Positions 1-64,000 of a stretch of 64,000 nt of DNA are shown piece after piece. This stretch comes from Gemmatimonadaceae bacterium (GTDB taxonomy: Bacteria; Gemmatimonadota; Gemmatimonadetes; Gemmatimonadales; Gemmatimonadaceae). A program made the translations under genes and the position numbers. Numbering within the stretch: the stretch's first letter is position 1; each line of letters opens with the position of its first letter. Location of the stretch: NCBI GenBank assembly GCA_020846935.1, contig JADLCY010000006.1, positions 186,001 through 250,000 on the forward strand, in the 5' to 3' direction. The notes below the pieces were generated by a model that was not told the DNA's origin, made no database searches, and saw only the letters and a program-made list of their open reading frames with translations.

Positions 1-466
1 GCAGCGCGTGGCGGTGATGCACGAGGGGCGCCTCGAACAGCTTGCCGCGCCGCTCGAGGTCTATCGCACGCCGGCCACGCTCTTCACGGCACGGTTTGTC
101 GGCGCGCCGTCGATCAATTGCCTCGTCGGTCACGTCGCCGCCGAAGGCGACCGACAGCGGTTCATCGGACCGATCACCGTGGACGTTTCGTCGCCATTGC
201 TTGCCGATGCCACGCTGGCCCTGCGTCCCGAACAGGTCCGCCTCGTCGCTGCGGAAACCCCATACGCGGCCGTCGTGCTCCTGGTCGAGCCACTGGGCGC
301 GGAGACGATTCTTCACCTGCGACTGCACGGCGGCGCCGAGCTGACCTCGCGCATGGCGGGGCCGCCGTCGGTCGAAGTCGGCGCCCGTGTGCACCTCAGC
401 CTCGATACCGCCGGCGCCCTCGTCTATGATGGCACCGGACGACTGGTGGGGAGGGGGAGGGCGTGA
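1..466 (+). CDS. Sugar ABC transporter ATP-binding protein, C-terminal part (5' end outside window)
   Basis: The reading frame is open from base 2. It encodes the end of a MalK/UgpC-type ATPase: QRVAVMHEGRLEQ is the usual 'D(R)IAVM..G..EQ' step after the nucleotide-binding domain. It continues through GAPSINCL into a TOBE-like regulatory domain with LRPEQVRL. The Walker motifs lie upstream of the window. The stop overlaps the next start (GTGA, 463-466), so it belongs to the sugar-import operon that follows. The protein would energise the two permeases at 1731-4167 at the cytoplasmic face. The family is clear; the substrate is not. Confidence 0.85.
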   Translation, partial: QRVAVMHEGRLEQLAAPLEVYRTPATLFTARFVGAPSINCLVGHVAAEGDRQRFIGPITVDVSSPLLADATLALRPEQVRLVAAETPYAAVVLLVEPLGAETILHLRLHGGAELTSRMAGPPSVEVGARVHLSLDTAGALVYDGTGRLVGRGRA

Positions 467-1734
467 GGCTCGGCGCTGCGCTCGTCGTGGCGGCATGCAT
501 CACCGCATGCCGAGGTGACGGCTCGACCATCGTGCTCCACATGACCTCGTGGCAAACCCCGGCGGAGAACGCCATCGACCTGCCGGCGATCCGCGCGTTC
601 GAGGCCGCACATCCGGGCGTACGTGTCGAGAACGAACCGGTGAGCAATCAGGCCGAGTACCGCGAGAAGGTCATCACGTCGATCGTGTCGGGTGCGCCGC
701 CTGACGTGTTCCTCATGGACAACATCGACGTGCCGGCGTTTGCCGAGGCGCAGGTGGCGCTCGACCTCGCGCCGTTTGCCGCGCGCGTCGGCATCGACCT
801 CGCCGCCTACTACCCAAACGTCCTCAGCATCTTCACGCACGCAGGCCATGTGCAGGCGTTCCCGAAAGGGTTTTCGCCGATGGTCTACTACTACAACCGC
901 GCCCTGTTTGACGCGGCCGGATTGCCGTACCCGCGCGACGGCTGGACCTGGGAAGAGTTCCTCGCGACCGCGCGCGCGCTCACACGCGACACCGATGGGG
1001 ACGGCGCCGTGGATCTATGGGGAACGGCGGTGCTCCGTCCGTTCTATGCGTGGCAGGCCATGATCTGGTCGGCCGGCGGCGATATTCTGCAGCCGGACGG
1101 ACGCTCGGCGAGCGGCGCGCTCGACGGTGCCGCCTCGATCGCCGCGCTCGACTTCCTCACGTCGCTCGTGACCACGCACGCCGTGGCACCGCGCCCGAAT
1201 GCATTTCGCGCGGTCACCGGCAACGAGACGCGCCTGTTCTACAGCGGCCGTCTCGCGCTCCTGCCCAGCGGGCATTGGCTCATCCCGAACATCCGGGCGC
1301 AACTCGCCAACGGACGACTGCAACTCGGCGTGGTGTCGTACCCACGTGCGGCCGGGGCCCGTGTTGCCACGCCGCTGTTCGCGTCCGGTTGGGCGGTGCC
1401 GCGCAACACGCCGCATCGTCGGCTGGCCGTGACCCTGGCGGCCGCGCTGTCCGGTGAGGCGGCGCAGCGCTCGCGGCTCGACGCCGGCCTCGAACTGTCG
1501 GCCATGCCGACCGTGCAGGCCGCGTTTGCCGCCACCGACTCGTCAGGCATCGATGCCGCCTTCGCGCGGCAGGTGGCGACCGGACGGCCTCCGTGGGGCG
1601 CGCGGATCGCCCGCTTTCGCGAGGTGGAGGCGTTGCTCCCGGAGATTCTGGACCGCGTGATCATCGAAGGGCGCCCCGTGGCCGACGTGGCCCGCGAGGT
1701 TGCCCGACGCATCGACCAGGTGCTCGCGCGGTGA
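463..1734 (+). CDS. Carbohydrate ABC transporter substrate-binding lipoprotein
   Basis: This 423-residue protein has the size of extracellular solute-binding family 1 proteins. The N-terminus is a short lipoprotein signal with lipobox ITAC, so Cys16 would be lipidated. Family features include a tryptophan-rich first strand (TSWQTP), a GYPRDGWTWEEF-like region around residue 165 (LPYPRDGWTWEEFLATARAL) and an acidic loop (DTDGDGAVD) common in sugar binders. The GTG start overlaps the upstream stop by 4 bases, and its own stop overlaps the permease start by 4. It would capture an oligosaccharide or sugar and deliver it to the two permeases. The substrate cannot be read from sequence. Confidence 0.88.
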   Translation: MRLGAALVVAACITACRGDGSTIVLHMTSWQTPAENAIDLPAIRAFEAAHPGVRVENEPVSNQAEYREKVITSIVSGAPPDVFLMDNIDVPAFAEAQVALDLAPFAARVGIDLAAYYPNVLSIFTHAGHVQAFPKGFSPMVYYYNRALFDAAGLPYPRDGWTWEEFLATARALTRDTDGDGAVDLWGTAVLRPFYAWQAMIWSAGGDILQPDGRSASGALDGAASIAALDFLTSLVTTHAVAPRPNAFRAVTGNETRLFYSGRLALLPSGHWLIPNIRAQLANGRLQLGVVSYPRAAGARVATPLFASGWAVPRNTPHRRLAVTLAAALSGEAAQRSRLDAGLELSAMPTVQAAFAATDSSGIDAAFARQVATGRPPWGARIARFREVEALLPEILDRVIIEGRPVADVAREVARRIDQVLAR

Positions 1735-3344
1735 TCCCCACCCGTGCGCACGCCGTGAACCTCGCCGTGACCCTGTGCGTGGTCTGGGCCGTGGCGTCCG
1801 CGCTCATCCTCCTGCGAACCACCGCGCGCACCGAGTTTGCGCTCGCGGCGGCCGAGGCACGCGCCGTCGCGGCGTCGGTCGACGCGAGCTGGCAGCCTAC
1901 GCGCACGCCGGTGCGCGCGACGGAAGCCGTCGGTCGCATCGTGCCGGTGGTGCGCACCATGCAGCGGCGGGTTGGTGAGGAGGCGCGGCGCCTTGCGGTC
2001 GAAGACCGTGCGCTCGTGCTCTCCGGCGGGTTCGCCCGGTACGTGAGCGTACCGATCAAGGATGCCGACCAGTGGGACATCGTGGGGGCGGTGGTGCTGC
2101 GGGCCCAATGGTGGCGCGGACTCCTGTGGGGGCTCCTCACGATCGGGGCGACGACCCTGGTGAGTGCGCTGCTTGCCCGGCGCGCGATGCGGCGCGTCGC
2201 CGACTCGCGCGACGTCCCACCGTGGCGCGCCCTCGTCGAGACGAGTGCCGTGCTTTCGGTCGGCATGGCCGTCGTGGCCGTCCTGGCACGGTTTCAGGTC
2301 ACCCGAGCGGAGCTCACCTTGCCGGCGGTCTCGGCGGCCAGCCGCTTCGATCCGCTGGTCCTTTCCCTGCCAAACCATCGTGTGCAGACGGTCGCACTGA
2401 TGCTCGCGTTTGCGGCCACCGTCTGTGTGCTCCATGCGCTGGCGTGGGCCACGTCGTCGCGCCGGCCGGCGGGCGAGCGGCGCGAGGCACTCGCGGCGTG
2501 GGCGTTCCTCGCGCCCAGCGGCCTGCACCTCGCGGTGTTCACCCTCGGGCCGCTCCTGTTCACCGCCTGGCTCTCGTTCCACGACTGGGATCTCCTCGCG
2601 ACGTCGCGGCCGTTCGTCGGGCTGGCCAACTACCGCGAACTGGCCGGCGATCCGCTGTTCTGGCGCGCGTTAGGCAACACGGCGCTCTATTCGCTCTACG
2701 TCCCGGTTACCATGGCGCTCGCCCTCGCCGCGGCGCTGGTGCTGGACCAGCCATTGCGTGGCATGCGCGTGCTGCGGGCCATCGTCTTCCTGCCCACCGT
2801 GATCTCGTACGTGGCGATCGCCATGGTGTGGCAGTGGCTCTATCACGCCGACTACGGACTGCTCAACTACGTCGTGCGTTCGCTTGGTGGTACCGGCGTC
2901 GACTGGCTGGGCGACCCACGCTTTGCGTTGCTCGCGGTGATGATCGTTTCGGCGTGGGTGCAGGTCGGCTACCAGGTCATCGTGTACCTGGCGGGCCTCC
3001 AGGGCATTCCAGCAGGCTTGCACGAAGCAGCGCGGCTCGACGGGGCGAGTGCGTGGAGTCGCTTCCGACACATCACGCTCCCGCTCCTGCGGCCCGTGTC
3101 GCTCTACCTGTTCATCACCGGCATCATCTGGTCGTTTCAGGTGTTCGCGCTCGTATATGTCATGACGGAGGGTGGTCCGGTCCACGCGACCGACGTGCTC
3201 GTCTACCGCATCTACCAGAATGCGTGGGAGTTTCGGCGGATGGGGTACGCGTCGGCGATGAGCTGGGTCCTCTTTGCGATTCTCGTCGTGCTCACCGCGC
3301 TGCAGTGGCGTCTGCTCAACCGCAGGGTCGAACATGCGGCGTGA
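1731..3344 (+). CDS. Sugar ABC transporter permease (MalF-like) with N-terminal sensor-like extension
   Basis: This 537-residue protein starts with GTG overlapping the upstream stop (GTGA). From about residue 252 it is an ordinary MalF/UgpA-type permease: WAFLAPSGLHLAVFTLGPLL, several membrane helices, and the EAA loop EAARLDGASAWSRF near residue 431, which docks the ATPase. The first 250 residues are unusual. They hold one helix (about 10-28), roughly 100 extracytoplasmic residues, and three more hydrophobic segments (about 130-150, 173-190, 220-238). MalF homologues are usually about 300 residues, or about 500 with a different periplasmic insert. The extension may be a fused regulatory or sensor module. 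Confidence 0.85.
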   Translation: MIPTRAHAVNLAVTLCVVWAVASALILLRTTARTEFALAAAEARAVAASVDASWQPTRTPVRATEAVGRIVPVVRTMQRRVGEEARRLAVEDRALVLSGGFARYVSVPIKDADQWDIVGAVVLRAQWWRGLLWGLLTIGATTLVSALLARRAMRRVADSRDVPPWRALVETSAVLSVGMAVVAVLARFQVTRAELTLPAVSAASRFDPLVLSLPNHRVQTVALMLAFAATVCVLHALAWATSSRRPAGERREALAAWAFLAPSGLHLAVFTLGPLLFTAWLSFHDWDLLATSRPFVGLANYRELAGDPLFWRALGNTALYSLYVPVTMALALAAALVLDQPLRGMRVLRAIVFLPTVISYVAIAMVWQWLYHADYGLLNYVVRSLGGTGVDWLGDPRFALLAVMIVSAWVQVGYQVIVYLAGLQGIPAGLHEAARLDGASAWSRFRHITLPLLRPVSLYLFITGIIWSFQVFALVYVMTEGGPVHATDVLVYRIYQNAWEFRRMGYASAMSWVLFAILVVLTALQWRLLNRRVEHAA

Positions 3345-4167
3345 TCTGGCGGGCATGCGCGCACAGCGCGCGATGGGCTACCTCGCGGCGTTCGCCATCG
3401 CCGCGGTGATGCTCATCCCGTTTCTCTGGATGGTGTCGACCTCGCTGATGGGCGAGTTCGAGGTGCTGCAGTACCCGCCGCCACTCGTTCCCGCATCACC
3501 GCAGTGGCGCAACTTTCCCGAAGCGCTCACCACGCTGCCCTTCGCCCGCTTCTTCCTCAACTCGTCGATCGTGGCGCTGTTCACGGTCACCGGCCAGGTG
3601 ATCACCGGCGCGTGCGGCGGGTACGCGCTGGCGCGGTTCCGGTTCGCCGGCGAGCGTGCGGTGTTTGCGGCCTACCTCGGCGCGCTCATGATTCCCGGCA
3701 TCGTCCTGCTCATTCCACGGTTTCTGCTCGTGGATGCACTGGGCGGCGTGGACACCATGGCCGGGCTCGTGTCCACGGAGCTCGTGTCACTCTGGGGCGT
3801 GTTCATGATGCGGCAGTTCTTCGTGACCATGCCGCGTGAGACCGAGGACGCCGCGCGCATCGACGGCGCGTCGGAGTGGACCATCTTCTGGCGGATTGCG
3901 GTCCCGCTGGCGCGTCCCGCGCTCGCAACCTTTGGCCTGTTCGCCTTCATCGATGCGTGGAAGGCCTTTCTCTGGCCCCTGGTGATCACGCGATCGATGG
4001 GGCTCCGGACCGTGGAGGTGGGCATCGCGTCGTTTCACGGTCTGTACTACGCCAACTGGCCGTACCAGATGGCCGCCGCCGTGACCGCGTTGCTCCCGGT
4101 GATGGCCGTCTTCCTCCTGACCCAGCGCTACGTCACACGCGGGATCCAGCTGACCGGTCTGCGCTGA
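3334..4167 (+). CDS. Sugar ABC transporter permease (MalG-like)
   Basis: The second permease half has 277 residues from ATG 3334, which overlaps the upstream gene by 11 bases; an in-frame ATG at 3355 is possible. It has the MalG pattern: an N-terminal helix (AVMLIPFLWMVSTSL), a core of hydrophobic segments, and an EAA loop EDAARIDGASEWTIFW near residue 170 for coupling to the ATPase. It would pair with the preceding permease to form the membrane channel. It is the last gene of the transporter run. A glycoside hydrolase, which often accompanies such loci, is not seen downstream. Confidence 0.9.
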   Translation: MRRDLAGMRAQRAMGYLAAFAIAAVMLIPFLWMVSTSLMGEFEVLQYPPPLVPASPQWRNFPEALTTLPFARFFLNSSIVALFTVTGQVITGACGGYALARFRFAGERAVFAAYLGALMIPGIVLLIPRFLLVDALGGVDTMAGLVSTELVSLWGVFMMRQFFVTMPRETEDAARIDGASEWTIFWRIAVPLARPALATFGLFAFIDAWKAFLWPLVITRSMGLRTVEVGIASFHGLYYANWPYQMAAAVTALLPVMAVFLLTQRYVTRGIQLTGLR

Positions 4168-4197
4168 TTCGAGCTCACGCGGCGCGCGAGTTTGTTA

Positions 4198-4229
4198 CCC
4201 GGCGCCGGGCTCATCGGTCAGCATGACCG
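4198..4229. other. Two adjacent inverted repeats in the intergenic space
   Basis: A perfect 12-base palindrome CCCGGCGCCGGG (4198-4209) is followed at once by CGGTCA-GCA-TGACCG (4215-4229). Both lie in the 126-base gap between the transporter operon and the kinase operon. No T-run follows, so this is not a standard terminator. It could be an operator or a hairpin at the mRNA end. Confidence 0.35.
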
Positions 4230-4293
4230 GGGGCACCGCGCACGCGCGTGAACGCCGCGAGACGGGCCCCTTCAAACACCACGGGGATCGGTC

Positions 4294-5835
4294 ATGTCAG
4301 CAACACAACTCGAAGTCGCTGCCGCTCCGCTCACGCTGCTGGCGGACGTGGCCGCGCGGCTGAACACCGAGCACGAGATCGTGCGCAAGGCGACCGACGT
4401 GCTCGAGTGCGTCGTACGCTCGACCGGCGCCGCGGAGTGCAGTCTCTGGCTCGTGACGCCGCAGGGGCTGGTGTGCGCGGCGCGTGCGGGAAAGTCGGGG
4501 GTCGCCGCCGCGCAGGTCTCCGAGGGCATGGAGGGCGGAGGTCGGGATGGCCTGCTGGTGCGCCGACTCGTGGCGGGCGCCAGTCGCATGGGCGCGCTGG
4601 CACTCCGCACGGAGGGTCCGGTGCCCTCCGAGGTCGGCGTGGCCTTTGGCGTCGTGGCCAACATGCTCGCCCCGGTGCTCGGGTGGGCGGAGCGCACGCG
4701 GGAGCTCGAGGGCGAGGTGGCGCGTCACACCCGGGCCGCCGACGAGGAACGTCGCTTCATCCACCAGGTGGTCGACTCGCTGCCGGTGAGTCTGTACGTC
4801 ATCGATCGCGCCTACCGCGTCTCGGTCTGGAACCGCGGCCGCGAAAGCGGCTCGCAGGGCGTGCGCCGCGACCTCGCGTTAGGCAAGACCATCTTCGAGA
4901 TCCTGCACCGGGCCCCGGCCGAGAAGCTCCGCCGGGAGTTCGACGAGGTGTTCCGCACCGCGCGCATCCAGCAGTACCACCTGGAGACGAAGGCGACCGG
5001 TGAGCCGCGGACCTATCGCATCACCAAGATCCCCATGCAGCTCGTCGAGGGCGAGCCGCCGACGCACGTGATCACGATCGGCGAGGACGTCACCGATTTC
5101 TCGGCGAGCCAGGAGCGCTTCGCGCAGTCAGAGAAGCTGGCGGCGATGGGACAGCTCGCGGCGGGTGTCATGCACGAGGTCAACAACCCGCTCGCCACGA
5201 TCACGGCGTGCGCGGACAGTCTCGGGGCGCGGTTCGATGACCTCGCGGAAGAAGGCGTGCGCGTACCGGGCGCGGCGCGCGACACGCTGGGAATCATCCA
5301 GAGCGAGGTCGCTCGCTGCAAGACGATCGTCGGGTCGCTGCTCGACTTCGCACGCCCCGTGTCGAAGGACAAGGCGATGACCGACGTCAATGCGGTCGTC
5401 GAGCAGGCGTTGTCGCTCCTCCGCCACCAGCAGCAGTTCAAGCGACTGCAGATGCAGTCGTTCCTGGACCAGGATCTCCCGCGGATCATGGCCTCGTCTG
5501 AACAGCTGCTCCAGGTGTTCATCGCCATGCTGCAGAACGCGGCCGACGCGACGGAACACGACGGATCAATAACCGTGCGCACGCGGCGAGGCCCGTCGAC
5601 GCACGAGGCCGTGATCGCCGAGGTGATCGATGAAGGTCGCGGCATCGCTCGCAGCGACCTGCAACACATCTTCGAACCGTTCTACACCACCAAGGAACCC
5701 GGTCGGGGCACCGGCCTCGGGCTCTCCATCTGCTACTCCATCGTGACCGGCCATGGTGGTCGGATCGAGGTTGACAGCGCCGTCGGCGCTGGCAGCACGT
5801 TCCGGTTGCTCCTGCCGGAAGGGATCCCCACATGA
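4294..5835 (+). CDS. Cytoplasmic NtrB-like sensor histidine kinase (GAF-PAS-HisKA-HATPase)
   Basis: This 513-residue protein shows no membrane helix. Residues 10-150 look like a GAF domain and about 160-275 like a PAS domain (VVDSLPVSLYVIDRAYRVSV). The phosphoacceptor helix reads GVMHEVNNPLATI with His294, a form typical of NtrB/AtoS kinases. The ATPase domain has an N-box (LQNAADAT), DEGRGIARSDLQHIF, FEPFYTTKEPGRGTGLGLS and a closing GGRIEV. Its stop overlaps the Fis-type gene (ATGA), which in turn overlaps an OmpR-type regulator, so the three are translationally coupled. The input signal is unknown but would be intracellular. Confidence 0.88.
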   Translation: MSATQLEVAAAPLTLLADVAARLNTEHEIVRKATDVLECVVRSTGAAECSLWLVTPQGLVCAARAGKSGVAAAQVSEGMEGGGRDGLLVRRLVAGASRMGALALRTEGPVPSEVGVAFGVVANMLAPVLGWAERTRELEGEVARHTRAADEERRFIHQVVDSLPVSLYVIDRAYRVSVWNRGRESGSQGVRRDLALGKTIFEILHRAPAEKLRREFDEVFRTARIQQYHLETKATGEPRTYRITKIPMQLVEGEPPTHVITIGEDVTDFSASQERFAQSEKLAAMGQLAAGVMHEVNNPLATITACADSLGARFDDLAEEGVRVPGAARDTLGIIQSEVARCKTIVGSLLDFARPVSKDKAMTDVNAVVEQALSLLRHQQQFKRLQMQSFLDQDLPRIMASSEQLLQVFIAMLQNAADATEHDGSITVRTRRGPSTHEAVIAEVIDEGRGIARSDLQHIFEPFYTTKEPGRGTGLGLSICYSIVTGHGGRIEVDSAVGAGSTFRLLLPEGIPT

Positions 5836-6088
5836 CCGACTCTCACGTGCTCGACACCACCACACTCTCCGACGCCTTCGCCGGCCGCCACGAGGCGGAG
5901 TCTCACCTCGTCGCCAACGTTCCCACGCTCGAGGAACTCGAGCGGGTCCACATCCGCTACGTGCTCGAGCGCGTCCGGTGGCACCAGGGTCGCGCCGCCG
6001 CCGTTCTCGGGATATCCTCCAAGACGCTGTACCGGAAGATCCGCCAGTACGGCTTCAAGCGTCCCCACGGGGTCCCTAACGAGCAACG

Positions 6089-6092
<4 letters not shown>
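5832..6092 (+). CDS. Stand-alone Fis-type helix-turn-helix DNA-binding protein
   Basis: This 86-residue protein has a C-terminal half (ELERVHIRYVLERVRWHQG, then a turn and VLGISSKTLYRKIRQYG) that matches the Fis-type HTH normally found at the end of NtrC-family activators. The first 35 residues have no recognisable receiver or AAA+ domain. It overlaps both neighbours by 4 bases (ATGA at 5832 and at 6089), so it is made together with the NtrB-like kinase and the OmpR-like regulator. It could act as a detached DNA-binding partner of the kinase system. Its promoter class and partner are unknown. Confidence 0.8.
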
Positions 6093-6754
<662 letters not shown>

Positions 6755-6760
6755 GGCCGA

Positions 6761-6793
6761 CGAAGAACGGCGCGATCGGTTCTTCGATCGCGC
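6761..6793 (+). promoter_or_regulatory. Two overlapping, mutually exclusive hairpins after the response regulator
   Basis: CGAAGAAC (6761-6768) can pair with GTTCTTCG (6779-6786). GCGCGATCG (6770-6778) can pair with CGATCGCGC (6785-6793). The arms interlock, so only one stem can form at a time. The element begins 7 bases after the regulator stop and lies about 200 bases before the next kinase. No T-run follows. It may be an RNA switch, a processing site or a compound operator. Confidence 0.5.
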
Positions 6794-6882
6794 TGCGATG
6801 ACGAGGCCCTGGGTGGCTCGGACACACCCAGAGGATCAACGGATCGCGAGAGGAGAGGCGTGCCGCTCTGGCCCGCCTTTCG

Positions 6883-6888
6883 TATGTT
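6883..6888 (+). promoter_or_regulatory. Possible -10 element TATGTT before the HAMP kinase
   Basis: TATGTT fits the TAnnnT form seen at better-supported promoters in this window, but no TTG -35 lies 17 bases upstream. It would give a leader of about 105 bases before the GTG at 6998. Confidence 0.25.
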
Positions 6889-6997
6889 CCGGGGGCAGGG
6901 AAGGGGCGGAGCCAGGTGCTCCTCAGTGTACGGACGCCCCGCCGCTGACCTGGCCCCCCGACCTGCGCCATCGGACCACCCCTCGATCCATCCAGTC

Positions 6998-8491
6998 GTG
7001 TCCTCAGTCCGCAGCCGCCTCGCCAATCGATTCGCCGTGCTGGTGCTCGCGGCGGTGGCGATCTTTGCGGGGACGGTGTACACCGCGCGGCGGACGGGGG
7101 CCTACTCGGAACTCGAGCGCCACGCACGACAGCGAGCCGAGCTGACGCTCCACATGTTCCGGCAGGCGGGTGCGTCGCAGTTCTCCGTGGGTGAGGGCGT
7201 GAATCGCACCAGCTTCCTGCGGTACTCGCTGGATGCGATTCCGGGATACCTCGTCGTCTACTCCGCGGACGGCAACCGCGACTACGCGTCAGCCTCGGTT
7301 CGCGCGCTGTCGGCGTATCTCCAGGGTGAAGAGATCACGGAACTTGCCCGTGCCGATTTCACGGCCTTCGAGGGCTACGTGAACGAGGCTCGTGCGACGC
7401 TCTCCGCCGTCCGCTTCTCCATACGAAACGACGCCGGCGTGCTCGTGGCGCTGCGCGACCCCTCCGGGCGAGTGGTCGTTGCGGGGATCTCGGAGAAGGA
7501 GTCCAACACCTCGTGGCGCGAAATCCTGGGAAGCGCCCTGGTCGCGCTGCCCTTCATCGTGCTCATCGCCGTCGTGGGCGCCTACTTGCTCGCCGGCAAC
7601 GTCCTCGAGCCGGTGGACCGCATCCGACGCGAGGTGGAGGCGATCACTGACGGGCGCAGTCTGCACAAGCGCGTGGCGGTCGAGGTCGACGAGGAGATGT
7701 CGCGGCTGACCACCACGCTCAACGCCATGCTCAGCCGCCTCGAGACGTCGTTCGGTGGCCTCCGCCGCTTTACGGCCGACGCCAGCCACGAGCTGAAGAC
7801 CCCGCTGGCGGTGCTTCGCGCGGATGTCGAGCGCGCGATGAGCGCCCCTTCGCATTCCACCGAGCAGCTCGTGGCGCTGGAGGAAGCGCTCGCGGAGACC
7901 GCGCGGATGACCGCTCTGGTGGATTCGCTGCTCACCCTGGCGCGCGCGGATGAGGGCCGGTTCGACCTGTTCCGGGAATCCGTCGACCTTCGGAGCATCG
8001 CGCAGGAGGTCTACGAAACGGGCCTCATCCTGGGCGAGCCCGGCGAAATCAATGTCGCCATGCCCGAGGTCCAAGACATTACGGTGCAGGGAGATCGCAT
8101 GCGTCTCCGCCAGTTGTACTTGAACCTCGTGGAGAACGCGATCAAGTACACGCCGAAGGGTGGCACGGTGACGCTGTCCCTCAAGCGTGAAGGCGACGCC
8201 GCACACTTTTCCGTCAAGGACAGTGGCATCGGGATCGCCGCGGCCGACCTGCCCCACATCTTCGAGCGATTCTGGCGCGCCGATCGCGCGCGCTCGCGCA
8301 TGGCCGAACGTGGCGGGAACGGGCTCGGCCTCGCGATCTGCCAATGGATCGCCCAGGCGCACGGCGGCACGCTGACCGTGCAGTCGCGCCTGCATCGCGG
8401 GAGCACGTTCACGGCGACGATCCCGATCGGGCACGCGACGCCGGCGCTGGCCACCGTGGAGCCGGAAGTGGCGGGCGACGCCGTCCGCTGA
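6998..8491 (+). CDS. Membrane sensor histidine kinase (HAMP-HisKA-HATPase)
   Basis: From GTG 6998 the protein has 497 residues and begins with a short cationic stretch and a helix (FAVLVLAAVAIFAGTVY). I prefer this start because the upstream in-frame codons encode proline-rich sequence unlike a kinase. A periplasmic region of about 150 residues precedes the second helix (about 178-200). HAMP follows (NVLEPVDRIRREVEAIT), then the His box FTADASHELKTPL with His264, an N-box (NLVENAIKYTPKGG), and DSGIGI, FERFWRADRA and GNGLGLAI. It is the classical partner type for the OmpR-like regulator at 6089. The hairpin pair at 6761-6793 lies between them. Confidence 0.88.
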   Translation: MSSVRSRLANRFAVLVLAAVAIFAGTVYTARRTGAYSELERHARQRAELTLHMFRQAGASQFSVGEGVNRTSFLRYSLDAIPGYLVVYSADGNRDYASASVRALSAYLQGEEITELARADFTAFEGYVNEARATLSAVRFSIRNDAGVLVALRDPSGRVVVAGISEKESNTSWREILGSALVALPFIVLIAVVGAYLLAGNVLEPVDRIRREVEAITDGRSLHKRVAVEVDEEMSRLTTTLNAMLSRLETSFGGLRRFTADASHELKTPLAVLRADVERAMSAPSHSTEQLVALEEALAETARMTALVDSLLTLARADEGRFDLFRESVDLRSIAQEVYETGLILGEPGEINVAMPEVQDITVQGDRMRLRQLYLNLVENAIKYTPKGGTVTLSLKREGDAAHFSVKDSGIGIAAADLPHIFERFWRADRARSRMAERGGNGLGLAICQWIAQAHGGTLTVQSRLHRGSTFTATIPIGHATPALATVEPEVAGDAVR

Positions 8492-8642
8492 GGGGGCAGG
8501 GGCCAGGCGAGCCCGGCCGCCCGCTGCCTAACGTGAACGTCGGATCCCCTCGGCAGCCACGGTTCATCGCTTCCGGCCGCGAGCCGGCCCTTCCGTAATG
8601 CAAACTTAATCGCCACGATATTCCGCGATCATGCGCGCGAGG

Positions 8643-8648
8643 TAGAAT
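8643..8648 (+). promoter_or_regulatory. Probable -10 element TAGAAT for the tonB-exbBD operon
   Basis: TAGAAT is close to the consensus -10 and lies 50 bases before the chosen tonB start (8698). No TTG -35 is visible at 17 bases; TTCCGC (8621-8626) at 16 bases is the nearest candidate. Confidence 0.45.
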
Positions 8649-8697
8649 CGTGCGCACCAGAGTCCCCTGTCCCTCAAAGACGAGGTCTTGCACGACG

Positions 8698-9423
8698 ATG
8701 CCGATGTTTTCCAACCTGGTCGAGTCGAAACGCAAGAAACAGCGGAGTGTGGGCGGTACCCTGGCTTCTTTCGTGCTGCACGCCGTGATGATCTCGGGTG
8801 CGGTGTGGGCCACGCAGCGTGCTGCGGTGGCGTTCGAGAAGCCAAAGCAGGAGAAGGTGGATTTCGTCGAGGTCAAGAAGGACGAGCCGCCTCCGCCGAA
8901 GGACGAGCCGCCGCCACCGCCGCCTGATGTCGTTGCGGCTCCGCCCCCGCCGAAAGGCTTCCAGGTCCTGACCGCTCCGGTCGAGATCCCCGACGTGCTT
9001 CCCGACATCGACCTGTCCAAGAAGATGACGGACGAGGCCGACTTCTCCGGCAAGGGCGTTGCGGGTGGACGCGCGACCGGGGTCGAGGGTGGCAAGCCGG
9101 CGCCCATCCAACAAGCGGATCAGCCGTTCTTCGAGTTCCAGGTGGAGAAGCCGGTGACGGCGCTCCCCGGGAGCCCGCCGCCCCGCTACCCGGACATCCT
9201 CCGGCAGGCCGGCGTCGAGGGTGAAGTCCTCGCCCAGTTCGTCGTGGACACGACGGGCCGCGCGGAGATGTCGTCCTTCAAGGTGCTCAAGACCTCGCAC
9301 GACCTGTTCGGGACCGCGGTCAAGAACGCGCTTCCCGCCATGCGCTTCATCCCTGCCGAGGTGGGCGGCCGCAAGGTGCGTCAGCTCGTGCAGCAACCCT
9401 TCTCGTTCGGCATCGCCAAGTAA
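8698..9423 (+). CDS. tonB: Energy transducer TonB
   Basis: From ATG 8698 the protein has 241 residues (an ATG at 8704 is also possible). A basic N-terminus precedes one membrane helix (about 18-40), which carries a His in SFVLHAVM as TonB proteins do. A charged Pro/Lys/Glu spacer follows (KDEPPPPKDEPPPPPPD), and the C-terminal domain contains PRYPDILRQAGVEGEVLAQF and a late AMRFIPAEVGGRKV. It would transmit proton-motive force from ExbB/ExbD to outer-membrane receptors. It leads an operon with one ExbB and two ExbD genes. Confidence 0.92.
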   Translation: MPMFSNLVESKRKKQRSVGGTLASFVLHAVMISGAVWATQRAAVAFEKPKQEKVDFVEVKKDEPPPPKDEPPPPPPDVVAAPPPPKGFQVLTAPVEIPDVLPDIDLSKKMTDEADFSGKGVAGGRATGVEGGKPAPIQQADQPFFEFQVEKPVTALPGSPPPRYPDILRQAGVEGEVLAQFVVDTTGRAEMSSFKVLKTSHDLFGTAVKNALPAMRFIPAEVGGRKVRQLVQQPFSFGIAK

Positions 9424-9456
9424 GTCCCCTCCCTCACCCCGCGGAGTTCCCGACGT

Positions 9457-10194
9457 ATGAATATCAATCTGCAGGACATCTGGACCCAGACGCCGCTCTT
9501 CGGAAAGATCCTGTGGGCCATCCTGGCCTTCATGTCGGTGTGGTCGCTCTCCACCGCGATCGGCAAGCTCTGGAACCTGCGCAAGGCCCAGGCGGAAACG
9601 ATCAAGTTCGCGCCGGAGTTCTCGCAGTTCCTGGAAGAGGACAACCTCGGCGAAGCCATCAAGCTGGCCGAAGGCTACAAGAAGTCGCACGTCGCTCGCG
9701 TGCTCGGTGGCGCGCTGGCCGAAGTGAAGCCCCTGATCATGGACGGCTCGGTCACGGTTGCCGACATCAACACGGCGGAGCGGGCGGTCGAGCGTGAGAT
9801 GCTGATGGAAATGGTCTCGCTCAAGCGCGGCCTCGCGATCCTCGCGACGGTGGGCTCGACGGCGCCGTTCGTCGGTCTGCTCGGTACGGTGTTCGGCATC
9901 ATCAACGCCTTCGAAGGCATGGCCTCCTCGGGCGGCGCCGGCATCACCGCCATCGCGGCCGGTATCGCCGAAGCGCTCATCGCGACCGGCTTCGGTCTCC
10001 TCGTCGCCATCCCGGCCGTGTGGTTCTACAACTACTTCACGACCAAGATCGACAACCTCTCGGCGGAAATGACCTACACGTCGAAGGAAATGATCGACTA
10101 CCTCATCAAGGGCGTCTCGGGCGAGTTCGGTCGTTCCCGCTTCACCCGCGAGTTCAACACGCAGGCCGCGGGCGCCAGCCCGATCTCGCAGTAA
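9457..10194 (+). CDS. exbB: MotA/TolQ/ExbB proton-channel protein
   Basis: This 245-residue inner-membrane protein has an N-terminal helix (ILWAILAFMSVWSLSTAIGKL), a cytoplasmic loop, and the two-helix signature TVGSTAPFVGLLGTVFGIINAFEG followed by IAEALIATGFGLLVAIPAVWFYN. It is the channel subunit that pairs with ExbD. It lies 33 bases after tonB and is followed by two ExbD-like genes, so the products probably form one TonB-ExbB-ExbD motor. Confidence 0.93.
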   Translation: MNINLQDIWTQTPLFGKILWAILAFMSVWSLSTAIGKLWNLRKAQAETIKFAPEFSQFLEEDNLGEAIKLAEGYKKSHVARVLGGALAEVKPLIMDGSVTVADINTAERAVEREMLMEMVSLKRGLAILATVGSTAPFVGLLGTVFGIINAFEGMASSGGAGITAIAAGIAEALIATGFGLLVAIPAVWFYNYFTTKIDNLSAEMTYTSKEMIDYLIKGVSGEFGRSRFTREFNTQAAGASPISQ

Positions 10195-10232
10195 GCGCGC
10201 TGACATCCCCTTTGTCCCAGGAGACCTAAGCC

Positions 10233-10721
10233 ATGGGTATGTCGGTAGGCGGTGGGGCCGGCGGCGTAAAGGCCGAGCCCAACGTCGTGCCCATGATCGA
10301 CGTCATGCTGGTGCTGCTCATCATCTTCATGGTGGTGACACCGGCGATCACGGCAGGCTTTACGGCGGTGCCGCCAGACGGCATCAACCTCAAGGCCCAC
10401 CCTGAAGAAGACCTCGATCAGGTGCTCGGCATCGACAAGTCGGGCAAGTACTACATCAACAAGAAGCCGATCGACCTGTACACGGAGCCTGGCGCCGACC
10501 AGAACGAAAAGCTCGGCAACATCCTCCGTGCCATCTACGACAAGCGCACCATCGACAAGATCCTCTACATCAAGGCCGACAAGGATCTCGAGTTCGGCAA
10601 GATCCTCGATGCGATGGACATCGCATCGCGAGCAGGGGTTCGCGTCGTTGGCGCCGTTTCGGATCAGCGCCCCGGTACCGTATCCACGGTGCCAGGTGAC
10701 GATCCGGAAGCCGGCAAATAG
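10233..10721 (+). CDS. exbD: ExbD/TolR-family biopolymer transport protein (first copy)
   Basis: This 162-residue protein has a short cytoplasmic tail, then PNVVPMIDVMLVLLIIFMVV with the proton-relay Asp23 at the helix start, and a periplasmic domain with DKILYIKADKDLEFGKIL. It is 20-25 residues longer than usual. The region after the helix (PEEDLDQVLGIDKSGKYYIN) and an extended C-tail account for this. It is followed after 11 bases by a second, shorter ExbD. Confidence 0.92.
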   Translation: MGMSVGGGAGGVKAEPNVVPMIDVMLVLLIIFMVVTPAITAGFTAVPPDGINLKAHPEEDLDQVLGIDKSGKYYINKKPIDLYTEPGADQNEKLGNILRAIYDKRTIDKILYIKADKDLEFGKILDAMDIASRAGVRVVGAVSDQRPGTVSTVPGDDPEAGK

Positions 10722-10732
10722 GAGACGACACC

Positions 10733-11155
10733 ATGGGAATGAGTGCAGGCGGACCCTCGGGCGCGCTCAACAACGAGCCCAACGTGGTGCCCATGATCGA
10801 CGTGCTCCTCGTGCTGCTGATCATCTTCATGATCATGCAGCCGCGCGTCCGACGTGCGGTCGACCTCCAGCTCCCTGACCCGAACCCGTCGGTGGCTCCG
10901 GCCAACGCGGTCTCGGACCAGATCGTGCTCGAAGTCATGCCGAACGATCAGTACTTCATCAACAAGGAAAACGTGCCGAAGGGCAACCTGGCCGCACGCA
11001 TCAAGTCGATCTACGACCCGCGACCCGAGAAGATCATGTTCTTCAAGGGCGATCCCACGGTGAAGTATCAGGCGGTGATCTGGGCCATGGATCAGGCGCG
11101 TGGCTCCGGCGTCAAGGTGCTCGGCGTCACACCGAAAGAAGCGGCGGCGAAGTAG
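10733..11155 (+). CDS. exbD: ExbD/TolR-family biopolymer transport protein (second copy)
   Basis: This 140-residue paralogue has the same N-terminal pattern (NEPNVVPMIDVLLVLLIIF, Asp23). Its periplasmic domain differs (EKIMFFKGDPTVKYQAV). Tandem ExbD genes are known in several phyla, where the motor may contain two different ExbD subunits. It is the last gene before a strong terminator (11174-11203). Confidence 0.92.
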   Translation: MGMSAGGPSGALNNEPNVVPMIDVLLVLLIIFMIMQPRVRRAVDLQLPDPNPSVAPANAVSDQIVLEVMPNDQYFINKENVPKGNLAARIKSIYDPRPEKIMFFKGDPTVKYQAVIWAMDQARGSGVKVLGVTPKEAAAK

Positions 11156-11173
11156 GCCGCACGCAGGCGAGCA

Positions 11174-11203
11174 CAGCGGACTCCTCTCGGGGTCCGCTGT
11201 TTT
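11174..11203 (+). terminator. Intrinsic terminator of the tonB-exbB-exbD-exbD operon
   Basis: An 11-base stem, CAGCGGACTCC with GGGGTCCGCTG (one G-T pair), closes on a TCTC loop and is followed by TTTTCGTTTT. It starts 18 bases after the last stop. Confidence 0.85.
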
Positions 11204-11321
11204 CGTTTTCCGCTTTCCCACGATGAACCTCGACGGCGCGGACGCAACGGCCACCAACTTCTGGTCTGCGGTTTCGTTTGCGCAGTTCGAACGATGAACC
11301 CTTTCCTCCCAGGGGTCGTAT

Positions 11322-11327
11322 TAGCTT
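11322..11327 (+). promoter_or_regulatory. Possible -10 element TAGCTT before the second TonB-like gene
   Basis: TAGCTT is the same -10 form seen at smpB (48508) and at the Rrf2 gene (45171). No TTG -35 lies at 17 bases. It favours the GTG at 11362 over the TTG at 11278 as start of the next gene. Confidence 0.4.
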
Positions 11328-11361
11328 GGGAGACCGCAAGCCCGAGACCGAGACCAGCCAC

Positions 11362-12255
11362 GTGACCCTTCGTCGATCCACGTTCATCGACACGACCGGC
11401 GTGCCCGCGCCGGAGCCGTTGCGGCGTGGGTATCGGCCACCCATCGGCATTCCCGCTCGGGACGACCATCGACGCGAGGCCACGATCGCGTCGCTTGCCC
11501 TTCACGCGCTGCTCATCGTGATCGTCGTCTTTCCTCCGCTCTGGCTCTCGCGACAGATCAACGCCACGCAACAGCTCGGGCCGAGCGGGAACGGACGCGT
11601 TGGTGGTGGCGGAGGCGGCAATCGCGGCACGGGAGGCGAGTGGACGCGTGAGAGCCTGCGCTACTTCCAGATTCCCGAGGCCTCGCCGTCTGTTCCCATC
11701 GAACCGCTGCCGATCCCGCCGCCAGTTCCTCCACCGGAGGCCGTGAAGCCCCCGCCGCCCGCCCCGATCCCCAAGTCCGAGACCATGCCCCCGACCTCGG
11801 TCGATTCGGCCGCCAAACCTGGCCCGACGACCGAGGTCGCTTCGGCTGAGGCGGGAAAGGGCGGTGGATCCGGAAAGGACGGAACGGCCGGTAGCGGACC
11901 CGGAACCGGCGGCGGTGTGGGTTCGGGCACGGGAACGGGGCGTGGCTCGGGCACGGGGGATGGAACCGGAAACGGCAACGACGACTCGGAGATCTACCCG
12001 CCGGCGGTCATCGCCCTGCCGATCCTGCCGCTTCCAGTGCCAAACAAGGTGCGCCCGTACAAGCTGGTGGCGTACTTCGAGGTCGACACGCTCGGTAACT
12101 CGCGACTCCTCTCGTTCAACCCGTCGAGTGACGGTGGCTACAACAAACGCATTCGAGAGATGCTGTCGGAGATCCGCTTCCGCCCGGCGGTGCGCGGGAA
12201 CGGACGTCCCGTGCTGGACACGGCCATCGTGACCGCCCTGGCGCCGCGCACGTAA
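11362..12255 (+). CDS. Second TonB-like energy transducer with glycine-rich spacer
   Basis: From GTG 11362 the protein has 297 residues; a TTG at 11278 would add 28. A cytoplasmic stretch (to about residue 37) leads to one helix (IASLALHALLIVIVVFPPLWL), again with His in the helix. A proline-rich part (PLPIPPPVPPPEA) and a Gly/Ser/Thr-rich part (GTGTGRGSGTGDGTGNG) follow. The C-terminal domain resembles TonB (YKLVAYFEVDTLGNSRLLSF, then EIRFRPAVRGNGRPV). It has its own promoter candidate and follows the terminator of the tonB operon. It may serve other receptors or an envelope task. The call rests on architecture. Confidence 0.72.
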   Translation: MTLRRSTFIDTTGVPAPEPLRRGYRPPIGIPARDDHRREATIASLALHALLIVIVVFPPLWLSRQINATQQLGPSGNGRVGGGGGGNRGTGGEWTRESLRYFQIPEASPSVPIEPLPIPPPVPPPEAVKPPPPAPIPKSETMPPTSVDSAAKPGPTTEVASAEAGKGGGSGKDGTAGSGPGTGGGVGSGTGTGRGSGTGDGTGNGNDDSEIYPPAVIALPILPLPVPNKVRPYKLVAYFEVDTLGNSRLLSFNPSSDGGYNKRIREMLSEIRFRPAVRGNGRPVLDTAIVTALAPRT

Positions 12256-12327
12256 CTCCAAGTCCCACATGTTGGTCACGGCCTGAGCCTGGCGTCGATC
12301 GGTCTGGCCTCGCGGCCGGCGTGCGGG

Positions 12328-12333
12328 TATCTT
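12328..12333 (+). promoter_or_regulatory. Weak -10 candidate TATCTT before the pyrophosphatase gene
   Basis: TATCTT lies in the 278-base gap before the gene, with TGGCCT 17 bases upstream as a poor -35. The leader would be about 195 bases. I recognise no riboswitch in it. Confidence 0.22.
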
Positions 12334-12533
12334 TTCGCGGCTTTGGCAGGTGGGGATCGCGGCTGAGGACAGCCGTCGACAGGCTGGGTCCATTCCGGCA
12401 CGGCTTTGGGGATGGGCCCTTTTTCTGGCCGGTGGCCGGATCCGTTGACCCTGGTGCCAAGCGAACCCATGGGCGCACCCGCACCCATGACATGAGGCGG
12501 CTTCGCCCCAGCCCACAGCATGGAGAACGTGGA

Positions 12534-15035
<2,502 letters not shown>

Positions 15036-15115
15036 CCGGGCGGGTTGACCGAACTTCCCTGGGGCGTTTTTGTCCCTGGGGTGCGTCGGCCGACGGGTAG
15101 CGCGTTGAGTACGTC

Positions 15116-15147
15116 GCGGGTGATCGAGGAACAGGTCGATCACCCGC
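15116..15147. other. Perfect 12-bp inverted repeat after the pyrophosphatase gene
   Basis: GCGGGTGATCGA (15116-15127) pairs exactly with TCGATCACCCGC (15136-15147) around an 8-base loop. ACTTTGCTTCT follows, a poor U-tract. About 50 bases earlier CCCTGGGG occurs twice (15057-15064, 15074-15081) and can pair through two G-T pairs around a loop containing TTTTT. This may be an inefficient terminator region or an operator for the permease gene at 15227. Confidence 0.5.
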
Positions 15148-15226
15148 ACTTTGCTTCTGGTGCTTGACCACGGTCGCTCGTCCCTGCATTTCCCAGCCGC
15201 ACCACTGCCATCCGCCAACGCCACCG

Positions 15227-16807
15227 ATGTCTCAGAGCATCTTTGCCCGGAAGACCCTCGCTGACTGCGAGGCCGAAGCCTCGATAGGCGGAGGGCTTCG
15301 ACGATCGCTGACCAAGTGGCACCTGACGGCGCTTGGGGTCGGAGCGACGATCGGAGCCGGCATCTTCGCGACCACCGGAACCGCGATCGTTGGTGATGCG
15401 GTACGCCCGGGCGCGGGGCCGGCGATCGTGTTCTCGTTCCTCCTCACCGCGGTCGCCTGCGGATTTGCCGCGCTCTGTTATGCCGAGTTTGCGGCGATGG
15501 TGCCGATCTCCGGTTCTGCCTACACCTACTCGTATGCCGCGCTCGGCGAGTTCATCGCCTGGATCATTGGCTGGGACCTGATCGTTGAATACGCGGTCGG
15601 CAACATCGGCGTCGCGATCGGATGGTCCGGCCATTTCCGCGAGCTGTTGTCACACATCGGGCTCAACCTGCCGGCCTGGCTCGCGACCGACTATCGGAGC
15701 GCACACGACGCGTTCAATGCGGTGAGCGGCGGATCCACCGATGCCGCGCAGCAGTTTCTCGCATCTGCCTGGACCGCGGCGCCTCGTCTGGGCACCCTGC
15801 CGGTGATCGTGAATCTTCCCGCGGCGCTCGTCGTGTTCGTCATGACGGTGGTGCTGGTGAAGGGCGTGCGCGAATCGGCGACCCTCAACAACTGGATGGT
15901 GCTGCTCAAGATCGGCATCATCCTGTTCTTCATTGCGGTGGGGCTCTTCCTGATCCAGCCGTCGAACTGGACCGACCCTGCACAGGGCGGGTTCGCGCCC
16001 AACGGGTTCGCGGGTGTGTCGGCGGCAGCGGCGATCATCTTCTTCGCCTACATAGGATTCGACGCTGTATCAACGGCCGCCGAAGAAGCGGAGAATCCCG
16101 CGCGCGACATGCCCTTTGGCATCATCATGTCGCTCGTGGTATGCACGGTGCTGTACATCCTGCTGTCCGCCGTCATGACGGGCATGGCGCCGTGGCGGCA
16201 ACTCGGTACCGCCGAGCCGATGATCACCGCGCTGCAGTACGCGGATGGGCCCGCGGTGCTGCTCAACGCCTCGCGCTTCATCATCGCCCTGGGAGCGGTG
16301 ATCGCGATGGGGAGCGTGCTCCTCGTGTTCCAGATGGGGCAGCCGCGCATCTTCTTTTCCATGGCCCGTGACGGTCTGCTGCCGCCGTTCATGGCCAAGG
16401 TGCATCCGAAGTATCGCACGCCGTGGGTCGGCACGATCATCACGGGCACGTTTGTCGCCACCTTCGCGGCCTTCGCAAACATCGCCGAAGTGGTGGACCT
16501 GACGAACATCGGCACGCTGTTCGCCTTCGTGCTCGTCTCGATCGGCGTGATCGTGCTCCGTTACCGCGAGCCGGATCGGCCGCGCCCATTTCGCGTGCCG
16601 GGCGCGCCTTTCACGCCGATCATCTCGGTGCTCGCGTGCCTGTACCTCATGATGCAGCTGCCTCGCATCACCTGGATCCGGTTCGGCATCTGGCTGGCGC
16701 TTGGCCTGGTGGTCTACTTCCTCTACGGCTACCGCAACTCCGTGCTGCGGACGGGCAAGCGCGTCGTCGTTGACACCCTGCCGCCGGGCGGACACGGCGG
16801 CCACTGA
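15227..16807 (+). CDS. APC-family amino acid permease
   Basis: This 526-residue protein, from ATG 15227, has 12 or more hydrophobic segments. The first helix region carries the APC hallmark GVGATIGAGIFATTGTA, and later segments carry the FFAYIGFDAVSTAAEEAENP motif of the cationic amino acid transporter (CAT/YfnA) branch, PRIFFSMARDGLLPP, and a final REPDRPRPFRVPGAP. It would import amino acids by proton symport. A loop of about 70 residues after the fourth segment is slightly long. The next gene (dicarboxylate/amino-acid symporter) begins 31 bases downstream, so the pair may be co-transcribed. Confidence 0.92.
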   Translation: MSQSIFARKTLADCEAEASIGGGLRRSLTKWHLTALGVGATIGAGIFATTGTAIVGDAVRPGAGPAIVFSFLLTAVACGFAALCYAEFAAMVPISGSAYTYSYAALGEFIAWIIGWDLIVEYAVGNIGVAIGWSGHFRELLSHIGLNLPAWLATDYRSAHDAFNAVSGGSTDAAQQFLASAWTAAPRLGTLPVIVNLPAALVVFVMTVVLVKGVRESATLNNWMVLLKIGIILFFIAVGLFLIQPSNWTDPAQGGFAPNGFAGVSAAAAIIFFAYIGFDAVSTAAEEAENPARDMPFGIIMSLVVCTVLYILLSAVMTGMAPWRQLGTAEPMITALQYADGPAVLLNASRFIIALGAVIAMGSVLLVFQMGQPRIFFSMARDGLLPPFMAKVHPKYRTPWVGTIITGTFVATFAAFANIAEVVDLTNIGTLFAFVLVSIGVIVLRYREPDRPRPFRVPGAPFTPIISVLACLYLMMQLPRITWIRFGIWLALGLVVYFLYGYRNSVLRTGKRVVVDTLPPGGHGGH

Positions 16808-16838
16808 TCATTTCGTCACCTCCCACACGCGCGGCCAC

Positions 16839-18098
16839 ATGTCGTTCCTGCGACGGATTTCGTTCACGCAATGGATTGTCATCTCGATGGTGCTCGGCAT
16901 CGTCATCGGCATCTTCTGGCCCGAGTTCGCGGTTTCGCTCAAGCCGCTGTCGACCATCTTCCTTCGGCTGATCAAGTCGCTCATCGTGCCGCTGCTGTTC
17001 AGCACGCTCGTGGTCGGGATCGCCGGGCATGGTGACGACCTCAAGGCGGTCGGTCGGCTCGCGTTCCGCTCGATCGTGTACTTCGAGATCGTGACCACGC
17101 TGGCGCTGGCCGTCGGGTTGCTCGCGGTGAACCTGATCAAGCCGGGGGAGGGCGTGGGGCTCGAGTCGGTGACCGCGGAAGCCGGCGAGCAGTTCGCGGG
17201 CCGCCAGCAGACATTCTCCGGCGTGATCGAACACACGTTCCCGCAGAGCTTCTTCGAGGCCGCGGCCGCCAACGAAGTGCTGCAGATCGTGGTGTTCGCG
17301 ATCATCTTTGCCATTGCCCTGGCGCGCACGCCGGCCAAGCCGCGCAGCACCATGCTCGGCGTGCTCGACGCGCTGGCCGAGGTGATGTTCAAGTACACGA
17401 GCCTGGTGATGGCGCTGGCGCCGTTCGGCATCCTCGGCGCCATTGCGGTGACCGTCGGCCAGAGCGGCATCGGCGTGCTCAAGAGCCTGAGCCTGCTCGT
17501 CCTGTCACTCTACGGAGCGCTGGTCGTGTTCGTGCTCTTCGTATTGGTGCCGGTGGCGATGGTTGCCCGCATTCCCATCCTGGAGTTTGTGCGAGCGGTG
17601 AAGGAGCCGTGGCTGGTGGCGTTTACCACCGCGTCCTCCGAGGCCGCGCTTCCGCGCGCGATGCAGGTCATGGAGACGTTTGGCGTTCCCAAGCGCATCG
17701 TGGCCTTCGTGATGCCCACCGGCTATTCGTTCAACCTCGATGGGTCCACGCTGTACCTCGCGCTGGCATCGGTGTTCGTCGCGCAGGCGGCGGGCGTGGA
17801 CATGCCCATCTCGCAGCAGCTCCTGATGATGCTGACGCTCATGCTGACGTCGAAGGGGGTGGCGGCGGTGCCGCGGGCCTCGCTCGTGATCCTGTCCGGC
17901 ACGCTGGCGACGTTTGGGCTCCCGTTGCAGGGCGTGGCCGTGATCCTGGGCGTGGACGCGCTCATGGACATGGCACGCACCTCGGTGAACCTGCTCGGGA
18001 ACTGCCTCGCGTCGGCCGTCATGGCACGCTGGGAAGGGTCGTTCCGCACCGAAGCGCCGAGCGAAGGAGCGACGACGGCGCCGTTGTCGGCACACTGA
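16839..18098 (+). CDS. Dicarboxylate/amino acid:cation symporter (DAACS family, GltP/DctA-like)
   Basis: This 419-residue protein, from ATG 16839, has eight predicted helices with two re-entrant loops. The serine-rich hairpin is present (TTASSEAALPRAM), followed by PTGYSFNLDGSTLY, the cation-site motif, and then LTSKGVAAVPRAS and DALMDMARTSVNLLGN, where the Asp and Asn bind the carboxylate substrate. It would import glutamate, aspartate or C4-dicarboxylates with protons or sodium. The flanking amino-acid permease suggests an amino-acid uptake pair. Confidence 0.93.
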   Translation: MSFLRRISFTQWIVISMVLGIVIGIFWPEFAVSLKPLSTIFLRLIKSLIVPLLFSTLVVGIAGHGDDLKAVGRLAFRSIVYFEIVTTLALAVGLLAVNLIKPGEGVGLESVTAEAGEQFAGRQQTFSGVIEHTFPQSFFEAAAANEVLQIVVFAIIFAIALARTPAKPRSTMLGVLDALAEVMFKYTSLVMALAPFGILGAIAVTVGQSGIGVLKSLSLLVLSLYGALVVFVLFVLVPVAMVARIPILEFVRAVKEPWLVAFTTASSEAALPRAMQVMETFGVPKRIVAFVMPTGYSFNLDGSTLYLALASVFVAQAAGVDMPISQQLLMMLTLMLTSKGVAAVPRASLVILSGTLATFGLPLQGVAVILGVDALMDMARTSVNLLGNCLASAVMARWEGSFRTEAPSEGATTAPLSAH

Positions 18099-18275
18099 GC
18101 GATCTCGTTCGTGCGAAGCCATGGCGCGGTAGCGCCCGCAAGTCGAGTTGCACCCGTCGCCCCGTGTGGCCAATCTGAGGGCCGCGTTGGATCGCGCCAC
18201 CGCGCCGCCTGGGTGATCGTCGCCACCGCGCACGACTCCGTTACGAGCTCAACCTGACGTTTCGCGCATTCGCCC

Positions 18276-19244
18276 ATGGAGTCCGACTCGACCGAAGTCA
18301 TCAAGGTGACGACGCCCGACCAGGTCGAGGTCGTGCGCGCGCTATGCCTGGAATACGGGGCGGCGCTTGTGGCGCATGCAGGGAGTGATGAGGTACTCCG
18401 GGCGCAGGGCTTTGCCGAGGAGGTCGCAGCCCTGCCGGGGGCATATGCGTCGCCGCGAGGGGTGCTGCTTCTCGCACTGGTGAATGGCGACGCCGCCGGC
18501 TGCGTGGCGATCCGGCCGTCGGGCGAAGGTGCCGTGGAACTCAAGCGACTGTTCGTGCGACCGGCGTTTCGCGGGCAGTCGCTGGGCCGGCGACTGGTCA
18601 TCGAGGCCATCGAGGCCGCGTCGCGGCTCGGGGCGCGTCGCCTGCGGCTCGACACGCTGCCCTTCATGCGGAGTGCGGTGCGGCTCTATCGCTCGCTCGG
18701 CTTCGAGGAGATTCCGGCGTACGAGCCCAACCCGACCCCGGGTGCGCGCTTCTTCGAGTTGACGCTCGAGCCAGAGCAACCGCAAGCTACGCTCGAGCGC
18801 TACGCGCCAGGCGACGCCGCGCATTTCGAGCGATTGAATCGGGAGTGGCTGGAGGAGTACTTCCGGGTCGAGGACAAGGATCGTCGCTACTTTGCCGATC
18901 CGGAGGGCACGATCCTGAAGACCGGGGGAGCGATCTTCTTCGTGCGCGAGGGGGCACGTACCGTGGGCACGTGCGCATTGATCCGCGATCCGGATGGTCG
19001 ATTCGAACTCGCCAAGATGGCCGTACAATACGATTGCCGCGGCAAGGGCTACGGACAGTGGCTCGTGACCGCTGCGCTGGCGTATGCGCGGGAACAGGGT
19101 GCCACGCAGGTCTACCTCCTCTCCGACGAAAAGCTGGCTGACGCGCTGCGGCTCTACGAACGGATGGGGTTCGTTCGCAAACCGATCCCCGGCGCCACGG
19201 GGTACGCCAGGGGCGATGTCTACATGGACTATGCAGCGTGGTGA
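18276..19244 (+). CDS. Tandem GNAT-domain acetyltransferase
   Basis: This 322-residue protein contains two GNAT folds. The first (about 1-165) has the acetyl-CoA loop RPAFRGQSLGRRLV and a later LYRSLGFEEIPAY. The second (about 170-322) has YDCRGKGYGQWLV and LYERMGFVRKP. Both keep the Q/RxxGxG/A pyrophosphate-binding pattern, so both may bind acetyl-CoA. The substrate is unknown; the second half resembles small-molecule N-acetyltransferases. The gene ends 4 bases before the chosen start of the YceH-nitroreductase fusion. The 177-base upstream gap shows no clear promoter. Confidence 0.85.
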   Translation: MESDSTEVIKVTTPDQVEVVRALCLEYGAALVAHAGSDEVLRAQGFAEEVAALPGAYASPRGVLLLALVNGDAAGCVAIRPSGEGAVELKRLFVRPAFRGQSLGRRLVIEAIEAASRLGARRLRLDTLPFMRSAVRLYRSLGFEEIPAYEPNPTPGARFFELTLEPEQPQATLERYAPGDAAHFERLNREWLEEYFRVEDKDRRYFADPEGTILKTGGAIFFVREGARTVGTCALIRDPDGRFELAKMAVQYDCRGKGYGQWLVTAALAYAREQGATQVYLLSDEKLADALRLYERMGFVRKPIPGATGYARGDVYMDYAAW

Positions 19245-19248
19245 CCTG

Positions 19249-20355
19249 ATGGACCCACTCACCGACGTGCAGGTACGCGTGCTCGGTGCGCTAATCGAAA
19301 AAGCGCTCGCCACGCCCGACTACTACCCGCTCTCCCTCAACGCACTCACCGTTGCGTGCAACCAGTCATCCAACCGTGATCCCGTCGTGCACTACGAGGA
19401 AAGCGAGGTGCTGGCCGCGATCGACGGACTGCGGCGGCGCTCACTCGTCCGCGCGATCCAGAGGGTCGACTCGCGCGTGATGAAGTACCAGCACCTGCTC
19501 GCCGAGGCGTGGAACCTCGAGGCGGGCGAGCTGGCGCTGCTGGGCGTGCTCGCGCTGCGTGGTGCGCAGACAGGAGCCGAGCTGCGCACGCGCACGGCGC
19601 GTCTCCACGCGTTTGCCGACGGGGAGGCCGTCGATCAGGCCCTGCACAACCTCGCGGAACGTGAAGGTTCGCCGCTCGTCAGGCGCCTCGATCGTCGTGC
19701 AGGGCAGAAGGAGGCGCGCTACACACACCTCCTCGCCGGAGAGCCGCTGCTCCCGCACGCGGTGCAACCGCCAGCCGTGGCCATTCCCGCAATGCACGTC
19801 ACCGATGCCATCTCGCAGCGCCGTTCGATCCGAAAGTTTGCCGAGCGGCCCCTCACGCGATCGGAACTCGAGCCGCTCCTCGAGGCGGCTGTCCTCGCGC
19901 CCAACCACAAGCTGACGCAGCCGTGGCGCTACTACGTCCTCGGGCCGGTGGCCCGTCGGCGCTATGGTCTCGCGCTCGGCGACCGCAAGGCCCGCAAGCT
20001 GCCGGACGCGGACGCTGCCGCGGCCGTAAGGGAAAAGACCGCGGCGGAGTACGAAGCGTTTCCCGCGCTCATCGCCGTCGCGATGGTGCAGAGCGACAGT
20101 CCGGAGCAGCGGGAGGAGGACTACGCCGCCGTGATGCAGGCGGTCGCCCTCATGATGCTCGTGGCGGTCGAACGCGGACTGGGCACGCACGTGCGCTCGG
20201 GAGCGGTGATGGAAGACCCCGCCGCGCGTGCGGCCGTCGGCGTCCGGGACGGAGAGCGCATCGTCGCGATACTCAGCGTGGGAGTCCCGGCCGAAACACC
20301 GGGGCCAAGAACGCGTCCGGCAGCGAGCGAGTTCACGACCTGGGTGGGGCTATAG
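19249..20355 (+). CDS. YceH (DUF480) domain fused to a nitroreductase domain
   Basis: From ATG 19249 (an ATG at 19231 overlaps the upstream gene) the protein has 368 residues. Residues 1-180 match YceH: VRVLGALIEKALATPDYYPL, ALTVACNQSSNRDPV, GLRRRSLVR. These are tandem winged-helix domains of unknown role. Residues about 181-368 form a complete nitroreductase: AISQRRSIRKF, EAAVLAPNHKLTQPWRYYV, then MMLVAVERGLGTH, the typical FMN-binding family pattern. The usual YceH protein ends near residue 215, so the join replaces its tail. The frame is continuous, so this is one protein, not two genes. The function of the fusion is unknown. Confidence 0.85.
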   Translation: MDPLTDVQVRVLGALIEKALATPDYYPLSLNALTVACNQSSNRDPVVHYEESEVLAAIDGLRRRSLVRAIQRVDSRVMKYQHLLAEAWNLEAGELALLGVLALRGAQTGAELRTRTARLHAFADGEAVDQALHNLAEREGSPLVRRLDRRAGQKEARYTHLLAGEPLLPHAVQPPAVAIPAMHVTDAISQRRSIRKFAERPLTRSELEPLLEAAVLAPNHKLTQPWRYYVLGPVARRRYGLALGDRKARKLPDADAAAAVREKTAAEYEAFPALIAVAMVQSDSPEQREEDYAAVMQAVALMMLVAVERGLGTHVRSGAVMEDPAARAAVGVRDGERIVAILSVGVPAETPGPRTRPAASEFTTWVGL

Positions 20356-20472
20356 CGCCTCCGGCGCGAGCCGCACGGTGGATACCCACGTCGCGGTATT
20401 GCGGCGCAGGCCCGAGGACGACCCGACGGACCCGTGGCACGTCGTGGCGGTTCCGTCGACCAGCGATCCCGC

Positions 20473-21474
20473 TCAGACGCTCAGTCTGACGAGGTCGACG
20501 CCCGCCTCCCTGAGCATCCGCGTGGCCGTCTCGTTGAGTGGATACGACTCATTGTAGACAACCTTCCTGATGCCGGCGTTGATGATCATCTTGCTGCAGA
20601 GCAGGCACGGGGAGTACGTCGTGTAGAGCGTGGCATCGCGGATGGCGATGCCGTGGTACGACGCCTGGACGATCGCGTTCTCCTCCCCGTGCGAGCAGAG
20701 GCACTCCTCCAGGTTCTTGCCGCTCTCGCTGAAGCCGTTGCACCGTGGGCAGCCGCCTTCGTTGCAGTTCTTCACCCCGCGGGGCGTGCCGTTGTAGCCC
20801 GTGCTGATGATCCGCCGGTCGGCCACGATCACGGCCGCGACCTGGCGCTTCATGCAGTTGCTGCGCGCGGCGACCTGACGGGCGATGTCCATGAAGTAGC
20901 GGTCCCACGTCGGGCGGGCGGACGACACCTCCACGTCGCGCAGCGCGCTCGCGACGCGCTCGGCGAACTCGTCCAGCGTCCCGTGATTCTCGATGACCCG
21001 ATTGGCCAGCCGCTCCGTCTCGAGCAACTGCTGTGCGGCCACGTTGCTGCTCGCGAACTCGCGCTCCTCCTGGCGGATGAACTCCTGCAGCGTTCGGCCG
21101 TCGCCTTCGCGATTTCGCGCCTGCGCCCGGGCGAATCGTGATTCGAGGGCCGCAAAGACGTGGAAGAGCGTAAACGAGCCCGCCTTCCGAAGGGCGGCGA
21201 CTTCAGCCGGGTGGCGGATGCTGTCGACGACATAGTTCCGATCCGGCTGCATGCGCGCCACCGTCAGATCACCGAGCGCGCCGGGGCCGTGGCGCTCGCG
21301 CAACTCGTTGCCGAGCGCGATCAGGTTCTCGCGCTCCGCCGAGAGTCCGCGCCGCTTCGCCTCCTCGCGAATCGCATCGGACAGCGAGAGATAGGTGAAT
21401 CCCCTGGCGCCGAGCATTTCCCCGGCGGTGGTCTTGCCAGCGGCATTTCGGCCGGTCAGTCCAATGATGAGCAT
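20473..21474 (-). CDS. P-loop NTPase fused to deoxycytidylate deaminase (Dcd1/AvcD-like architecture)
   Basis: This 333-residue protein starts at ATG 21474. Residues 1-180 form a P-loop kinase-like domain: Walker A GRNAAGKT at 8-15, DSIRHPAE at 84-91, then a charged helix. Residues 188-333 are a dCMP deaminase: WDRYFM, NCMKRQVAAVIV, STGYNGTPRG, GGCPRC, CSHGEENA with His262 and Glu264, and SPCLLC with Cys290 and Cys293 for zinc. The motif reads HGE where HAE is usual. Yeast Dcd1 and the phage-defence AvcD/DcdV proteins share this domain order. Here the NTPase motif is intact. It would convert dCMP to dUMP; the NTPase role is unknown. Confidence 0.88.
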   Translation of the reverse strand: MLIIGLTGRNAAGKTTAGEMLGARGFTYLSLSDAIREEAKRRGLSAERENLIALGNELRERHGPGALGDLTVARMQPDRNYVVDSIRHPAEVAALRKAGSFTLFHVFAALESRFARAQARNREGDGRTLQEFIRQEEREFASSNVAAQQLLETERLANRVIENHGTLDEFAERVASALRDVEVSSARPTWDRYFMDIARQVAARSNCMKRQVAAVIVADRRIISTGYNGTPRGVKNCNEGGCPRCNGFSESGKNLEECLCSHGEENAIVQASYHGIAIRDATLYTTYSPCLLCSKMIINAGIRKVVYNESYPLNETATRMLREAGVDLVRLSV

Positions 21475-21811
21475 CGAATATGGAGTCGCGCGGGAAAGAG
21501 CCGCGCGAAAGATCGACTCGTCGCTGCGCGCCGGGAAGGCGTGTGATCGCGCTTGAAGCGCGCCGCGTTGGTGTGATTTCGCGCCAACATTCCGAGCGCC
21601 TCCCCTGCGCAATCTCCTCGTTCAGCCAGTCGCAGTGCTCGCAGGATCCGTTGCCTGGCGGTGGTCCGGCTGGTGGTCCAGGCGTTCGCGACAATCCAGG
21701 GCATCCGAGACTATCCCGCGAGCTGCTCGCCTTGCGGCCCTGGGCGTTCCTGAGACTCTGTCGCCGTCGCCGCCCCCCGGAGTCGCTCGGTACAGCGGCC
21801 ACCTCATGGCT
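21475..21811. other. Intergenic stretch, 337 bases, no gene recognised
   Basis: It lies between the divergent deaminase fusion (minus) and the decayed DsbA-like gene (plus). CGCGCGG (21487-21493) pairs with CCGCGCG (21501-21507) just ahead of the deaminase start. Short open frames here show no family pattern and poor codon use. A small RNA on the minus strand, as accompanies avcD in Vibrio, would have to lie here, but nothing in the sequence demonstrates one. Confidence 0.4.
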
Positions 21812-22435
21812 GATGCGCAAATCGGTTCTATGCGTGTCGCCTGTTGCGGCTGTCTCCGCGCACTTCCGGGTATCCGGGCGCTCCCTGGAGCCGCAGTGAG
21901 GTGGTCAGGGCTCCCCACACCAAGCAGGTCTGCACGAACCCTCTCAGCATGGCCGCCATCCCGCTGTGGTCGGGCGTCGGCACGGCTCAGCTTGTCGAGG
22001 TGTCGGACCACGAATGCCCGTTCTGTCGACGGGTGAAGGCCGTCGTCGATTCCGCCGTGACTTCGGGACTTCCGGGTTCCCAACCTTCACTATCCCGTGC
22101 CTGCCCATCCGCAGGCCAAGCTCGGTGCCTTGGCCGCCACGTGTGCCAGGCAGGCGGGCGAGTTCCTTCCACTGCACAACTACCTGATGCGCGATTCGAC
22201 GTGGCAGGCGGGATCTGCCTGGGAGAAGCATGCGTGCTGAGCCGGGATCCGCGATCCGTCCAACCTCGTCACGTGCATGCACTCCGTCAATGCAGCGGAG
22301 ATGCTGGTGCGCGAGCTGGCTTGGGGTGACACTATTGGCGTAAACGGAACCCCGACCATCGTAAGCCGCACTGGGGTCCATCGGGGCGTCGCGACATACG
22401 AACAGCTGCGTCGACTTGCGGGAACGGAACGGTGA
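21812..22435 (+). pseudogene. Decayed DsbA-like/thioredoxin-fold gene
   Basis: Pieces of one thioredoxin-fold protein lie in three frames. A possible signal segment starts at ATG 21812 (MRKSVLCVSPVAAVSAHF) and soon stops. The active site VEVSDHECPFCRRV (CPFC at 22015-22026) is in a second frame. From about 22061 the third frame gives VPNLHYPVPAHPQAK, ARQAGEFLPLHNYL, an in-frame TGA at 22238-22240, then DPSNLVTCMHSVNAAE and the cis-proline loop IGVNGTPTIV (about 22334-22360). At least one frameshift (22055-22062) and one nonsense codon break it. Its final TGA overlaps the next start (GTGA), so it once headed this operon. Confidence 0.78.
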
Positions 22436-23589
22436 GATACAGCACTCGTGCAGCCTTCTTTCTGGCGCTGTTCGGCGCATATCCTGGCGCAGTTCATGGA
22501 CAGCGCCCCCCGCCCTCGGTACAGCGGTGGCACTTGACCGAAGCCACTCCCCTCCGGGATGGGGATCTCCCGGACGGCGGCTTCGGGAGAGTGGTCGGCG
22601 CTTGCCGCCTTCCGTCAGGTGAGGTGGTAGTCGCTGATGCCGCAGTGCAGTCGCTGTTCGTCTTTCACCCTGGTGGAGCACTGCGCGGTATCATTGGGCG
22701 GAAAGGAATGGGCCCGGGCGAACTCTCCGCGCTCTGGTTGCTGAGCGCCTCGGCAGATACCATCGTTGCGCTCGAGCGATCACCTGGACCGAATCAGGTA
22801 AGCAAGTTTCGAGCGGACACATTCCTTGAACGCTCGCTGCTGCGTTCGCTTGACTCCTCGCGTGCGCTGCTGCTCCCGCTTGCGTACTCGCCACGTGCTG
22901 GATTTCTCGTGACAAGGGGCGGGGGGATGCGCGCGATGGCTCCTCACTCCCAGGCGGTATGGCGCGACAGTGTAGAGATCGGGGTGGCCTCGCCTGACCT
23001 TGTCTCTCTTTCATGGATTGGCAGGTTCCCGCAAGGCACCTTTGCCCGGTATCCGCTCAGGGCGGGGCCTGCGGGCTTTGCGTTCACGCTCGTTCACCCC
23101 GGCCCGGCGTTCGTCGCTGGCGGGACTGGCACCCGGCTGTGGTATGGCGACACAGAGCCTGGCTGGATCAGGGGCGTGGATCGGTCAGGAAGAATCGTGG
23201 CACGAGCCGTGTGGCCGCTCGCACGTCATCGCCTCTCCAGGGAACGTCTCCGTCAGGCCGCGGCACGAGCGCTCCACGACGTTCGCACGTCAGATGATTC
23301 GGCTCGGGTGCGAGCGCGCTTCGGAGAGGCGCTCCCCCTCTCCTATGCGCCCCACTTCGTGCGCTTTGTACCAACTACCGGCAGCTCGCTGTGGGTTGAG
23401 GCATTCGCTGAAGACCCTCAGGACGACAAGACCTACATGGTGTTGACGGAAACGGGGCAGTGGATCGCCCAACTGACCCTCGACGGTGGCCGGAGTCTCC
23501 TTGCGGTCGACGACGGACACGCGATCGTTGCGCGCACGGATGTCGACGGGGTGATGCGGCTGAGTCTGAACGCCATTCGCAGGAGGTAA
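22432..23589 (+). CDS. Secreted 6-bladed beta-propeller (NHL-like) protein
   Basis: This 385-residue protein has a signal peptide (AAFFLALFGAYPGAVHGQ). Repeated blade motifs appear: GGFGRVVGACRLPSGEVVVAD, a hydrophobic strand with FVFHPGGALRGIIGRKGMGPGE, and later GWIRGVDRSGRIVAR. Short strands, Gly-Asp turns and a GRxGxGPGE-type blade are typical of the secreted 6-bladed propeller family. The GTG start overlaps the stop of the decayed DsbA-like gene by 4 bases, and the cupin gene follows after 8 bases. The ligand is unknown; export and binding are inferred. Confidence 0.78.
   Translation: MRYSTRAAFFLALFGAYPGAVHGQRPPPSVQRWHLTEATPLRDGDLPDGGFGRVVGACRLPSGEVVVADAAVQSLFVFHPGGALRGIIGRKGMGPGELSALWLLSASADTIVALERSPGPNQVSKFRADTFLERSLLRSLDSSRALLLPLAYSPRAGFLVTRGGGMRAMAPHSQAVWRDSVEIGVASPDLVSLSWIGRFPQGTFARYPLRAGPAGFAFTLVHPGPAFVAGGTGTRLWYGDTEPGWIRGVDRSGRIVARAVWPLARHRLSRERLRQAAARALHDVRTSDDSARVRARFGEALPLSYAPHFVRFVPTTGSSLWVEAFAEDPQDDKTYMVLTETGQWIAQLTLDGGRSLLAVDDGHAIVARTDVDGVMRLSLNAIRRR
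23581..23586 (+). promoter_or_regulatory. Strong Shine-Dalgarno AGGAGG for the cupin gene
   Basis: AGGAGG overlaps the last codons of the propeller gene. It is 5 bases before an in-frame TTG (23592) and 11 bases before ATG 23598. Spacing slightly favours TTG; codon preference favours ATG. Confidence 0.6.
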
Positions 23590-23597
23590 CGTTGGCC

Positions 23598-24101
23598 ATG
23601 CGATCAGCGAGTGCCACGCTTGTTGTCGCGTCATTGGTGCTGGTGACGGACAGCCTCGGATCGCAGGTTGTCACGAGGATCGCCGATTCAGACATGCGCG
23701 CAGCCCTCATGGCGAGCGACGAGTCCGACTCTCGAGGCGGGCTGTTCCGGGCCGCACGCGACAACAATGCGCAGTTCGTTCTCAATCGTCGGACCACCGC
23801 GAGCGCGCTCGAGCTCCATTGCTTCTGGGATGACATCCTCGTGATACGCAGCGGCCTTGGCGTGCTGCGGCACGGTCGAAAGGTCAAGGGTCTCGTCCGA
23901 TACGGTGCGGGTGAATGGCGCGCCTCGTCTCTCGTGGGCGCAAGCGAAATCACGCTGGCGTCACACGACGTGCTGCGTGTTCCGGCCGGGGAAGCCCACT
24001 CCATTTCGCCACTCGGTGCGGCTCCGCTGGTATACCTTGTTGTCAAGGTCCGGGCGTTCGAGGAGCGCGCATGCGGCAGCCTGCCCAAGCGGGGCGCCTA
24101 G
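23598..24101 (+). CDS. Exported cupin-like protein
   Basis: This 167-residue protein, from ATG 23598 (TTG 23592 possible), has a signal-like N-terminus (ATLVVASLVLVTDSLGSQ). The rest looks like a single-domain cupin: ELHCFWDDILVIRSGLGVLRHG as first motif, then HDVLRVPAGEAHSISPLG as second, where the His resembles a metal ligand. The first motif carries only one His, so metal binding is uncertain. It is the last gene in the operon with the propeller and the decayed DsbA-like gene. Function is unknown. Confidence 0.65.
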   Translation: MRSASATLVVASLVLVTDSLGSQVVTRIADSDMRAALMASDESDSRGGLFRAARDNNAQFVLNRRTTASALELHCFWDDILVIRSGLGVLRHGRKVKGLVRYGAGEWRASSLVGASEITLASHDVLRVPAGEAHSISPLGAAPLVYLVVKVRAFEERACGSLPKRGA

Positions 24102-24123
24102 CGTTCCTCGCGGCTGCGTACGC

Positions 24124-24777
24124 TCACCGGCTCGAAGCCTTGATCCTCGCCCGCTCCTGCCACACCGCGACGACGCCCGGGATCACCGACAGCACGATGA
24201 TGGCAAGGATCACCACCGAGAAGTTCTCCTTCACGAACGGCAAGTTGCCGAAGAAGTACCCGGCCATCAGCATCGATCCTACCCACACGATGCCCCCGAT
24301 CACGTTGTACGAGGCAAAGCGGCCGTAGGCCATCGACCCCGCGCCGGCGACGAACGGGGCAAACGTGCGCACGATGGGCACGAACCGCGCGAGGAAGATC
24401 GTCTTGCCGCCATGGCGCTCGAAGAACCCGTGCGTCAGATCGATGTGCGCCTTCTTCACCAGCGGTAGCCTGCCCGCCGCCGCCCGCTCGCCAAAGATCG
24501 TCCCGAACCAGTAGTTGCACGCATCCCCGAGGATCGCACACACGATCAGCAGCGGCAGCAGGATCACGATCTTGAGCGACCCGGTCGCTGCCGCGAGCGC
24601 GCCCACGGCAAAAAGCAGGGAATCACCCGGAAGGATCGGCGTCACTACCAGACCGGTCTCCGCGAAGATGATCAGGGCGAGGAGCACGTAGGTCCACGGA
24701 CCCGCCCACTCCACCAGGGTGACGAGGTGGGCGTCGAGGTGCAGGACGTACTCGAGCGCGGTGCGGATCAGCTCCAT
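24124..24777 (-). CDS. DedA-family (VTT domain) membrane protein
   Basis: This 217-residue membrane protein has the DedA hallmarks: IIFAETGLVVTPILPGDSLL near the N-terminus, GDACNYWFGTIFGE, and the basic motif FLARFVPIVRTFAPFVAGAG with its conserved Arg residues, then YNVIGGIVWV. DedA proteins are implicated in lipid flipping (undecaprenyl phosphate or phosphatidylethanolamine) and envelope homeostasis. It reads the same way as the amino-sugar operon, 150 bases downstream of it. No clear promoter is visible before it. Confidence 0.93.
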   Translation of the reverse strand: MELIRTALEYVLHLDAHLVTLVEWAGPWTYVLLALIIFAETGLVVTPILPGDSLLFAVGALAAATGSLKIVILLPLLIVCAILGDACNYWFGTIFGERAAAGRLPLVKKAHIDLTHGFFERHGGKTIFLARFVPIVRTFAPFVAGAGSMAYGRFASYNVIGGIVWVGSMLMAGYFFGNLPFVKENFSVVILAIIVLSVIPGVVAVWQERARIKASSR

Positions 24778-24927
24778 GGGGTCGCTGGACTGGTGTTGAG
24801 TTGCTCCCAGGCCAGGACTCGGTCTGGGCGACGAGCTTCACGTGGACACGACCGCAAACGATCCCGGGACGCGCCGTGGACGCAGCCGGGCGCTCGGCCG
24901 GTCACGTCGACCGACGATTGCCTGGCC

Positions 24928-25860
24928 CTACGCCGGCGTACCAAGCAAGCGCAGTGCCGCTCGCACCGCGCCACGAACCGGAACCACATGGTCGTCACGG
25001 ACCGTGGCTCCCGGTGTCGCGACCTTGAGGCGCGAGACCAATCGCTTGCGGAGCAGAGTCCCTTTGGCCAGGAGGCCTCCACTGAGCGCCAGCGACATGG
25101 CGGCCCGTTCGTCCACGAACAGCTGGCGCGCGAGTGTACGGGCGTGCAGAGCGAGTTCCTCGACGGCGAGCGTCATGAGAGAGTTCGCCCGCAGGTCGCC
25201 CTGTTGCGCCACCGACATCACCACGGGCGCGAGGGTCGCGAGGTCCGCTGGGGTCGCCCCGGCAGCCCATGGGATGAGGTCGGCCACCTCGTTGACCTCG
25301 AGGGCGGTGAGGACGGCGCCCGTCAGCGCGGTCTCGGGCTCACGGCCGTCGTGCGCTGCGGTCACGATGGAGAGGGCACGACGACCGATCCACTGGCCGC
25401 TGCCTTCGTCGCCACAGTTCGGCCCCCAGCCGCCACACCTCGCAAAGGCGCCAGTCGGGCCGCGGCCGTAGGCCACCGAACCCGTCCCCGAGATTACCAG
25501 CAGGCCCGGGCCGTCGCCAAAGGCGTCGTCGAGGCCGATCATCGCGTCGGCACACACGAGGACGTCGACCGCCACCTGGCGCGCGACCAGCGCCTGCCAC
25601 ATGGCCTCGCGCTCGCTCTCCCGACCAGCTCCCGCCAGGCCGGCGCAGAGCGCCTTTGGGGTCGCATGCCCCATTTCGCACGCGACCAGCGCCTCCTTCA
25701 CCGCGGCGGCAATCACGTCGGCAGCGCTGTCGGTCTCGCCTGGTCGCGCCGCCGAGCCTTTCGCGGTCTCGATCGTGACGATCTCCTTTCCGGTCTCATC
25801 CGCGACTTGCACCCGGGTCCGAGAGCCGCCGCCGTCCACGCCAATGACGATGTCGCTCAC
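24928..25860 (-). CDS. BadF/BcrA-type sugar kinase, probable N-acetylglucosamine kinase
   Basis: This 310-residue ASKHA-fold protein has a phosphate-1 loop VIGVDGGGSRTRVQVAD, an acidic CADAMIGLDDAFG, a phosphate-2 loop VISGTGSVAYGR, GDEGSGQWIGRRAL (the signature of eukaryotic-type N-acetylglucosamine kinase and related BadF proteins) and an adenosine motif SGGLLAKG. The GTG start overlaps the symporter stop by 4 bases. With the symporter and the NagB-deacetylase fusion it completes a route from imported GlcNAc or chitobiose-derived sugar to fructose-6-phosphate. The substrate is inferred from context. Confidence 0.85.
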   Translation of the reverse strand: MSDIVIGVDGGGSRTRVQVADETGKEIVTIETAKGSAARPGETDSAADVIAAAVKEALVACEMGHATPKALCAGLAGAGRESEREAMWQALVARQVAVDVLVCADAMIGLDDAFGDGPGLLVISGTGSVAYGRGPTGAFARCGGWGPNCGDEGSGQWIGRRALSIVTAAHDGREPETALTGAVLTALEVNEVADLIPWAAGATPADLATLAPVVMSVAQQGDLRANSLMTLAVEELALHARTLARQLFVDERAAMSLALSGGLLAKGTLLRKRLVSRLKVATPGATVRDDHVVPVRGAVRAALRLLGTPA

Positions 25861-27404
25861 GCCACCTTCCGGACCGGGGCCGAGGACTCGCTTCGATCCG
25901 GCGATACGGGCGCGGGATGAGTAAACGACGAAAGCATGCCGACGATGACGGTGATGGACGTTCCGATGAGCACGTACCAGGGCCACGCGATGCGCGCGAA
26001 CGGGCCCAGGGTTTGAGCGAGCGAAGGGTAAGCGGTCGAGATCTGCCGTGCAAACACCACGAAGGACATGGCCGCGATCCCCACCACGAGGCCCGTGATG
26101 GCGTCGCGCTGCGTGGCTCGGCGCCAGAAGTTGCCGAGAAAGAACGTGCCGAGCAGGCCGCCGTAGGTGAACGACGCAATGCCGAGCGCCACCACGACCA
26201 CCGGCGTGCCCTGCTCCTTGAACAGCAGCGCGCCGCCGGTGAGCACGACGCCCCAGAACAGCGCGAAGAGCTTGCCGGCCTTGAGCGTCTCCGGATCGCT
26301 GGCCTTGCGGCGCGAGAGCGGGAGGTAGATGTCGTGCGTCGTGGCGGCGGCGAGTGAGTTGATCGCCCCCGAATGGGTGCTCATCGTCGCCGCGACGATG
26401 GCTGCAATGAGGAGCCCAACGAGCCCCGGCGGCATCCGTTCGATGATGAACGTCGGGAAGATCGCGTCGGGAGCCGAGAACTCCCGGCCACCGTACAACA
26501 CGAAGAGCCCGATCCCGATGAAGAGGAACAAGGTGAACTGCAGGAACACGGTGATGCCGCTGCCGATGATCGCACGCTGCGCGTCCTTCAGGCTCTTCGA
26601 CGACAGCAGGCGCTGCACGATGAGCTGGTCGGCCCCGTGCGAAGCCATCGCCAGGAATGCGCCACCGATCAAGCCGGCAAAGACCGTGTGCGGCCGATCC
26701 ATTCCGGTGGAGAAGTCGAGCAGTTGCAGCTTGCCCTGCGCACCCGCCCGTTCCATGATGGCGCCCCAGCCGCCATCCACCGCGCCGCCGATCAGGACGA
26801 TCGCCGAAAGCCCACCCAGGATGTACACCGTGGCCTGCACGATCTCGGTCCACACGACGGCCTTCATGCCGCCGCGGTAGGTGTAGATCACGGTCAGCAC
26901 ACCGAGGATGACGATGGCGGCGGGCATCACCGTGGCGCGCGATGCCTCGTCGCCGAGAATCAGCGCCACCGGAATCGCCGTGGCGAACACGCGCACGGCA
27001 TCGGCCAGCGCGCGCGTGAACATGAAGACGATCGATGTGAGTCGGCGCGTTGCCAGGCCAAAGCGCTTCTCGAGGAGCGCGTATGCCGTGACGATCTCGC
27101 CCTGGTAGTACCGCGGCAGCAGGGCGTACGCGACCACGATGCGCCCGATGATGTACCCGGCGGCTACCTGCAGAAAGCCGAGGTTCCCCGTATAGGCGAG
27201 CCCCGGGATCGAGATGAACGTGAGCGCACTCGTCTCCGTGGCCACGATCGAGAACATCACCGCCCACCATGGGATGGCGCGATCGGCGACGAAGTAGTCC
27301 TTCGCATCGGCCTGTCGTCGACCGACCCACATGCCGAGCGCGGTCGTCCCGGCGAGGTAGGCGAGCAGGACCAGGCCGTCGAGAAGCGTGAATCGCAGTT
27401 GCAT
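25857..27404 (-). CDS. Sodium:solute symporter (SSS family)
   Basis: This 515-residue protein has 13-14 hydrophobic segments. SSS features are TTALGMWVGRRQ, DYFVADRAIPWWAV, FSIVATETSALTFISIPG (sodium-site region), the TYRGGMKAVVWTEIVQ motif and AAIVAATMSTHSGAINSLAA. The ATG shares one base with the stop of the upstream nagB fusion (TGATG), and its own stop overlaps the kinase start. It resembles the SGLT/sialic-acid-like branch that imports unmodified sugars, consistent with a downstream sugar kinase. The substrate is inferred to be GlcNAc or a related amino sugar. Confidence 0.88.
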   Translation of the reverse strand: MQLRFTLLDGLVLLAYLAGTTALGMWVGRRQADAKDYFVADRAIPWWAVMFSIVATETSALTFISIPGLAYTGNLGFLQVAAGYIIGRIVVAYALLPRYYQGEIVTAYALLEKRFGLATRRLTSIVFMFTRALADAVRVFATAIPVALILGDEASRATVMPAAIVILGVLTVIYTYRGGMKAVVWTEIVQATVYILGGLSAIVLIGGAVDGGWGAIMERAGAQGKLQLLDFSTGMDRPHTVFAGLIGGAFLAMASHGADQLIVQRLLSSKSLKDAQRAIIGSGITVFLQFTLFLFIGIGLFVLYGGREFSAPDAIFPTFIIERMPPGLVGLLIAAIVAATMSTHSGAINSLAAATTHDIYLPLSRRKASDPETLKAGKLFALFWGVVLTGGALLFKEQGTPVVVVALGIASFTYGGLLGTFFLGNFWRRATQRDAITGLVVGIAAMSFVVFARQISTAYPSLAQTLGPFARIAWPWYVLIGTSITVIVGMLSSFTHPAPVSPDRSESSAPVRKVA

Positions 27405-29404
27405 CAGGAGTCCGGCAGGGTGACGTACGCCTCCATCGCGAAATACTCCGCGAGGCCAAGCTGATTGAGGATGTGCGCCGTGTCGCGATTGCGCGCATCG
27501 ACCCGCTGCCAGAACTCCCGGTCGTCCTGGCCGGGGAAGGGCGCCGAGTCCTTCTGCGACTGGTGCTTGAAGATCGCCTGGATCTTGAGCTGCAGCTCTT
27601 CCTGTGACAACGGCACCAGGTACGTTGCCTCGGTCACCGGCCACTCCTGCCATGCGCCGCGATAGAGCCACACCTCCGGCCGTTCGCGCAACGTGCCTGC
27701 CGTGCGCGTCTCGGCGAGCGCGGCCTCGATCGCTTCCTTGCACATGCGATGCGTGCCGTGCGGGTCGGAGAGATCGCCGGCGATGAAGACGAAATGCGGC
27801 TGCACCTCTTCGAGCAGGGCGCGCACGATGGCGACGTCGCCCGGGCCAACGGGATCCTTGCGAACCTTCCCCGTCTGATAGAACGGCAAATCGAGAAAAC
27901 GCGCCGAACTCGCGGGGAGTCCCAGCGTCTCGATGCCGCTCACGGCCTCCGACTCGCGGATGATGCGCTTGATGTCCTGCACTTCGTCCACGTCGACGTC
28001 CCCGGACCGTTTGGATTCGAGAAAGGCAATCACGCGGTCTCGCATGGCGTTGACACCGCCGACGTCGAGCCCGCGCGCTGCGGCGAGCCGCGCGAGGAAG
28101 TCCACGTAGCGTCGCACGTCATGATCGAACACGGCAATATTGCCGCTCGTCATGTACGCCACGGTGATCGCGTTTTCGTTCTGCGCCAGCTTGAGCAGGA
28201 TCCCGCCCATGGAGATGACGTCGTCATCGGGGTGCGGGGAGAAACAGATCACCCGAAGGCCACGAGGCAGCTTGGACTTGCCGCGAATCTTGGCGCCCAG
28301 TCGGTTGAAGACGAGCCCGTTCACCGCACCAGGCGATCCGTAGTGCGCCACGAGCGATGAGAGCGCGTGCTCCGCGTAGTCACCGTGCGTGAGCTTGAGG
28401 ATGGCGCGCTTCGTCGTCAGCGAGAGCCACACGACGGCTCGCTCCGCGGCGGTGTCGTCCCACGCCACGGCGTCGAGCAACCAGGGCGTTGCCACCTTCG
28501 TGAGGTCGGCGGCCGCGGCCTGGTCGATGTAGAACGTGCAGTTGGAGTGCCTCTGCAGGAACGTCGCCGCCACCTCGAGGTCCACATCGCCTTCGATCGC
28601 GCGTCGAACGATCGCCGCCTTGTGTTCTCCGGTGGCGAGGATGGCCACCTCGCGCGCGCTCATGATCGTGGCGATGCCCATGGTCACGGCCTCGCGCGGC
28701 ACATGTTCTTCGCCAAAGAAGTCGGCCGCCGCGTCGCGGCGCGTCACCAGGTCGAGCGTCACACGCCGTGTCCGCGACTCGAAACTCGACCCGGGCTCGT
28801 TGAAGCCGATATGCCCCGTCTTTCCGATCCCGAGGATCTGGAAGTCGATGCCGCCCGCCGCCGCGATCGCCGCTTCGTACGCCGCGCAATGGGACGCGAG
28901 ATCCTGGGCGGCTACGTCGCCACGCGGGATATGTATGTGCGAAGCCGGGATGTCGATGTGCGCAAACAGATTCTCATGCATGAACCGGTGGTACGAGTGC
29001 ATGCTGTCCGGCGCCATCGGGTAGTACTCGTCCAGGTTGAACGTCACGACATGCGCGAATGAGAGCCCCTCGTCGCGATGCATGCGGATCAGTTCGCGAT
29101 AGACGCCGATCGGGGTCGAGCCTGTCGCAAGCCCAAGGACGCACGTTTTCCCCTCGGCTGCGCGCGCGCGAACCAGCGCGGCAATGCGGTGCGCGACCTC
29201 GCGTGCGACCGTGTCGTGGTCGGCCAGGACGAGGGAAGGGATGCGCTCGTGTGGCCAGGTGCGAGGTGTGGGGGTGCCGATGGCGCCGCTGGGGCCCGAG
29301 TGGGAGGGGCCGAAAGGCGACGGCCCGCGATGCGTGGTCACATCGCGGGCCGCTTCCTCACCAGCGCCGGCACCGGCCGATTGGCCAGTCACCGACGGAG
29401 TCAT
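27404..29404 (-). CDS. nagB: Glucosamine-6-phosphate deaminase fused to a PIG-L/LmbE deacetylase
   Basis: This 666-residue protein has a low-complexity N-tail (about 1-50). The NagB domain follows: GLATGSTPIGVYREL, FNLDEYYPM, LGIGKTGHIGFNEPGSSF. After about residue 380 comes a PIG-L deacetylase domain: CFSPHPDDDVISMGGIL (zinc motif near 388-393) and DLSDPHGTHRM. Such long NagB proteins are known in Bacteroidota. NagB turns glucosamine-6-phosphate into fructose-6-phosphate and ammonia. The second domain could remove the N-acetyl group first, replacing NagA, which is absent here. The ATG has no clear Shine-Dalgarno, so the true start may be internal. It begins 12 bases after the erpA-like gene. 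Confidence 0.88.
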   Translation of the reverse strand: MTPSVTGQSAGAGAGEEAARDVTTHRGPSPFGPSHSGPSGAIGTPTPRTWPHERIPSLVLADHDTVAREVAHRIAALVRARAAEGKTCVLGLATGSTPIGVYRELIRMHRDEGLSFAHVVTFNLDEYYPMAPDSMHSYHRFMHENLFAHIDIPASHIHIPRGDVAAQDLASHCAAYEAAIAAAGGIDFQILGIGKTGHIGFNEPGSSFESRTRRVTLDLVTRRDAAADFFGEEHVPREAVTMGIATIMSAREVAILATGEHKAAIVRRAIEGDVDLEVAATFLQRHSNCTFYIDQAAAADLTKVATPWLLDAVAWDDTAAERAVVWLSLTTKRAILKLTHGDYAEHALSSLVAHYGSPGAVNGLVFNRLGAKIRGKSKLPRGLRVICFSPHPDDDVISMGGILLKLAQNENAITVAYMTSGNIAVFDHDVRRYVDFLARLAAARGLDVGGVNAMRDRVIAFLESKRSGDVDVDEVQDIKRIIRESEAVSGIETLGLPASSARFLDLPFYQTGKVRKDPVGPGDVAIVRALLEEVQPHFVFIAGDLSDPHGTHRMCKEAIEAALAETRTAGTLRERPEVWLYRGAWQEWPVTEATYLVPLSQEELQLKIQAIFKHQSQKDSAPFPGQDDREFWQRVDARNRDTAHILNQLGLAEYFAMEAYVTLPDS

Positions 29405-29416
29405 TGTGGGAAGAAA

Positions 29417-29773
29417 TCAGGCGTTGAACGAGGAGCCGCACCCGCAGCCACCTGTGGCGTTCGGGTTCTTGAAGGTGAAACCGGAGCCCTGCATCGACGA
29501 GACGTAGTCGATGATCACCTGATTCATGTACTGCGCCGAGAACGGGTCCACGAACATCTTGAAGCCGTCCTGCGTGAGCACATAGTCGTCGTCAGCCGGG
29601 GCATCTTCGATCAGCAGGCCGTACTTGAAGCCGCTGCAGCCGCCCGGCTGGACGCTCACGCGCAGGCCACCCACGTCTGGCGACACCTGTTCGGCCTCCA
29701 TGAATCGCTTGACTTCAACGGCCGCGACCGGGGTGACGGTCACGGAGACTTCCGGCTGGACGTGGGCGGACAT
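29417..29773 (-). CDS. erpA: A-type iron-sulfur cluster carrier (ErpA/IscA family)
   Basis: This 118-residue protein has the HesB/IscA fold signature GGLRVSVQPGGCSGFKYGL and a C-terminal GGCGCG. The three ligand cysteines are Cys46, Cys110 and Cys112. It carries [2Fe-2S] or [4Fe-4S] clusters to apo-proteins. A good Shine-Dalgarno (AAGGAGC) precedes the ATG, and a clean promoter lies upstream (29807-29835). It is transcribed ahead of the amino-sugar genes with only 12 bases between, an odd partnership. Confidence 0.93.
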   Translation of the reverse strand: MSAHVQPEVSVTVTPVAAVEVKRFMEAEQVSPDVGGLRVSVQPGGCSGFKYGLLIEDAPADDDYVLTQDGFKMFVDPFSAQYMNQVIIDYVSSMQGSGFTFKNPNATGGCGCGSSFNA

Positions 29774-29806
29774 TGGGCAAGCTCCTTCGGGTTGCGGCGT
29801 GCGTGA

Positions 29807-29835
29807 AACGTAGCTGCGGCTCAGGGGGTGGACAA
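29807..29835 (-). promoter_or_regulatory. Sigma70-type promoter for erpA and probably the amino-sugar operon
   Basis: On the minus strand TTGTCC (29835-29830), a 17-base spacer and TACGTT (29812-29807) match the pattern of four other promoters in the window. The leader is about 27 bases. Confidence 0.7.
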
Positions 29836-29965
29836 GGAGACGTAGTCACGTGTGCTGCTTGAGGTTATCCGGGGACGTGGAGGGCGGTTCCCGGGCCGGC
29901 GGGACGGTCGGTTGGCGTGATCGGCGATCCCGCACCGCGCAGGTTCCCGTGTCCGCCGCGTGCGG

Positions 29966-31138
29966 TCACCGTGCCCCGATCGCCGCCATGACGGCGTCGG
30001 CGAGCGAGATCCTGACCTCGCCGATGCGTCGGTTCTCCCGAGTGGGATTCACGCGGTTGCTGAGCAGGACGACGAACACGTCGCGTTCGGGGTCGATCCA
30101 GATTGAGGTTCCCGTGAAGCCGGTATGGCCGAAGGCGCGTTTCGACATCCGGTGCCCGCCCGAATTGCTGCCATTGGCCGTCTCCCACCCGATGCCGCGC
30201 GCCGAGAGCTGCGGGACCTGTGGCGTGGTAAATCGGTCGATGGTCGCCGAGTCGAGCACCTGCACGCCATCGAGGCGGCCGTGGTTGAGCATCATTCGGC
30301 CGAAGCGCGCGAGATCGCCGGCCGTGGAGAACAGCCCGGCGTGGGACGACACGCCGCCCAGCCGATAGGCGTTCTCGTCGTGCACTTCGCCGCGCAGGTG
30401 CCGCTGTCGCCAGGGATCGACCTCGGTGGGGGCGATCTGCGACGACCACGACGACGGCGGGAGGAATCGCGTGTGCGTCATGCCTAACGGGCCGAAGACG
30501 TGCTTCCGCACATAACCGTCGAAGGACTCCCCGGACACGCGCTTCACGATCTCACCCATGAGGATCGCGCCCAGGTCGCTGTAAACCATACGGGTGTTGG
30601 GGGCCGCCTCGAGCGGCGTGGACAGCACGAGCCGAATCGCCGCGTCTTTCGTCTCCGTCTCCTTGTACAGCGGGCGCCACGCTGGCAGCCCCGCGGTGTG
30701 CGTGAGGAGATCGCGCACCTTCACCTGGTCTTTCCACGGGCCCGTCCACTCCGGCAGGTAACGCTGCACCGAGGCGGTGAGGTCGATCTTCCCCTGAGCG
30801 GTCAGCTGCATGACGGCGCTCGTGAGCGCGAGGACCTTGGTGAGGGACGCCATGTCCCAGACGGTGTTCTCGTCAGGCACCGGTGAACCGGCCGCGCGAT
30901 CGAGGTGGCCGGCGACAGCCTTCGCAATGACCCCGCTGCGCGTGCCGGCGATCGCCACGGCGCCCGGGAAGGCGCTGTCGCGCATGGCACGGGTCAGTAC
31001 GGCCACCATGGAGTCGTGTACCGCGCGCGAATCGATGCCGCGCGCAGCGAGCTCGGTGGTGGGCGCGGAAACGAGTGGCGATTGGCTGCCGGCGGCACAC
31101 GCCGCGAGCAGCGAGAGGGACGCAACGAGGAGGCGCAT
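29966..31138 (-). CDS. Serine beta-lactamase-like hydrolase, lipoprotein (class C/esterase family)
   Basis: This 390-residue protein starts at ATG 31138. The lipobox LAAC makes Cys14 the likely lipidated residue. Catalytic motifs of the penicillin-binding/AmpC-like family are SLTK (Ser98, Lys101), a tyrosine motif YSD (class C enzymes use YxN) and HTGFTG near the end in place of KTG. The YSD and HTG variants are common in the esterase and peptidase branches rather than true beta-lactamases. It may act on cell-wall peptides. Its mRNA is probably leaderless: the -10 ends 7 bases before the ATG. Confidence 0.88.
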   Translation of the reverse strand: MRLLVASLSLLAACAAGSQSPLVSAPTTELAARGIDSRAVHDSMVAVLTRAMRDSAFPGAVAIAGTRSGVIAKAVAGHLDRAAGSPVPDENTVWDMASLTKVLALTSAVMQLTAQGKIDLTASVQRYLPEWTGPWKDQVKVRDLLTHTAGLPAWRPLYKETETKDAAIRLVLSTPLEAAPNTRMVYSDLGAILMGEIVKRVSGESFDGYVRKHVFGPLGMTHTRFLPPSSWSSQIAPTEVDPWRQRHLRGEVHDENAYRLGGVSSHAGLFSTAGDLARFGRMMLNHGRLDGVQVLDSATIDRFTTPQVPQLSARGIGWETANGSNSGGHRMSKRAFGHTGFTGTSIWIDPERDVFVVLLSNRVNPTRENRRIGEVRISLADAVMAAIGAR

Positions 31139-31145
31139 GCCGCAC

Positions 31146-31174
31146 ACAATAGGGGAGAGACTGGGACGGAGCAA
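31146..31174 (-). promoter_or_regulatory. Sigma70-type promoter giving a leaderless serine-hydrolase mRNA
   Basis: TTGCTC (31174-31169), a 17-base spacer and TATTGT (31151-31146) on the minus strand. The -10 ends 7 bases before the ATG (31138), so transcription should begin at or next to the start codon. Confidence 0.72.
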
Positions 31175-31338
31175 AGGCGACGGAATCCATACCCCCCGCA
31201 TCGCCCCCCCCCGGACGAGAAGACGCGCGGATCACGCAGTTGCCACCGGAAGGCGCTCGGGCATGGGGCGCCACCGCGTTGCTGGGCCTCCCCGGCCGCC
31301 GCCGAGCCCACCTTGTGACCCCGCCGCCCGACCGAGTG

Positions 31339-31344
31339 TAGAAT
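31339..31344 (+). promoter_or_regulatory. Probable -10 element TAGAAT for the small lipoprotein gene
   Basis: TAGAAT lies 25 bases before the ATG at 31369. TTGTGA (31313-31318) is a possible -35 but the spacing of 20 is long. Confidence 0.4.
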
Positions 31345-31368
31345 CCCCCACTCCTTCGACCCCAGCCC

Positions 31369-31701
31369 ATGCGCCTCCGCTCCCTCGCTCTCAGCCTCGT
31401 ACTCGCCGGTGCGGCCGCAGGCTGCTCCCGAAAGGTCGTCGTCACCACGCCGTCAACCCGCGATGCCGTGACCCTGCGTGTCACGAACTCGGCGGCGCAG
31501 GCGATCACCGTCGTCGTGCAGGCAAACGGCACGGACTACACGGTCGGACGCGTGGCGGCCAACTCCACCGAGATCCTCAGCGTCCCGCAAGTGGCCTCGG
31601 GCTCGACGGTACGCTTGCGCGCCACATTGGCCGACGGTTCGCGCACGTATTCGCGCGATAACGTGACCATTGCCGGCACCTTCGAATGGCGCGTCCCGTA
31701 A
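31369..31701 (+). CDS. Small lipoprotein of unknown function
   Basis: This 110-residue protein has a clear lipoprotein signal (LALSLVLAGAAAGC), with Cys19 the acceptor. The mature part is about 90 residues of alternating polar and hydrophobic beta-type sequence (VTLRVTNSAAQAITVVVQAN, SVPQVASGSTVRLRATLAD), suggesting one immunoglobulin-like sandwich. I do not recognise a named family. It stands alone between a divergent hydrolase and the inositol-lipid genes, with its own -10 candidate. Confidence 0.75.
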   Translation: MRLRSLALSLVLAGAAAGCSRKVVVTTPSTRDAVTLRVTNSAAQAITVVVQANGTDYTVGRVAANSTEILSVPQVASGSTVRLRATLADGSRTYSRDNVTIAGTFEWRVP

Positions 31702-31713
31702 CGGGTTGCAGGG

Positions 31714-31742
31714 TTGTTCGAGGCCGGTAAGCGGCGTAATTT
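31714..31742 (+). promoter_or_regulatory. Sigma70-type promoter for the inositol-lipid genes
   Basis: TTGTTC (31714-31719), 17 bases, TAATTT (31737-31742). The leader to ATG 31797 is about 48 bases. Confidence 0.72.
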
Positions 31743-31796
31743 CACGGACTTCCTTCGTTCGGCCCGACGCGTCGGCGCCACCCCCCGAACCCTCCG

Positions 31797-32513
31797 ATGG
31801 TCACTATCTGGGAAGCGATCAAACGCGGCTATCTCCGTGTCATTGCCCCGGTGGCTGACTGGATGGTCGCGCGTCGCATCAGCCCCAATGCGATCACGAC
31901 GGTGGGGACGCTGTGTTCGATGGCTGCCGGCGTCATCTATGCCACGGGACACATCTCGATCGCGGGCTGGGTGCTTGGCCTCACGGCGCTGTTCGATGTG
32001 CTCGATGGGACCGTCGCTCGGCGGACGGGTCGGGCGACCGTCTTTGGCGCGTTCTACGACTCCACCCTGGATCGCGTCGCAGACGGCGCCGTGCTCGGCG
32101 GCCTGATCGTTTTCTTCGCGCGCAACGAGATGCACCACGGCGTTCCGGACTGGATCGCCACGCCCATGGTTGGCGTCGTGCTCCTCGGCATTATCGGCAC
32201 CTTCCTGACGTCGTACACGCGTGCTCGCGCCGAGAGTCTGGGCATCGACGCCAAAGTCGGCATCCTGCAGCGCCCCGAGCGTGTGACGCTGCTCTCCGCA
32301 CCGCAGGCGTTCTTCGGCCTTGCCCTCGACGGGTGGGTCCTCATCGCCATCTGCATCCTGCTGTCCGTCACCGCCTGGATCACCGCCGTGCAGCGCATCA
32401 TCTACGTGTACCGGGTGACGCTCGCGGTGCCCAATGGCGAGGCCACGGAACCCGAGGTCGCGCCGCTCGACACCCCGGTGCACACCGCGGCCGCATCGTC
32501 TTTGTCTCGCTAG
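31797..32513 (+). CDS. CDP-alcohol phosphatidyltransferase, probable phosphatidylinositol-phosphate synthase
   Basis: This 238-residue membrane protein has the complete family motif DGx2ARx8Gx3Dx3D (DGTVARRTGRATVFGAFYDS, then TLD). Five to six helices follow. The sequence GILQRPERV after the third helix resembles the inositol-phosphate branch (mycobacterial PgsA1), where a related RPER segment follows the catalytic helices. The next gene, 32 bases downstream, is inositol-3-phosphate synthase. Together they suggest synthesis of a phosphatidylinositol-type lipid. Phosphatidylglycerophosphate synthase remains a possible alternative from sequence alone. Confidence 0.82.
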   Translation: MVTIWEAIKRGYLRVIAPVADWMVARRISPNAITTVGTLCSMAAGVIYATGHISIAGWVLGLTALFDVLDGTVARRTGRATVFGAFYDSTLDRVADGAVLGGLIVFFARNEMHHGVPDWIATPMVGVVLLGIIGTFLTSYTRARAESLGIDAKVGILQRPERVTLLSAPQAFFGLALDGWVLIAICILLSVTAWITAVQRIIYVYRVTLAVPNGEATEPEVAPLDTPVHTAAASSLSR

Positions 32514-32545
32514 TCGTTCTTCTCCCTTCCTCCGGCCATACCAAC

Positions 32546-33879
<1,334 letters not shown>

Positions 33880-33883
<4 letters not shown>

Positions 33884-34350
33884 GCGCGGTCCGGTCCCGC
33901 ATGACGTCGGCTGGGCGACTCCCTCAGGTGTCACTGGCGATCGCGGTGATGGCTCTCGCCTCGGCATGTGGTCCCAAAGGGCCCCAGCCGCACCAGCGCA
34001 TGTTCACGGACGACCTCGCGATTCAGATCTGGATGGATCCGGCGCCGCCGCGCGCGCTCGAGGACGTGCAGTTCCGCATCGTGGTGCGCGACAAGAAGAC
34101 CGGCGAACCGGTCGAAGGTGGCCAAGGGCAGATCTTCGCGACCAATGAGGATCGCAAGAACGTCGACAACGGGTTCGAAAAGGGACCGGAGCTGGGCACC
34201 TACTACAGCAAGCTGATCTTCGTGAACGCCGGCCCGTGGGCGATCGGGATGCGCTTCCGGCGCGACTCCACGGCGCCGCTGCAGCGCACCAACGACTGGA
34301 TGCAGCAAGTCTACCCCGAAACCCCGCCGGGCGAGGAAGGCAGGAAATAG
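33880..34350 (+). CDS. Lipoprotein with a YtkA/FixH-like domain
   Basis: This 156-residue protein starts at GTG 33880, overlapping ino1 by 4 bases; ATG 33901 is an alternative. The signal ends in lipobox ASAC. The mature part (AIQIWMDPAPPRALEDVQF, VVRDKKTGEPVEGGQGQIF, GTYYSKLIFVNAGPWAIGM) has the beta-sandwich pattern of YtkA-like/FixH-like domains. These often sit in the periplasm near redox or metal proteins. Its role here is unknown. It leads into the 2-oxoacid dehydrogenase genes with only short gaps. Confidence 0.72.
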
Positions 34351-34355
34351 TCGTC

Positions 34356-34667
34356 ATGCGACACTTCTATCGAACGCACCTCATGCCCGCCGAGGTGATG
34401 CAGGCTGCCGACGCGTTCTTCGCGTCGCTGGGGCTCGCGACCGCCGCTTCGAGCGCGCGCGAGCGCATGTACACGGGCGTGGTCGGCACACCCGAGGTGC
34501 CTTCACGCGTGCGCCTCTCGGCGTGGGCCGAGGGGGGCCACTACACCTTCGTCGAGGTGCACACCGACCAGATGGGCGAAAGCCGCATCGACCGGAACGT
34601 GAAGCGCTTCTTTGTCGGCCTGCGACACCAGGAGGACCCCCGGTACGCGCTCGAGGCGTCGTACTGA
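34356..34667 (+). CDS. Hypothetical protein preceding the E1-alpha gene
   Basis: This 103-residue soluble protein, from ATG 34356, has an alpha then beta pattern: MRHFYRTHLMPAEVMQAADA, a helix, then strands with RVRLSAWAEGGHYTFVEVHT. Such a layout could be a small ligand-binding or dimeric barrel fold. I do not recognise a family. Its stop shares a base with the next start (TGATG), so it is translated with E1-alpha. Confidence 0.7.
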   Translation: MRHFYRTHLMPAEVMQAADAFFASLGLATAASSARERMYTGVVGTPEVPSRVRLSAWAEGGHYTFVEVHTDQMGESRIDRNVKRFFVGLRHQEDPRYALEASY

Positions 34668-35860
34668 TGGCGTCGAAGGGCCCGACAACAGGAGGCAGGG
34701 GATCGAAAGCCGGGGGCAAGACGGGCACTGCCGCCCCGAAGGCGGGCGCTGCATCGCGCACGGCCGCCACGCCGCGTCCCTCGGACCGGCTGACGCGCGA
34801 GCAGAAGCTCGAGCTGTACCACTGGATGCGCCTGACGCGCACCCTCGAGGAGCGCCTGGTTGCCCTGTACCGGCAGACCAAGGTCGTGGGCGGTCTGTTC
34901 CGCTCGTTAGGCCAGGAAGCCGACGCGGTCGGTTCGTGTTTTGCCCTCGAGCGCCGCGACATCATGTCCCCGCTGATCCGCAACATGGGGGCGATGCTCG
35001 TGAAGGGCGCCACGCCGCTCGAGATCCTGCGGCAGTACATGGCCAAGGGCGACTCGCCAACACGGGGACGCGAGCTGAACATCCACTTCGGTGACCTCGA
35101 TCGCGGCTTCATCGGTCAGATCTCCCCGCTGGGAGACATGGTACCGGTGATGGCGGGCGTCACGCTGTCGTTCCGGATGCGCGGTGAAGATCGCGTGGGG
35201 CTCGTCTATGTCGGCGACGGCGCGACGTCCACCGGCGCCTTCCACGAAGGCATCAACCTCGCCGCCGTGCAGCGCTGTCCGCTGGTCGTGATCGTCGAGA
35301 GCAACCAGTACGCCTACTCCACGCCCACGCACAAGCAGACGGCAGCAAAGCAGATGATCGACAAGGCCGCAGGCTACGGTGTGCCGGGGCTCCAGGCCGA
35401 CGGGAACGACGTGCTTGCGGTCTACGACGCGACGAAGACGGCAGTGGACTACGCACGCGCGGGACACGGCGTGACGCTGGTCGAGCTGGTCACCTATCGC
35501 CGCAAGGGCCACGCGGAGCACGACAATCAGTCATACGTGCCCGAGGGCGAGGTCGACTGGTGGGCCGCGAACAACGACCCCATTGATCGGTATCACGCGC
35601 GCCTGCGCTCGGAATTCGCATTCACGGTCGCGGACCTCGACGCGGTGGACCAACGGGTCCGTCGTGAGGTCGACGCGGCCACCGAACTTGCGGAGCAATC
35701 TCCACAGCCGGAGCCGCTGGACGCGCTCGATGGTGTCTACGCCGACCCTCCGCGTGAAGAACCACTCTGGTTCCGGGAGGGCACGCGTTCGGCCGTCGAG
35801 CGCAATGAGCGCGCCGAAGGCTGGGGTACGTGGAACGCCAAGCCGGAGGCGCAGCGCTGA
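34667..35860 (+). CDS. 2-Oxoacid dehydrogenase E1 component, alpha subunit
   Basis: This 397-residue protein has a flexible Gly/Ala/Lys-rich tail (about 1-40), then the E1-alpha fold: LYHWMRLTRTLEERLVALYR, SLGQEADAVGS, the thiamine-diphosphate motif YVGDGATSTGAFHEGINLAA, ESNQYAYSTPT and YRRKGHAEHDNQ. It decarboxylates a 2-oxoacid (pyruvate or branched-chain) and passes the acyl group to E2. The TGATG junction on both sides couples it to its neighbours. The substrate cannot be fixed from sequence; the heterodimeric form and close E2 fit either complex. No E3 gene is in the window. Confidence 0.9.
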   Translation: MASKGPTTGGRGSKAGGKTGTAAPKAGAASRTAATPRPSDRLTREQKLELYHWMRLTRTLEERLVALYRQTKVVGGLFRSLGQEADAVGSCFALERRDIMSPLIRNMGAMLVKGATPLEILRQYMAKGDSPTRGRELNIHFGDLDRGFIGQISPLGDMVPVMAGVTLSFRMRGEDRVGLVYVGDGATSTGAFHEGINLAAVQRCPLVVIVESNQYAYSTPTHKQTAAKQMIDKAAGYGVPGLQADGNDVLAVYDATKTAVDYARAGHGVTLVELVTYRRKGHAEHDNQSYVPEGEVDWWAANNDPIDRYHARLRSEFAFTVADLDAVDQRVRREVDAATELAEQSPQPEPLDALDGVYADPPREEPLWFREGTRSAVERNERAEGWGTWNAKPEAQR

Positions 35861-36837
35861 TGGCCGAGATCACCTATCTGGAGGCGATCCGCCAGGCGCT
35901 CTTTGACGAGATGGAGCGCGATCCCAACGTCTTCTGCATCGGAGAGGACATCGGAAAGTTCGGCGGAGCATTCAAGGTCACCGAAGGGCTCGAGGCGAAG
36001 TTCGGCGAAGCACGCGTGATCGATTCGCCGATTTCCGAGATCGGCATTGTGGGCGCGGCGGCTGGCGCGGCGCACATGGGGCTGCGTCCCGTCGTCGAAA
36101 TGCAGTTCATCGACTTCATCGCCAACGCGTACGACATCCTCACCAACTACGTGGCCACCGCGCGCTACCGCGCGTTCCTGCCGTGCCCGATGGTAGTGCG
36201 TGGCCCGAGTGGCGGCTACGTGCGCGGCGGACCGTTCCATTCGCAGAATCCCGAGGCGGGTTTCATCCACACGCCAGGCCTCAAGGTCGTTTATCCATCG
36301 ACCGCCGAAGACGCCTATGGACTCATGAAGGCCGCAATCCGCGACGAGGACTGCGTGCTCTTCTTCGAACACAAGTACCTCTATCGTCGCGTGAAGGGCA
36401 CGCTCCCCTCAGGAGATGGGGTCGTGCCGATCGGCAAGGCGCGCACGGCGCGGGAAGGAAAGGATCTGTCGATCCTCACCTACGCCGCCGCGACGTGGAA
36501 GGCGTTGGAAGCCGCCGAACAGCTGGAGCGCGAAGACGGCCTCTCGGTGGAGGTGATCGACCTGCGCAGCCTTGCCCCACTCGACGACGAGGCGATCCTG
36601 GCATCGGTGCGCAAGACCAGCCGCGCGCTCGTCGTGCACGAGGATACGCGCACGGGTGGCATCGCCGGAGAGATCACCGCACGCATCAACGAGTCCTGCT
36701 TTTCCTGGCTCGACGCACCGGTGATGCGCGTGACGGCGCACGACATTCCGCTCCCCTACGCGCCGCAGCTCGAGGACTTCGTGCTGCCACAGTCGAGCGA
36801 CGTGGTGCGCGCGGCCCGCTGGGTCGCCGCGTACTGA
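35860..36837 (+). CDS. 2-Oxoacid dehydrogenase E1 component, beta subunit
   Basis: This 325-residue protein follows E1-alpha with a one-base overlap. Family motifs are FCIGEDIGKFGGAFKVTEGL, RVIDSPISEIGIVGAAAGAA, VVEMQFIDFIANAYD, MVVRGPSGGYVRGGPFHSQN and LFFEHKYLYRR, ending in VHEDTRTGGIAGEI. It supplies the second half of the thiamine site and the transketolase C-domain. Length is normal for the family. Confidence 0.93.
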   Translation: MAEITYLEAIRQALFDEMERDPNVFCIGEDIGKFGGAFKVTEGLEAKFGEARVIDSPISEIGIVGAAAGAAHMGLRPVVEMQFIDFIANAYDILTNYVATARYRAFLPCPMVVRGPSGGYVRGGPFHSQNPEAGFIHTPGLKVVYPSTAEDAYGLMKAAIRDEDCVLFFEHKYLYRRVKGTLPSGDGVVPIGKARTAREGKDLSILTYAAATWKALEAAEQLEREDGLSVEVIDLRSLAPLDDEAILASVRKTSRALVVHEDTRTGGIAGEITARINESCFSWLDAPVMRVTAHDIPLPYAPQLEDFVLPQSSDVVRAARWVAAY

Positions 36838-36849
36838 GCGCAGCGGCCG

Positions 36850-37149
36850 ATGGCCACGAATGACCAGCCCCCGACCCTGAGCAACGAGGACGCCATCTCG
36901 TTCGGTCGGCGCGTCGGCGTGGGATGTTTTACGTTGTTCGTCGGGGTGTGGAGCGGGGCGATGGTGGGAGTCCTGATCGGCAAGGTCGTCGAAGCGGCGC
37001 GCAAGGCGCCGTCGTGCGAGGGACTGCCGACCTGCAACTGGTACATCTACGCAATCGGGGGTGCGGTGGTCGGTGCACTGACACTCCCGTCCCTGGTCTT
37101 CTGGCGACTCGAACGCGGCAAGGCGCGCGGGTCCAACCTGCGAGGATAG
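36850..37149 (+). CDS. Small membrane protein of unknown function
   Basis: This 99-residue protein has two hydrophobic segments: VGCFTLFVGVWSGAMVGVLIG and IYAIGGAVVGALTLPSLVFW. The loop between them holds two cysteines (APSCEGLPTCNW) that could form a disulfide if outside. I do not recognise a family. It sits between E1-beta and E2 in the same direction with gaps of 12 and 4 bases, so it is part of the operon. Confidence 0.7.
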   Translation: MATNDQPPTLSNEDAISFGRRVGVGCFTLFVGVWSGAMVGVLIGKVVEAARKAPSCEGLPTCNWYIYAIGGAVVGALTLPSLVFWRLERGKARGSNLRG

Positions 37150-37153
37150 AGCG

Positions 37154-38512
37154 GTGGCACGAATCGATGTGGTCATGCCCCAGATGGGGGAGTCGATCGC
37201 CGAAGGCACGATGTCGCGCTGGTTGAAGAAGGTGGGCGACAGCGTCAAGCGCGACGAACCGCTCTTCGAGATCTCGACGGACAAGGTGGACGCCGAGATC
37301 CCTGCGCCATCGGCCGGTGTGCTGGCCGAGATCCTCGTGACCGATGGGCAGACGGTGCCCGTGCAGACCGTGGTCGCGCGACTGGAAACGGACGCCAGCG
37401 TGGCGGTGTCTGCCACGGCACCAGCGCCGGCGCCCGCCGCTGCTCCGCCAGCACCCGCACCCGCGGCGTCTCCCGCGGCCGCGGCGACCGCGACAGCGTC
37501 GGCCGCGTCTCCCGTGCCAGCTCCCGCCGCCCCGCATGCGGCCGCGGGCTCGTTCGAAGACCGTGTTCGTACGAAGTCGTCGCCGCTCGTGCGCAAGATC
37601 GCCGCGGAACACGGGATCGAGATCAGTGGCCTCTCGGGTTCCGGAATCGCGGGGCGCGTGACCCGAAAGGACATCCTCGAACACATCGCCAAGGGGCCCG
37701 CTGCGCGCCCGGACAGCGCTGCCTCGAGCGGAGCGGGCACCGTGGCGCCGTCGATGTACGCGCCCGCCGGGTTCGGATTCGAGCCTCCGCAGGTCACGTC
37801 CTGGCCGGGTGATGTCGTCGAGCCGATGTCGCGTATCCGGCGGCTCACCGCCGGGCACATGGTCTACTCCAAGCACACCTCGGCGCACGTCACGTCGTTT
37901 TTTGAGGTCGACCTGACGCGAGTCGCCAGGGTCCGTGCGAAGCTGCGCGGTGCGTTCGAGGCGCAGTACGGCGAGAAGCTGACGTTCCTGCCCTTCATTA
38001 CTCAAGCGGTGGTGCAGGGGCTCCGCGCGTTCCCCGTGGTGAATGCAGCGGTGCGCGGCACCGACATCGTGTTCCGCAAGCAATACAACATCGGCATTGC
38101 CGTCGCGCTCGATTGGGGCCTGATTGTTCCCGTCGTCAAGCGCGCCGACACGCTCAACCTCGTTGGCCTCACCAAGGGCATCAACGACCTCGCGACGCGT
38201 GCCCGCGGCAAGAAGCTCAAGCCTGAAGACGTGCAGGACGCCACGTTCACCATCACCAACCCAGGAGTGTTTGGTTCGGTCATGGGCACGCCGGTGATTC
38301 CGCAGCCCACGGTGGCGATCCTTGGCCTTGGCACCATCGAGAAGCGGCCGAAGGTCATGACCGGGCCGGACGGTGAGGACACCATCGCCATCCGCACCTG
38401 CTGCTACCTCTCGCTCTCCTTCGACCATCGCGTCGTCGACGGCGCGGATGCCGACCAGTTCATGGCCTTCGTGAAGAAGACCCTCGAGACGATTCCCGAG
38501 GGCGGCTACTGA
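37154..38512 (+). CDS. 2-Oxoacid dehydrogenase E2 component (dihydrolipoyl acyltransferase)
   Basis: This 452-residue protein starts at GTG 37154. One lipoyl domain (1-78) carries Lys44 in EISTDKVDAE, the lipoylation site. A long Ala/Pro hinge (about 85-135) is followed by a peripheral subunit-binding domain (SSPLVRKIAAEHGIEI, then GIAGRVTRKDIL) and the catalytic domain (about 215-452) ending with LSFDHRVVDGADADQF, which has the His-x3-Asp-Gly active site. It forms the core of the complex with the E1 subunits just upstream. Confidence 0.93.
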   Translation: MARIDVVMPQMGESIAEGTMSRWLKKVGDSVKRDEPLFEISTDKVDAEIPAPSAGVLAEILVTDGQTVPVQTVVARLETDASVAVSATAPAPAPAAAPPAPAPAASPAAAATATASAASPVPAPAAPHAAAGSFEDRVRTKSSPLVRKIAAEHGIEISGLSGSGIAGRVTRKDILEHIAKGPAARPDSAASSGAGTVAPSMYAPAGFGFEPPQVTSWPGDVVEPMSRIRRLTAGHMVYSKHTSAHVTSFFEVDLTRVARVRAKLRGAFEAQYGEKLTFLPFITQAVVQGLRAFPVVNAAVRGTDIVFRKQYNIGIAVALDWGLIVPVVKRADTLNLVGLTKGINDLATRARGKKLKPEDVQDATFTITNPGVFGSVMGTPVIPQPTVAILGLGTIEKRPKVMTGPDGEDTIAIRTCCYLSLSFDHRVVDGADADQFMAFVKKTLETIPEGGY

Positions 38513-38514
38513 AG

Positions 38515-38769
38515 ATGGCGCGTGCCATGTTCACGCACGGACTGCACGTTCCCGCCGAGTCGCGGAGCGCGGTCCTCGCGGCGCTGCGCGAGCGCAAGGC
38601 GGCGCTCAAGGCGAACGATTGCAACTACTGGGTGTTCGAGGGTAAGGAAACGCCCGGCGTGCTGATCGAGTTCTACGAAGCCCGCGATGTCGAAACGCTC
38701 GAGCGCGCCTGCACGGCGGCCGGTCGTGCCACCGCGAGCCAGGCCATTCTCTTCGAAGTGGAGCTTTGA
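38515..38769 (+). CDS. Hypothetical protein after E2 (small alpha/beta)
   Basis: This 84-residue protein begins 3 bases after the E2 stop. It has an alternating pattern: AMFTHGLHVPAESRSAVLAA, NYWVFEGKETPGVLIEFYEA, ATASQAILFEVEL. It resembles a single ferredoxin-like or dimeric barrel unit but I cannot name it. Tight spacing suggests it is translated with E2. Confidence 0.65.
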   Translation: MARAMFTHGLHVPAESRSAVLAALRERKAALKANDCNYWVFEGKETPGVLIEFYEARDVETLERACTAAGRATASQAILFEVEL

Positions 38770-38771
38770 CG

Positions 38772-39038
38772 ATGCCCACGCGTATCCTCACGATCGATGG
38801 CACGGACTGGCGGGTCTTCCCGTCCGGTTATGTGACCCAGTACGACCGCGACGAGTTCGGGCTGATGTTCGTGACCGGGACGTTGGGCGAGCGGAAGATT
38901 CGTGTGACGCGCTACTCGCCCGTCGGCGCACGATCGCGCGAGCAGTCGCTGGCCGAGCTGCCCGACGCGGAACTCACGCGACTCTTCGAGCAGTCGCAGG
39001 CGAGCGATACGTCCCCCGAAGCCGGATACGCCAGGTGA
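38772..39038 (+). CDS. Hypothetical protein (small, beta-rich)
   Basis: This 88-residue protein has its ATG 3 bases after the previous stop. The sequence ILTIDGTDWRVFPSGYVTQY, then LMFVTGTLGERKIRVTRYSP, predicts five or six strands followed by one helix (SREQSLAELPDAELTRLFEQ). I do not recognise it. The stop overlaps the PHP gene start (GTGA). Confidence 0.65.
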   Translation: MPTRILTIDGTDWRVFPSGYVTQYDRDEFGLMFVTGTLGERKIRVTRYSPVGARSREQSLAELPDAELTRLFEQSQASDTSPEAGYAR

Positions 39039-39910
39039 CGGACGGGCGGGCACCCGACGCGGTGCCGCCCGGCCCGTGCATCGACCTCCACCTGCACTCG
39101 ACGGCGTCGGACGGATCGCGGTCGCCGGAAGACGTGGTGGCGTCGGCCCTCGCGGCGGGACTCCACACCATCGCGTTGACCGACCACGACACGGTGGCCG
39201 GAGTGGCGGCCGCGCGGAAGGCGGCCGAGGGCAGCTCCCTGACGGTCATCGCCGGGGTCGAACTCTCGGCCTACCAGGGCGACGAGGAGACGCACCTGCT
39301 CGGACTGCACATCGAAGATGTTGATGCGATGGACGCCGGGCTCCACGCCTTTCGCGAGGCGAGGCACGCACGCGGCGAGGCCATGGTGGCGCGGCTGAAC
39401 GCGATCGGCGTCAAGATCACGTTCGCCGATGTGCTGGAGCAGGCCGGTGAGGGCGCGATCGGGCGACCCCACGTCGCCAAGGCGCTGGTCGAGCACGGAT
39501 GGGCCCGGGATCTGCGCGATGCGTTCGATCGTTATCTCGGCAACGGCCGCCCCGCATACCTGGAGAAGCGCCGGCTGACGATGCGCGACGCCATTGCCAT
39601 GGTGCACGACTGCGGTGGCCTCGCGGTCCTCGCCCACCCGGGCCAGCACGGCAACAAGGCGCGGCTCGCGGCGCTGCAGATACAGGGTCTGGATGGCGCC
39701 GAGGTGCTGCACCCCAGCCACGGGCTGGAGGATCGACGCCGGCTGCTCGAGGCCGTCGACGCGTTAGGCATGGTGCCGTCGGGCGGTTCGGACTCCCACG
39801 GCGCGGTCGAGGGCCCGCGCGTGATCGGGGCGATGCGCGTGCCGCTCGCCTGGCTCGAGCGCCAGCGCGAGCGCCTCGCCGAACGACGCCGCGGCGCGCG
39901 GGTGGCCTGA
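39035..39910 (+). CDS. PHP-domain phosphoesterase (TrpH/YciV-like, probable 3',5'-nucleoside bisphosphatase or RNase AM)
   Basis: This 291-residue protein starts at GTG 39035. Metal-binding PHP motifs are present: IDLHLHSTASDGS, ALTDHDTVAGV, VIAGVELSAYQGDEETHLLG, GRPHVAKAL, LAHPGQHG and SGGSDSHG. The order and length match the YciV/RNase AM group, which degrades short RNA ends or 3'-phosphoadenosine 5'-phosphate. It ends 1 base before the SDR gene. Confidence 0.88.
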   Translation: MTDGRAPDAVPPGPCIDLHLHSTASDGSRSPEDVVASALAAGLHTIALTDHDTVAGVAAARKAAEGSSLTVIAGVELSAYQGDEETHLLGLHIEDVDAMDAGLHAFREARHARGEAMVARLNAIGVKITFADVLEQAGEGAIGRPHVAKALVEHGWARDLRDAFDRYLGNGRPAYLEKRRLTMRDAIAMVHDCGGLAVLAHPGQHGNKARLAALQIQGLDGAEVLHPSHGLEDRRRLLEAVDALGMVPSGGSDSHGAVEGPRVIGAMRVPLAWLERQRERLAERRRGARVA

Positions 39911-39911
39911 A

Positions 39912-40625
39912 TTGTCCGCGCCCGTCGCGCTCGTCACCGGAGGCGGCAAGCGCGTCGGCGCCGTGGTGGCGCAGGCCCTCGCCGGGCGTGGCTTTCGCGT
40001 CGCGGTGCACTACAACACGTCGAGCGAAGAGGCCAGACGGACGGTGGCCGCGATCGGCCACGGTGCCAAGGCGTTCGGGGCGGAGCTTGGTGACGCGGAG
40101 GCGCCGCGCCGGCTGGTCAATGACGTGATGCAGGCATTCGGTCGCCTCGACGTCCTCGTCAACTCCGCGTCGAACTTCATCCGGGCTCCGATCGACCGTG
40201 TCGATGTCGAGACCTGGAACCGCATCCTCGACGTGAATCTGCGCGCGCCCTTCTTTCTCGCGCTGGAGGCCGCGAAGCAGATGCGCGAGGGCGGGTGCAT
40301 CGTGAACATGTCGGATCTCGCCGCGTTCGAGGCATGGCCCGACTACATCCCGCACGGCGTGTCCAAGGCCGGGGTGACGTACATGACGCGCGCCCTCGCC
40401 ACGCAGCTCGCGCCTCGCGTCCGGGTGAATGCCATCGCGCCAGGGGTCGTGTTGCTGCCCGACGACGCCAGCCCGGAGCAATCCGAACAGCTGCGCCGCT
40501 CCACGCCGTTGCGTCGTCACGGGTCGCCGGAGGACGTCGCGCGCGCGGTGCTCTACCTCGTCGACGCCGAGTTCGTGACCGGCGATGTACTTTTCGTCGA
40601 TGGCGGGCGGCATGTGCGCCGCTGA
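39912..40625 (+). CDS. Short-chain dehydrogenase/reductase, pteridine-reductase-like, with altered catalytic residue
   Basis: This 237-residue protein starts at TTG 39912, the only close start. The NADP-loop is TGGGKRVG, the NSAS motif is DVLVNSASNF, and the catalytic Ser lies in NMSDLAAF. At the YxxxK motif the sequence is HGVSKAG, so the Tyr is His and the Lys is kept. C-terminal VNAIAPGVVLL and GDVLFVDGG are normal. Pteridine reductases (FolM) are the closest group I can name. Activity with His at that position is uncertain. Confidence 0.82.
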   Translation: MSAPVALVTGGGKRVGAVVAQALAGRGFRVAVHYNTSSEEARRTVAAIGHGAKAFGAELGDAEAPRRLVNDVMQAFGRLDVLVNSASNFIRAPIDRVDVETWNRILDVNLRAPFFLALEAAKQMREGGCIVNMSDLAAFEAWPDYIPHGVSKAGVTYMTRALATQLAPRVRVNAIAPGVVLLPDDASPEQSEQLRRSTPLRRHGSPEDVARAVLYLVDAEFVTGDVLFVDGGRHVRR

Positions 40626-40834
40626 GGTCGTGGTGGTCCGGAAGCGGTGGTCAGACGCGGCGCGAACACGCGGCATCGACGGCCGGTACGCACCGGTCCC
40701 GTGCCCACATGGAACCCTCGAGCCCGATTGACGATTGGTGGTGAACGCATCGCCTGCGGCTTCGGTGCCGCCTGTTCTCGATCTTTGACTCCACGCAACG
40801 TGCTCGCGCTCAACCCGATCCGGACCCCCCAGGC

Positions 40835-41860
40835 ATGACCGTCCACCACTACGACCTTGTCATCACCGGCGCAGGCCCCGCGGGCATGACGGCGGCCCTC
40901 TATGGCGCCCGCGCGCTGCTTCGGACGGTGGTGCTCGAACGCGGGGAGCCCGGGGGCGAGCTGCTCAATACCGAGTACCTCGAGAACTTCATCAGCTATC
41001 CCAAGGTGCTTGGCCGCGACCTCGCCGCAAAGTTCGCGGCGCACGCCCGCGAGGCCGGTGCCGAGCTCCTGGAGTTCACGGGCGTCGACTCCGTGAGCAA
41101 GCGCTCGGATGGAATGTTCGAGACGGTCTGCGAGAATGGCGACGTGTATGTCTCACCTGCCGTCATCGTGACGGCTGGGGGCACGCCGGTGAAGCTGGGC
41201 ATTCCGGGCGAGCTGGAGTACGCGGGTCGTGGCGTTTCGTACTGCGCCGTTTGCGACGCGAACTTCTTCAAGGGCCATCACATCGCCGTCGTTGGCGGGG
41301 GCGACGCCGCGGTCGAGGAGTCGGGATACCTCACCGGCTACGGCTCGAAGGTGACGCTGATTCACCGGCGAAGCGAGCTGCGGGCGTCGAAGATCCTCCA
41401 GCAGCGGCTCTTTGACAATCCGAAGATCAGCGTCATCTGGAATACCGTGGCTGAAGAGGTTCTGGGCGAAAACGGTCTCATGACCGGCTTGCGACTGCGC
41501 AACGTCGAGACGGGAGCGACGCAGGTGCTCGATGCCACGGGGCTCTTCGTCTTCGTCGGGTTCAAGCCCAACACCGGCATCATCCGCGGGCACCTGGAAC
41601 ACGACGTCAACGGATACGTCATCACGGACATGACGATGATGTCACCATCGGTGCCCGGCCTTTTCGTGGCGGGCGACATGCGCGCGCAACTGACGCGTCA
41701 GGTGACGACGGCCGCCGGCGACGGCACCACGGCCGCCGTCGCCGCCGAGAAGTACGTGAAGGCGTTCATGGAGGCGAAGCGCGAGCAGCGGTCCGCCGAA
41801 ACGATGGAGTTCCGCGCCGTCGAGGAGTCGCACGCCGGGATTCGCGGGCTCGCGCGTTAG
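40835..41860 (+). CDS. trxB: Thioredoxin-disulfide reductase
   Basis: This 341-residue protein binds FAD (ITGAGPAGMTAALYGARA) and NADPH (VVGGGDAAVEESGYL, then HRRSELRASK). The redox pair is CAVC at Cys137 and Cys140 where CATC is usual. The C-terminal FAD motif is VPGLFVAGDMRAQLTRQ. A tail of about 25 residues (MEAKREQRSAETMEF) extends past the usual end. It would reduce thioredoxin. The stop TAG lies inside the recurring word GCGTTAGGC. The MBL gene begins 12 bases later. No clear promoter is seen in the 209-base gap before it. Confidence 0.92.
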   Translation: MTVHHYDLVITGAGPAGMTAALYGARALLRTVVLERGEPGGELLNTEYLENFISYPKVLGRDLAAKFAAHAREAGAELLEFTGVDSVSKRSDGMFETVCENGDVYVSPAVIVTAGGTPVKLGIPGELEYAGRGVSYCAVCDANFFKGHHIAVVGGGDAAVEESGYLTGYGSKVTLIHRRSELRASKILQQRLFDNPKISVIWNTVAEEVLGENGLMTGLRLRNVETGATQVLDATGLFVFVGFKPNTGIIRGHLEHDVNGYVITDMTMMSPSVPGLFVAGDMRAQLTRQVTTAAGDGTTAAVAAEKYVKAFMEAKREQRSAETMEFRAVEESHAGIRGLAR

Positions 41861-41872
41861 GCGTCGGTGACC

Positions 41873-42520
41873 ATGCGGATCGAAGGGAGAGTGGTCGGTC
41901 CGTTCCAGGAGAACACGTGGCTGGTCGTCGATGAGGTGACCAACCGCGCCGCGCTGGTCGATCCGGGTGACGAGGGTGACGAAGTGCTGCGCATGCTCGA
42001 TGCGAGCGGCGCCACGCTCGATGCCATCTGGGTGACGCACGGACACCTTGATCACATCGGTGCGATCGCCGCCGTGCGTCGCGCGCACCCCGAGGTCCCC
42101 ATCTGGCTGCATCCCGATGATCTTCCCTTGTACGGCGAGGGATCCATTCGTGCCGCGCAGTATTACGGCGTTCCCTTCGAGCCGCCTCCCGCACCCGATC
42201 GCACACTCGCCGAAGGCGCCCGAGTGACGTTGGGCTCGCTGGCCTTCGACGTGTGGCACGTGCCGGGTCACGCGCCGGGCCACGTGATCTTCCACGGCCA
42301 CGGCGTGGTGCTCGGTGGCGATCTGCTGTTTGCCGGATCGATCGGACGCACCGACCTTCCGCTGGCCGACGGTGCCGCGATGCAGCGGTCGCTGGCTCGC
42401 CTCGCCGGATTGCCGGCCGCGTCCATCGTGTATCCCGGGCACGGCCCCGAGACGACGATTGGCGAGGAGCTCGCCTCGAATCCGTTCCTGCGCGGAACGG
42501 CGCACCCGATCCGCCGATGA
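41873..42520 (+). CDS. MBL-fold hydrolase (glyoxalase II-like)
   Basis: This 215-residue metallo-beta-lactamase-fold protein has the metal motif THGHLDH, a second ligand region VWHVPGHAPGHV, the Asp in LLFAGSIGRTDLP and a final YPGHGPETTIGEE. The size and GRTDLP motif fit the hydroxyacylglutathione-hydrolase-like group common in bacteria. I chose ATG 41873; a GTG lies 6 bases before it. It follows trxB closely and is likely cotranscribed. Confidence 0.88.
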   Translation: MRIEGRVVGPFQENTWLVVDEVTNRAALVDPGDEGDEVLRMLDASGATLDAIWVTHGHLDHIGAIAAVRRAHPEVPIWLHPDDLPLYGEGSIRAAQYYGVPFEPPPAPDRTLAEGARVTLGSLAFDVWHVPGHAPGHVIFHGHGVVLGGDLLFAGSIGRTDLPLADGAAMQRSLARLAGLPAASIVYPGHGPETTIGEELASNPFLRGTAHPIRR

Positions 42521-42548
42521 AGTAGGGTGTGTGGCCGGGCCAGGCGTC

Positions 42549-42554
42549 TATCTT
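42549..42554 (+). promoter_or_regulatory. Possible -10 element TATCTT before the lipoprotein gene
   Basis: TATCTT fits the TAnnnT form; no TTG -35 is visible at 17 bases. The leader to ATG 42620 would be about 60 bases. Confidence 0.3.
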
Positions 42555-42619
42555 TGCCGTTGGCGCCGGTTTGAACGCCCCGCCATCTTTTCCGCGACGT
42601 CACGCCCAACCATCGCCAC

Positions 42620-43441
42620 ATGCCCCTCCTTCGTCATTCGCCGCGTCGGCTCGGCCTGCTCGGCCTGTGCGCCGCCACCGCCTTCGTTGCGTCGTGCGAC
42701 ACCACCGTCGGCTTTCGCCCCAACGAACTCCTGTGGGGCTTCGTGTCCCTCTCCGCCGTGAAGAACCCGGCCGGCGAAACGCGAACCGCGCCAACGGGGA
42801 CGTTCTTTCGCGGCGAAGTTTCGTCGCTCCCGAGCGCTGCGGTCCGTCCCGACACCTGCTTCCCGTCGCGCACCTACGTCCCGCCGACCAACTCGTTCGC
42901 TGGCGTGGCGTTTCTCGATGCCGGTGCGAGCATCTCGCTGAACATCGGGGGCACAACAACCGAAGTTCCGCGCATTTCGGGGGGTGGGATCACGAAGTAC
43001 AACCTCGCCGCAGGCACCACTGTGGCCTATCGCCCAGGTGACTCCATCGTGGTGCGGGTACCCGGAGCCAATGGCGGCTATCCCACGACCGAGGTGCGGG
43101 GCAAGACAGCGGAGGCCTTCACCATGCAGCCGGTGACGCCACCGGCCAGCGGCTACATGCAGCTTCGCTGGACCGCAGCGAGCGACAACAACAGCGCCCT
43201 CGTCCTGAGCTTGCAGTACGCACCGGCCGGTGGCGGGAGCACCGTCTCGCGCGAGATTCTCTGCGCGTTCGCAGACGATGGCGTCGATTCCATTCCGGTG
43301 GCCAAGTACCAGGAGTGGTCCGCCGCGAGCAACGTGACGCGTCAGGTGGTCGCCAATCGACTCCGCACCGTGCTGCAGAACGTGAACGGTGGCGCGATCC
43401 AGTTCATCTCGACGTACCAGCTGCCGACGCCCACGCCGTAG
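42620..43441 (+). CDS. Lipoprotein of unknown function
   Basis: This 273-residue protein has a lipoprotein signal ending VASC, with Cys26. The mature part is Ser/Thr/Gly-rich beta sequence (AGVAFLDAGASISLNIGG, GTTVAYRPGDSIVVRVPG) with two cysteines (PDTCFPS, EILCAFAD). The C-terminus (NVTRQVVANRLRTVLQN) has one helix and ends Pro-rich. I do not recognise a named family. It probably sits on the outer membrane or in the periplasm. It is a single-gene unit. Confidence 0.75.
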   Translation: MPLLRHSPRRLGLLGLCAATAFVASCDTTVGFRPNELLWGFVSLSAVKNPAGETRTAPTGTFFRGEVSSLPSAAVRPDTCFPSRTYVPPTNSFAGVAFLDAGASISLNIGGTTTEVPRISGGGITKYNLAAGTTVAYRPGDSIVVRVPGANGGYPTTEVRGKTAEAFTMQPVTPPASGYMQLRWTAASDNNSALVLSLQYAPAGGGSTVSREILCAFADDGVDSIPVAKYQEWSAASNVTRQVVANRLRTVLQNVNGGAIQFISTYQLPTPTP

Positions 43442-43596
43442 GGTTCGGCAGCCTTGGTCGACGGGGCGTCGAGGCGAGGGGGCAGGCTCGAGCGTGTCCG
43501 CTCGCGTGCGTGATGCGGTCGAGCCCGGGTGACAGGGCGTGTGACCGGGGCGATCGTTGTATGGACCCGGACCCGCCCCTCTGCCCATCGCCGATC

Positions 43597-45012
43597 ATGC
43601 GCATCGAACGCGATCCCCTCGGCCCGCTCGAGGTTCCGAGCGAGGCCCTCTACGGCGTGCAGACCATGCGCGCCGTGCAGAACTTTCCCATCTCCGGGCT
43701 TCGCCCGCTCCGTCCGTTTGTGATCGGACAGGTCTGGATCAAGCGTGCCGCGGCGCTGACGCACCGGGAGACCGGACGGCTCGATGCGCGGCGCGCCAAT
43801 GCGATCGTGCAAGCCGCCGACGAGGTGCTGGCGGGTCGATACAGCGACCAGTTCGTCGTCGACCCCTACCAGGCTGGTGCCGGTACCTCGCACAACATGA
43901 ACGTGAACGAGGTGCTCGCCAACCGGGCCAACGAGTTGCTCGGCGGAGCGCGCGGGACATACGATCCCGTGCATCCGAACGACCATGTGAACATGGCGCA
44001 GAGCACCAACGACACGATTCCGACGACCATCAGGCTCGCGTGTCTGTCGCAGCTCGGAGGTCTTGTCGCCGCCTTTCACGGCCTGCGCGACGCGCTCGCC
44101 GGCAAGGCCCGCGAGTTCGACGACGTGATGAAGGCCGGTCGAACCCACCTGCAGGACGCGATGCCCATCCGGCTTGGCCAGGAATTCGCCGCGTACGCGG
44201 GATCGGTCGAGCGCGGGACCAGGCGTGTCATCGAGGCCGCGGACTATCTGCGCGATCTCGGGATCGGGGGCTCGGCTGTCGGCACCGGCGTGACCGTGGA
44301 GCCGCAATATCCGGCCCTGATGAACACACACCTGCGCGCGATGACCGGCCTCGATCTGCGTGTCGGCAACGATCGCATCCAGTTGATGCAGAGCATGGGG
44401 GATGTCGCCGGGTTCAGCGCCGCGATCCGCGTGCTCGCAATAGACCTCAGCAAGATCGCGTCCGACCTGCGCCTGATGGTGATGGGGCCACGCACCGGCA
44501 TCGACGAGATCACGCTTCCCGCCGTGCAGCCGGGTTCGTCGATCATGCCCGGGAAGATCAATCCCTCGATCCCCGAAATGGTCAACCAGGTCTGCTATCA
44601 GGTGATGGGCTGCGACACGACCGTCGCCGTTGCGGCCGAACACGGCCAGCTGGAACTCAACGTCATGATGCCGGTCATCGCGCACAACGTGCTGTTGTCG
44701 ATGCAAATCCTCACGAATGCGGTCACGGTGCTCACCGAGCGCTGCGTGAAGGGCATTCAGGCGAACCGCGAGATGTGCGAGTACTGGGTAGAGCGTTCTG
44801 CCGCGCTCGCGACGGCGCTCATGCCGCGGATCGGCTACGCCGCCGCCGCCGAAATTTCCAAACGCTCGGTGAAGGAAGGGGTCTTGATCCGCGAGCTGGT
44901 GCGGCGAGAGGAGGTCATCCCGGAGGACGAGGTCGACGAGGTGCTCGACCTGCGTCGAATGACCGAGATCGGCGTGCCGGGCGGGGATCGCCGCTCGGTG
45001 CCGGGTGGATAG
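43597..45012 (+). CDS. aspA: Aspartate ammonia-lyase (fumarase/aspartase superfamily)
   Basis: This 471-residue protein, from ATG 43597 (an ATG at 43561 is in frame), fits AspA: RIERDPLGPLEVPSEALYGV, YQAGAGTSHNMNVNEVLAN, NDHVNMAQSTNDTIPT, GRTHLQDAMPI and the catalytic loop GSSIMPGKINPSIPE with Ser314-Ser315. It would interconvert aspartate with fumarate and ammonia. Fumarase C is the main alternative; the DPYQAGAGTSHNMN segment favours aspartase. A tail after residue 450 is short and basic. Confidence 0.88.
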   Translation: MRIERDPLGPLEVPSEALYGVQTMRAVQNFPISGLRPLRPFVIGQVWIKRAAALTHRETGRLDARRANAIVQAADEVLAGRYSDQFVVDPYQAGAGTSHNMNVNEVLANRANELLGGARGTYDPVHPNDHVNMAQSTNDTIPTTIRLACLSQLGGLVAAFHGLRDALAGKAREFDDVMKAGRTHLQDAMPIRLGQEFAAYAGSVERGTRRVIEAADYLRDLGIGGSAVGTGVTVEPQYPALMNTHLRAMTGLDLRVGNDRIQLMQSMGDVAGFSAAIRVLAIDLSKIASDLRLMVMGPRTGIDEITLPAVQPGSSIMPGKINPSIPEMVNQVCYQVMGCDTTVAVAAEHGQLELNVMMPVIAHNVLLSMQILTNAVTVLTERCVKGIQANREMCEYWVERSAALATALMPRIGYAAAAEISKRSVKEGVLIRELVRREEVIPEDEVDEVLDLRRMTEIGVPGGDRRSVPGG

Positions 45013-45031
45013 TCGGGAGATCCGCGGGAGG

Positions 45032-45055
45032 GCGCCCTGGTCCAGTTCTGGGCGC
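45032..45055 (+). terminator. Weak hairpin after aspA
   Basis: GCGCCC (45032-45037) pairs with GGGCGC (45050-45055), followed by TTCTC rather than a T-run. It lies about 20 bases after the stop. It could act as a modest terminator. Confidence 0.3.
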
Positions 45056-45170
45056 TTCTCAGACTTCGTTGCCGCACGCGGGGCCGGGCGGTGCCCGGAA
45101 CCATTTCAGAGGCTCGGTCCCGTTGCGATCGGTCAGCCAGCTCGGAGCCCCGGCGTCGCCGCGACCGGGT

Positions 45171-45176
45171 TAGCTT
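45171..45176 (+). promoter_or_regulatory. -10 element TAGCTT for a leaderless Rrf2 mRNA
   Basis: TAGCTT ends 6 bases before the ATG (45183), which places the transcription start at or beside the start codon. No -35 TTG is seen at 17 bases. Confidence 0.5.
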
Positions 45177-45182
45177 TGGGAC

Positions 45183-45638
45183 ATGCGGATCACCACGTGG
45201 GCCGAGTATGGCGTCATCTGCGCGTTGCACCTCGCCAGGAGGCATGGCGAGGGGCCGGTCACAGGTCGCGACCTGTCAGCGCGCGAAGGGCTCCCGGCAG
45301 ACTACGTCGAGCAGATCCTCCTCCGGCTGCGCCGGGCCGGGCTCATCTCCAGCACGCGTGGCGCGAGAGGCGGTTACGTCCTCGCGAGGGAGCCGGAAGC
45401 CATTTCGGTTCGGGAGATCATTGCCGCATCGGAGCTCGGCACCTTCGACCTCCATTGCATTTCGCATCCGATCACCGAAGAGCGCTGCTCCGATTCGCAG
45501 AACTGCTCGATTCGGCCCGTGTGGCTCATGCTGCAGCGTCGGATCGATGACGCGCTGGAGAGCGTACGGCTCGCCGATCTGCTGCAGGACGAGCCCAGCG
45601 TGCGCCAGCGCGTGGGACTCCCGGTTTTGCAAGCCTAG
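45183..45638 (+). CDS. Rrf2-family transcriptional regulator, possible iron-sulfur sensor
   Basis: This 151-residue protein has the Rrf2 winged helix: TWAEYGVICALHLARRHGEG, DLSAREGLPADYVEQILLRL, ISSTRGARGGYVLAREP. Three cysteines, Cys92, Cys102 and Cys108, lie in the region where IscR-like members bind an iron-sulfur cluster. The spacing is C-x9-C-x5-C, longer in the first gap than the C-x5-C-x5-C of IscR. It would repress or activate by cluster state. The target is unknown; the erpA-like gene is 15 kb away. Confidence 0.9.
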   Translation: MRITTWAEYGVICALHLARRHGEGPVTGRDLSAREGLPADYVEQILLRLRRAGLISSTRGARGGYVLAREPEAISVREIIAASELGTFDLHCISHPITEERCSDSQNCSIRPVWLMLQRRIDDALESVRLADLLQDEPSVRQRVGLPVLQA

Positions 45639-45645
45639 CTCGGCC

Positions 45646-46176
45646 GTGGCGCCATTCGGGGGACTGTTCGGCGGACGGAGTCCGCGACCGCAGGAGCGGT
45701 TCGTGCGTGACATGATGGTCGAGCCCGCGGACGAGGACGTGGCGTGGCTCGCCGCCGCTACGCAGGACGATCGGGACCGGGCGACGTGGGAGCTGCGCTA
45801 CCTTCGCCGGGCGCTCGGGCTCCTCGTCGCCGAACGCGATGCACTCGATGACCGCACAGCGTCCGCCGTTGCGCACGAACTCACCGCGGCCATGAGCCAG
45901 GACCGACGCGTGGACGCGCCGCGAATCCGCCTTGCCGAGCGCCAGCTGAACGAGCGGTTATCCGCCTATCGCGAGATGATGGCAATGCGAGGGACCGCCG
46001 AGGGCCTGGAAGCCCGCGTGGGGCGGACTCTGCTGTTGCTCGCCGGTGCGACGCGCATGGGTCCGGATGATCTGGCTCAGGCCACGAGGCTTGCCACACG
46101 GTACCTCGCCGAGACCGGTGAACGGCTGCGCGTGGCATTTGGGGCGGCCACCCTGCCAGGATCGACCGGCACCTAA
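45646..46176 (+). CDS. Hypothetical helical protein downstream of the Rrf2 gene
   Basis: This 176-residue protein starts at GTG 45646, 7 bases after the regulator stop, so the two probably share an mRNA. It is almost all helix (RDRATWELRYLRRALGLLVA, RIRLAERQLNERLSAYREMM, AGATRMGPDDLAQATRLATR). No membrane segment or catalytic motif is seen. I do not recognise a family. The stop lies in CCTAACGC, the reverse form of the recurring word. Confidence 0.7.
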   Translation: MAPFGGLFGGRSPRPQERFVRDMMVEPADEDVAWLAAATQDDRDRATWELRYLRRALGLLVAERDALDDRTASAVAHELTAAMSQDRRVDAPRIRLAERQLNERLSAYREMMAMRGTAEGLEARVGRTLLLLAGATRMGPDDLAQATRLATRYLAETGERLRVAFGAATLPGSTGT

Positions 46177-46196
46177 CGCGCGGCCCGCACGTCCGG

Positions 46197-46222
46197 AAAC
46201 GAAAACGGGGCCGCCGCCGGCC
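46197..46222 (-). terminator. Terminator for the tRNA-Leu transcript
   Basis: On the minus strand GGCCG-GCGG-CGGCC (46222-46209) is followed after CCG by TTTTCGTTT. It begins 26 bases after the tRNA 3' end. The stem could also end the plus-strand gene at 46176, but without a T-run that way. Confidence 0.6.
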
Positions 46223-46248
46223 GCCTGCTGCCAGCGTTTGGCCCCGAG

Positions 46249-46332
46249 TGCCGAAGGGGGGACTCGAACCCCCACGGGCTGTCGCCCACTGCACCCTGAA
46301 TGCAGCGCGTCTACCAGTTCCACCACTTCGGC
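46249..46332 (-). tRNA. tRNA-Leu (anticodon CAG)
   Basis: The minus-strand RNA has 84 bases with discriminator A and no encoded CCA. Acceptor arms GCCGAAG and CTTCGGC pair. The anticodon stem CTGCA/TGCAG encloses the loop TTCAGGG with anticodon CAG. A long variable arm (class II) and GGTTCGAGTCC in the T-arm fit tRNA-Leu. It reads CUG, the dominant leucine codon in such a genome. Confidence 0.95.
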
Positions 46333-46393
46333 GAGGGACGCGGAACGTAACCGGCCGATGTGATCCAAGTCAACGCGAAGGGCGATCCGATGT

Positions 46394-46399
46394 TACCTT
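46394..46399 (+). promoter_or_regulatory. Possible -10 element TACCTT close to the sulfatase-like gene start
   Basis: TACCTT ends 9 bases before the ATG at 46409, so the mRNA would have almost no leader. No TTG -35 is visible. Confidence 0.3.
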
Positions 46400-46408
46400 T
46401 TGCCTACC

Positions 46409-48472
46409 ATGCTCTTACGGTCCGAGTCGAGGACGTCGCCGGAGGGTTCGAACGCGCTCTGGCGCGCGCGGCTGGCCGTGCTGCTGTATGCCGGCGCGAT
46501 CGCGTTTCCCGGTGTCGTCTCCCTCGCCATCAAGCGCAAACTGCTCGCCGATGAGGGCGGGGGGTACGATCTGGTCGCCTGGGCCCTCGGCCTTGCCGAT
46601 GGGACACACCTCGGTGCCCTCCGGCAGGTTGCCCTGTATCGATGGGATCTCGCCGTCGTGCTGGTCGCGCTCCCGATCGGCTGGCTGCTCTTCATTCGCT
46701 GGCTCGCACCGGGCCTCCGGGCCGCACTCACCGCGTTGACGGCGATGCTTCTCGCCGTCGCGCTGTTCATTGAGCTCAAGTGCTTCTGGGAGGTTGGCAC
46801 GTTCCTCCCATTGCACGTGCTCGCAGCCGGCGCCCTTGGGGCTGGCCGCAAGTTCGCTTCCGAGTACCTGCAAAAGGGCTCGCTGATCAAGCTTGGGGCC
46901 GTGCTGATGAGCGTCGTGGTTGCCACCGCGTTGGCCTGGTGGCTCGAACGAGGGGCTCGCGCTTCGACACGGGCGTTTCCGGGTTGGCGACTCTCAACCA
47001 TACCGCTGGCCGCCGCCGGGCTGTTCGTCGCCCTCCCCATTGTTCCGCGGACGCCCTACGATCGCAGTGCAGCCGTGATGGCGTTGGGTGAGTTCGTGGG
47101 GCGCGGCTCAAACCAGGTTCCCGAGCGTTCCAAGGGTCAGATCGCCGTTGGCGAACTCGTGGCTCAGTACCGGGAGGTGTCGCGGGCACCCGTCCCCAAC
47201 GGACGGTCTCCGTACTTCGGCAAGGCCAAGGGCTACAACGTCCTCGTGTACCTCTACGAGACGCTCCCCTTCGCCTGCTACCACGACAGCGCCACCGCCT
47301 CCTCGTATCGGGCGCTGCGTTCACTGGAGCCCAGCGCCTTCGTCGCCGAGCGTCATTACGCGACCTATCCGTACTCGCGGCGCGCGTATTTCTCGATCTA
47401 CGCGGGATGGTACCCTCCTCATGGGATGCGCGACTTCACCGACGAAACCTGGGACGACGTGAACAGTCTCGGGTCGGCCGGGATGGTGCGGAGCGCACGC
47501 GACGCCGGGTACCAGACGGCTGCCTACGTGCCGGAGCACGCCGAGAGCTGGGAAAGCGACATCGTCAGATATCGCGTGCTTGGATTCGAGCGGCACGTGG
47601 TCCCGCCGAACGCCGGCACCGTCACCGTGGCGCTTCGCAACGCGCCCGATGCCCGGTTGGGCTGGCAGCGCCCACAGGACGACTCGGCCCGCGCGCTCCT
47701 CAAACGTGACATCCGCCGTGCATCGGCCGCTGGCAAGCCCTGGTTCTTCGCGTTCAATCCGCAGCTCTCTCACGGTCCGTGGCCTAACGCGTCCACCGCG
47801 GCCAGCGCCGCCGACGCGTGTGCGCGCGGTGCGGACGTTCAGGGCGAAGTCGACCGCGGGCTTGGCGAGGTGCTTTCCCTGCTCGACTCGCTCGGGCAGC
47901 GGAAACACACCATCGTCGTCGCCCTGGGCGACCATGGTCTGCGCAATCGCGCCGAGTTCCCGCTCTTCCGCGGGGCCACGCTCGACGACATCACGTTCCA
48001 CGTCCCGATGCTCATCTCGGCACCGGGAGTGCTCGACTCCACGACGGCGATCCCGTGGCCCACGTCCCACGTCGATATCGCCCCCAGTGTACTCGACCTG
48101 CTCGGCATCGAAGCGGGTCGTCAGATGGAGCAGGGGAGCCCGATGTGGACTCCCGCGCTCAGGGATCGGCGCGTGTTCATCTTCGCGCAGGGGTACCTCG
48201 GCGTCGACGGGTACGTGGAGGCAGACCGTGCCGTGATGCTCAACTACATGCTGGGCAGCGTCTCGGAATCCCGGGGCCCGAAGCTCGAGTTCAGCCCGAA
48301 GCAGTTGCTGCAGGCCCGTGACTCGACGTCCGAGGCGGTGACCGCGCTCCTGTGGCGGGTCACGCAGATCCAGGACGGCTTCATGCAGCACCTGCCGTCG
48401 CTGTCCGCCGAGGCGCAGCGCCGCACGCCGCGAGAGGCGGCGGGAACCCTGGCCAATCCCGGGAGTCGTTAG
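46409..48472 (+). CDS. Membrane-anchored sulfatase/LTA-synthase-like protein
   Basis: This 687-residue protein, from ATG 46409 (a TTG at 46400 is in frame), has five hydrophobic segments in the first 210 residues, then an alkaline-phosphatase-fold domain. Motifs are YNVLVYLYETLPF (metal-binding strand; LtaS has a similar VIxLES), YPYSRRAYFSIYAGWYPP, where a Ser would be the nucleophile, FFAFNPQLSHGPWP and VVALGDHGLRN with Asp-His. It may transfer a phosphoglycerol or phosphoethanolamine group to an envelope glycan, or hydrolyse sulfate esters. Its stop lies in GTTAGG, the recurring core. Confidence 0.8.
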   Translation: MLLRSESRTSPEGSNALWRARLAVLLYAGAIAFPGVVSLAIKRKLLADEGGGYDLVAWALGLADGTHLGALRQVALYRWDLAVVLVALPIGWLLFIRWLAPGLRAALTALTAMLLAVALFIELKCFWEVGTFLPLHVLAAGALGAGRKFASEYLQKGSLIKLGAVLMSVVVATALAWWLERGARASTRAFPGWRLSTIPLAAAGLFVALPIVPRTPYDRSAAVMALGEFVGRGSNQVPERSKGQIAVGELVAQYREVSRAPVPNGRSPYFGKAKGYNVLVYLYETLPFACYHDSATASSYRALRSLEPSAFVAERHYATYPYSRRAYFSIYAGWYPPHGMRDFTDETWDDVNSLGSAGMVRSARDAGYQTAAYVPEHAESWESDIVRYRVLGFERHVVPPNAGTVTVALRNAPDARLGWQRPQDDSARALLKRDIRRASAAGKPWFFAFNPQLSHGPWPNASTAASAADACARGADVQGEVDRGLGEVLSLLDSLGQRKHTIVVALGDHGLRNRAEFPLFRGATLDDITFHVPMLISAPGVLDSTTAIPWPTSHVDIAPSVLDLLGIEAGRQMEQGSPMWTPALRDRRVFIFAQGYLGVDGYVEADRAVMLNYMLGSVSESRGPKLEFSPKQLLQARDSTSEAVTALLWRVTQIQDGFMQHLPSLSAEAQRRTPREAAGTLANPGSR

Positions 48473-48484
48473 GTCAGCTCGGCG

Positions 48485-48513
48485 TTGAAGCGACCCGCGG
48501 GCTCCCCTAGCTT
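48485..48513 (+). promoter_or_regulatory. Sigma70-type promoter for smpB
   Basis: TTGAAG (48485-48490), 17 bases, TAGCTT (48508-48513). It starts 12 bases after the upstream stop, and the leader to GTG 48543 is about 23 bases. Confidence 0.75.
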
Positions 48514-48542
48514 TCGGGGGCCTGCTCCCTTTCTCAGCTCCT

Positions 48543-49019
48543 GTGGTCCAACGCGCCGATTCCGCCGAGCCCGCCATCGAGTCTGTCGCCCGAAATCGGC
48601 AGGCCCGGCACGAATACCAGATCCTCGAGACCTGGGAGGCGGGGATCGTGCTGGCCGGCACCGAGGTCAAGTCGCTGCGGGAGGGCAAGGCCAACATCTC
48701 GGACGCGTATGGCATCGTCCGGGATGGCGAGGTGTACCTCCTCAACATGAACATCTCCCCCTATGAGCGCGGAGGCTACGTGAATCACGAGCCCACGCGC
48801 CTGCGGAAGCTGCTGCTCCATCAGCGAGAGATCCGCCGGCTCATCGGTGGCGTGGAGCGTCAGGGCCTGACCCTCGTTCCGCTCGAGGTGTACTTCCGGA
48901 ACGGCCGCGCGAAGGTTCGGCTGGCGCTCGCCAAGGGGAAAAAGCTGCACGACAAGCGCGACGACTCCCGCCGGCGTGATGCCGAGCGCGAGATGGCGCG
49001 CGCCTTCAGGCGTCGATGA
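48543..49019 (+). CDS. smpB: SsrA-binding protein SmpB
   Basis: This 158-residue protein starts at GTG 48543. It binds tmRNA and delivers it to stalled ribosomes. Hallmarks are RNRQARHEYQILETWEAGIV, GTEVKSLREGKANISDAY, YERGGYVNHEPTRLRKLLLH and the C-terminal basic tail AKGKKLHDKR. The stop overlaps the amidase start (ATGA). The tmRNA gene itself is not in the window. Confidence 0.96.
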   Translation: MVQRADSAEPAIESVARNRQARHEYQILETWEAGIVLAGTEVKSLREGKANISDAYGIVRDGEVYLLNMNISPYERGGYVNHEPTRLRKLLLHQREIRRLIGGVERQGLTLVPLEVYFRNGRAKVRLALAKGKKLHDKRDDSRRRDAEREMARAFRRR

Positions 49020-50230
49020 CGCGCCTGCTGTCGCTCGTTGGCATCGTCGCCGCGCTGCAGGGGCAGGCGCCGGCCTCGCTGGTGATCCGCGCTGGTGAGG
49101 TCTCCACGCCGCTGCCGGTGCTGGTCACGAGGCGCGGCCCGATGGTGCGACTCGAAGACGGGATCCAGGCGCTCGGGGCAGCCCTCGTCCGTGGTGGAAA
49201 CGACGCCTGGCGCCTGGTCATCGGTAGCGCCCAGATCGAACTGTCGGTGGGGCTCGCGGTTGCGCGCACCAGGGACGGTGTGCAGCCGCTGGCCGCACCG
49301 CCCACCATGTTCGAGGGCAAGCTGCTCGTGCCCCTGGCGCTCCTGACCGACGTCGTGCCTCGGGTGTCGACCGGATACACCTACTCGGCGGGGGTGCTCT
49401 CCTGGGCGGGTGTGCGGACGCGCGTGGCCGCGCCCGCACCCGCAGCGTCCTCGCCCCCGCGGTCGACGATGCCGAGTCCTGACGCTGGAGGACGCCGCGA
49501 GCCGCCGCCGCGCCTCGTGGTGGTGGATGCCGGGCACGGGGGCCCCGACAAGGGCATGCAGGGGCCGATCGGTGTGTCGCGAAAGGTGCTGGAGAAAGAC
49601 ATCACGCTTGGCGTTGCGCGCCGGTTGCGCGACGCGCTCAGGCAGCGCGACGTCGCGGTGGTCATGACCCGCACGTCAGATACCTTGATCGCCCTGGGAG
49701 ATCGTGGTCGGATTGCGAATCAGGCCAAGGCCACGCTCTTCGTGTCGATTCACGTGAACGCGGCCAACCCCCGCTGGCGCGACCCGGGAGCGGCGCGCGG
49801 ATTCGAGACGTATTTCCTCTCCGAGGCCAAGACCGACGATGAGCGCCGAGTCGAGGCCATGGAAAACGAGGCGGTGAAATACGAGGGTGAGGCCGAGATC
49901 GACGCGGGGGATCCGGTGTCGTTCATCCTCAACGACATGAAGCAGAACGAGTACCTCCGTGAGTCGAGCGACCTCGCCGCCGCGATCCAGGCGCGCCTGG
50001 CGCGGATGCATCCCGGCCCCGATCGCGGCGTCAAGCAGGCGGGCTTCAAGGTCCTGGTCACGGCGTTCATGCCTGCGGTGCTCGTCGAAATCGGCTTCGG
50101 ATCCAATCGCGCCGAGTCGCGCTACATCGCCTCTGCCGAGGGGCAGAATGAGCTGGCGGCAGCGATCGCGGACGCCGTCGTCGAGTACCTCGATCGACTG
50201 GGAAAGAAGATGCAGGCAGGGCCCTCGTGA
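49016..50230 (+). CDS. N-acetylmuramoyl-L-alanine amidase (zinc amidase, AmiC-like)
   Basis: This 404-residue protein has a signal-like N-terminus (LLSLVGIVAALQGQAPA). About 130 residues follow that may form a stalk or wall-binding beta region (PTMFEGKLLVPLALLTDVVP). The catalytic Amidase_3 domain starts near residue 160: VVDAGHGGPDKG (zinc His), MTRTSDTLIALGDRGRIANQ, SIHVNAANPRW and VLVEIGFGSNRAES with the catalytic Glu. It would cleave the amide bond between MurNAc and the peptide in the periplasm. It is coupled to smpB and to pyrD by 4-base overlaps. Confidence 0.9.
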   Translation: MTRLLSLVGIVAALQGQAPASLVIRAGEVSTPLPVLVTRRGPMVRLEDGIQALGAALVRGGNDAWRLVIGSAQIELSVGLAVARTRDGVQPLAAPPTMFEGKLLVPLALLTDVVPRVSTGYTYSAGVLSWAGVRTRVAAPAPAASSPPRSTMPSPDAGGRREPPPRLVVVDAGHGGPDKGMQGPIGVSRKVLEKDITLGVARRLRDALRQRDVAVVMTRTSDTLIALGDRGRIANQAKATLFVSIHVNAANPRWRDPGAARGFETYFLSEAKTDDERRVEAMENEAVKYEGEAEIDAGDPVSFILNDMKQNEYLRESSDLAAAIQARLARMHPGPDRGVKQAGFKVLVTAFMPAVLVEIGFGSNRAESRYIASAEGQNELAAAIADAVVEYLDRLGKKMQAGPS

Positions 50231-51156
50231 GTGTCGCGAGTCTCGTGGGCGATGTCGGTGGCATTCCCCTGCAGAACCCGGTACTGCTCGCGGCGGGAAC
50301 GGCCGCGTACGGTGACGAACTCGATGGGGTGATGGACCTCGAGTCGCTGGGCGGACTGGTGACGAAGGCGGTGAGTCTCGAGGCACGACCTGGGGCACCA
50401 TCGCCGCGCGTCGCCGACTTTCCCGGCGGCATGATCAACGCGATTGGCTTGGCCAATCCCGGTGTGGAGGCGGTGCGCGCCACGCACCTGCCGTGGCTGG
50501 CCGCCAACGTGCGCCGGGCCCGAGTGCTCGTGAACGTGGTGGGCTACGCGGTGGAGGACTACGCCGCGGTCATCACGCGGCTCGACGACGCACCCGGCAA
50601 GCAGGGCTACGAGCTCAACGTGTCCTGTCCGAACGTGAAGGCTGGCGGCATGGAGTTCGGCGCCGACATCGGCGCGCTCGAGGACCTCGTGCGGCGCGCG
50701 CGCGGTGCGACCGACCTGCCGCTGTTCGTCAAGCTATCGCCCACGCTGCCGGACCTCGTGCGGAGCGCGGAAGTCGCGTTAGGCGCTGGCGCGACGGGCC
50801 TGACGCTCGTGAACACGTGGCCGGGCCTGGTCATCGACGTCGACACGCGGAAGCCCGCCCTCGGCTTCGGGACCGGCGGCGTGAGCGGTCCGGGGCTGTT
50901 GCCGATCGGGCTCCTGGCGACGTGGAAGGTGTGGAAAGCCACACACGCGCCGATCATCGGGGTCGGAGGGATCGCGAGCGCCAACGATGTGCTGCAATAT
51001 CTCATGGCGGGCGCGAGCGCTGTCGGTATCGGCACGGCCGCCCTGCGCGACCCGCGGCTCCCGCATCGCGTCGTTCGCGGCCTCGAGGCATGGTGCCGCG
51101 ACACTGGCGTTGCCGCATTGTCCTCCCTTCGAGGCACCCTGCAGTGGCCGACCTGA
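50227..51156 (+). CDS. pyrD: Dihydroorotate dehydrogenase, class 1 (1B-like)
   Basis: This 309-residue protein starts at GTG 50227. It is an FMN enzyme of pyrimidine synthesis: GIPLQNPVLLAAGTAAYGDE, LVTKAVSLEARPGAPSPRV, ELNVSCPNVKAGG with catalytic Cys, LFVKLSPTLPDLV, and GVGGIASANDVLQYLMAGAS. The active-site Cys marks class 1; the NAD-linked class 1B needs a PyrK partner, which is not in the window. It overlaps the amidase by 4 bases and pyrF by 13. Confidence 0.94.
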   Translation: MSVASLVGDVGGIPLQNPVLLAAGTAAYGDELDGVMDLESLGGLVTKAVSLEARPGAPSPRVADFPGGMINAIGLANPGVEAVRATHLPWLAANVRRARVLVNVVGYAVEDYAAVITRLDDAPGKQGYELNVSCPNVKAGGMEFGADIGALEDLVRRARGATDLPLFVKLSPTLPDLVRSAEVALGAGATGLTLVNTWPGLVIDVDTRKPALGFGTGGVSGPGLLPIGLLATWKVWKATHAPIIGVGGIASANDVLQYLMAGASAVGIGTAALRDPRLPHRVVRGLEAWCRDTGVAALSSLRGTLQWPT

Positions 51157-51848
51157 GCGCCGTCCCGATCGTTGCCCTCGATGTCCCGTCCGAACACGAG
51201 GCCATGGCGCTCGTGCGTGAACTGGGACCCCTGGCCGGCTGGTACAAGGTGGGTGGTGAGCTGTTCACCGCGTGCGGGCCGTCCGTGGTACGGGCCATCA
51301 GGGCCAGCGGCCGACAGGTGTTTCTCGACCTCAAGTTTCACGACATCCCGAATACGGTGCGCGCGTCCGCCCGTTCCGCGGCGGGGCTTGGCGCCTCGAT
51401 GATCACCGTGCACGCGTCGGGAGGGGCAACCATGGTGCGTGCGGCGGTGGAGGGGGCCGGGCCAACCTGTCACGTCATGGGCGTGACCGTGCTGACGTCA
51501 ATGGATGCACCGTCGCTGGCGGAAACGTGGGGGAGGGTGGAGAGCGGGGTGGAGCTGCTGGGGGAAGTGGTCCGACTGGCGGGGATCTGTGCCGGGGCGG
51601 GGACGCACGGCGTGGTCTGCTCGGGGCATGAGGCGTCGGCGATCGTGGAGCGGTTTTCGGGCCTGAACCCCCTGGTGCCGGGGATCCGGTTTGCCGAGGG
51701 GTCGTCGCACGATCAGGTGCGGGTGATGACGCCGCGGCGGGCGGTGGAGGTGGGGGCCCGGTATCTCGTATTGGGGCGGGCCGTGACCGCGGCGCCCGAT
51801 CCGCGCTCGGCGATGCAGCGGGTGTTGGACGACATTCGCGCCACGTGA
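51144..51848 (+). CDS. pyrF: Orotidine 5'-phosphate decarboxylase
   Basis: This 234-residue protein starts at GTG 51144, inside the end of pyrD. Family motifs are PIVALDVPSEHEAMALV, the catalytic DLKFHDIPNTV (Asp-Lys-x-His-Asp), ITVHASGGATMVRAA and VPGIRFAEGSSHDQ, ending in YLVLGRAVTAAPDP with the phosphate-binding Arg. It decarboxylates orotidine monophosphate to UMP, the last step of the pathway that starts with carB (56505). Confidence 0.95.
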   Translation: MADLSAVPIVALDVPSEHEAMALVRELGPLAGWYKVGGELFTACGPSVVRAIRASGRQVFLDLKFHDIPNTVRASARSAAGLGASMITVHASGGATMVRAAVEGAGPTCHVMGVTVLTSMDAPSLAETWGRVESGVELLGEVVRLAGICAGAGTHGVVCSGHEASAIVERFSGLNPLVPGIRFAEGSSHDQVRVMTPRRAVEVGARYLVLGRAVTAAPDPRSAMQRVLDDIRAT

Positions 51849-51869
51849 GCGGGGAGTGTGATCGTCCCC

Positions 51870-51898
51870 TTGCATGGGCTCCGTAACCCCCGTAATTT
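51870..51898 (+). promoter_or_regulatory. Sigma70-type promoter for the rpmJ-rplQ ribosomal operon
   Basis: TTGCAT (51870-51875), 17 bases, TAATTT (51893-51898). It begins 22 bases after the pyrF stop. The leader to rpmJ (51957) is about 52 bases. Confidence 0.75.
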
Positions 51899-51956
51899 GA
51901 GCGTCTTGCCCGATTTCGGGGCATTTCAGAATCCAGGCGCGTACGGGAGTGTTACC

Positions 51957-52073
51957 GTGAAAGTTCGGACCAGCGTGAAGCCGATCTGCGAGCACTGCAA
52001 GGTGGTCAAGCGATCGGGCGTGACACGCATCATCTGCAAGCGCAACCCTAAGCACAAGCAGCGGCAGGGCTGA
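51957..52073 (+). CDS. rpmJ: 50S ribosomal protein L36
   Basis: This 38-residue protein starts at GTG 51957. The sequence is [20 protein letters not shown] and then [17 protein letters not shown]; the cysteines and His (C-x2-C, later C and H) bind zinc, so this is the zinc form. It is followed after 1 base by rpsM. In most bacteria secY, adk, map and infA precede it; here pyrF does. Confidence 0.96.
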
Positions 52074-52074
52074 C

Positions 52075-52452
52075 ATGGCACGCATTTCCGGTGTAGACCT
52101 TCCGCGCGAAAAGCGCGTCGAGATCGGGCTCACGTACATCTTCGGGATCGGGCGCGCGACGGCGCAGGCCATCCTCGAGAAGTCCGGAGTGAGCCCGGAC
52201 CTTCGTGTGCGCGACCTGACGGAAGCCGACGTCAACAAGCTGCGTCAGACGATCGAAAAGGACCATCGCGTGGAGGGCGCGCTGCGCACCGAGATCGCGA
52301 TGAACATCAAGCGCCTGATGGACATCGGGTCGTATCGCGGGATCCGGCATCGCCGCGGCCTTCCGGTCCGCGGGCAGCGTACTCACACCAACGCGCGCAC
52401 CAAGAAGGGGCCGCGCCGCGCCATCGCGGGCAAGAAGAAGGTGACCAAGTAG
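52075..52452 (+). CDS. rpsM: 30S ribosomal protein S13
   Basis: This 125-residue protein fits S13: [33 protein letters not shown], and the C-terminal [20 protein letters not shown], then [13 protein letters not shown]. It contacts the 30S head and the P-site tRNA. Confidence 0.97.
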
Positions 52453-52456
52453 TCCT

Positions 52457-52834
52457 ATGGCAACTGGAAAGAAGACCAAGCGCGTCGTGGAGGCGGAAGG
52501 CATCGCCCACGTCAACGCCACGTTCAACAACACGCTGGTGACCATCACCGACGTCCACGGGAATACCGTGTCGTGGGGCACGTCGGGCAAGGCGGGCTTC
52601 AAGGGGTCCAAGAAGTCGACGCCGTTTGCCGCCACCGTCGCCGCCGAGCAGTGCGCGCGCGAAGCGCTCTCCGCCGGAGTGCGCCGGGTGCATGTGCGCG
52701 TGCAGGGCCCGGGGAGCGGTCGCGAGTCCGCCGTGCAGGCGCTGGCCGCCGCCGGTCTGCAGGTCAAGTCGATCAAGGACGTCACGCCGATTCCGCACAA
52801 CGGCTGCCGTCCCCCCAAGCGCCGGAGGGTCTGA
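52457..52834 (+). CDS. rpsK: 30S ribosomal protein S11
   Basis: This 125-residue protein has the S11 signature: [34 protein letters not shown]-like region ([17 protein letters not shown]), [19 protein letters not shown] and the end RPPKRRRV. It sits on the 30S platform. It lies 4 bases after rpsM. Confidence 0.97.
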
Positions 52835-52837
52835 GTC

Positions 52838-53470
52838 ATGCGCTACACCGGACCCAGCTGCCGTCAGTGCCGTCGCGAGGGCACCAAGCTGTTCCTCAAG
52901 GGCACCAAGTGTTTCACCGAGAAGTGCCCGGTCGAGCGTCGCCCCTATGCCCCCGGCCAGCACGGTCAGGCCCAGGCGCGCCGCCGCAAGGCATCGGAGT
53001 ACTCCAAGCAGCTCCGCGAGAAGCAGAAGATCAAGCGCATCTACGGGGTGAGCGAACAGCAGTTCCGCAACACCTTCGAAAAGGTGGCCAAACTTCCGGG
53101 CATCACCGGCCACAACCTGCTCGCCGCGCTGGAGAGCCGCCTGGACAACATGGTGTACCGGATGGGATTCGCCGCGAGCCGCAAGGCGGCGCGTCAGCTG
53201 ATCCGTCACGGCCACATCGAGGTGGATCGCAAGCCGGTCGACATCCCGAGCTTTGCCGTTCGCCCGGGCGCCGAAGTCCGCGTGCATGGCAAGTCGCGCG
53301 ACAACGTGTGGGTGAAGGAAGCCATGGAGCATTCCGCGCGCGGCGCGTTGCCCTCGTGGCTGGCGGTGGACCGCGACTCCTTCAGTGGCCGCATGCTCGA
53401 GCGCCCCACGCGCCCGACCATCGCGATCGCCGCGCAGGAACAGCTGGTCGTCGAGTTGTACTCGAAGTAG
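52838..53470 (+). CDS. rpsD: 30S ribosomal protein S4 (zinc-containing form)
   Basis: This 210-residue protein has an N-terminal zinc knuckle (CRQCRREG, then KCFTEKC), SEYSKQLREKQKIKRIYGV and the S4 RNA-binding domain (LESRLDNMVYRMGFA, RQLIRHGHIEVD). It nucleates the 30S body. It is followed by a 153-base gap with a weak hairpin and T-run, then rpoA. Confidence 0.97.
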   Translation: MRYTGPSCRQCRREGTKLFLKGTKCFTEKCPVERRPYAPGQHGQAQARRRKASEYSKQLREKQKIKRIYGVSEQQFRNTFEKVAKLPGITGHNLLAALESRLDNMVYRMGFAASRKAARQLIRHGHIEVDRKPVDIPSFAVRPGAEVRVHGKSRDNVWVKEAMEHSARGALPSWLAVDRDSFSGRMLERPTRPTIAIAAQEQLVVELYSK

Positions 53471-53486
53471 GCAACAGGCTCCAGCC

Positions 53487-53512
53487 GCGTCACCGCAGAC
53501 GCACGGTTTTTT
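53487..53512 (+). terminator. Weak hairpin with T6 between rpsD and rpoA (possible attenuator)
   Basis: GCGTC (53487-53491) pairs with GACGC (53498-53502); ACGG then TTTTTT (53507-53512) follows. A five-pair stem four bases from the T-run is weak, so it might only reduce read-through. No promoter of the TTG-N17-TAnnnT form is visible between it and rpoA. Confidence 0.35.
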
Positions 53513-53623
53513 CAGGATTCACTGGTCGGGACCCTGACTCCCATACGAACTCACCGCGCGTCAGGGGCGGGGTGAGGCGTCGCCGGGACCGTTCCCCGGT
53601 CGGACCCACAGGACACGCACCTC

Positions 53624-54697
53624 ATGGCACAAGCGATCGATATCAAGGGACTGGTTCGCCCCCACCTCGTCGAGGTCAGCAAGCGGGAGGAGAACGCCAA
53701 CATCGCCGAGTTCGTGCTCCAGCCCCTGGAGCGCGGCTACGGACACACGTTGGGCAACGCGATGCGCCGCATGCTGCTGTCGTCGCTGCGCGGCGCCGCG
53801 ATCTGGGGCTTCCGCATCGACGGCGTCGTCCACGAGCACCAGACCATTCAGGGCGTGGTCGAGGACGTGCATCAGATCATCGCCAACCTCAAGACGCTCG
53901 TGCTCTCGATGCACGACGACGTTGAGGAGGCCGTGCTCCGCATCTCCAAGGGTGAGGCCGGCCCGGTCACCGCTGGTGACATCGGGGAGTCAGGCTCGGT
54001 GCGCGTCGTCAATCCTTCGCACCACATCCTCACGCTGCAGGACCGTCGGGACATCAGCATCGAGCTGTACGTGCGCAAGGGTCGCGGCTACGTCGAGTCC
54101 GAACAGCATGCGCTCGATCGCGGCCTCCCGATCGACCTGGTGCGCATCGACTCGATCTACAACCCGGTGCGTCGCGCGAACTTCACGGTGGCGGAAACCC
54201 GCGTGGGCCAGCGCACCGACTACGACCGGCTGACGCTCACCGTCGAGACCAACGGAACCATCACTCCCGAAGAAGCGGTCTCCTACGCGGCGGCCCTGGC
54301 GCAGTCCCACTTCCAGTACTTCGCCTCCTTCGGATCGCATACCTCGACGCCCATGTCCTTTGGCGGCGACGGCAACGGTGGCGATGGCGCGCGTCTGGCC
54401 CAGCTGTTCAAGACGCCGATCGACGACCTCGAACTCTCGGTCCGCTCCGTCAACTCGCTGAAGAACTCGAGCATCCGCAGCCTGGGTGACCTCGTGCGGC
54501 AGACGGAGAACCAGATCCTCCAGGTCAAGAACTTCGGCAAGAAGTCGCTCCAGGAAATCGCCGACCTCCTCGAGCGGGAAGGCCTCAATTTCGGCATGCG
54601 CTACGAAGATGGTGGCGATGGCGTCCGCATCATCGACTGGGGCACGGCCCCCAGCCGCGCGGCCGCCAATGCGCCTGACGACGAAGAGGAGCAATAG
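53624..54697 (+). CDS. rpoA: RNA polymerase alpha subunit
   Basis: This 357-residue protein has an N-terminal dimerisation domain (FVLQPLERGYGHTLGNAMRR, SSLRGAAIWGFRIDGVVHEH, TVAETRVGQRTDYDRL) and an alpha-CTD (LELSVRSVNSLKNSSIRSLG, then KNFGKKSLQEIADLLEREGL) that binds UP elements and activators. It is about 25 residues longer than the common 330, mainly in the linker (GGDGNGGDGARLAQ) and the C-tail. Confidence 0.97.
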   Translation: MAQAIDIKGLVRPHLVEVSKREENANIAEFVLQPLERGYGHTLGNAMRRMLLSSLRGAAIWGFRIDGVVHEHQTIQGVVEDVHQIIANLKTLVLSMHDDVEEAVLRISKGEAGPVTAGDIGESGSVRVVNPSHHILTLQDRRDISIELYVRKGRGYVESEQHALDRGLPIDLVRIDSIYNPVRRANFTVAETRVGQRTDYDRLTLTVETNGTITPEEAVSYAAALAQSHFQYFASFGSHTSTPMSFGGDGNGGDGARLAQLFKTPIDDLELSVRSVNSLKNSSIRSLGDLVRQTENQILQVKNFGKKSLQEIADLLEREGLNFGMRYEDGGDGVRIIDWGTAPSRAAANAPDDEEEQ

Positions 54698-54700
54698 ACC

Positions 54701-55057
54701 ATGCGCCACCGCAAAGCGGGACGGCAGCTCCGGCGCACGAGCGAGCAGAAGCTCGCCCTGATGCGCGGGCTCGCCTCGTCCCTGTTCGAGCACGGAGCGA
54801 TCGAGACCACCGAGGCCAAGGCCAAGGAACTCCGACCGTTCGTGGAGAAGCTCATCACCAAGGCGAAGTCCGGCACGCTTCACGCGCGTCGCCTCGCCGG
54901 CAGGCACATTCACAAGCGCGAGACCGCCGACAAGCTCTTCCAGGAGATCGGCCCCAGGTTCCTCAAGCGGGCCGGTGGCTACACGCGCATCCTCAAGACC
55001 GGGCACCGCAAAGGTGACGGCGCCGAGATGGCCCGCATCGAGCTGGTGGAAAGCTGA
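54701..55057 (+). CDS. rplQ: 50S ribosomal protein L17
   Basis: This 118-residue protein matches L17: MRHRKAGRQLRRTSEQKLAL, ETTEAKAKELRPFVEKLIT, RAGGYTRILKTGHRKGDGAE and the end ARIELVE. It lies 3 bases after rpoA and 1 base before rpmB. Confidence 0.97.
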   Translation: MRHRKAGRQLRRTSEQKLALMRGLASSLFEHGAIETTEAKAKELRPFVEKLITKAKSGTLHARRLAGRHIHKRETADKLFQEIGPRFLKRAGGYTRILKTGHRKGDGAEMARIELVES

Positions 55058-55058
55058 T

Positions 55059-55280
55059 ATGCCGATCAATCGCAGCCGCTGCTACTCGTGCGACAAGGGC
55101 GTCGCCTACGGCAACAACGTGTCTCACGCCAACAACAAGGTCCGCCGCACCTGGAAGCCGAACCTCCAGGTGGTGCGCGTGCAGGTTGACGGCGGCAAGA
55201 TCGTGAAGGTCAAGGTCTGCACCCGCTGCCTGGCCGCCGGCAAGGTCCGGCGGGCACCAAGAGCCGCCCGCGTCGCATAA
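55059..55280 (+). CDS. rpmB: 50S ribosomal protein L28 (zinc-ribbon form)
   Basis: This 73-residue protein starts at ATG 55059. It has a zinc ribbon (SRCYSCDKGVAYGNNVSHAN, later VKVCTRCLAAGKV) and the L28 core NKVRRTWKPNLQVVRVQVDG. L28 is usually encoded with L33 or alone; here it closes the alpha operon. A strong terminator follows 19 bases later. Confidence 0.94.
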   Translation: MPINRSRCYSCDKGVAYGNNVSHANNKVRRTWKPNLQVVRVQVDGGKIVKVKVCTRCLAAGKVRRAPRAARVA

Positions 55281-55299
55281 CGAGGCGCGTCGACGATGC

Positions 55300-55326
55300 A
55301 GGGGAGCGCGCTGAGCGCTCCCCTTT
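55300..55326 (+). terminator. Intrinsic terminator of the ribosomal alpha operon
   Basis: GGGGAGCGC (55300-55308) pairs with GCGCTCCCC (55314-55322) around a GCTGA loop; TTTTCGTT follows. Confidence 0.88.
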
Positions 55327-55345
55327 TCGTTGCCCCCACCATGTC

Positions 55346-56299
55346 GTGACGACTGCCCTCATCACCGGCGTGACCGGCCAGGACGGCCGGTATCTCGCAG
55401 ACGCGCTGGTCACGCGCGGCTATCGGGTGGTCGGTGTGGCACGCCGTGTTCCCCGCGATCCGCTTCCGCCGCAGGTCGACCTGCGGTCCATGGACGTCAG
55501 CGATGAGCAAGCCCTGACCGCGCTGCTGCAGGAGGCGCGCCCCGACGAGATCTATCACCTGGCCGCCGAGACGTCGGTCGAGCGCTCGTGGGACGATCCC
55601 GCGTCGGCGCGCGCGAGTGCACAGGCGGGCGTCACCGGATTGCTCGAACAGGCGCGATGCTGGGCACCGGCGAGCCGCATCTTCGTTGCCACATCGAGCG
55701 AGATCTTCAGCGGCGCGACCGAAACGCCGCAAGACGAGCAGACGCCGCTGGCGCCGGGCAGCCCCTACGGGGAGGGCAAGGCCGCGGTGCTGGCGGCGGT
55801 TCGTCGTGCGCGGGCCGAGTTCGGTCAGCACGTGAGCGCCGGGATTCTCTACACCCACGAGAGCCCACGGCGACCGCCGAGGTTCCTGGCGCGCAAGGTC
55901 ACCCAGGCCGTCGCCAGCATCGCGGCCGGGCGTGCGCGCGAGCTGCGACTCGGAAACCTCGAGGCGCGCCGCGACTGGGGCTTTGCGGGGGACTATGTGG
56001 ATGCCATGTGGCGCATGTTGCAGGCGCCCTCGCCCGACGACTACGTGATCGGTACCGGGGTGACGCGACGGGTGGTCGAGTTGTGCGACGTCGCCTTCGG
56101 GCGTGTGGGGCTGGACTATCGGGAGTACGTGGTGTCTGATCCGACGCTCTTCCGGCCGGTGGACTCGGCGACGCTCGTCGCCAACCCGGCGCGGGCGCGT
56201 CGGCAGTTGGGCTGGGCGGCGACGACGAGTTTCGAGGACATGATCGGCGCCATGGTGGACGCGGACCTCCGCGGGGGGGCGGAGCTCGGTAGTACCTGA
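55346..56299 (+). CDS. gmd: GDP-mannose 4,6-dehydratase-like NAD-dependent sugar epimerase/dehydratase
   Basis: This 317-residue protein starts at GTG 55346. It has the SDR nucleotide loop GVTGQDGRYLADAL and the GMD-specific GQDG, YHLAAETSVERSW, the SSSEIF-like VATSSEIFSGA, the catalytic PYGEGKAAV (Tyr-x3-Lys), HESPRRPPRFLARKV and GNLEARRDWGFAGDYVDAMW. The last two motifs are diagnostic of GMD, which makes GDP-4-keto-6-deoxymannose for fucose, rhamnose or related sugars. It is shorter than E. coli Gmd (about 370). Closely related GDP-sugar dehydratases such as Rmd are an alternative. Confidence 0.85.
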   Translation: MTTALITGVTGQDGRYLADALVTRGYRVVGVARRVPRDPLPPQVDLRSMDVSDEQALTALLQEARPDEIYHLAAETSVERSWDDPASARASAQAGVTGLLEQARCWAPASRIFVATSSEIFSGATETPQDEQTPLAPGSPYGEGKAAVLAAVRRARAEFGQHVSAGILYTHESPRRPPRFLARKVTQAVASIAAGRARELRLGNLEARRDWGFAGDYVDAMWRMLQAPSPDDYVIGTGVTRRVVELCDVAFGRVGLDYREYVVSDPTLFRPVDSATLVANPARARRQLGWAATTSFEDMIGAMVDADLRGGAELGST

Positions 56300-56418
56300 A
56301 GTCCACTTGCCAGCTTGCGGATTGTCCCTGTCCCTGGGGCCACTGCAAAGAGAACCTCGAAGAACCGACGACCACCGGGCGGCAACACCGTCGGGCAGTG
56401 AAGGTGGCACTCCGGTGC

Positions 56419-56424
56419 TATTTT
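56419..56424 (+). promoter_or_regulatory. Possible -10 element TATTTT before carB
   Basis: TATTTT lies 80 bases before the carB start. No TTG -35 is visible at 17 bases. Confidence 0.3.
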
Positions 56425-56504
56425 TCGAGGCTCTTTCGGAAGGCTGAGTGCTGGCGCACACAGCGCCCGTACTCGTGAACCGCCCTTCGCCCGCCTGTCC
56501 ACGC

Positions 56505-59500
56505 ATGCCTCGTCGCGCTGACCTGCACCGCATCCTCGTCATCGGCTCCGGCCCCATCGTCATCGGGCAGGCCGCGGAGTTCGACTACTCGGGCACCCAG
56601 GCGGCCAGGGCGCTCAAGGAGGACGGGTACGAGGTCATCCTGGTGAACTCGAACCCGGCGACGATCATGACGGATCCCGAGATCGCGCACCGCACCTACG
56701 TGGAGCCGGTGACGCCGGAGTTCGTCGAGCTGGTCATCGAGAAGGAGCGCCCCGATGCGCTGTTGCCCACGATGGGCGGGCAGACCGCACTCAACGTGGC
56801 GATGAAGCTGTCCGAGCGCGGCGTGCTGGCGAAGTACGGGGTCGAGCTGATCGGGGCGAAGGCGCGCGCGATCAAGATGGCGGAGGATCGCCAGGAGTTC
56901 GGCGATGCGATGCTGCGCATCGGGCTCAAGTGCCCGGAGGGGAAGATCGCGACGACCTGGGAGGAGGCGCTCGAGATCGCGGAGTTTACGGGGTATCCGG
57001 CGATCATCCGGCCGGCGTTCACCCTCGGCGGCAGCGGTGGCGGGATCGCGTACAATCGCGAGGAGTACGAGACGATCGTGCGCGGCGGGCTCGCGGCGTC
57101 GCCGGTGTCGCAGGTGCTCATCGAGCGCTCGTTGCTGGGCTGGAAGGAGTTCGAGCTGGAGGTGATGCGCGATTACGCCGACAACGTGGTCATCGTCTGC
57201 TCGATCGAGAACATCGACCCGATGGGCGTGCACACCGGCGACTCCATCACCGTGGCGCCGGCGATGACGCTCACCGATCGCGAGTATCAGGTGATGCGGG
57301 ATGCCGCGTGTGCCGTGATCCGCGAGATCGGCGTCGAAGCCGGTGGGTGCAACATCCAGTTTGCCGTCAATCCGTCCAACGGGGAGATGGTCGTGATCGA
57401 GATGAACCCCAGGGTTTCGCGCTCGTCTGCGCTGGCCTCGAAGGCGACGGGGTTCCCGATCGCGAAGATCGGCACCAAGCTCGCCGTGGGGTATCGGCTC
57501 GACGAGATCCCCAACGACATCACGAAGACGACGCCAGCCTCGTTCGAGCCGGTCCTCGACTACGTGGTGGTGAAGTGCCCGCGGTTCGCCTTCGAGAAGT
57601 TTGCCAACGTGAGCCCACAGCTCACCACGCAGATGAAGTCCGTCGGAGAATCGATGGCGATCGGCCGCACGTTCAAGGAGGCGTTCCAGAAGGGGCTCCG
57701 CGCGCTCGAGACCGGTCGGACGGGCTGGACGGTGGGGGCGCGCCCCCAGGACGACCGGCTGCCTGACGAGTCGCTGGTGGCGCTCCGGGCCGCGCTGCGA
57801 CAACCGACGCCGGAGCGGATCTTCCAGATCAAGCGTGCGCTGCTGGCGGGCATGACCATCGCCGAGATCCACGAACTGTCGGCGGTGGACCCGTGGTTCC
57901 TGCAGCAGATGCAGGAGCTGATCGAGGCCGAGTCGTGGTACGCCGGCCTGTCGGCAGTCTCGGCGGATGAGGTTCGCGAGATGAAGCGCCTGGGCTTCTC
58001 CGATCGACAGCTTGGCGCGCTGCGCAGCGAGAGCGAAGACGAGGTGCGTGCGCGCCGATGGGCGCTCGGGGTACGTCCGTCGTACAAGATGGTCGATACC
58101 TGCGCCGGCGAGTTCCCGTCGGAGACGCCCTACCTCTATTCGTCGTACGACGGAGAGAGCGAAGCGCCGCGCACAGGTCGTCGTTCGGTGATCATCCTCG
58201 GCTCGGGCCCAAACCGGATCGGGCAGGGCGTCGAGTTCGACTACATGTGCGTGCGCGCGGTCATGGCGCTCAGGGAACAGGGCATCGAGGCGATCATGAT
58301 CAACTCGAATCCGGAGACCGTTTCCACCGACTACGACACCTCGGACAAGTTGTATTTCGAGCCGCTGACGCTCGAGGACGTGCTCGAGATCGTGCAGCGC
58401 GAGCAGCCCATCGGCGTGATCGTGCAGCTCGGCGGCCAGACGCCGCTCAAGCTCACGCGCGGGCTGGCGGCGGCCGGCGTTCCCATCCTGGGCACTCCGC
58501 CCGACGCGATCGACGTTGCCGAGGATCGCCAGCGCTTCGATGCCATCGCGAGGCAACTCGGCATTCAGCAGCCGGCGAACGGCACGGCCACCAGCGTCGA
58601 CGAGGCAGCGCGCATTGCCGGTGCCATCGGCTATCCGGTACTCGTGCGTCCCTCGTACGTGCTGGGCGGCCGCGCCATGCAGATCGTGTATGACGATGCC
58701 TCGATGCGCGACTACTTCGAGACCGCGGCCCGGGTGAGCGAAGACCGCCCCGTTCTCATCGATCGGTTCCTCGAGGACGCCTACGAGGCCGATGTCGACG
58801 CGATCAGCGACGGTTCGTCGGTCGTGATCGGTGGCGTCATGCAGCACATCGAGGATGCGGGAATCCACTCGGGTGACTCGGCCTGCGTGTTGCCGCCGTA
58901 TCTCATTCGCGACGCGCAGATCGACGCGATGAAGGTGCACACCATCGCCCTGGCAAAGGCCCTCGGTGTGGTGGGGCTCATCAACGTGCAGTTTGCCGTG
59001 AAGGACGGCGTGGTATACGTCCTCGAGGTAAACCCGCGTGGTTCTCGCACGATTCCGTTCGTGTCCAAGGCGATCGGCGTGCCGCTGGCCTCCGTCGCGA
59101 CGCGGTGCATGATTGGGCAGACGCTGGCCGAGATCGGGTTCACGCAGGAGGTGGTGCCACCCTACGTGTCGGTGAAGGAGGCGGTGTTCCCCTTCACGAA
59201 GTTCCCGGCGTTCGACCCGATCCTCGGCCCGGAGATGCGATCCACGGGCGAGGTGATGGGGATCGCGGACTCCTTTGGAAGCGCGTACGCCAAGGCGCAG
59301 CTTGCGGCCGACAACGCCCTGCCGCGCGCTGGCGCGATCTTCGTCACGGTGAACGACCACGACAAACCGGCCGTGACGCCGATCGCGCGCCGGTTCCATG
59401 AGATGGGATTCGTGCTCTACTCCACCGACGGCACGGCCCGCTACCTGAAGGGGCTCGGCGTGCCAACCCGCACCGTGCGGAAGCTGCACGAAGGGCGGCC

Positions 59501-59753
59501 GAATGGCGTGGACCTCATGCTCAATGGCGAGGTCGGACTGCTGATCAACACGCCACTGGGCAAACACGCGCAGGCCGACGATTATCGGTTGCGTCAAACG
59601 GCCATCGCGCAGAAGGTCTCGTACACCACGACGCTGTCGGCGGCCGCGGCGGCGTGTGATGCCATTCTCGCGTTGCGTTCGCGCACGCCAACGGTGCGCT
59701 CGCTGCAGGAGTGGCATGAGGTGCTGGCGATGGAGACGGGAGTCGGCAGCTGA
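56505..59753 (+). CDS. carB: Carbamoyl-phosphate synthase large subunit
   Basis: This 1082-residue protein starts at ATG 56505, where the text ([20 protein letters not shown]) aligns with the start of E. coli CarB; a GTG at 56448 would add 19 residues of poor sequence. Two tandem ATP-grasp halves are present: [20 protein letters not shown] and, in the second half, [20 protein letters not shown], with VEVNPR-like signatures ([38 protein letters not shown]). A C-terminal MGS-like allosteric domain follows ([18 protein letters not shown]). It makes carbamoyl phosphate for pyrimidine and arginine synthesis. The small subunit (carA) is not in the window. Confidence 0.97.
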
Positions 59754-60340
59754 TGTCGCGGTTCATCCATGAGTCGGCGTACGTGGACGACGGGGCCGTC
59801 GTGGGTGAGGGCACCCGGATCTGGCATTTCTGCCACGTGATGCCCGGGGCGGTCATCGGCGAGCGGTCGAGCCTCGGCCAGAACGTCGTGGTCATGCCGG
59901 GAACGCGCATCGGGAACAACGTGAAGATCCAGAACAACGTCTCGATCTACGAGGGAGTGGAGCTCGAGGACGACGTGTTCTGCGGGCCGTCGATGGTGTT
60001 CACGAATGTGGTGAACCCGCGGAGCCACGTGTCGCGCAAGGCCGAGTATCGCCGGACGCTCGTCAGGCAGGGCGCGTCGATCGGCGCCAACGCAACGATC
60101 GTGTGCGGCGTGGAGCTGGGGCGATATGCGTTCGTGGGAGCCGGGGCGGTGGTGACCGGCGACGTGAAGGCCTACGCGCTGATGGTTGGCGTGCCGGCGC
60201 GACAGGTCGGATGGATGTGCCATTGCGGGGAGAAGCTGGCCGGCACCGACGTGGTCGACGGCGCGCGCCTCGCGTGCGGCGTGTGTGGCAGCACGTACCG
60301 AATGACGGGAGAGACCCTCGAGCCCGAAGGTGAGCGATGA
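59753..60340 (+). CDS. wbpD: Hexapeptide-repeat N-acetyltransferase (WbpD/WlbB-like)
   Basis: This 195-residue protein has left-handed beta-helix repeats ([57 protein letters not shown]), with the catalytic region [20 protein letters not shown] typical of UDP-2-acetamido-3-amino-2,3-dideoxyglucuronate N-acetyltransferases. A C-terminal cysteine motif ([17 protein letters not shown]) resembles a zinc ribbon and is longer than in many homologues. Its ATG shares a base with the carB stop. It would acetylate the 3-amino group. Confidence 0.9.
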
Positions 60341-61380
60341 GCGCAACGCGGTTCCGGATCGCGGTCGTTGGCTGCGGTCGCATCAGTCGCAATCACTTCG
60401 ACGCGATCGCACGCATTCCCGACCTGGAACTCGTGGCCGTGTGCGATACGGTCGAGGCCCGCGCCGAGGAGGCCGGCCGCGCGCAGCGCGTGCCGTGGTT
60501 CGCGTCCATGTCGAAGATGCTCGAGGCCGTGCCCGCGGACGTCGTCGCGATCTGCACCCCGTCCGGCCTGCATCCGTCGCACGGCATCGTGGCCGCGAAG
60601 GCCGGGAAGCACGTCATCTGCGAAAAGCCGATGGCAATCTCGCTGACGACGGCCGACGAACTCGTACAGGCGTGCGACGATGCCGGCGTGCACCTGTTCG
60701 TGGTCAAGCAGAACCGGCTCAACCCACCCATCCAGATGTTGAAGCGCGCCCTGGACAAGGGGCGCTTCGGCCGGCTGTACATGGTCAACACCACGGTGCG
60801 CTGGACGCGTCCGCAGGAGTACTACGATCAGGCGCCGTGGCGCGGGACATGGGAGTTCGACGGCGGTGCGTTCATGAACCAGGCCTCGCACTATGTCGAT
60901 CTGGTGCAGTGGCTGATGGGTCCCGTGGAGTCCGTGATGGCCAAGACGGCCACGCTCGCGCGCCGCATCGAAGCAGAAGACTCCGGCATTGCCGTGCTCA
61001 AGTTCCGCAGCGGAGCGTTGGGCGTGATCGAGGTGACCATGTTGACCTACCCACGCAACCTCGAGGGCTCCATCACGCTGCTCGGTGAACACGGCACCGT
61101 GAAGATCGGGGGCACGGCGGTGAACAAGGTGGAGACCTGGCAGTTTGCCGACTATGACGACGATGACAAGCTGGTGGAGTCGGCGAGCTACGTGCCCCCG
61201 AACGTGTACGGTCATGGGCACGAGGGGTACTATCGCAATGTGATCGCGGTGCTCCGCGGCCAGGCGCAGCCGGAGACCGACGGTCGCGCCGGTCGCAAAT
61301 CGCTCGAACTCATCCTCGGGATCTATGAATCGGCGCGCACCGGACACGAGGTGCCGCTGCCGCTGCGGGCCAAGGTGTAG
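60337..61380 (+). CDS. wbpB: Gfo/Idh/MocA-family oxidoreductase (WbpB/WlbA-like)
   Basis: This 347-residue protein overlaps wbpD by 4 bases. The NAD loop is [19 protein letters not shown], the substrate-binding lysine lies in CEKPMAISL, and [15 protein letters not shown] matches the group acting on UDP-GlcNAcA. It oxidises C3 of UDP-N-acetylglucosaminuronate to the 3-keto sugar, the substrate of the aminotransferase encoded next. Confidence 0.9.
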
Positions 61381-61425
61381 GCCGCCCGCCCTTTCGACAC
61401 GCTCGCTTTCCACGGACACCCACCG

Positions 61426-62538
61426 ATGCCTGTTCCTCTGCTGGACCTGAAGGCGCAGCACGCCACGATCCGCGACGACGTGGTGGCCGCCATGATGCGC
61501 GTCGTCGATGATCAGCTCTTCATTCTTGGCGAACCCGTCGAGCGGCTCGAGCGCATGGTGGCCGAGCTGTCGCATGCAAAGCACGCCATTGGCTGCGCCA
61601 ACGGCACGGACGCGATTCTGCTCGCCATGCGTGCGCTGGACATCGGGCGTGGCGACGAGGTCATCACGACGCCGTTCACCTTCTTCGCCACTGCAGGCAC
61701 GATCCACAACGTCGGGGCCACGCCGGTCTTTGCCGACATCGAGCCGGACACGTTCAACATCTCACCGGCAGCCGCTGCGTCAGCGATCACCTCGAAGACG
61801 CGCGCCGTGATTCCCGTCGATCTCTTCGGTCAGATCGCGGCGATCGAAGACGTGGCCCTGCGCTTCAAGGGCATCCCGGTCATCGAGGATGCGGCGCAGT
61901 CCATCGGTGCGTCGCGCATGATCGATGGCGTCAAGCGGATGGCGGGCGAAGCATGCACCATCGGGACGTTTTCGTTCTTCCCGTCGAAGAACCTCGGGGG
62001 ATACGGCGACGGCGGGATGATGGTCACGCAGGACGATGGCATCGCGACGCGGCTGCGTCGCCTTCGCGTGCATGGTGGAGCGAAGGTCTACTTCCACGAC
62101 GAGGTGGGCTACAATTCGCGGCTCGACGCGCTGCAGGCCGCCGTGCTTGCCGCCAAGCTGCCGCACCTGTCGCACTGGAGTGCAGGGCGTCGCGCGAACG
62201 CCGCCTACTATTCGTCGAACCTCGCTGATGTTCCGGGGATCCGCACGCCGGTCGTCGACCCGGCCAACGAATCCATCTTCAATCAGTACACGATTCGCGC
62301 CGAACGTCGGGACGAGTTGCAGGCGCACCTCAAGGCCAGGGGGATCGGCACGTCCATCTACTACCCCCTGCCGCTGCACCTCCAGCCCTGCTTCGCCTAT
62401 CTCGGCCTGAAGGAGGGTCAGTTTCCGGAGTCGGAGCGCGCCTCCAGGGAGGTGCTCTCCCTGCCGATTTACCCGGAGCTGACCTCGGCCCAGCTCGATG
62501 AGGTCGTGGGCACGGTTCGTGCCTTCTACGGGCGCTGA
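61426..62538 (+). CDS. wbpE: DegT/DnrJ/EryC1-family sugar aminotransferase (WbpE-like)
   Basis: This 370-residue PLP enzyme begins PVPLLDLKAQHATIRDDV, has VTPFTFFATAGTI-like cofactor loops (TTPFTFFATAGTIHN), IPVIEDAAQSIGAS and the PLP lysine in FSFFPSKNLGGYGDGG. It would transfer an amino group to C3 of the keto-sugar made by the WbpB homologue. It lies 45 bases after wbpB. Confidence 0.92.
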   Translation: MPVPLLDLKAQHATIRDDVVAAMMRVVDDQLFILGEPVERLERMVAELSHAKHAIGCANGTDAILLAMRALDIGRGDEVITTPFTFFATAGTIHNVGATPVFADIEPDTFNISPAAAASAITSKTRAVIPVDLFGQIAAIEDVALRFKGIPVIEDAAQSIGASRMIDGVKRMAGEACTIGTFSFFPSKNLGGYGDGGMMVTQDDGIATRLRRLRVHGGAKVYFHDEVGYNSRLDALQAAVLAAKLPHLSHWSAGRRANAAYYSSNLADVPGIRTPVVDPANESIFNQYTIRAERRDELQAHLKARGIGTSIYYPLPLHLQPCFAYLGLKEGQFPESERASREVLSLPIYPELTSAQLDEVVGTVRAFYGR

Positions 62539-62578
62539 CCGCGCCCCCACGTGACCGGATTCCCGGTTCCCTAACTGC

Positions 62579-63895
62579 ATGAAAGAACAGCTACTCGCCA
62601 GGATCAAGGACCGGACGGCCGTGGTGGGGGTCGTTGGGCTGGGGTACGTGGGCCTGCCCCTGGCCATGGAGTTCGCGAAGGCCGGTTTCACGGTCATCGG
62701 ATACGACGTCTCGCAGCGCACGGTCGATGCCCTGATGACGGGTGCATCGCACATCCAGGATGTGCCCGACGAGGCGGTGGCGGCGCAGGTCAAAGCCGGT
62801 CGCTTCGTGGCGACGACCGTCGAGTCGCAGTTGCGCGGCTGCGATGCGATTTCCATCGCCGTGCCGACGCCGTTGTCGAAGAGCCGCGATCCGGACATGA
62901 GCTACGTCGAGGCGGCGACGCTGGCGATCGCACGAAACGCCCGGGCCGGGATGCTGGTGGTGCTGGAGAGCACCACGTATCCGGGGACCACTCGTGAGGT
63001 GCTGCAGCCACGCATCGAGGAACTGGGGCTGGTGGTCGGTCAGGATGTCTTTCTGGCCTTTTCGCCCGAGCGGGTCGATCCCGGCAATCCGACCTGGCAC
63101 ACGAAGAACACGCCGAAGGTCGTTGGTGGCGTCACGGCGTCCTGCACCGAAGTGGCGGCGGCGTTCTACTCCGCATGCATCGACACGGTCGTCCCCGTCG
63201 CGAGCGCCGAGGTGGCCGAACTGGTCAAGCTGATGGAGAACACCTTTCGCGCCGTGAACATCGGCCTCGTGAACGAGATGGCGGTGGTCTGCGACAAGCT
63301 GGGCGTGAACGTCTGGGAAGTGATCAACGCGGCGGCGACCAAGCCGTTTGGCTACATGAAGTTCACGCCGGGGCCTGGCATCGGTGGACACTGCATTCCG
63401 CTCGACCCGCTGTATCTCGCGTGGAAGATGCGGACGCTGAACTATCGCACGCGCTTCATCGATCTGGCGAGCGACATCAACTCGGAAATGCCGGAGTACG
63501 TGGTCCGCAAGGTGGCCCGCGCGCTCAACGACGATCGGAAGTCGGTGCGGGGAGCACGGGTGCTCATCCTCGGGGTGGCCTACAAGAAGGACATCGACGA
63601 CATGCGCGAGAGCCCGGCGCTCGAGGTCATGCGCCTGCTGTCGGAGCGTGGCGCCCAGGTGGACTATCACGATCCGTGGGTACCGAGCTTCCGCGAACAC
63701 GGCGTGACGCACACGGGCGTTGCGCTGACCGTCGAGCGACTGGCGCAGACGGATGCGGTGGTGATCGTGACGGATCACAGCAACGTGGACTATCAGGTAA
63801 TTGCGGATCACGCGCCGCTCGTCATGGACGCACGAAACGCGATGACGAGGGCCCGGCCCTCGCGGGCGCGCGTGGTGCCACTGTCGGCGCCGTGA
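62579..63895 (+). CDS. wbpA: UDP-N-acetylglucosamine 6-dehydrogenase (WbpA-like)
   Basis: This 438-residue protein has the NAD motif VGVVGLGYVGLPLAMEFAKA, SVPTPL-like IAVPTPLSKSRDPD, LESTTYPGTTREVL, EKHA-type Lys in VKLMENTFRAVNIGL, and the catalytic Cys in GPGIGGHCIPLDPLYLAWK. The IPLDP form marks the WbpA/TuaD-like branch acting on UDP-GlcNAc. It oxidises the C6 hydroxyl to the uronate, the first step for the wbpB, wbpE and wbpD products. The core CCTAAC lies 4 bases upstream of the ATG. Confidence 0.9.
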   Translation: MKEQLLARIKDRTAVVGVVGLGYVGLPLAMEFAKAGFTVIGYDVSQRTVDALMTGASHIQDVPDEAVAAQVKAGRFVATTVESQLRGCDAISIAVPTPLSKSRDPDMSYVEAATLAIARNARAGMLVVLESTTYPGTTREVLQPRIEELGLVVGQDVFLAFSPERVDPGNPTWHTKNTPKVVGGVTASCTEVAAAFYSACIDTVVPVASAEVAELVKLMENTFRAVNIGLVNEMAVVCDKLGVNVWEVINAAATKPFGYMKFTPGPGIGGHCIPLDPLYLAWKMRTLNYRTRFIDLASDINSEMPEYVVRKVARALNDDRKSVRGARVLILGVAYKKDIDDMRESPALEVMRLLSERGAQVDYHDPWVPSFREHGVTHTGVALTVERLAQTDAVVIVTDHSNVDYQVIADHAPLVMDARNAMTRARPSRARVVPLSAP

Positions 63896-63941
63896 GTCGA
63901 GACCGAACGAGCTACCGAGGAAACGGGAGACACGCGAAGCG

Positions 63942-64000
63942 ATGAAGATCACTGTGGTGGGAACGGGCTACGTCGGCCTCGTGGTGGGCGCCTGCCTTGC
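63942..64000 (+). CDS. UDP-glucose 6-dehydrogenase, N-terminal fragment (runs off the window)
   Basis: From ATG 63942 the frame reads MKITVVGTGYVGLVVGACL to the window end. This is the standard start of UDP-glucose/GDP-mannose dehydrogenases of the Ugd class, with the NAD loop GTGYVGLV. It would be a second nucleotide-sugar dehydrogenase next to WbpA, which uses a different substrate. Confidence 0.82.
   Translation, partial: MKITVVGTGYVGLVVGACL

Follow-up and report, generated by a model that had tools for sequence, protein, structure and literature searches.

A P-loop and dCMP deaminase fusion protein as a probable replacement for dCTP deaminase in Gemmatimonadota

The protein of 333 amino acids encoded at 20473-21474 of the window, the whole 64,000-nucleotide stretch of DNA analysed, is probably a dCMP deaminase with a housekeeping role in making dUMP, was acquired horizontally and has replaced the dCTP deaminase Dcd. 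We favour replacement because, within the family to which the host genome belongs, the fusion is confined to genomes without Dcd. It is a testable instance of non-homologous replacement in dUMP supply, an essential pathway, and its carrier is a two-domain enzyme common to bacteria and DPANN archaea. The evolutionary story is clear in one phylum, and the enzyme is a variant of a familiar type.

Domains, conserved residues and relatives

The fusion gene lies on the minus strand, starts with ATG and holds its stop codon within the span; the plus strand of 20473-21474 has no intact frame. There is one copy of the gene in the 4.52 Mb genome, whose nearest relatives are Gemmatimonadota. The features are as follows.

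20473..21474, minus strand: coding sequence of the P-loop/dCMP deaminase fusion (open reading frame, Pfam, at least 380 related loci, 65-row alignment)
20935..21474, minus strand: N-terminal P-loop domain, residues 1-180, UPF0200/AdkA-like (profile match and AlphaFold match)
21430..21453, minus strand: Walker A motif GRNAAGKT, residues 8-15 (sequence; G8, G13 and K14 invariant in 65 rows)
20482..20919, minus strand: C-terminal dCMP deaminase domain, residues 186-331 (PF00383; structure match to 2hvw)
20788..20799, minus strand: GYNG, residues 226-229, motif of the allosteric dCTP/dTTP site (invariant in 65 rows)
20695..20769, minus strand: cysteine-rich stretch N236-C260 (C237, C242, C245, C258 and C260 invariant)
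20683..20691, minus strand: catalytic H262-G-E264 (sequence; HGE and HAE counts in relatives)
20596..20610, minus strand: catalytic zinc motif P289-C-L-L-C293 (P289, C290 and C293 invariant)
21475..22431, no strand: unannotated gap upstream of the fusion gene (Rfam null; 700 bases upstream unconserved)

Pfam placed AAA_18 at residues 4-126, with AAA_17 also N-terminal, and dCMP_cyt_deam_1 (PF00383) at residues 189-307 (E 7e-26), in agreement with a sequence-only reading that had described a kinase-like P-loop domain joined to a dCMP deaminase; GRNAAGKT was likewise found where that reading had put it. The N-terminal domain matched the profile of SSO1041 (3lw7/3h0k) with an E value of 2.8e-24. 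By target length, the AlphaFold model (pLDDT 88.7) aligned to the AMP-bound UPF0200 protein SSO1041 (3lw7) with TM 0.87 and to the S. mutans dCMP deaminase 2hvw with TM 0.86; its pTM is a moderate 0.70, which leaves uncertain how the two domains of the model sit relative to each other. SSO1041 shares the P-loop fold, the Walker lysine and the site arginines of the 333-aa protein but is a stand-alone archaeal protein without a deaminase. Conversely, the dCMP deaminases of S. mutans, T4 and human (DCTD) share the deaminase fold, HxE, PCxxC and GYNG but possess no P-loop domain. Unlike these deaminases, the 333-aa protein carries an invariant cysteine-rich stretch before HGE, and the pattern of cysteines from N236 to C260 suggests a possible second zinc site. 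The sequence-only reading ascribed the same order of P-loop and deaminase domains to yeast Dcd1.

At least 380 related loci were found in GTDB species genomes, in Gemmatimonadota, DPANN archaea, Acidobacteriota, Omnitrophota and other phyla. The best 80 of these relatives, from Gemmatimonadota, Micrarchaeota, Diapherotrites, Deltaproteobacteria, Acidobacteria, Omnitrophota and others, had the same two-domain layout, nearly all at about 330 aa. In an alignment of 65 rows, the invariant residues of the P-loop half were G8, G13, K14, S30-L31-S32, R48, R59, S85, R87, E91, R113, R116 and R120, and those of the deaminase half were the zinc and catalytic residues, GYNG and cysteines 237, 242, 245, 258 and 260. 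The number of related loci, the shared layout and the invariant residues together argue that the fusion is not a chance event.

The HxE and PCxxC motifs of zinc-dependent dCMP deaminases were present as H262, E264, P289, C290 and C293, all invariant, and the allosteric motif G(Y/W)N(A/G) was present as GYNG in 65/65 rows. In dCMP deaminases GYNG marks the allosteric site for dCTP and dTTP (PMC12088426). In the P-loop half, K14, S32-D33, R87, R113, R116 and R120 are common to 3lw7 and identify the domain as UPF0200/AdkA-like; the GIR/SIR motif has S85 in place of G. The impression that both sites are intact was borne out, as the Walker and zinc residues are present and invariant in relatives. 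The use of HGE rather than HAE, to which the sequence-only reading had drawn attention, is real at residues 262-264 but ordinary: among the best 80 relatives HGE occurred in 29 and HAE in 51, which ruled it out as a special feature. We found no biochemistry in the literature for any member of the fusion family.

Distribution relative to dCTP deaminase

Gram-negative bacteria meet the same need for dUMP with the dCTP deaminase Dcd (PF22769), whose fold and chemistry are unrelated to those of the 333-aa protein. dCTP deaminase is common in Gram-negative bacteria, and dCMP deaminase in Gram-positives and eukaryotes (PMC10733785). We surveyed 126 genomes of the window's own family (f1) with completeness of at least 85%. 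The fusion was present in five of the 126, all five without Dcd, and in none of the 115 Dcd-bearing genomes. At a completeness of 98% or more, the f1 genomes without Dcd were exactly the five that carried the fusion, and the 40 others had Dcd. Six f1 genomes possessed neither Dcd nor the fusion; these were fragmented (240-910 contigs) and 85-95% complete. In genus g9, one species carried the fusion without Dcd and 13 sister species carried Dcd without the fusion, a pattern that points to an independent swap.

Among 121 Gemmatimonadota genomes with completeness of 90% or more, three had the fusion and three, from a distant class, had a pair of overlapping genes for the same two domains. These three genomes of the distant class had no Dcd, and in G003 the two genes overlap by four bases (GTGA). 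Full-length Dcd was absent from six of the 121 genomes, five of which hold the fused or paired form. The association with missing Dcd was significant in f1 (hypergeometric p ~2e-6, worked by hand) and for the fused or paired form over the 121 Gemmatimonadota genomes (p 1.8e-7); the genomes are related and these p-values therefore overstate independence, a fair count of independent swaps being two or three.

The host genome contains ThyX and an apparently intact dUTPase; neither ThyA nor Dcd was found in it. Together with the swap distribution, this gene content fits a fusion that has taken over dUMP supply from Dcd. The swap (5/5 in f1 versus 0/115, and again in a second class) thus backs the earlier suggestion of a housekeeping dUMP source. 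The deaminase half would convert dCMP to dUMP at its zinc centre, and the dUMP would feed thymidylate synthesis, via ThyX in the host genome. In GYNG the protein has kept the motif of the site through which, in ordinary dCMP deaminases, dCTP acts as activator and dTTP as inhibitor.

Unusual matches to Dcd were seen in a few genomes. G280, a fusion-bearing genome that lacks an ordinary Dcd, encodes a DCD-like protein of 169 aa (L146:473-982); this weak match was rejected as a Dcd, being divergent and, by eye, missing the arginine of the GRSS motif. At G352:C5:434675-435667 and G353:C589:6302-7309, two DCD matches were present per frame of 826-836 aa, a possible tandem dCTP deaminase.

Alternative readings and the P-loop domain

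In other phyla the relation between the fusion and Dcd was mixed. Of the 129 Acidobacteriota genomes surveyed, 17 had the fused or abutting form and 15 of these also had Dcd, the same as background, and universal exclusion of Dcd by the fusion was thereby ruled out; one Gemmatimonadota genome (G106) likewise contains both the fusion form and Dcd. Joint occurrence in Acidobacteriota and several other phyla, together with the known capacity of dCTP and dCMP deaminases to coexist (PMC10733785), favours an accessory enzyme of nucleotide balance or salvage, with Dcd loss unrelated and the swap a coincidence of lineage. We consider this unlikely: none of the 115 Dcd-bearing members of f1 has the fusion, and the apparent independent swaps in genus g9 and in the second class also speak against it. 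In Acidobacteriota, relatives at separate loci anticorrelated with Dcd (10/47 vs 58/65). Stand-alone P-loop and deaminase proteins in this phylum (e.g. L132-L138) are unlinked, often co-occur and are found mostly in Dcd-less genomes.

The phage-defence proteins AvcD/DcdV are like the 333-aa protein in domain order and are homologous to it in both halves (193 bits with the PADLOC dCTPase model, 136.6 bits with the NCBIfam anti-phage model NF041025), and the distribution of the fusion is patchy, with horizontal transfer. A defence factor that depletes deoxycytidine nucleotides upon infection nevertheless seems very improbable. The NF041025 score does not reach the cutoff of 400, in contrast to the three DcdV-type proteins scanned, which scored 427-499. 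For comparison we took six proteins: five of the DcdV/AvcD type, all plasmid-borne, and a homologue from a phage record. In the alignment the P-loop is degenerate in these six (e.g. GAIGSGVKT, GPVGAGGSR, GAVGCNLAD) and intact, with its Walker lysine, in the 333-aa protein, which bears out the contrast with AvcD/DcdV drawn in the sequence-only reading. The LID arginines, kept here, are mostly replaced in DcdV-type proteins, which show GRND, GANE, GCND or GWND where the 333-aa protein has GYNG and which, at about 500-550 aa, possess a tail at the C-terminus and, ahead of HAE, an additional insert, both missing from it. In both domain trees DcdV formed one separate long-branch clade, although the long branches blur its exact position. 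The strict swap with Dcd within f1 also argues against defence.

Genomic context gave no sign of a defence role. None of the ten neighbouring ORFs tested in the window had a convincing defence match. The neighbours of about two dozen relatives were mostly housekeeping genes, and PADLOC gave only scattered generic matches among them, ruling out a defence-island context. The RNA inhibitor AvcI sits upstream of avcD (PMC9455884). Rfam detected no AvcI-like RNA upstream of the fusion gene, though AvcI may be absent from Rfam, and the upstream 700 bases were unconserved among relatives with proteins 81-86% identical. Placement with ordinary dCMP deaminases in a conserved housekeeping context had been named as evidence against defence; the phylogeny does set the protein apart from DcdV, but no conserved neighbourhood of any kind accompanies it. 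The housekeeping reading is preferred, and to call every P-loop plus deaminase protein an anti-phage defence system would mislabel the fusion family. A DcdV-type gene was also seen on many similar Klebsiella plasmids of 4.6 kb (L131, matches H91-H110), where it occupies about one third of the plasmid.

The housekeeping reading leaves a part for the P-loop half, which is probably an added nucleotide sensor or nucleoside-monophosphate kinase and would couple deamination to energy or dNTP state. The two domains are linked as a fusion, as an overlapping pair or as an abutting pair in two phyla, which argues that the two halves cooperate. All the fused, paired and separate forms that we compared agree at K14, S32, R36, R59, R87, R113, R116 and R120, and SSO1041, a protein crystallised with AMP, has most of the nucleotide-site residues too. 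Just behind the Walker lysine the sequence varied by lineage (GKGE in 24, GKGT in 12, GKTT in 10 and GKTV in 8 of the best 80 relatives). We lean towards a sensor or regulator, although the domain may be catalytic.

A catalytic P-loop domain would allow a self-contained route from dCDP to dUMP, in which the kinase, in reverse or by phosphotransfer, hands dCMP to the deaminase and a single protein takes over from both Dcd and dUTPase; this is a sub-case of dUMP supply. The fully intact nucleotide-site residues, the weak profile likeness to DNMK, (d)CMP kinase and UMP/CMP kinase models and the linkage of the domains in all three arrangements are in its favour. It is doubtful all the same, as the variable residues after the Walker lysine would be odd for a strict catalyst and dUTPase is retained in the host genome; activity data for UPF0200 were not found in the literature. 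We give a similarly small chance to a broader form, in which bacteria and DPANN archaea share a bifunctional family whose UPF0200-type kinase and deaminase act on the same dC nucleotide, a one-protein dUMP route that would have displaced Dcd more than once, with DcdV/AvcD as a defence offshoot whose kinase site was lost. We found no explanation of the role of the P-loop domain for either UPF0200 or DcdV, and a metabolic relative of AvcD/DcdV with an intact P-loop allows that role to be studied in a simpler protein.

Origin and surroundings of the gene

The Gemmatimonadota copies formed a single clade in each of the two domain trees (SH-aLRT 99), and a Micrarchaeota copy adjoined this clade among the archaeal copies (SH-aLRT 90 and 99). 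The archaeal contigs L004 and L006 have neighbours in common and GC contents of 0.57 and 0.53, compared with 0.67 in the window; contamination is therefore an unlikely source of the archaeal link. Identity between the genera compared was similar for the fusion (81-86%) and ThyX (81-89%), but the fusion had its nearest relative in G121 and ThyX in G124. The G106 copy showed 82% identity for the fusion versus 59% for dUTPase, which points to a further transfer. Judged from these trees and identities, the gene was most likely gained horizontally, perhaps from DPANN archaea as donor, and Dcd would have been lost afterwards.

No conserved operon was seen across phyla or among Gemmatimonadota genera, nor a conserved gene neighbourhood tying the fusion to thymidylate genes. 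The gene stands alone, as the sequence-only reading had stated: its downstream neighbour, a DUF480-nitroreductase gene, is convergent with it, and the next ORF upstream starts only at 22432. The supposed decayed region nearby was not upheld, since the gap at 21475-22431 is merely unannotated, with zero Rfam matches and no Pfam match for the single ORF tested there.

Several neighbouring genes in the window also encode joined domains. The frame at 19084-20355 (plus strand) combines DUF480 (YceH-type) and nitroreductase in a single 423-aa protein, an unusual join, and an ORF related to it was also found near the fusion gene at L001. At 27404-29404 (minus strand) a NagB-like glucosamine-6-phosphate isomerase is joined to a PIG-L deacetylase domain, and at 18276-19244 (plus strand) a 322-aa protein contains tandem GNAT acetyltransferase domains.
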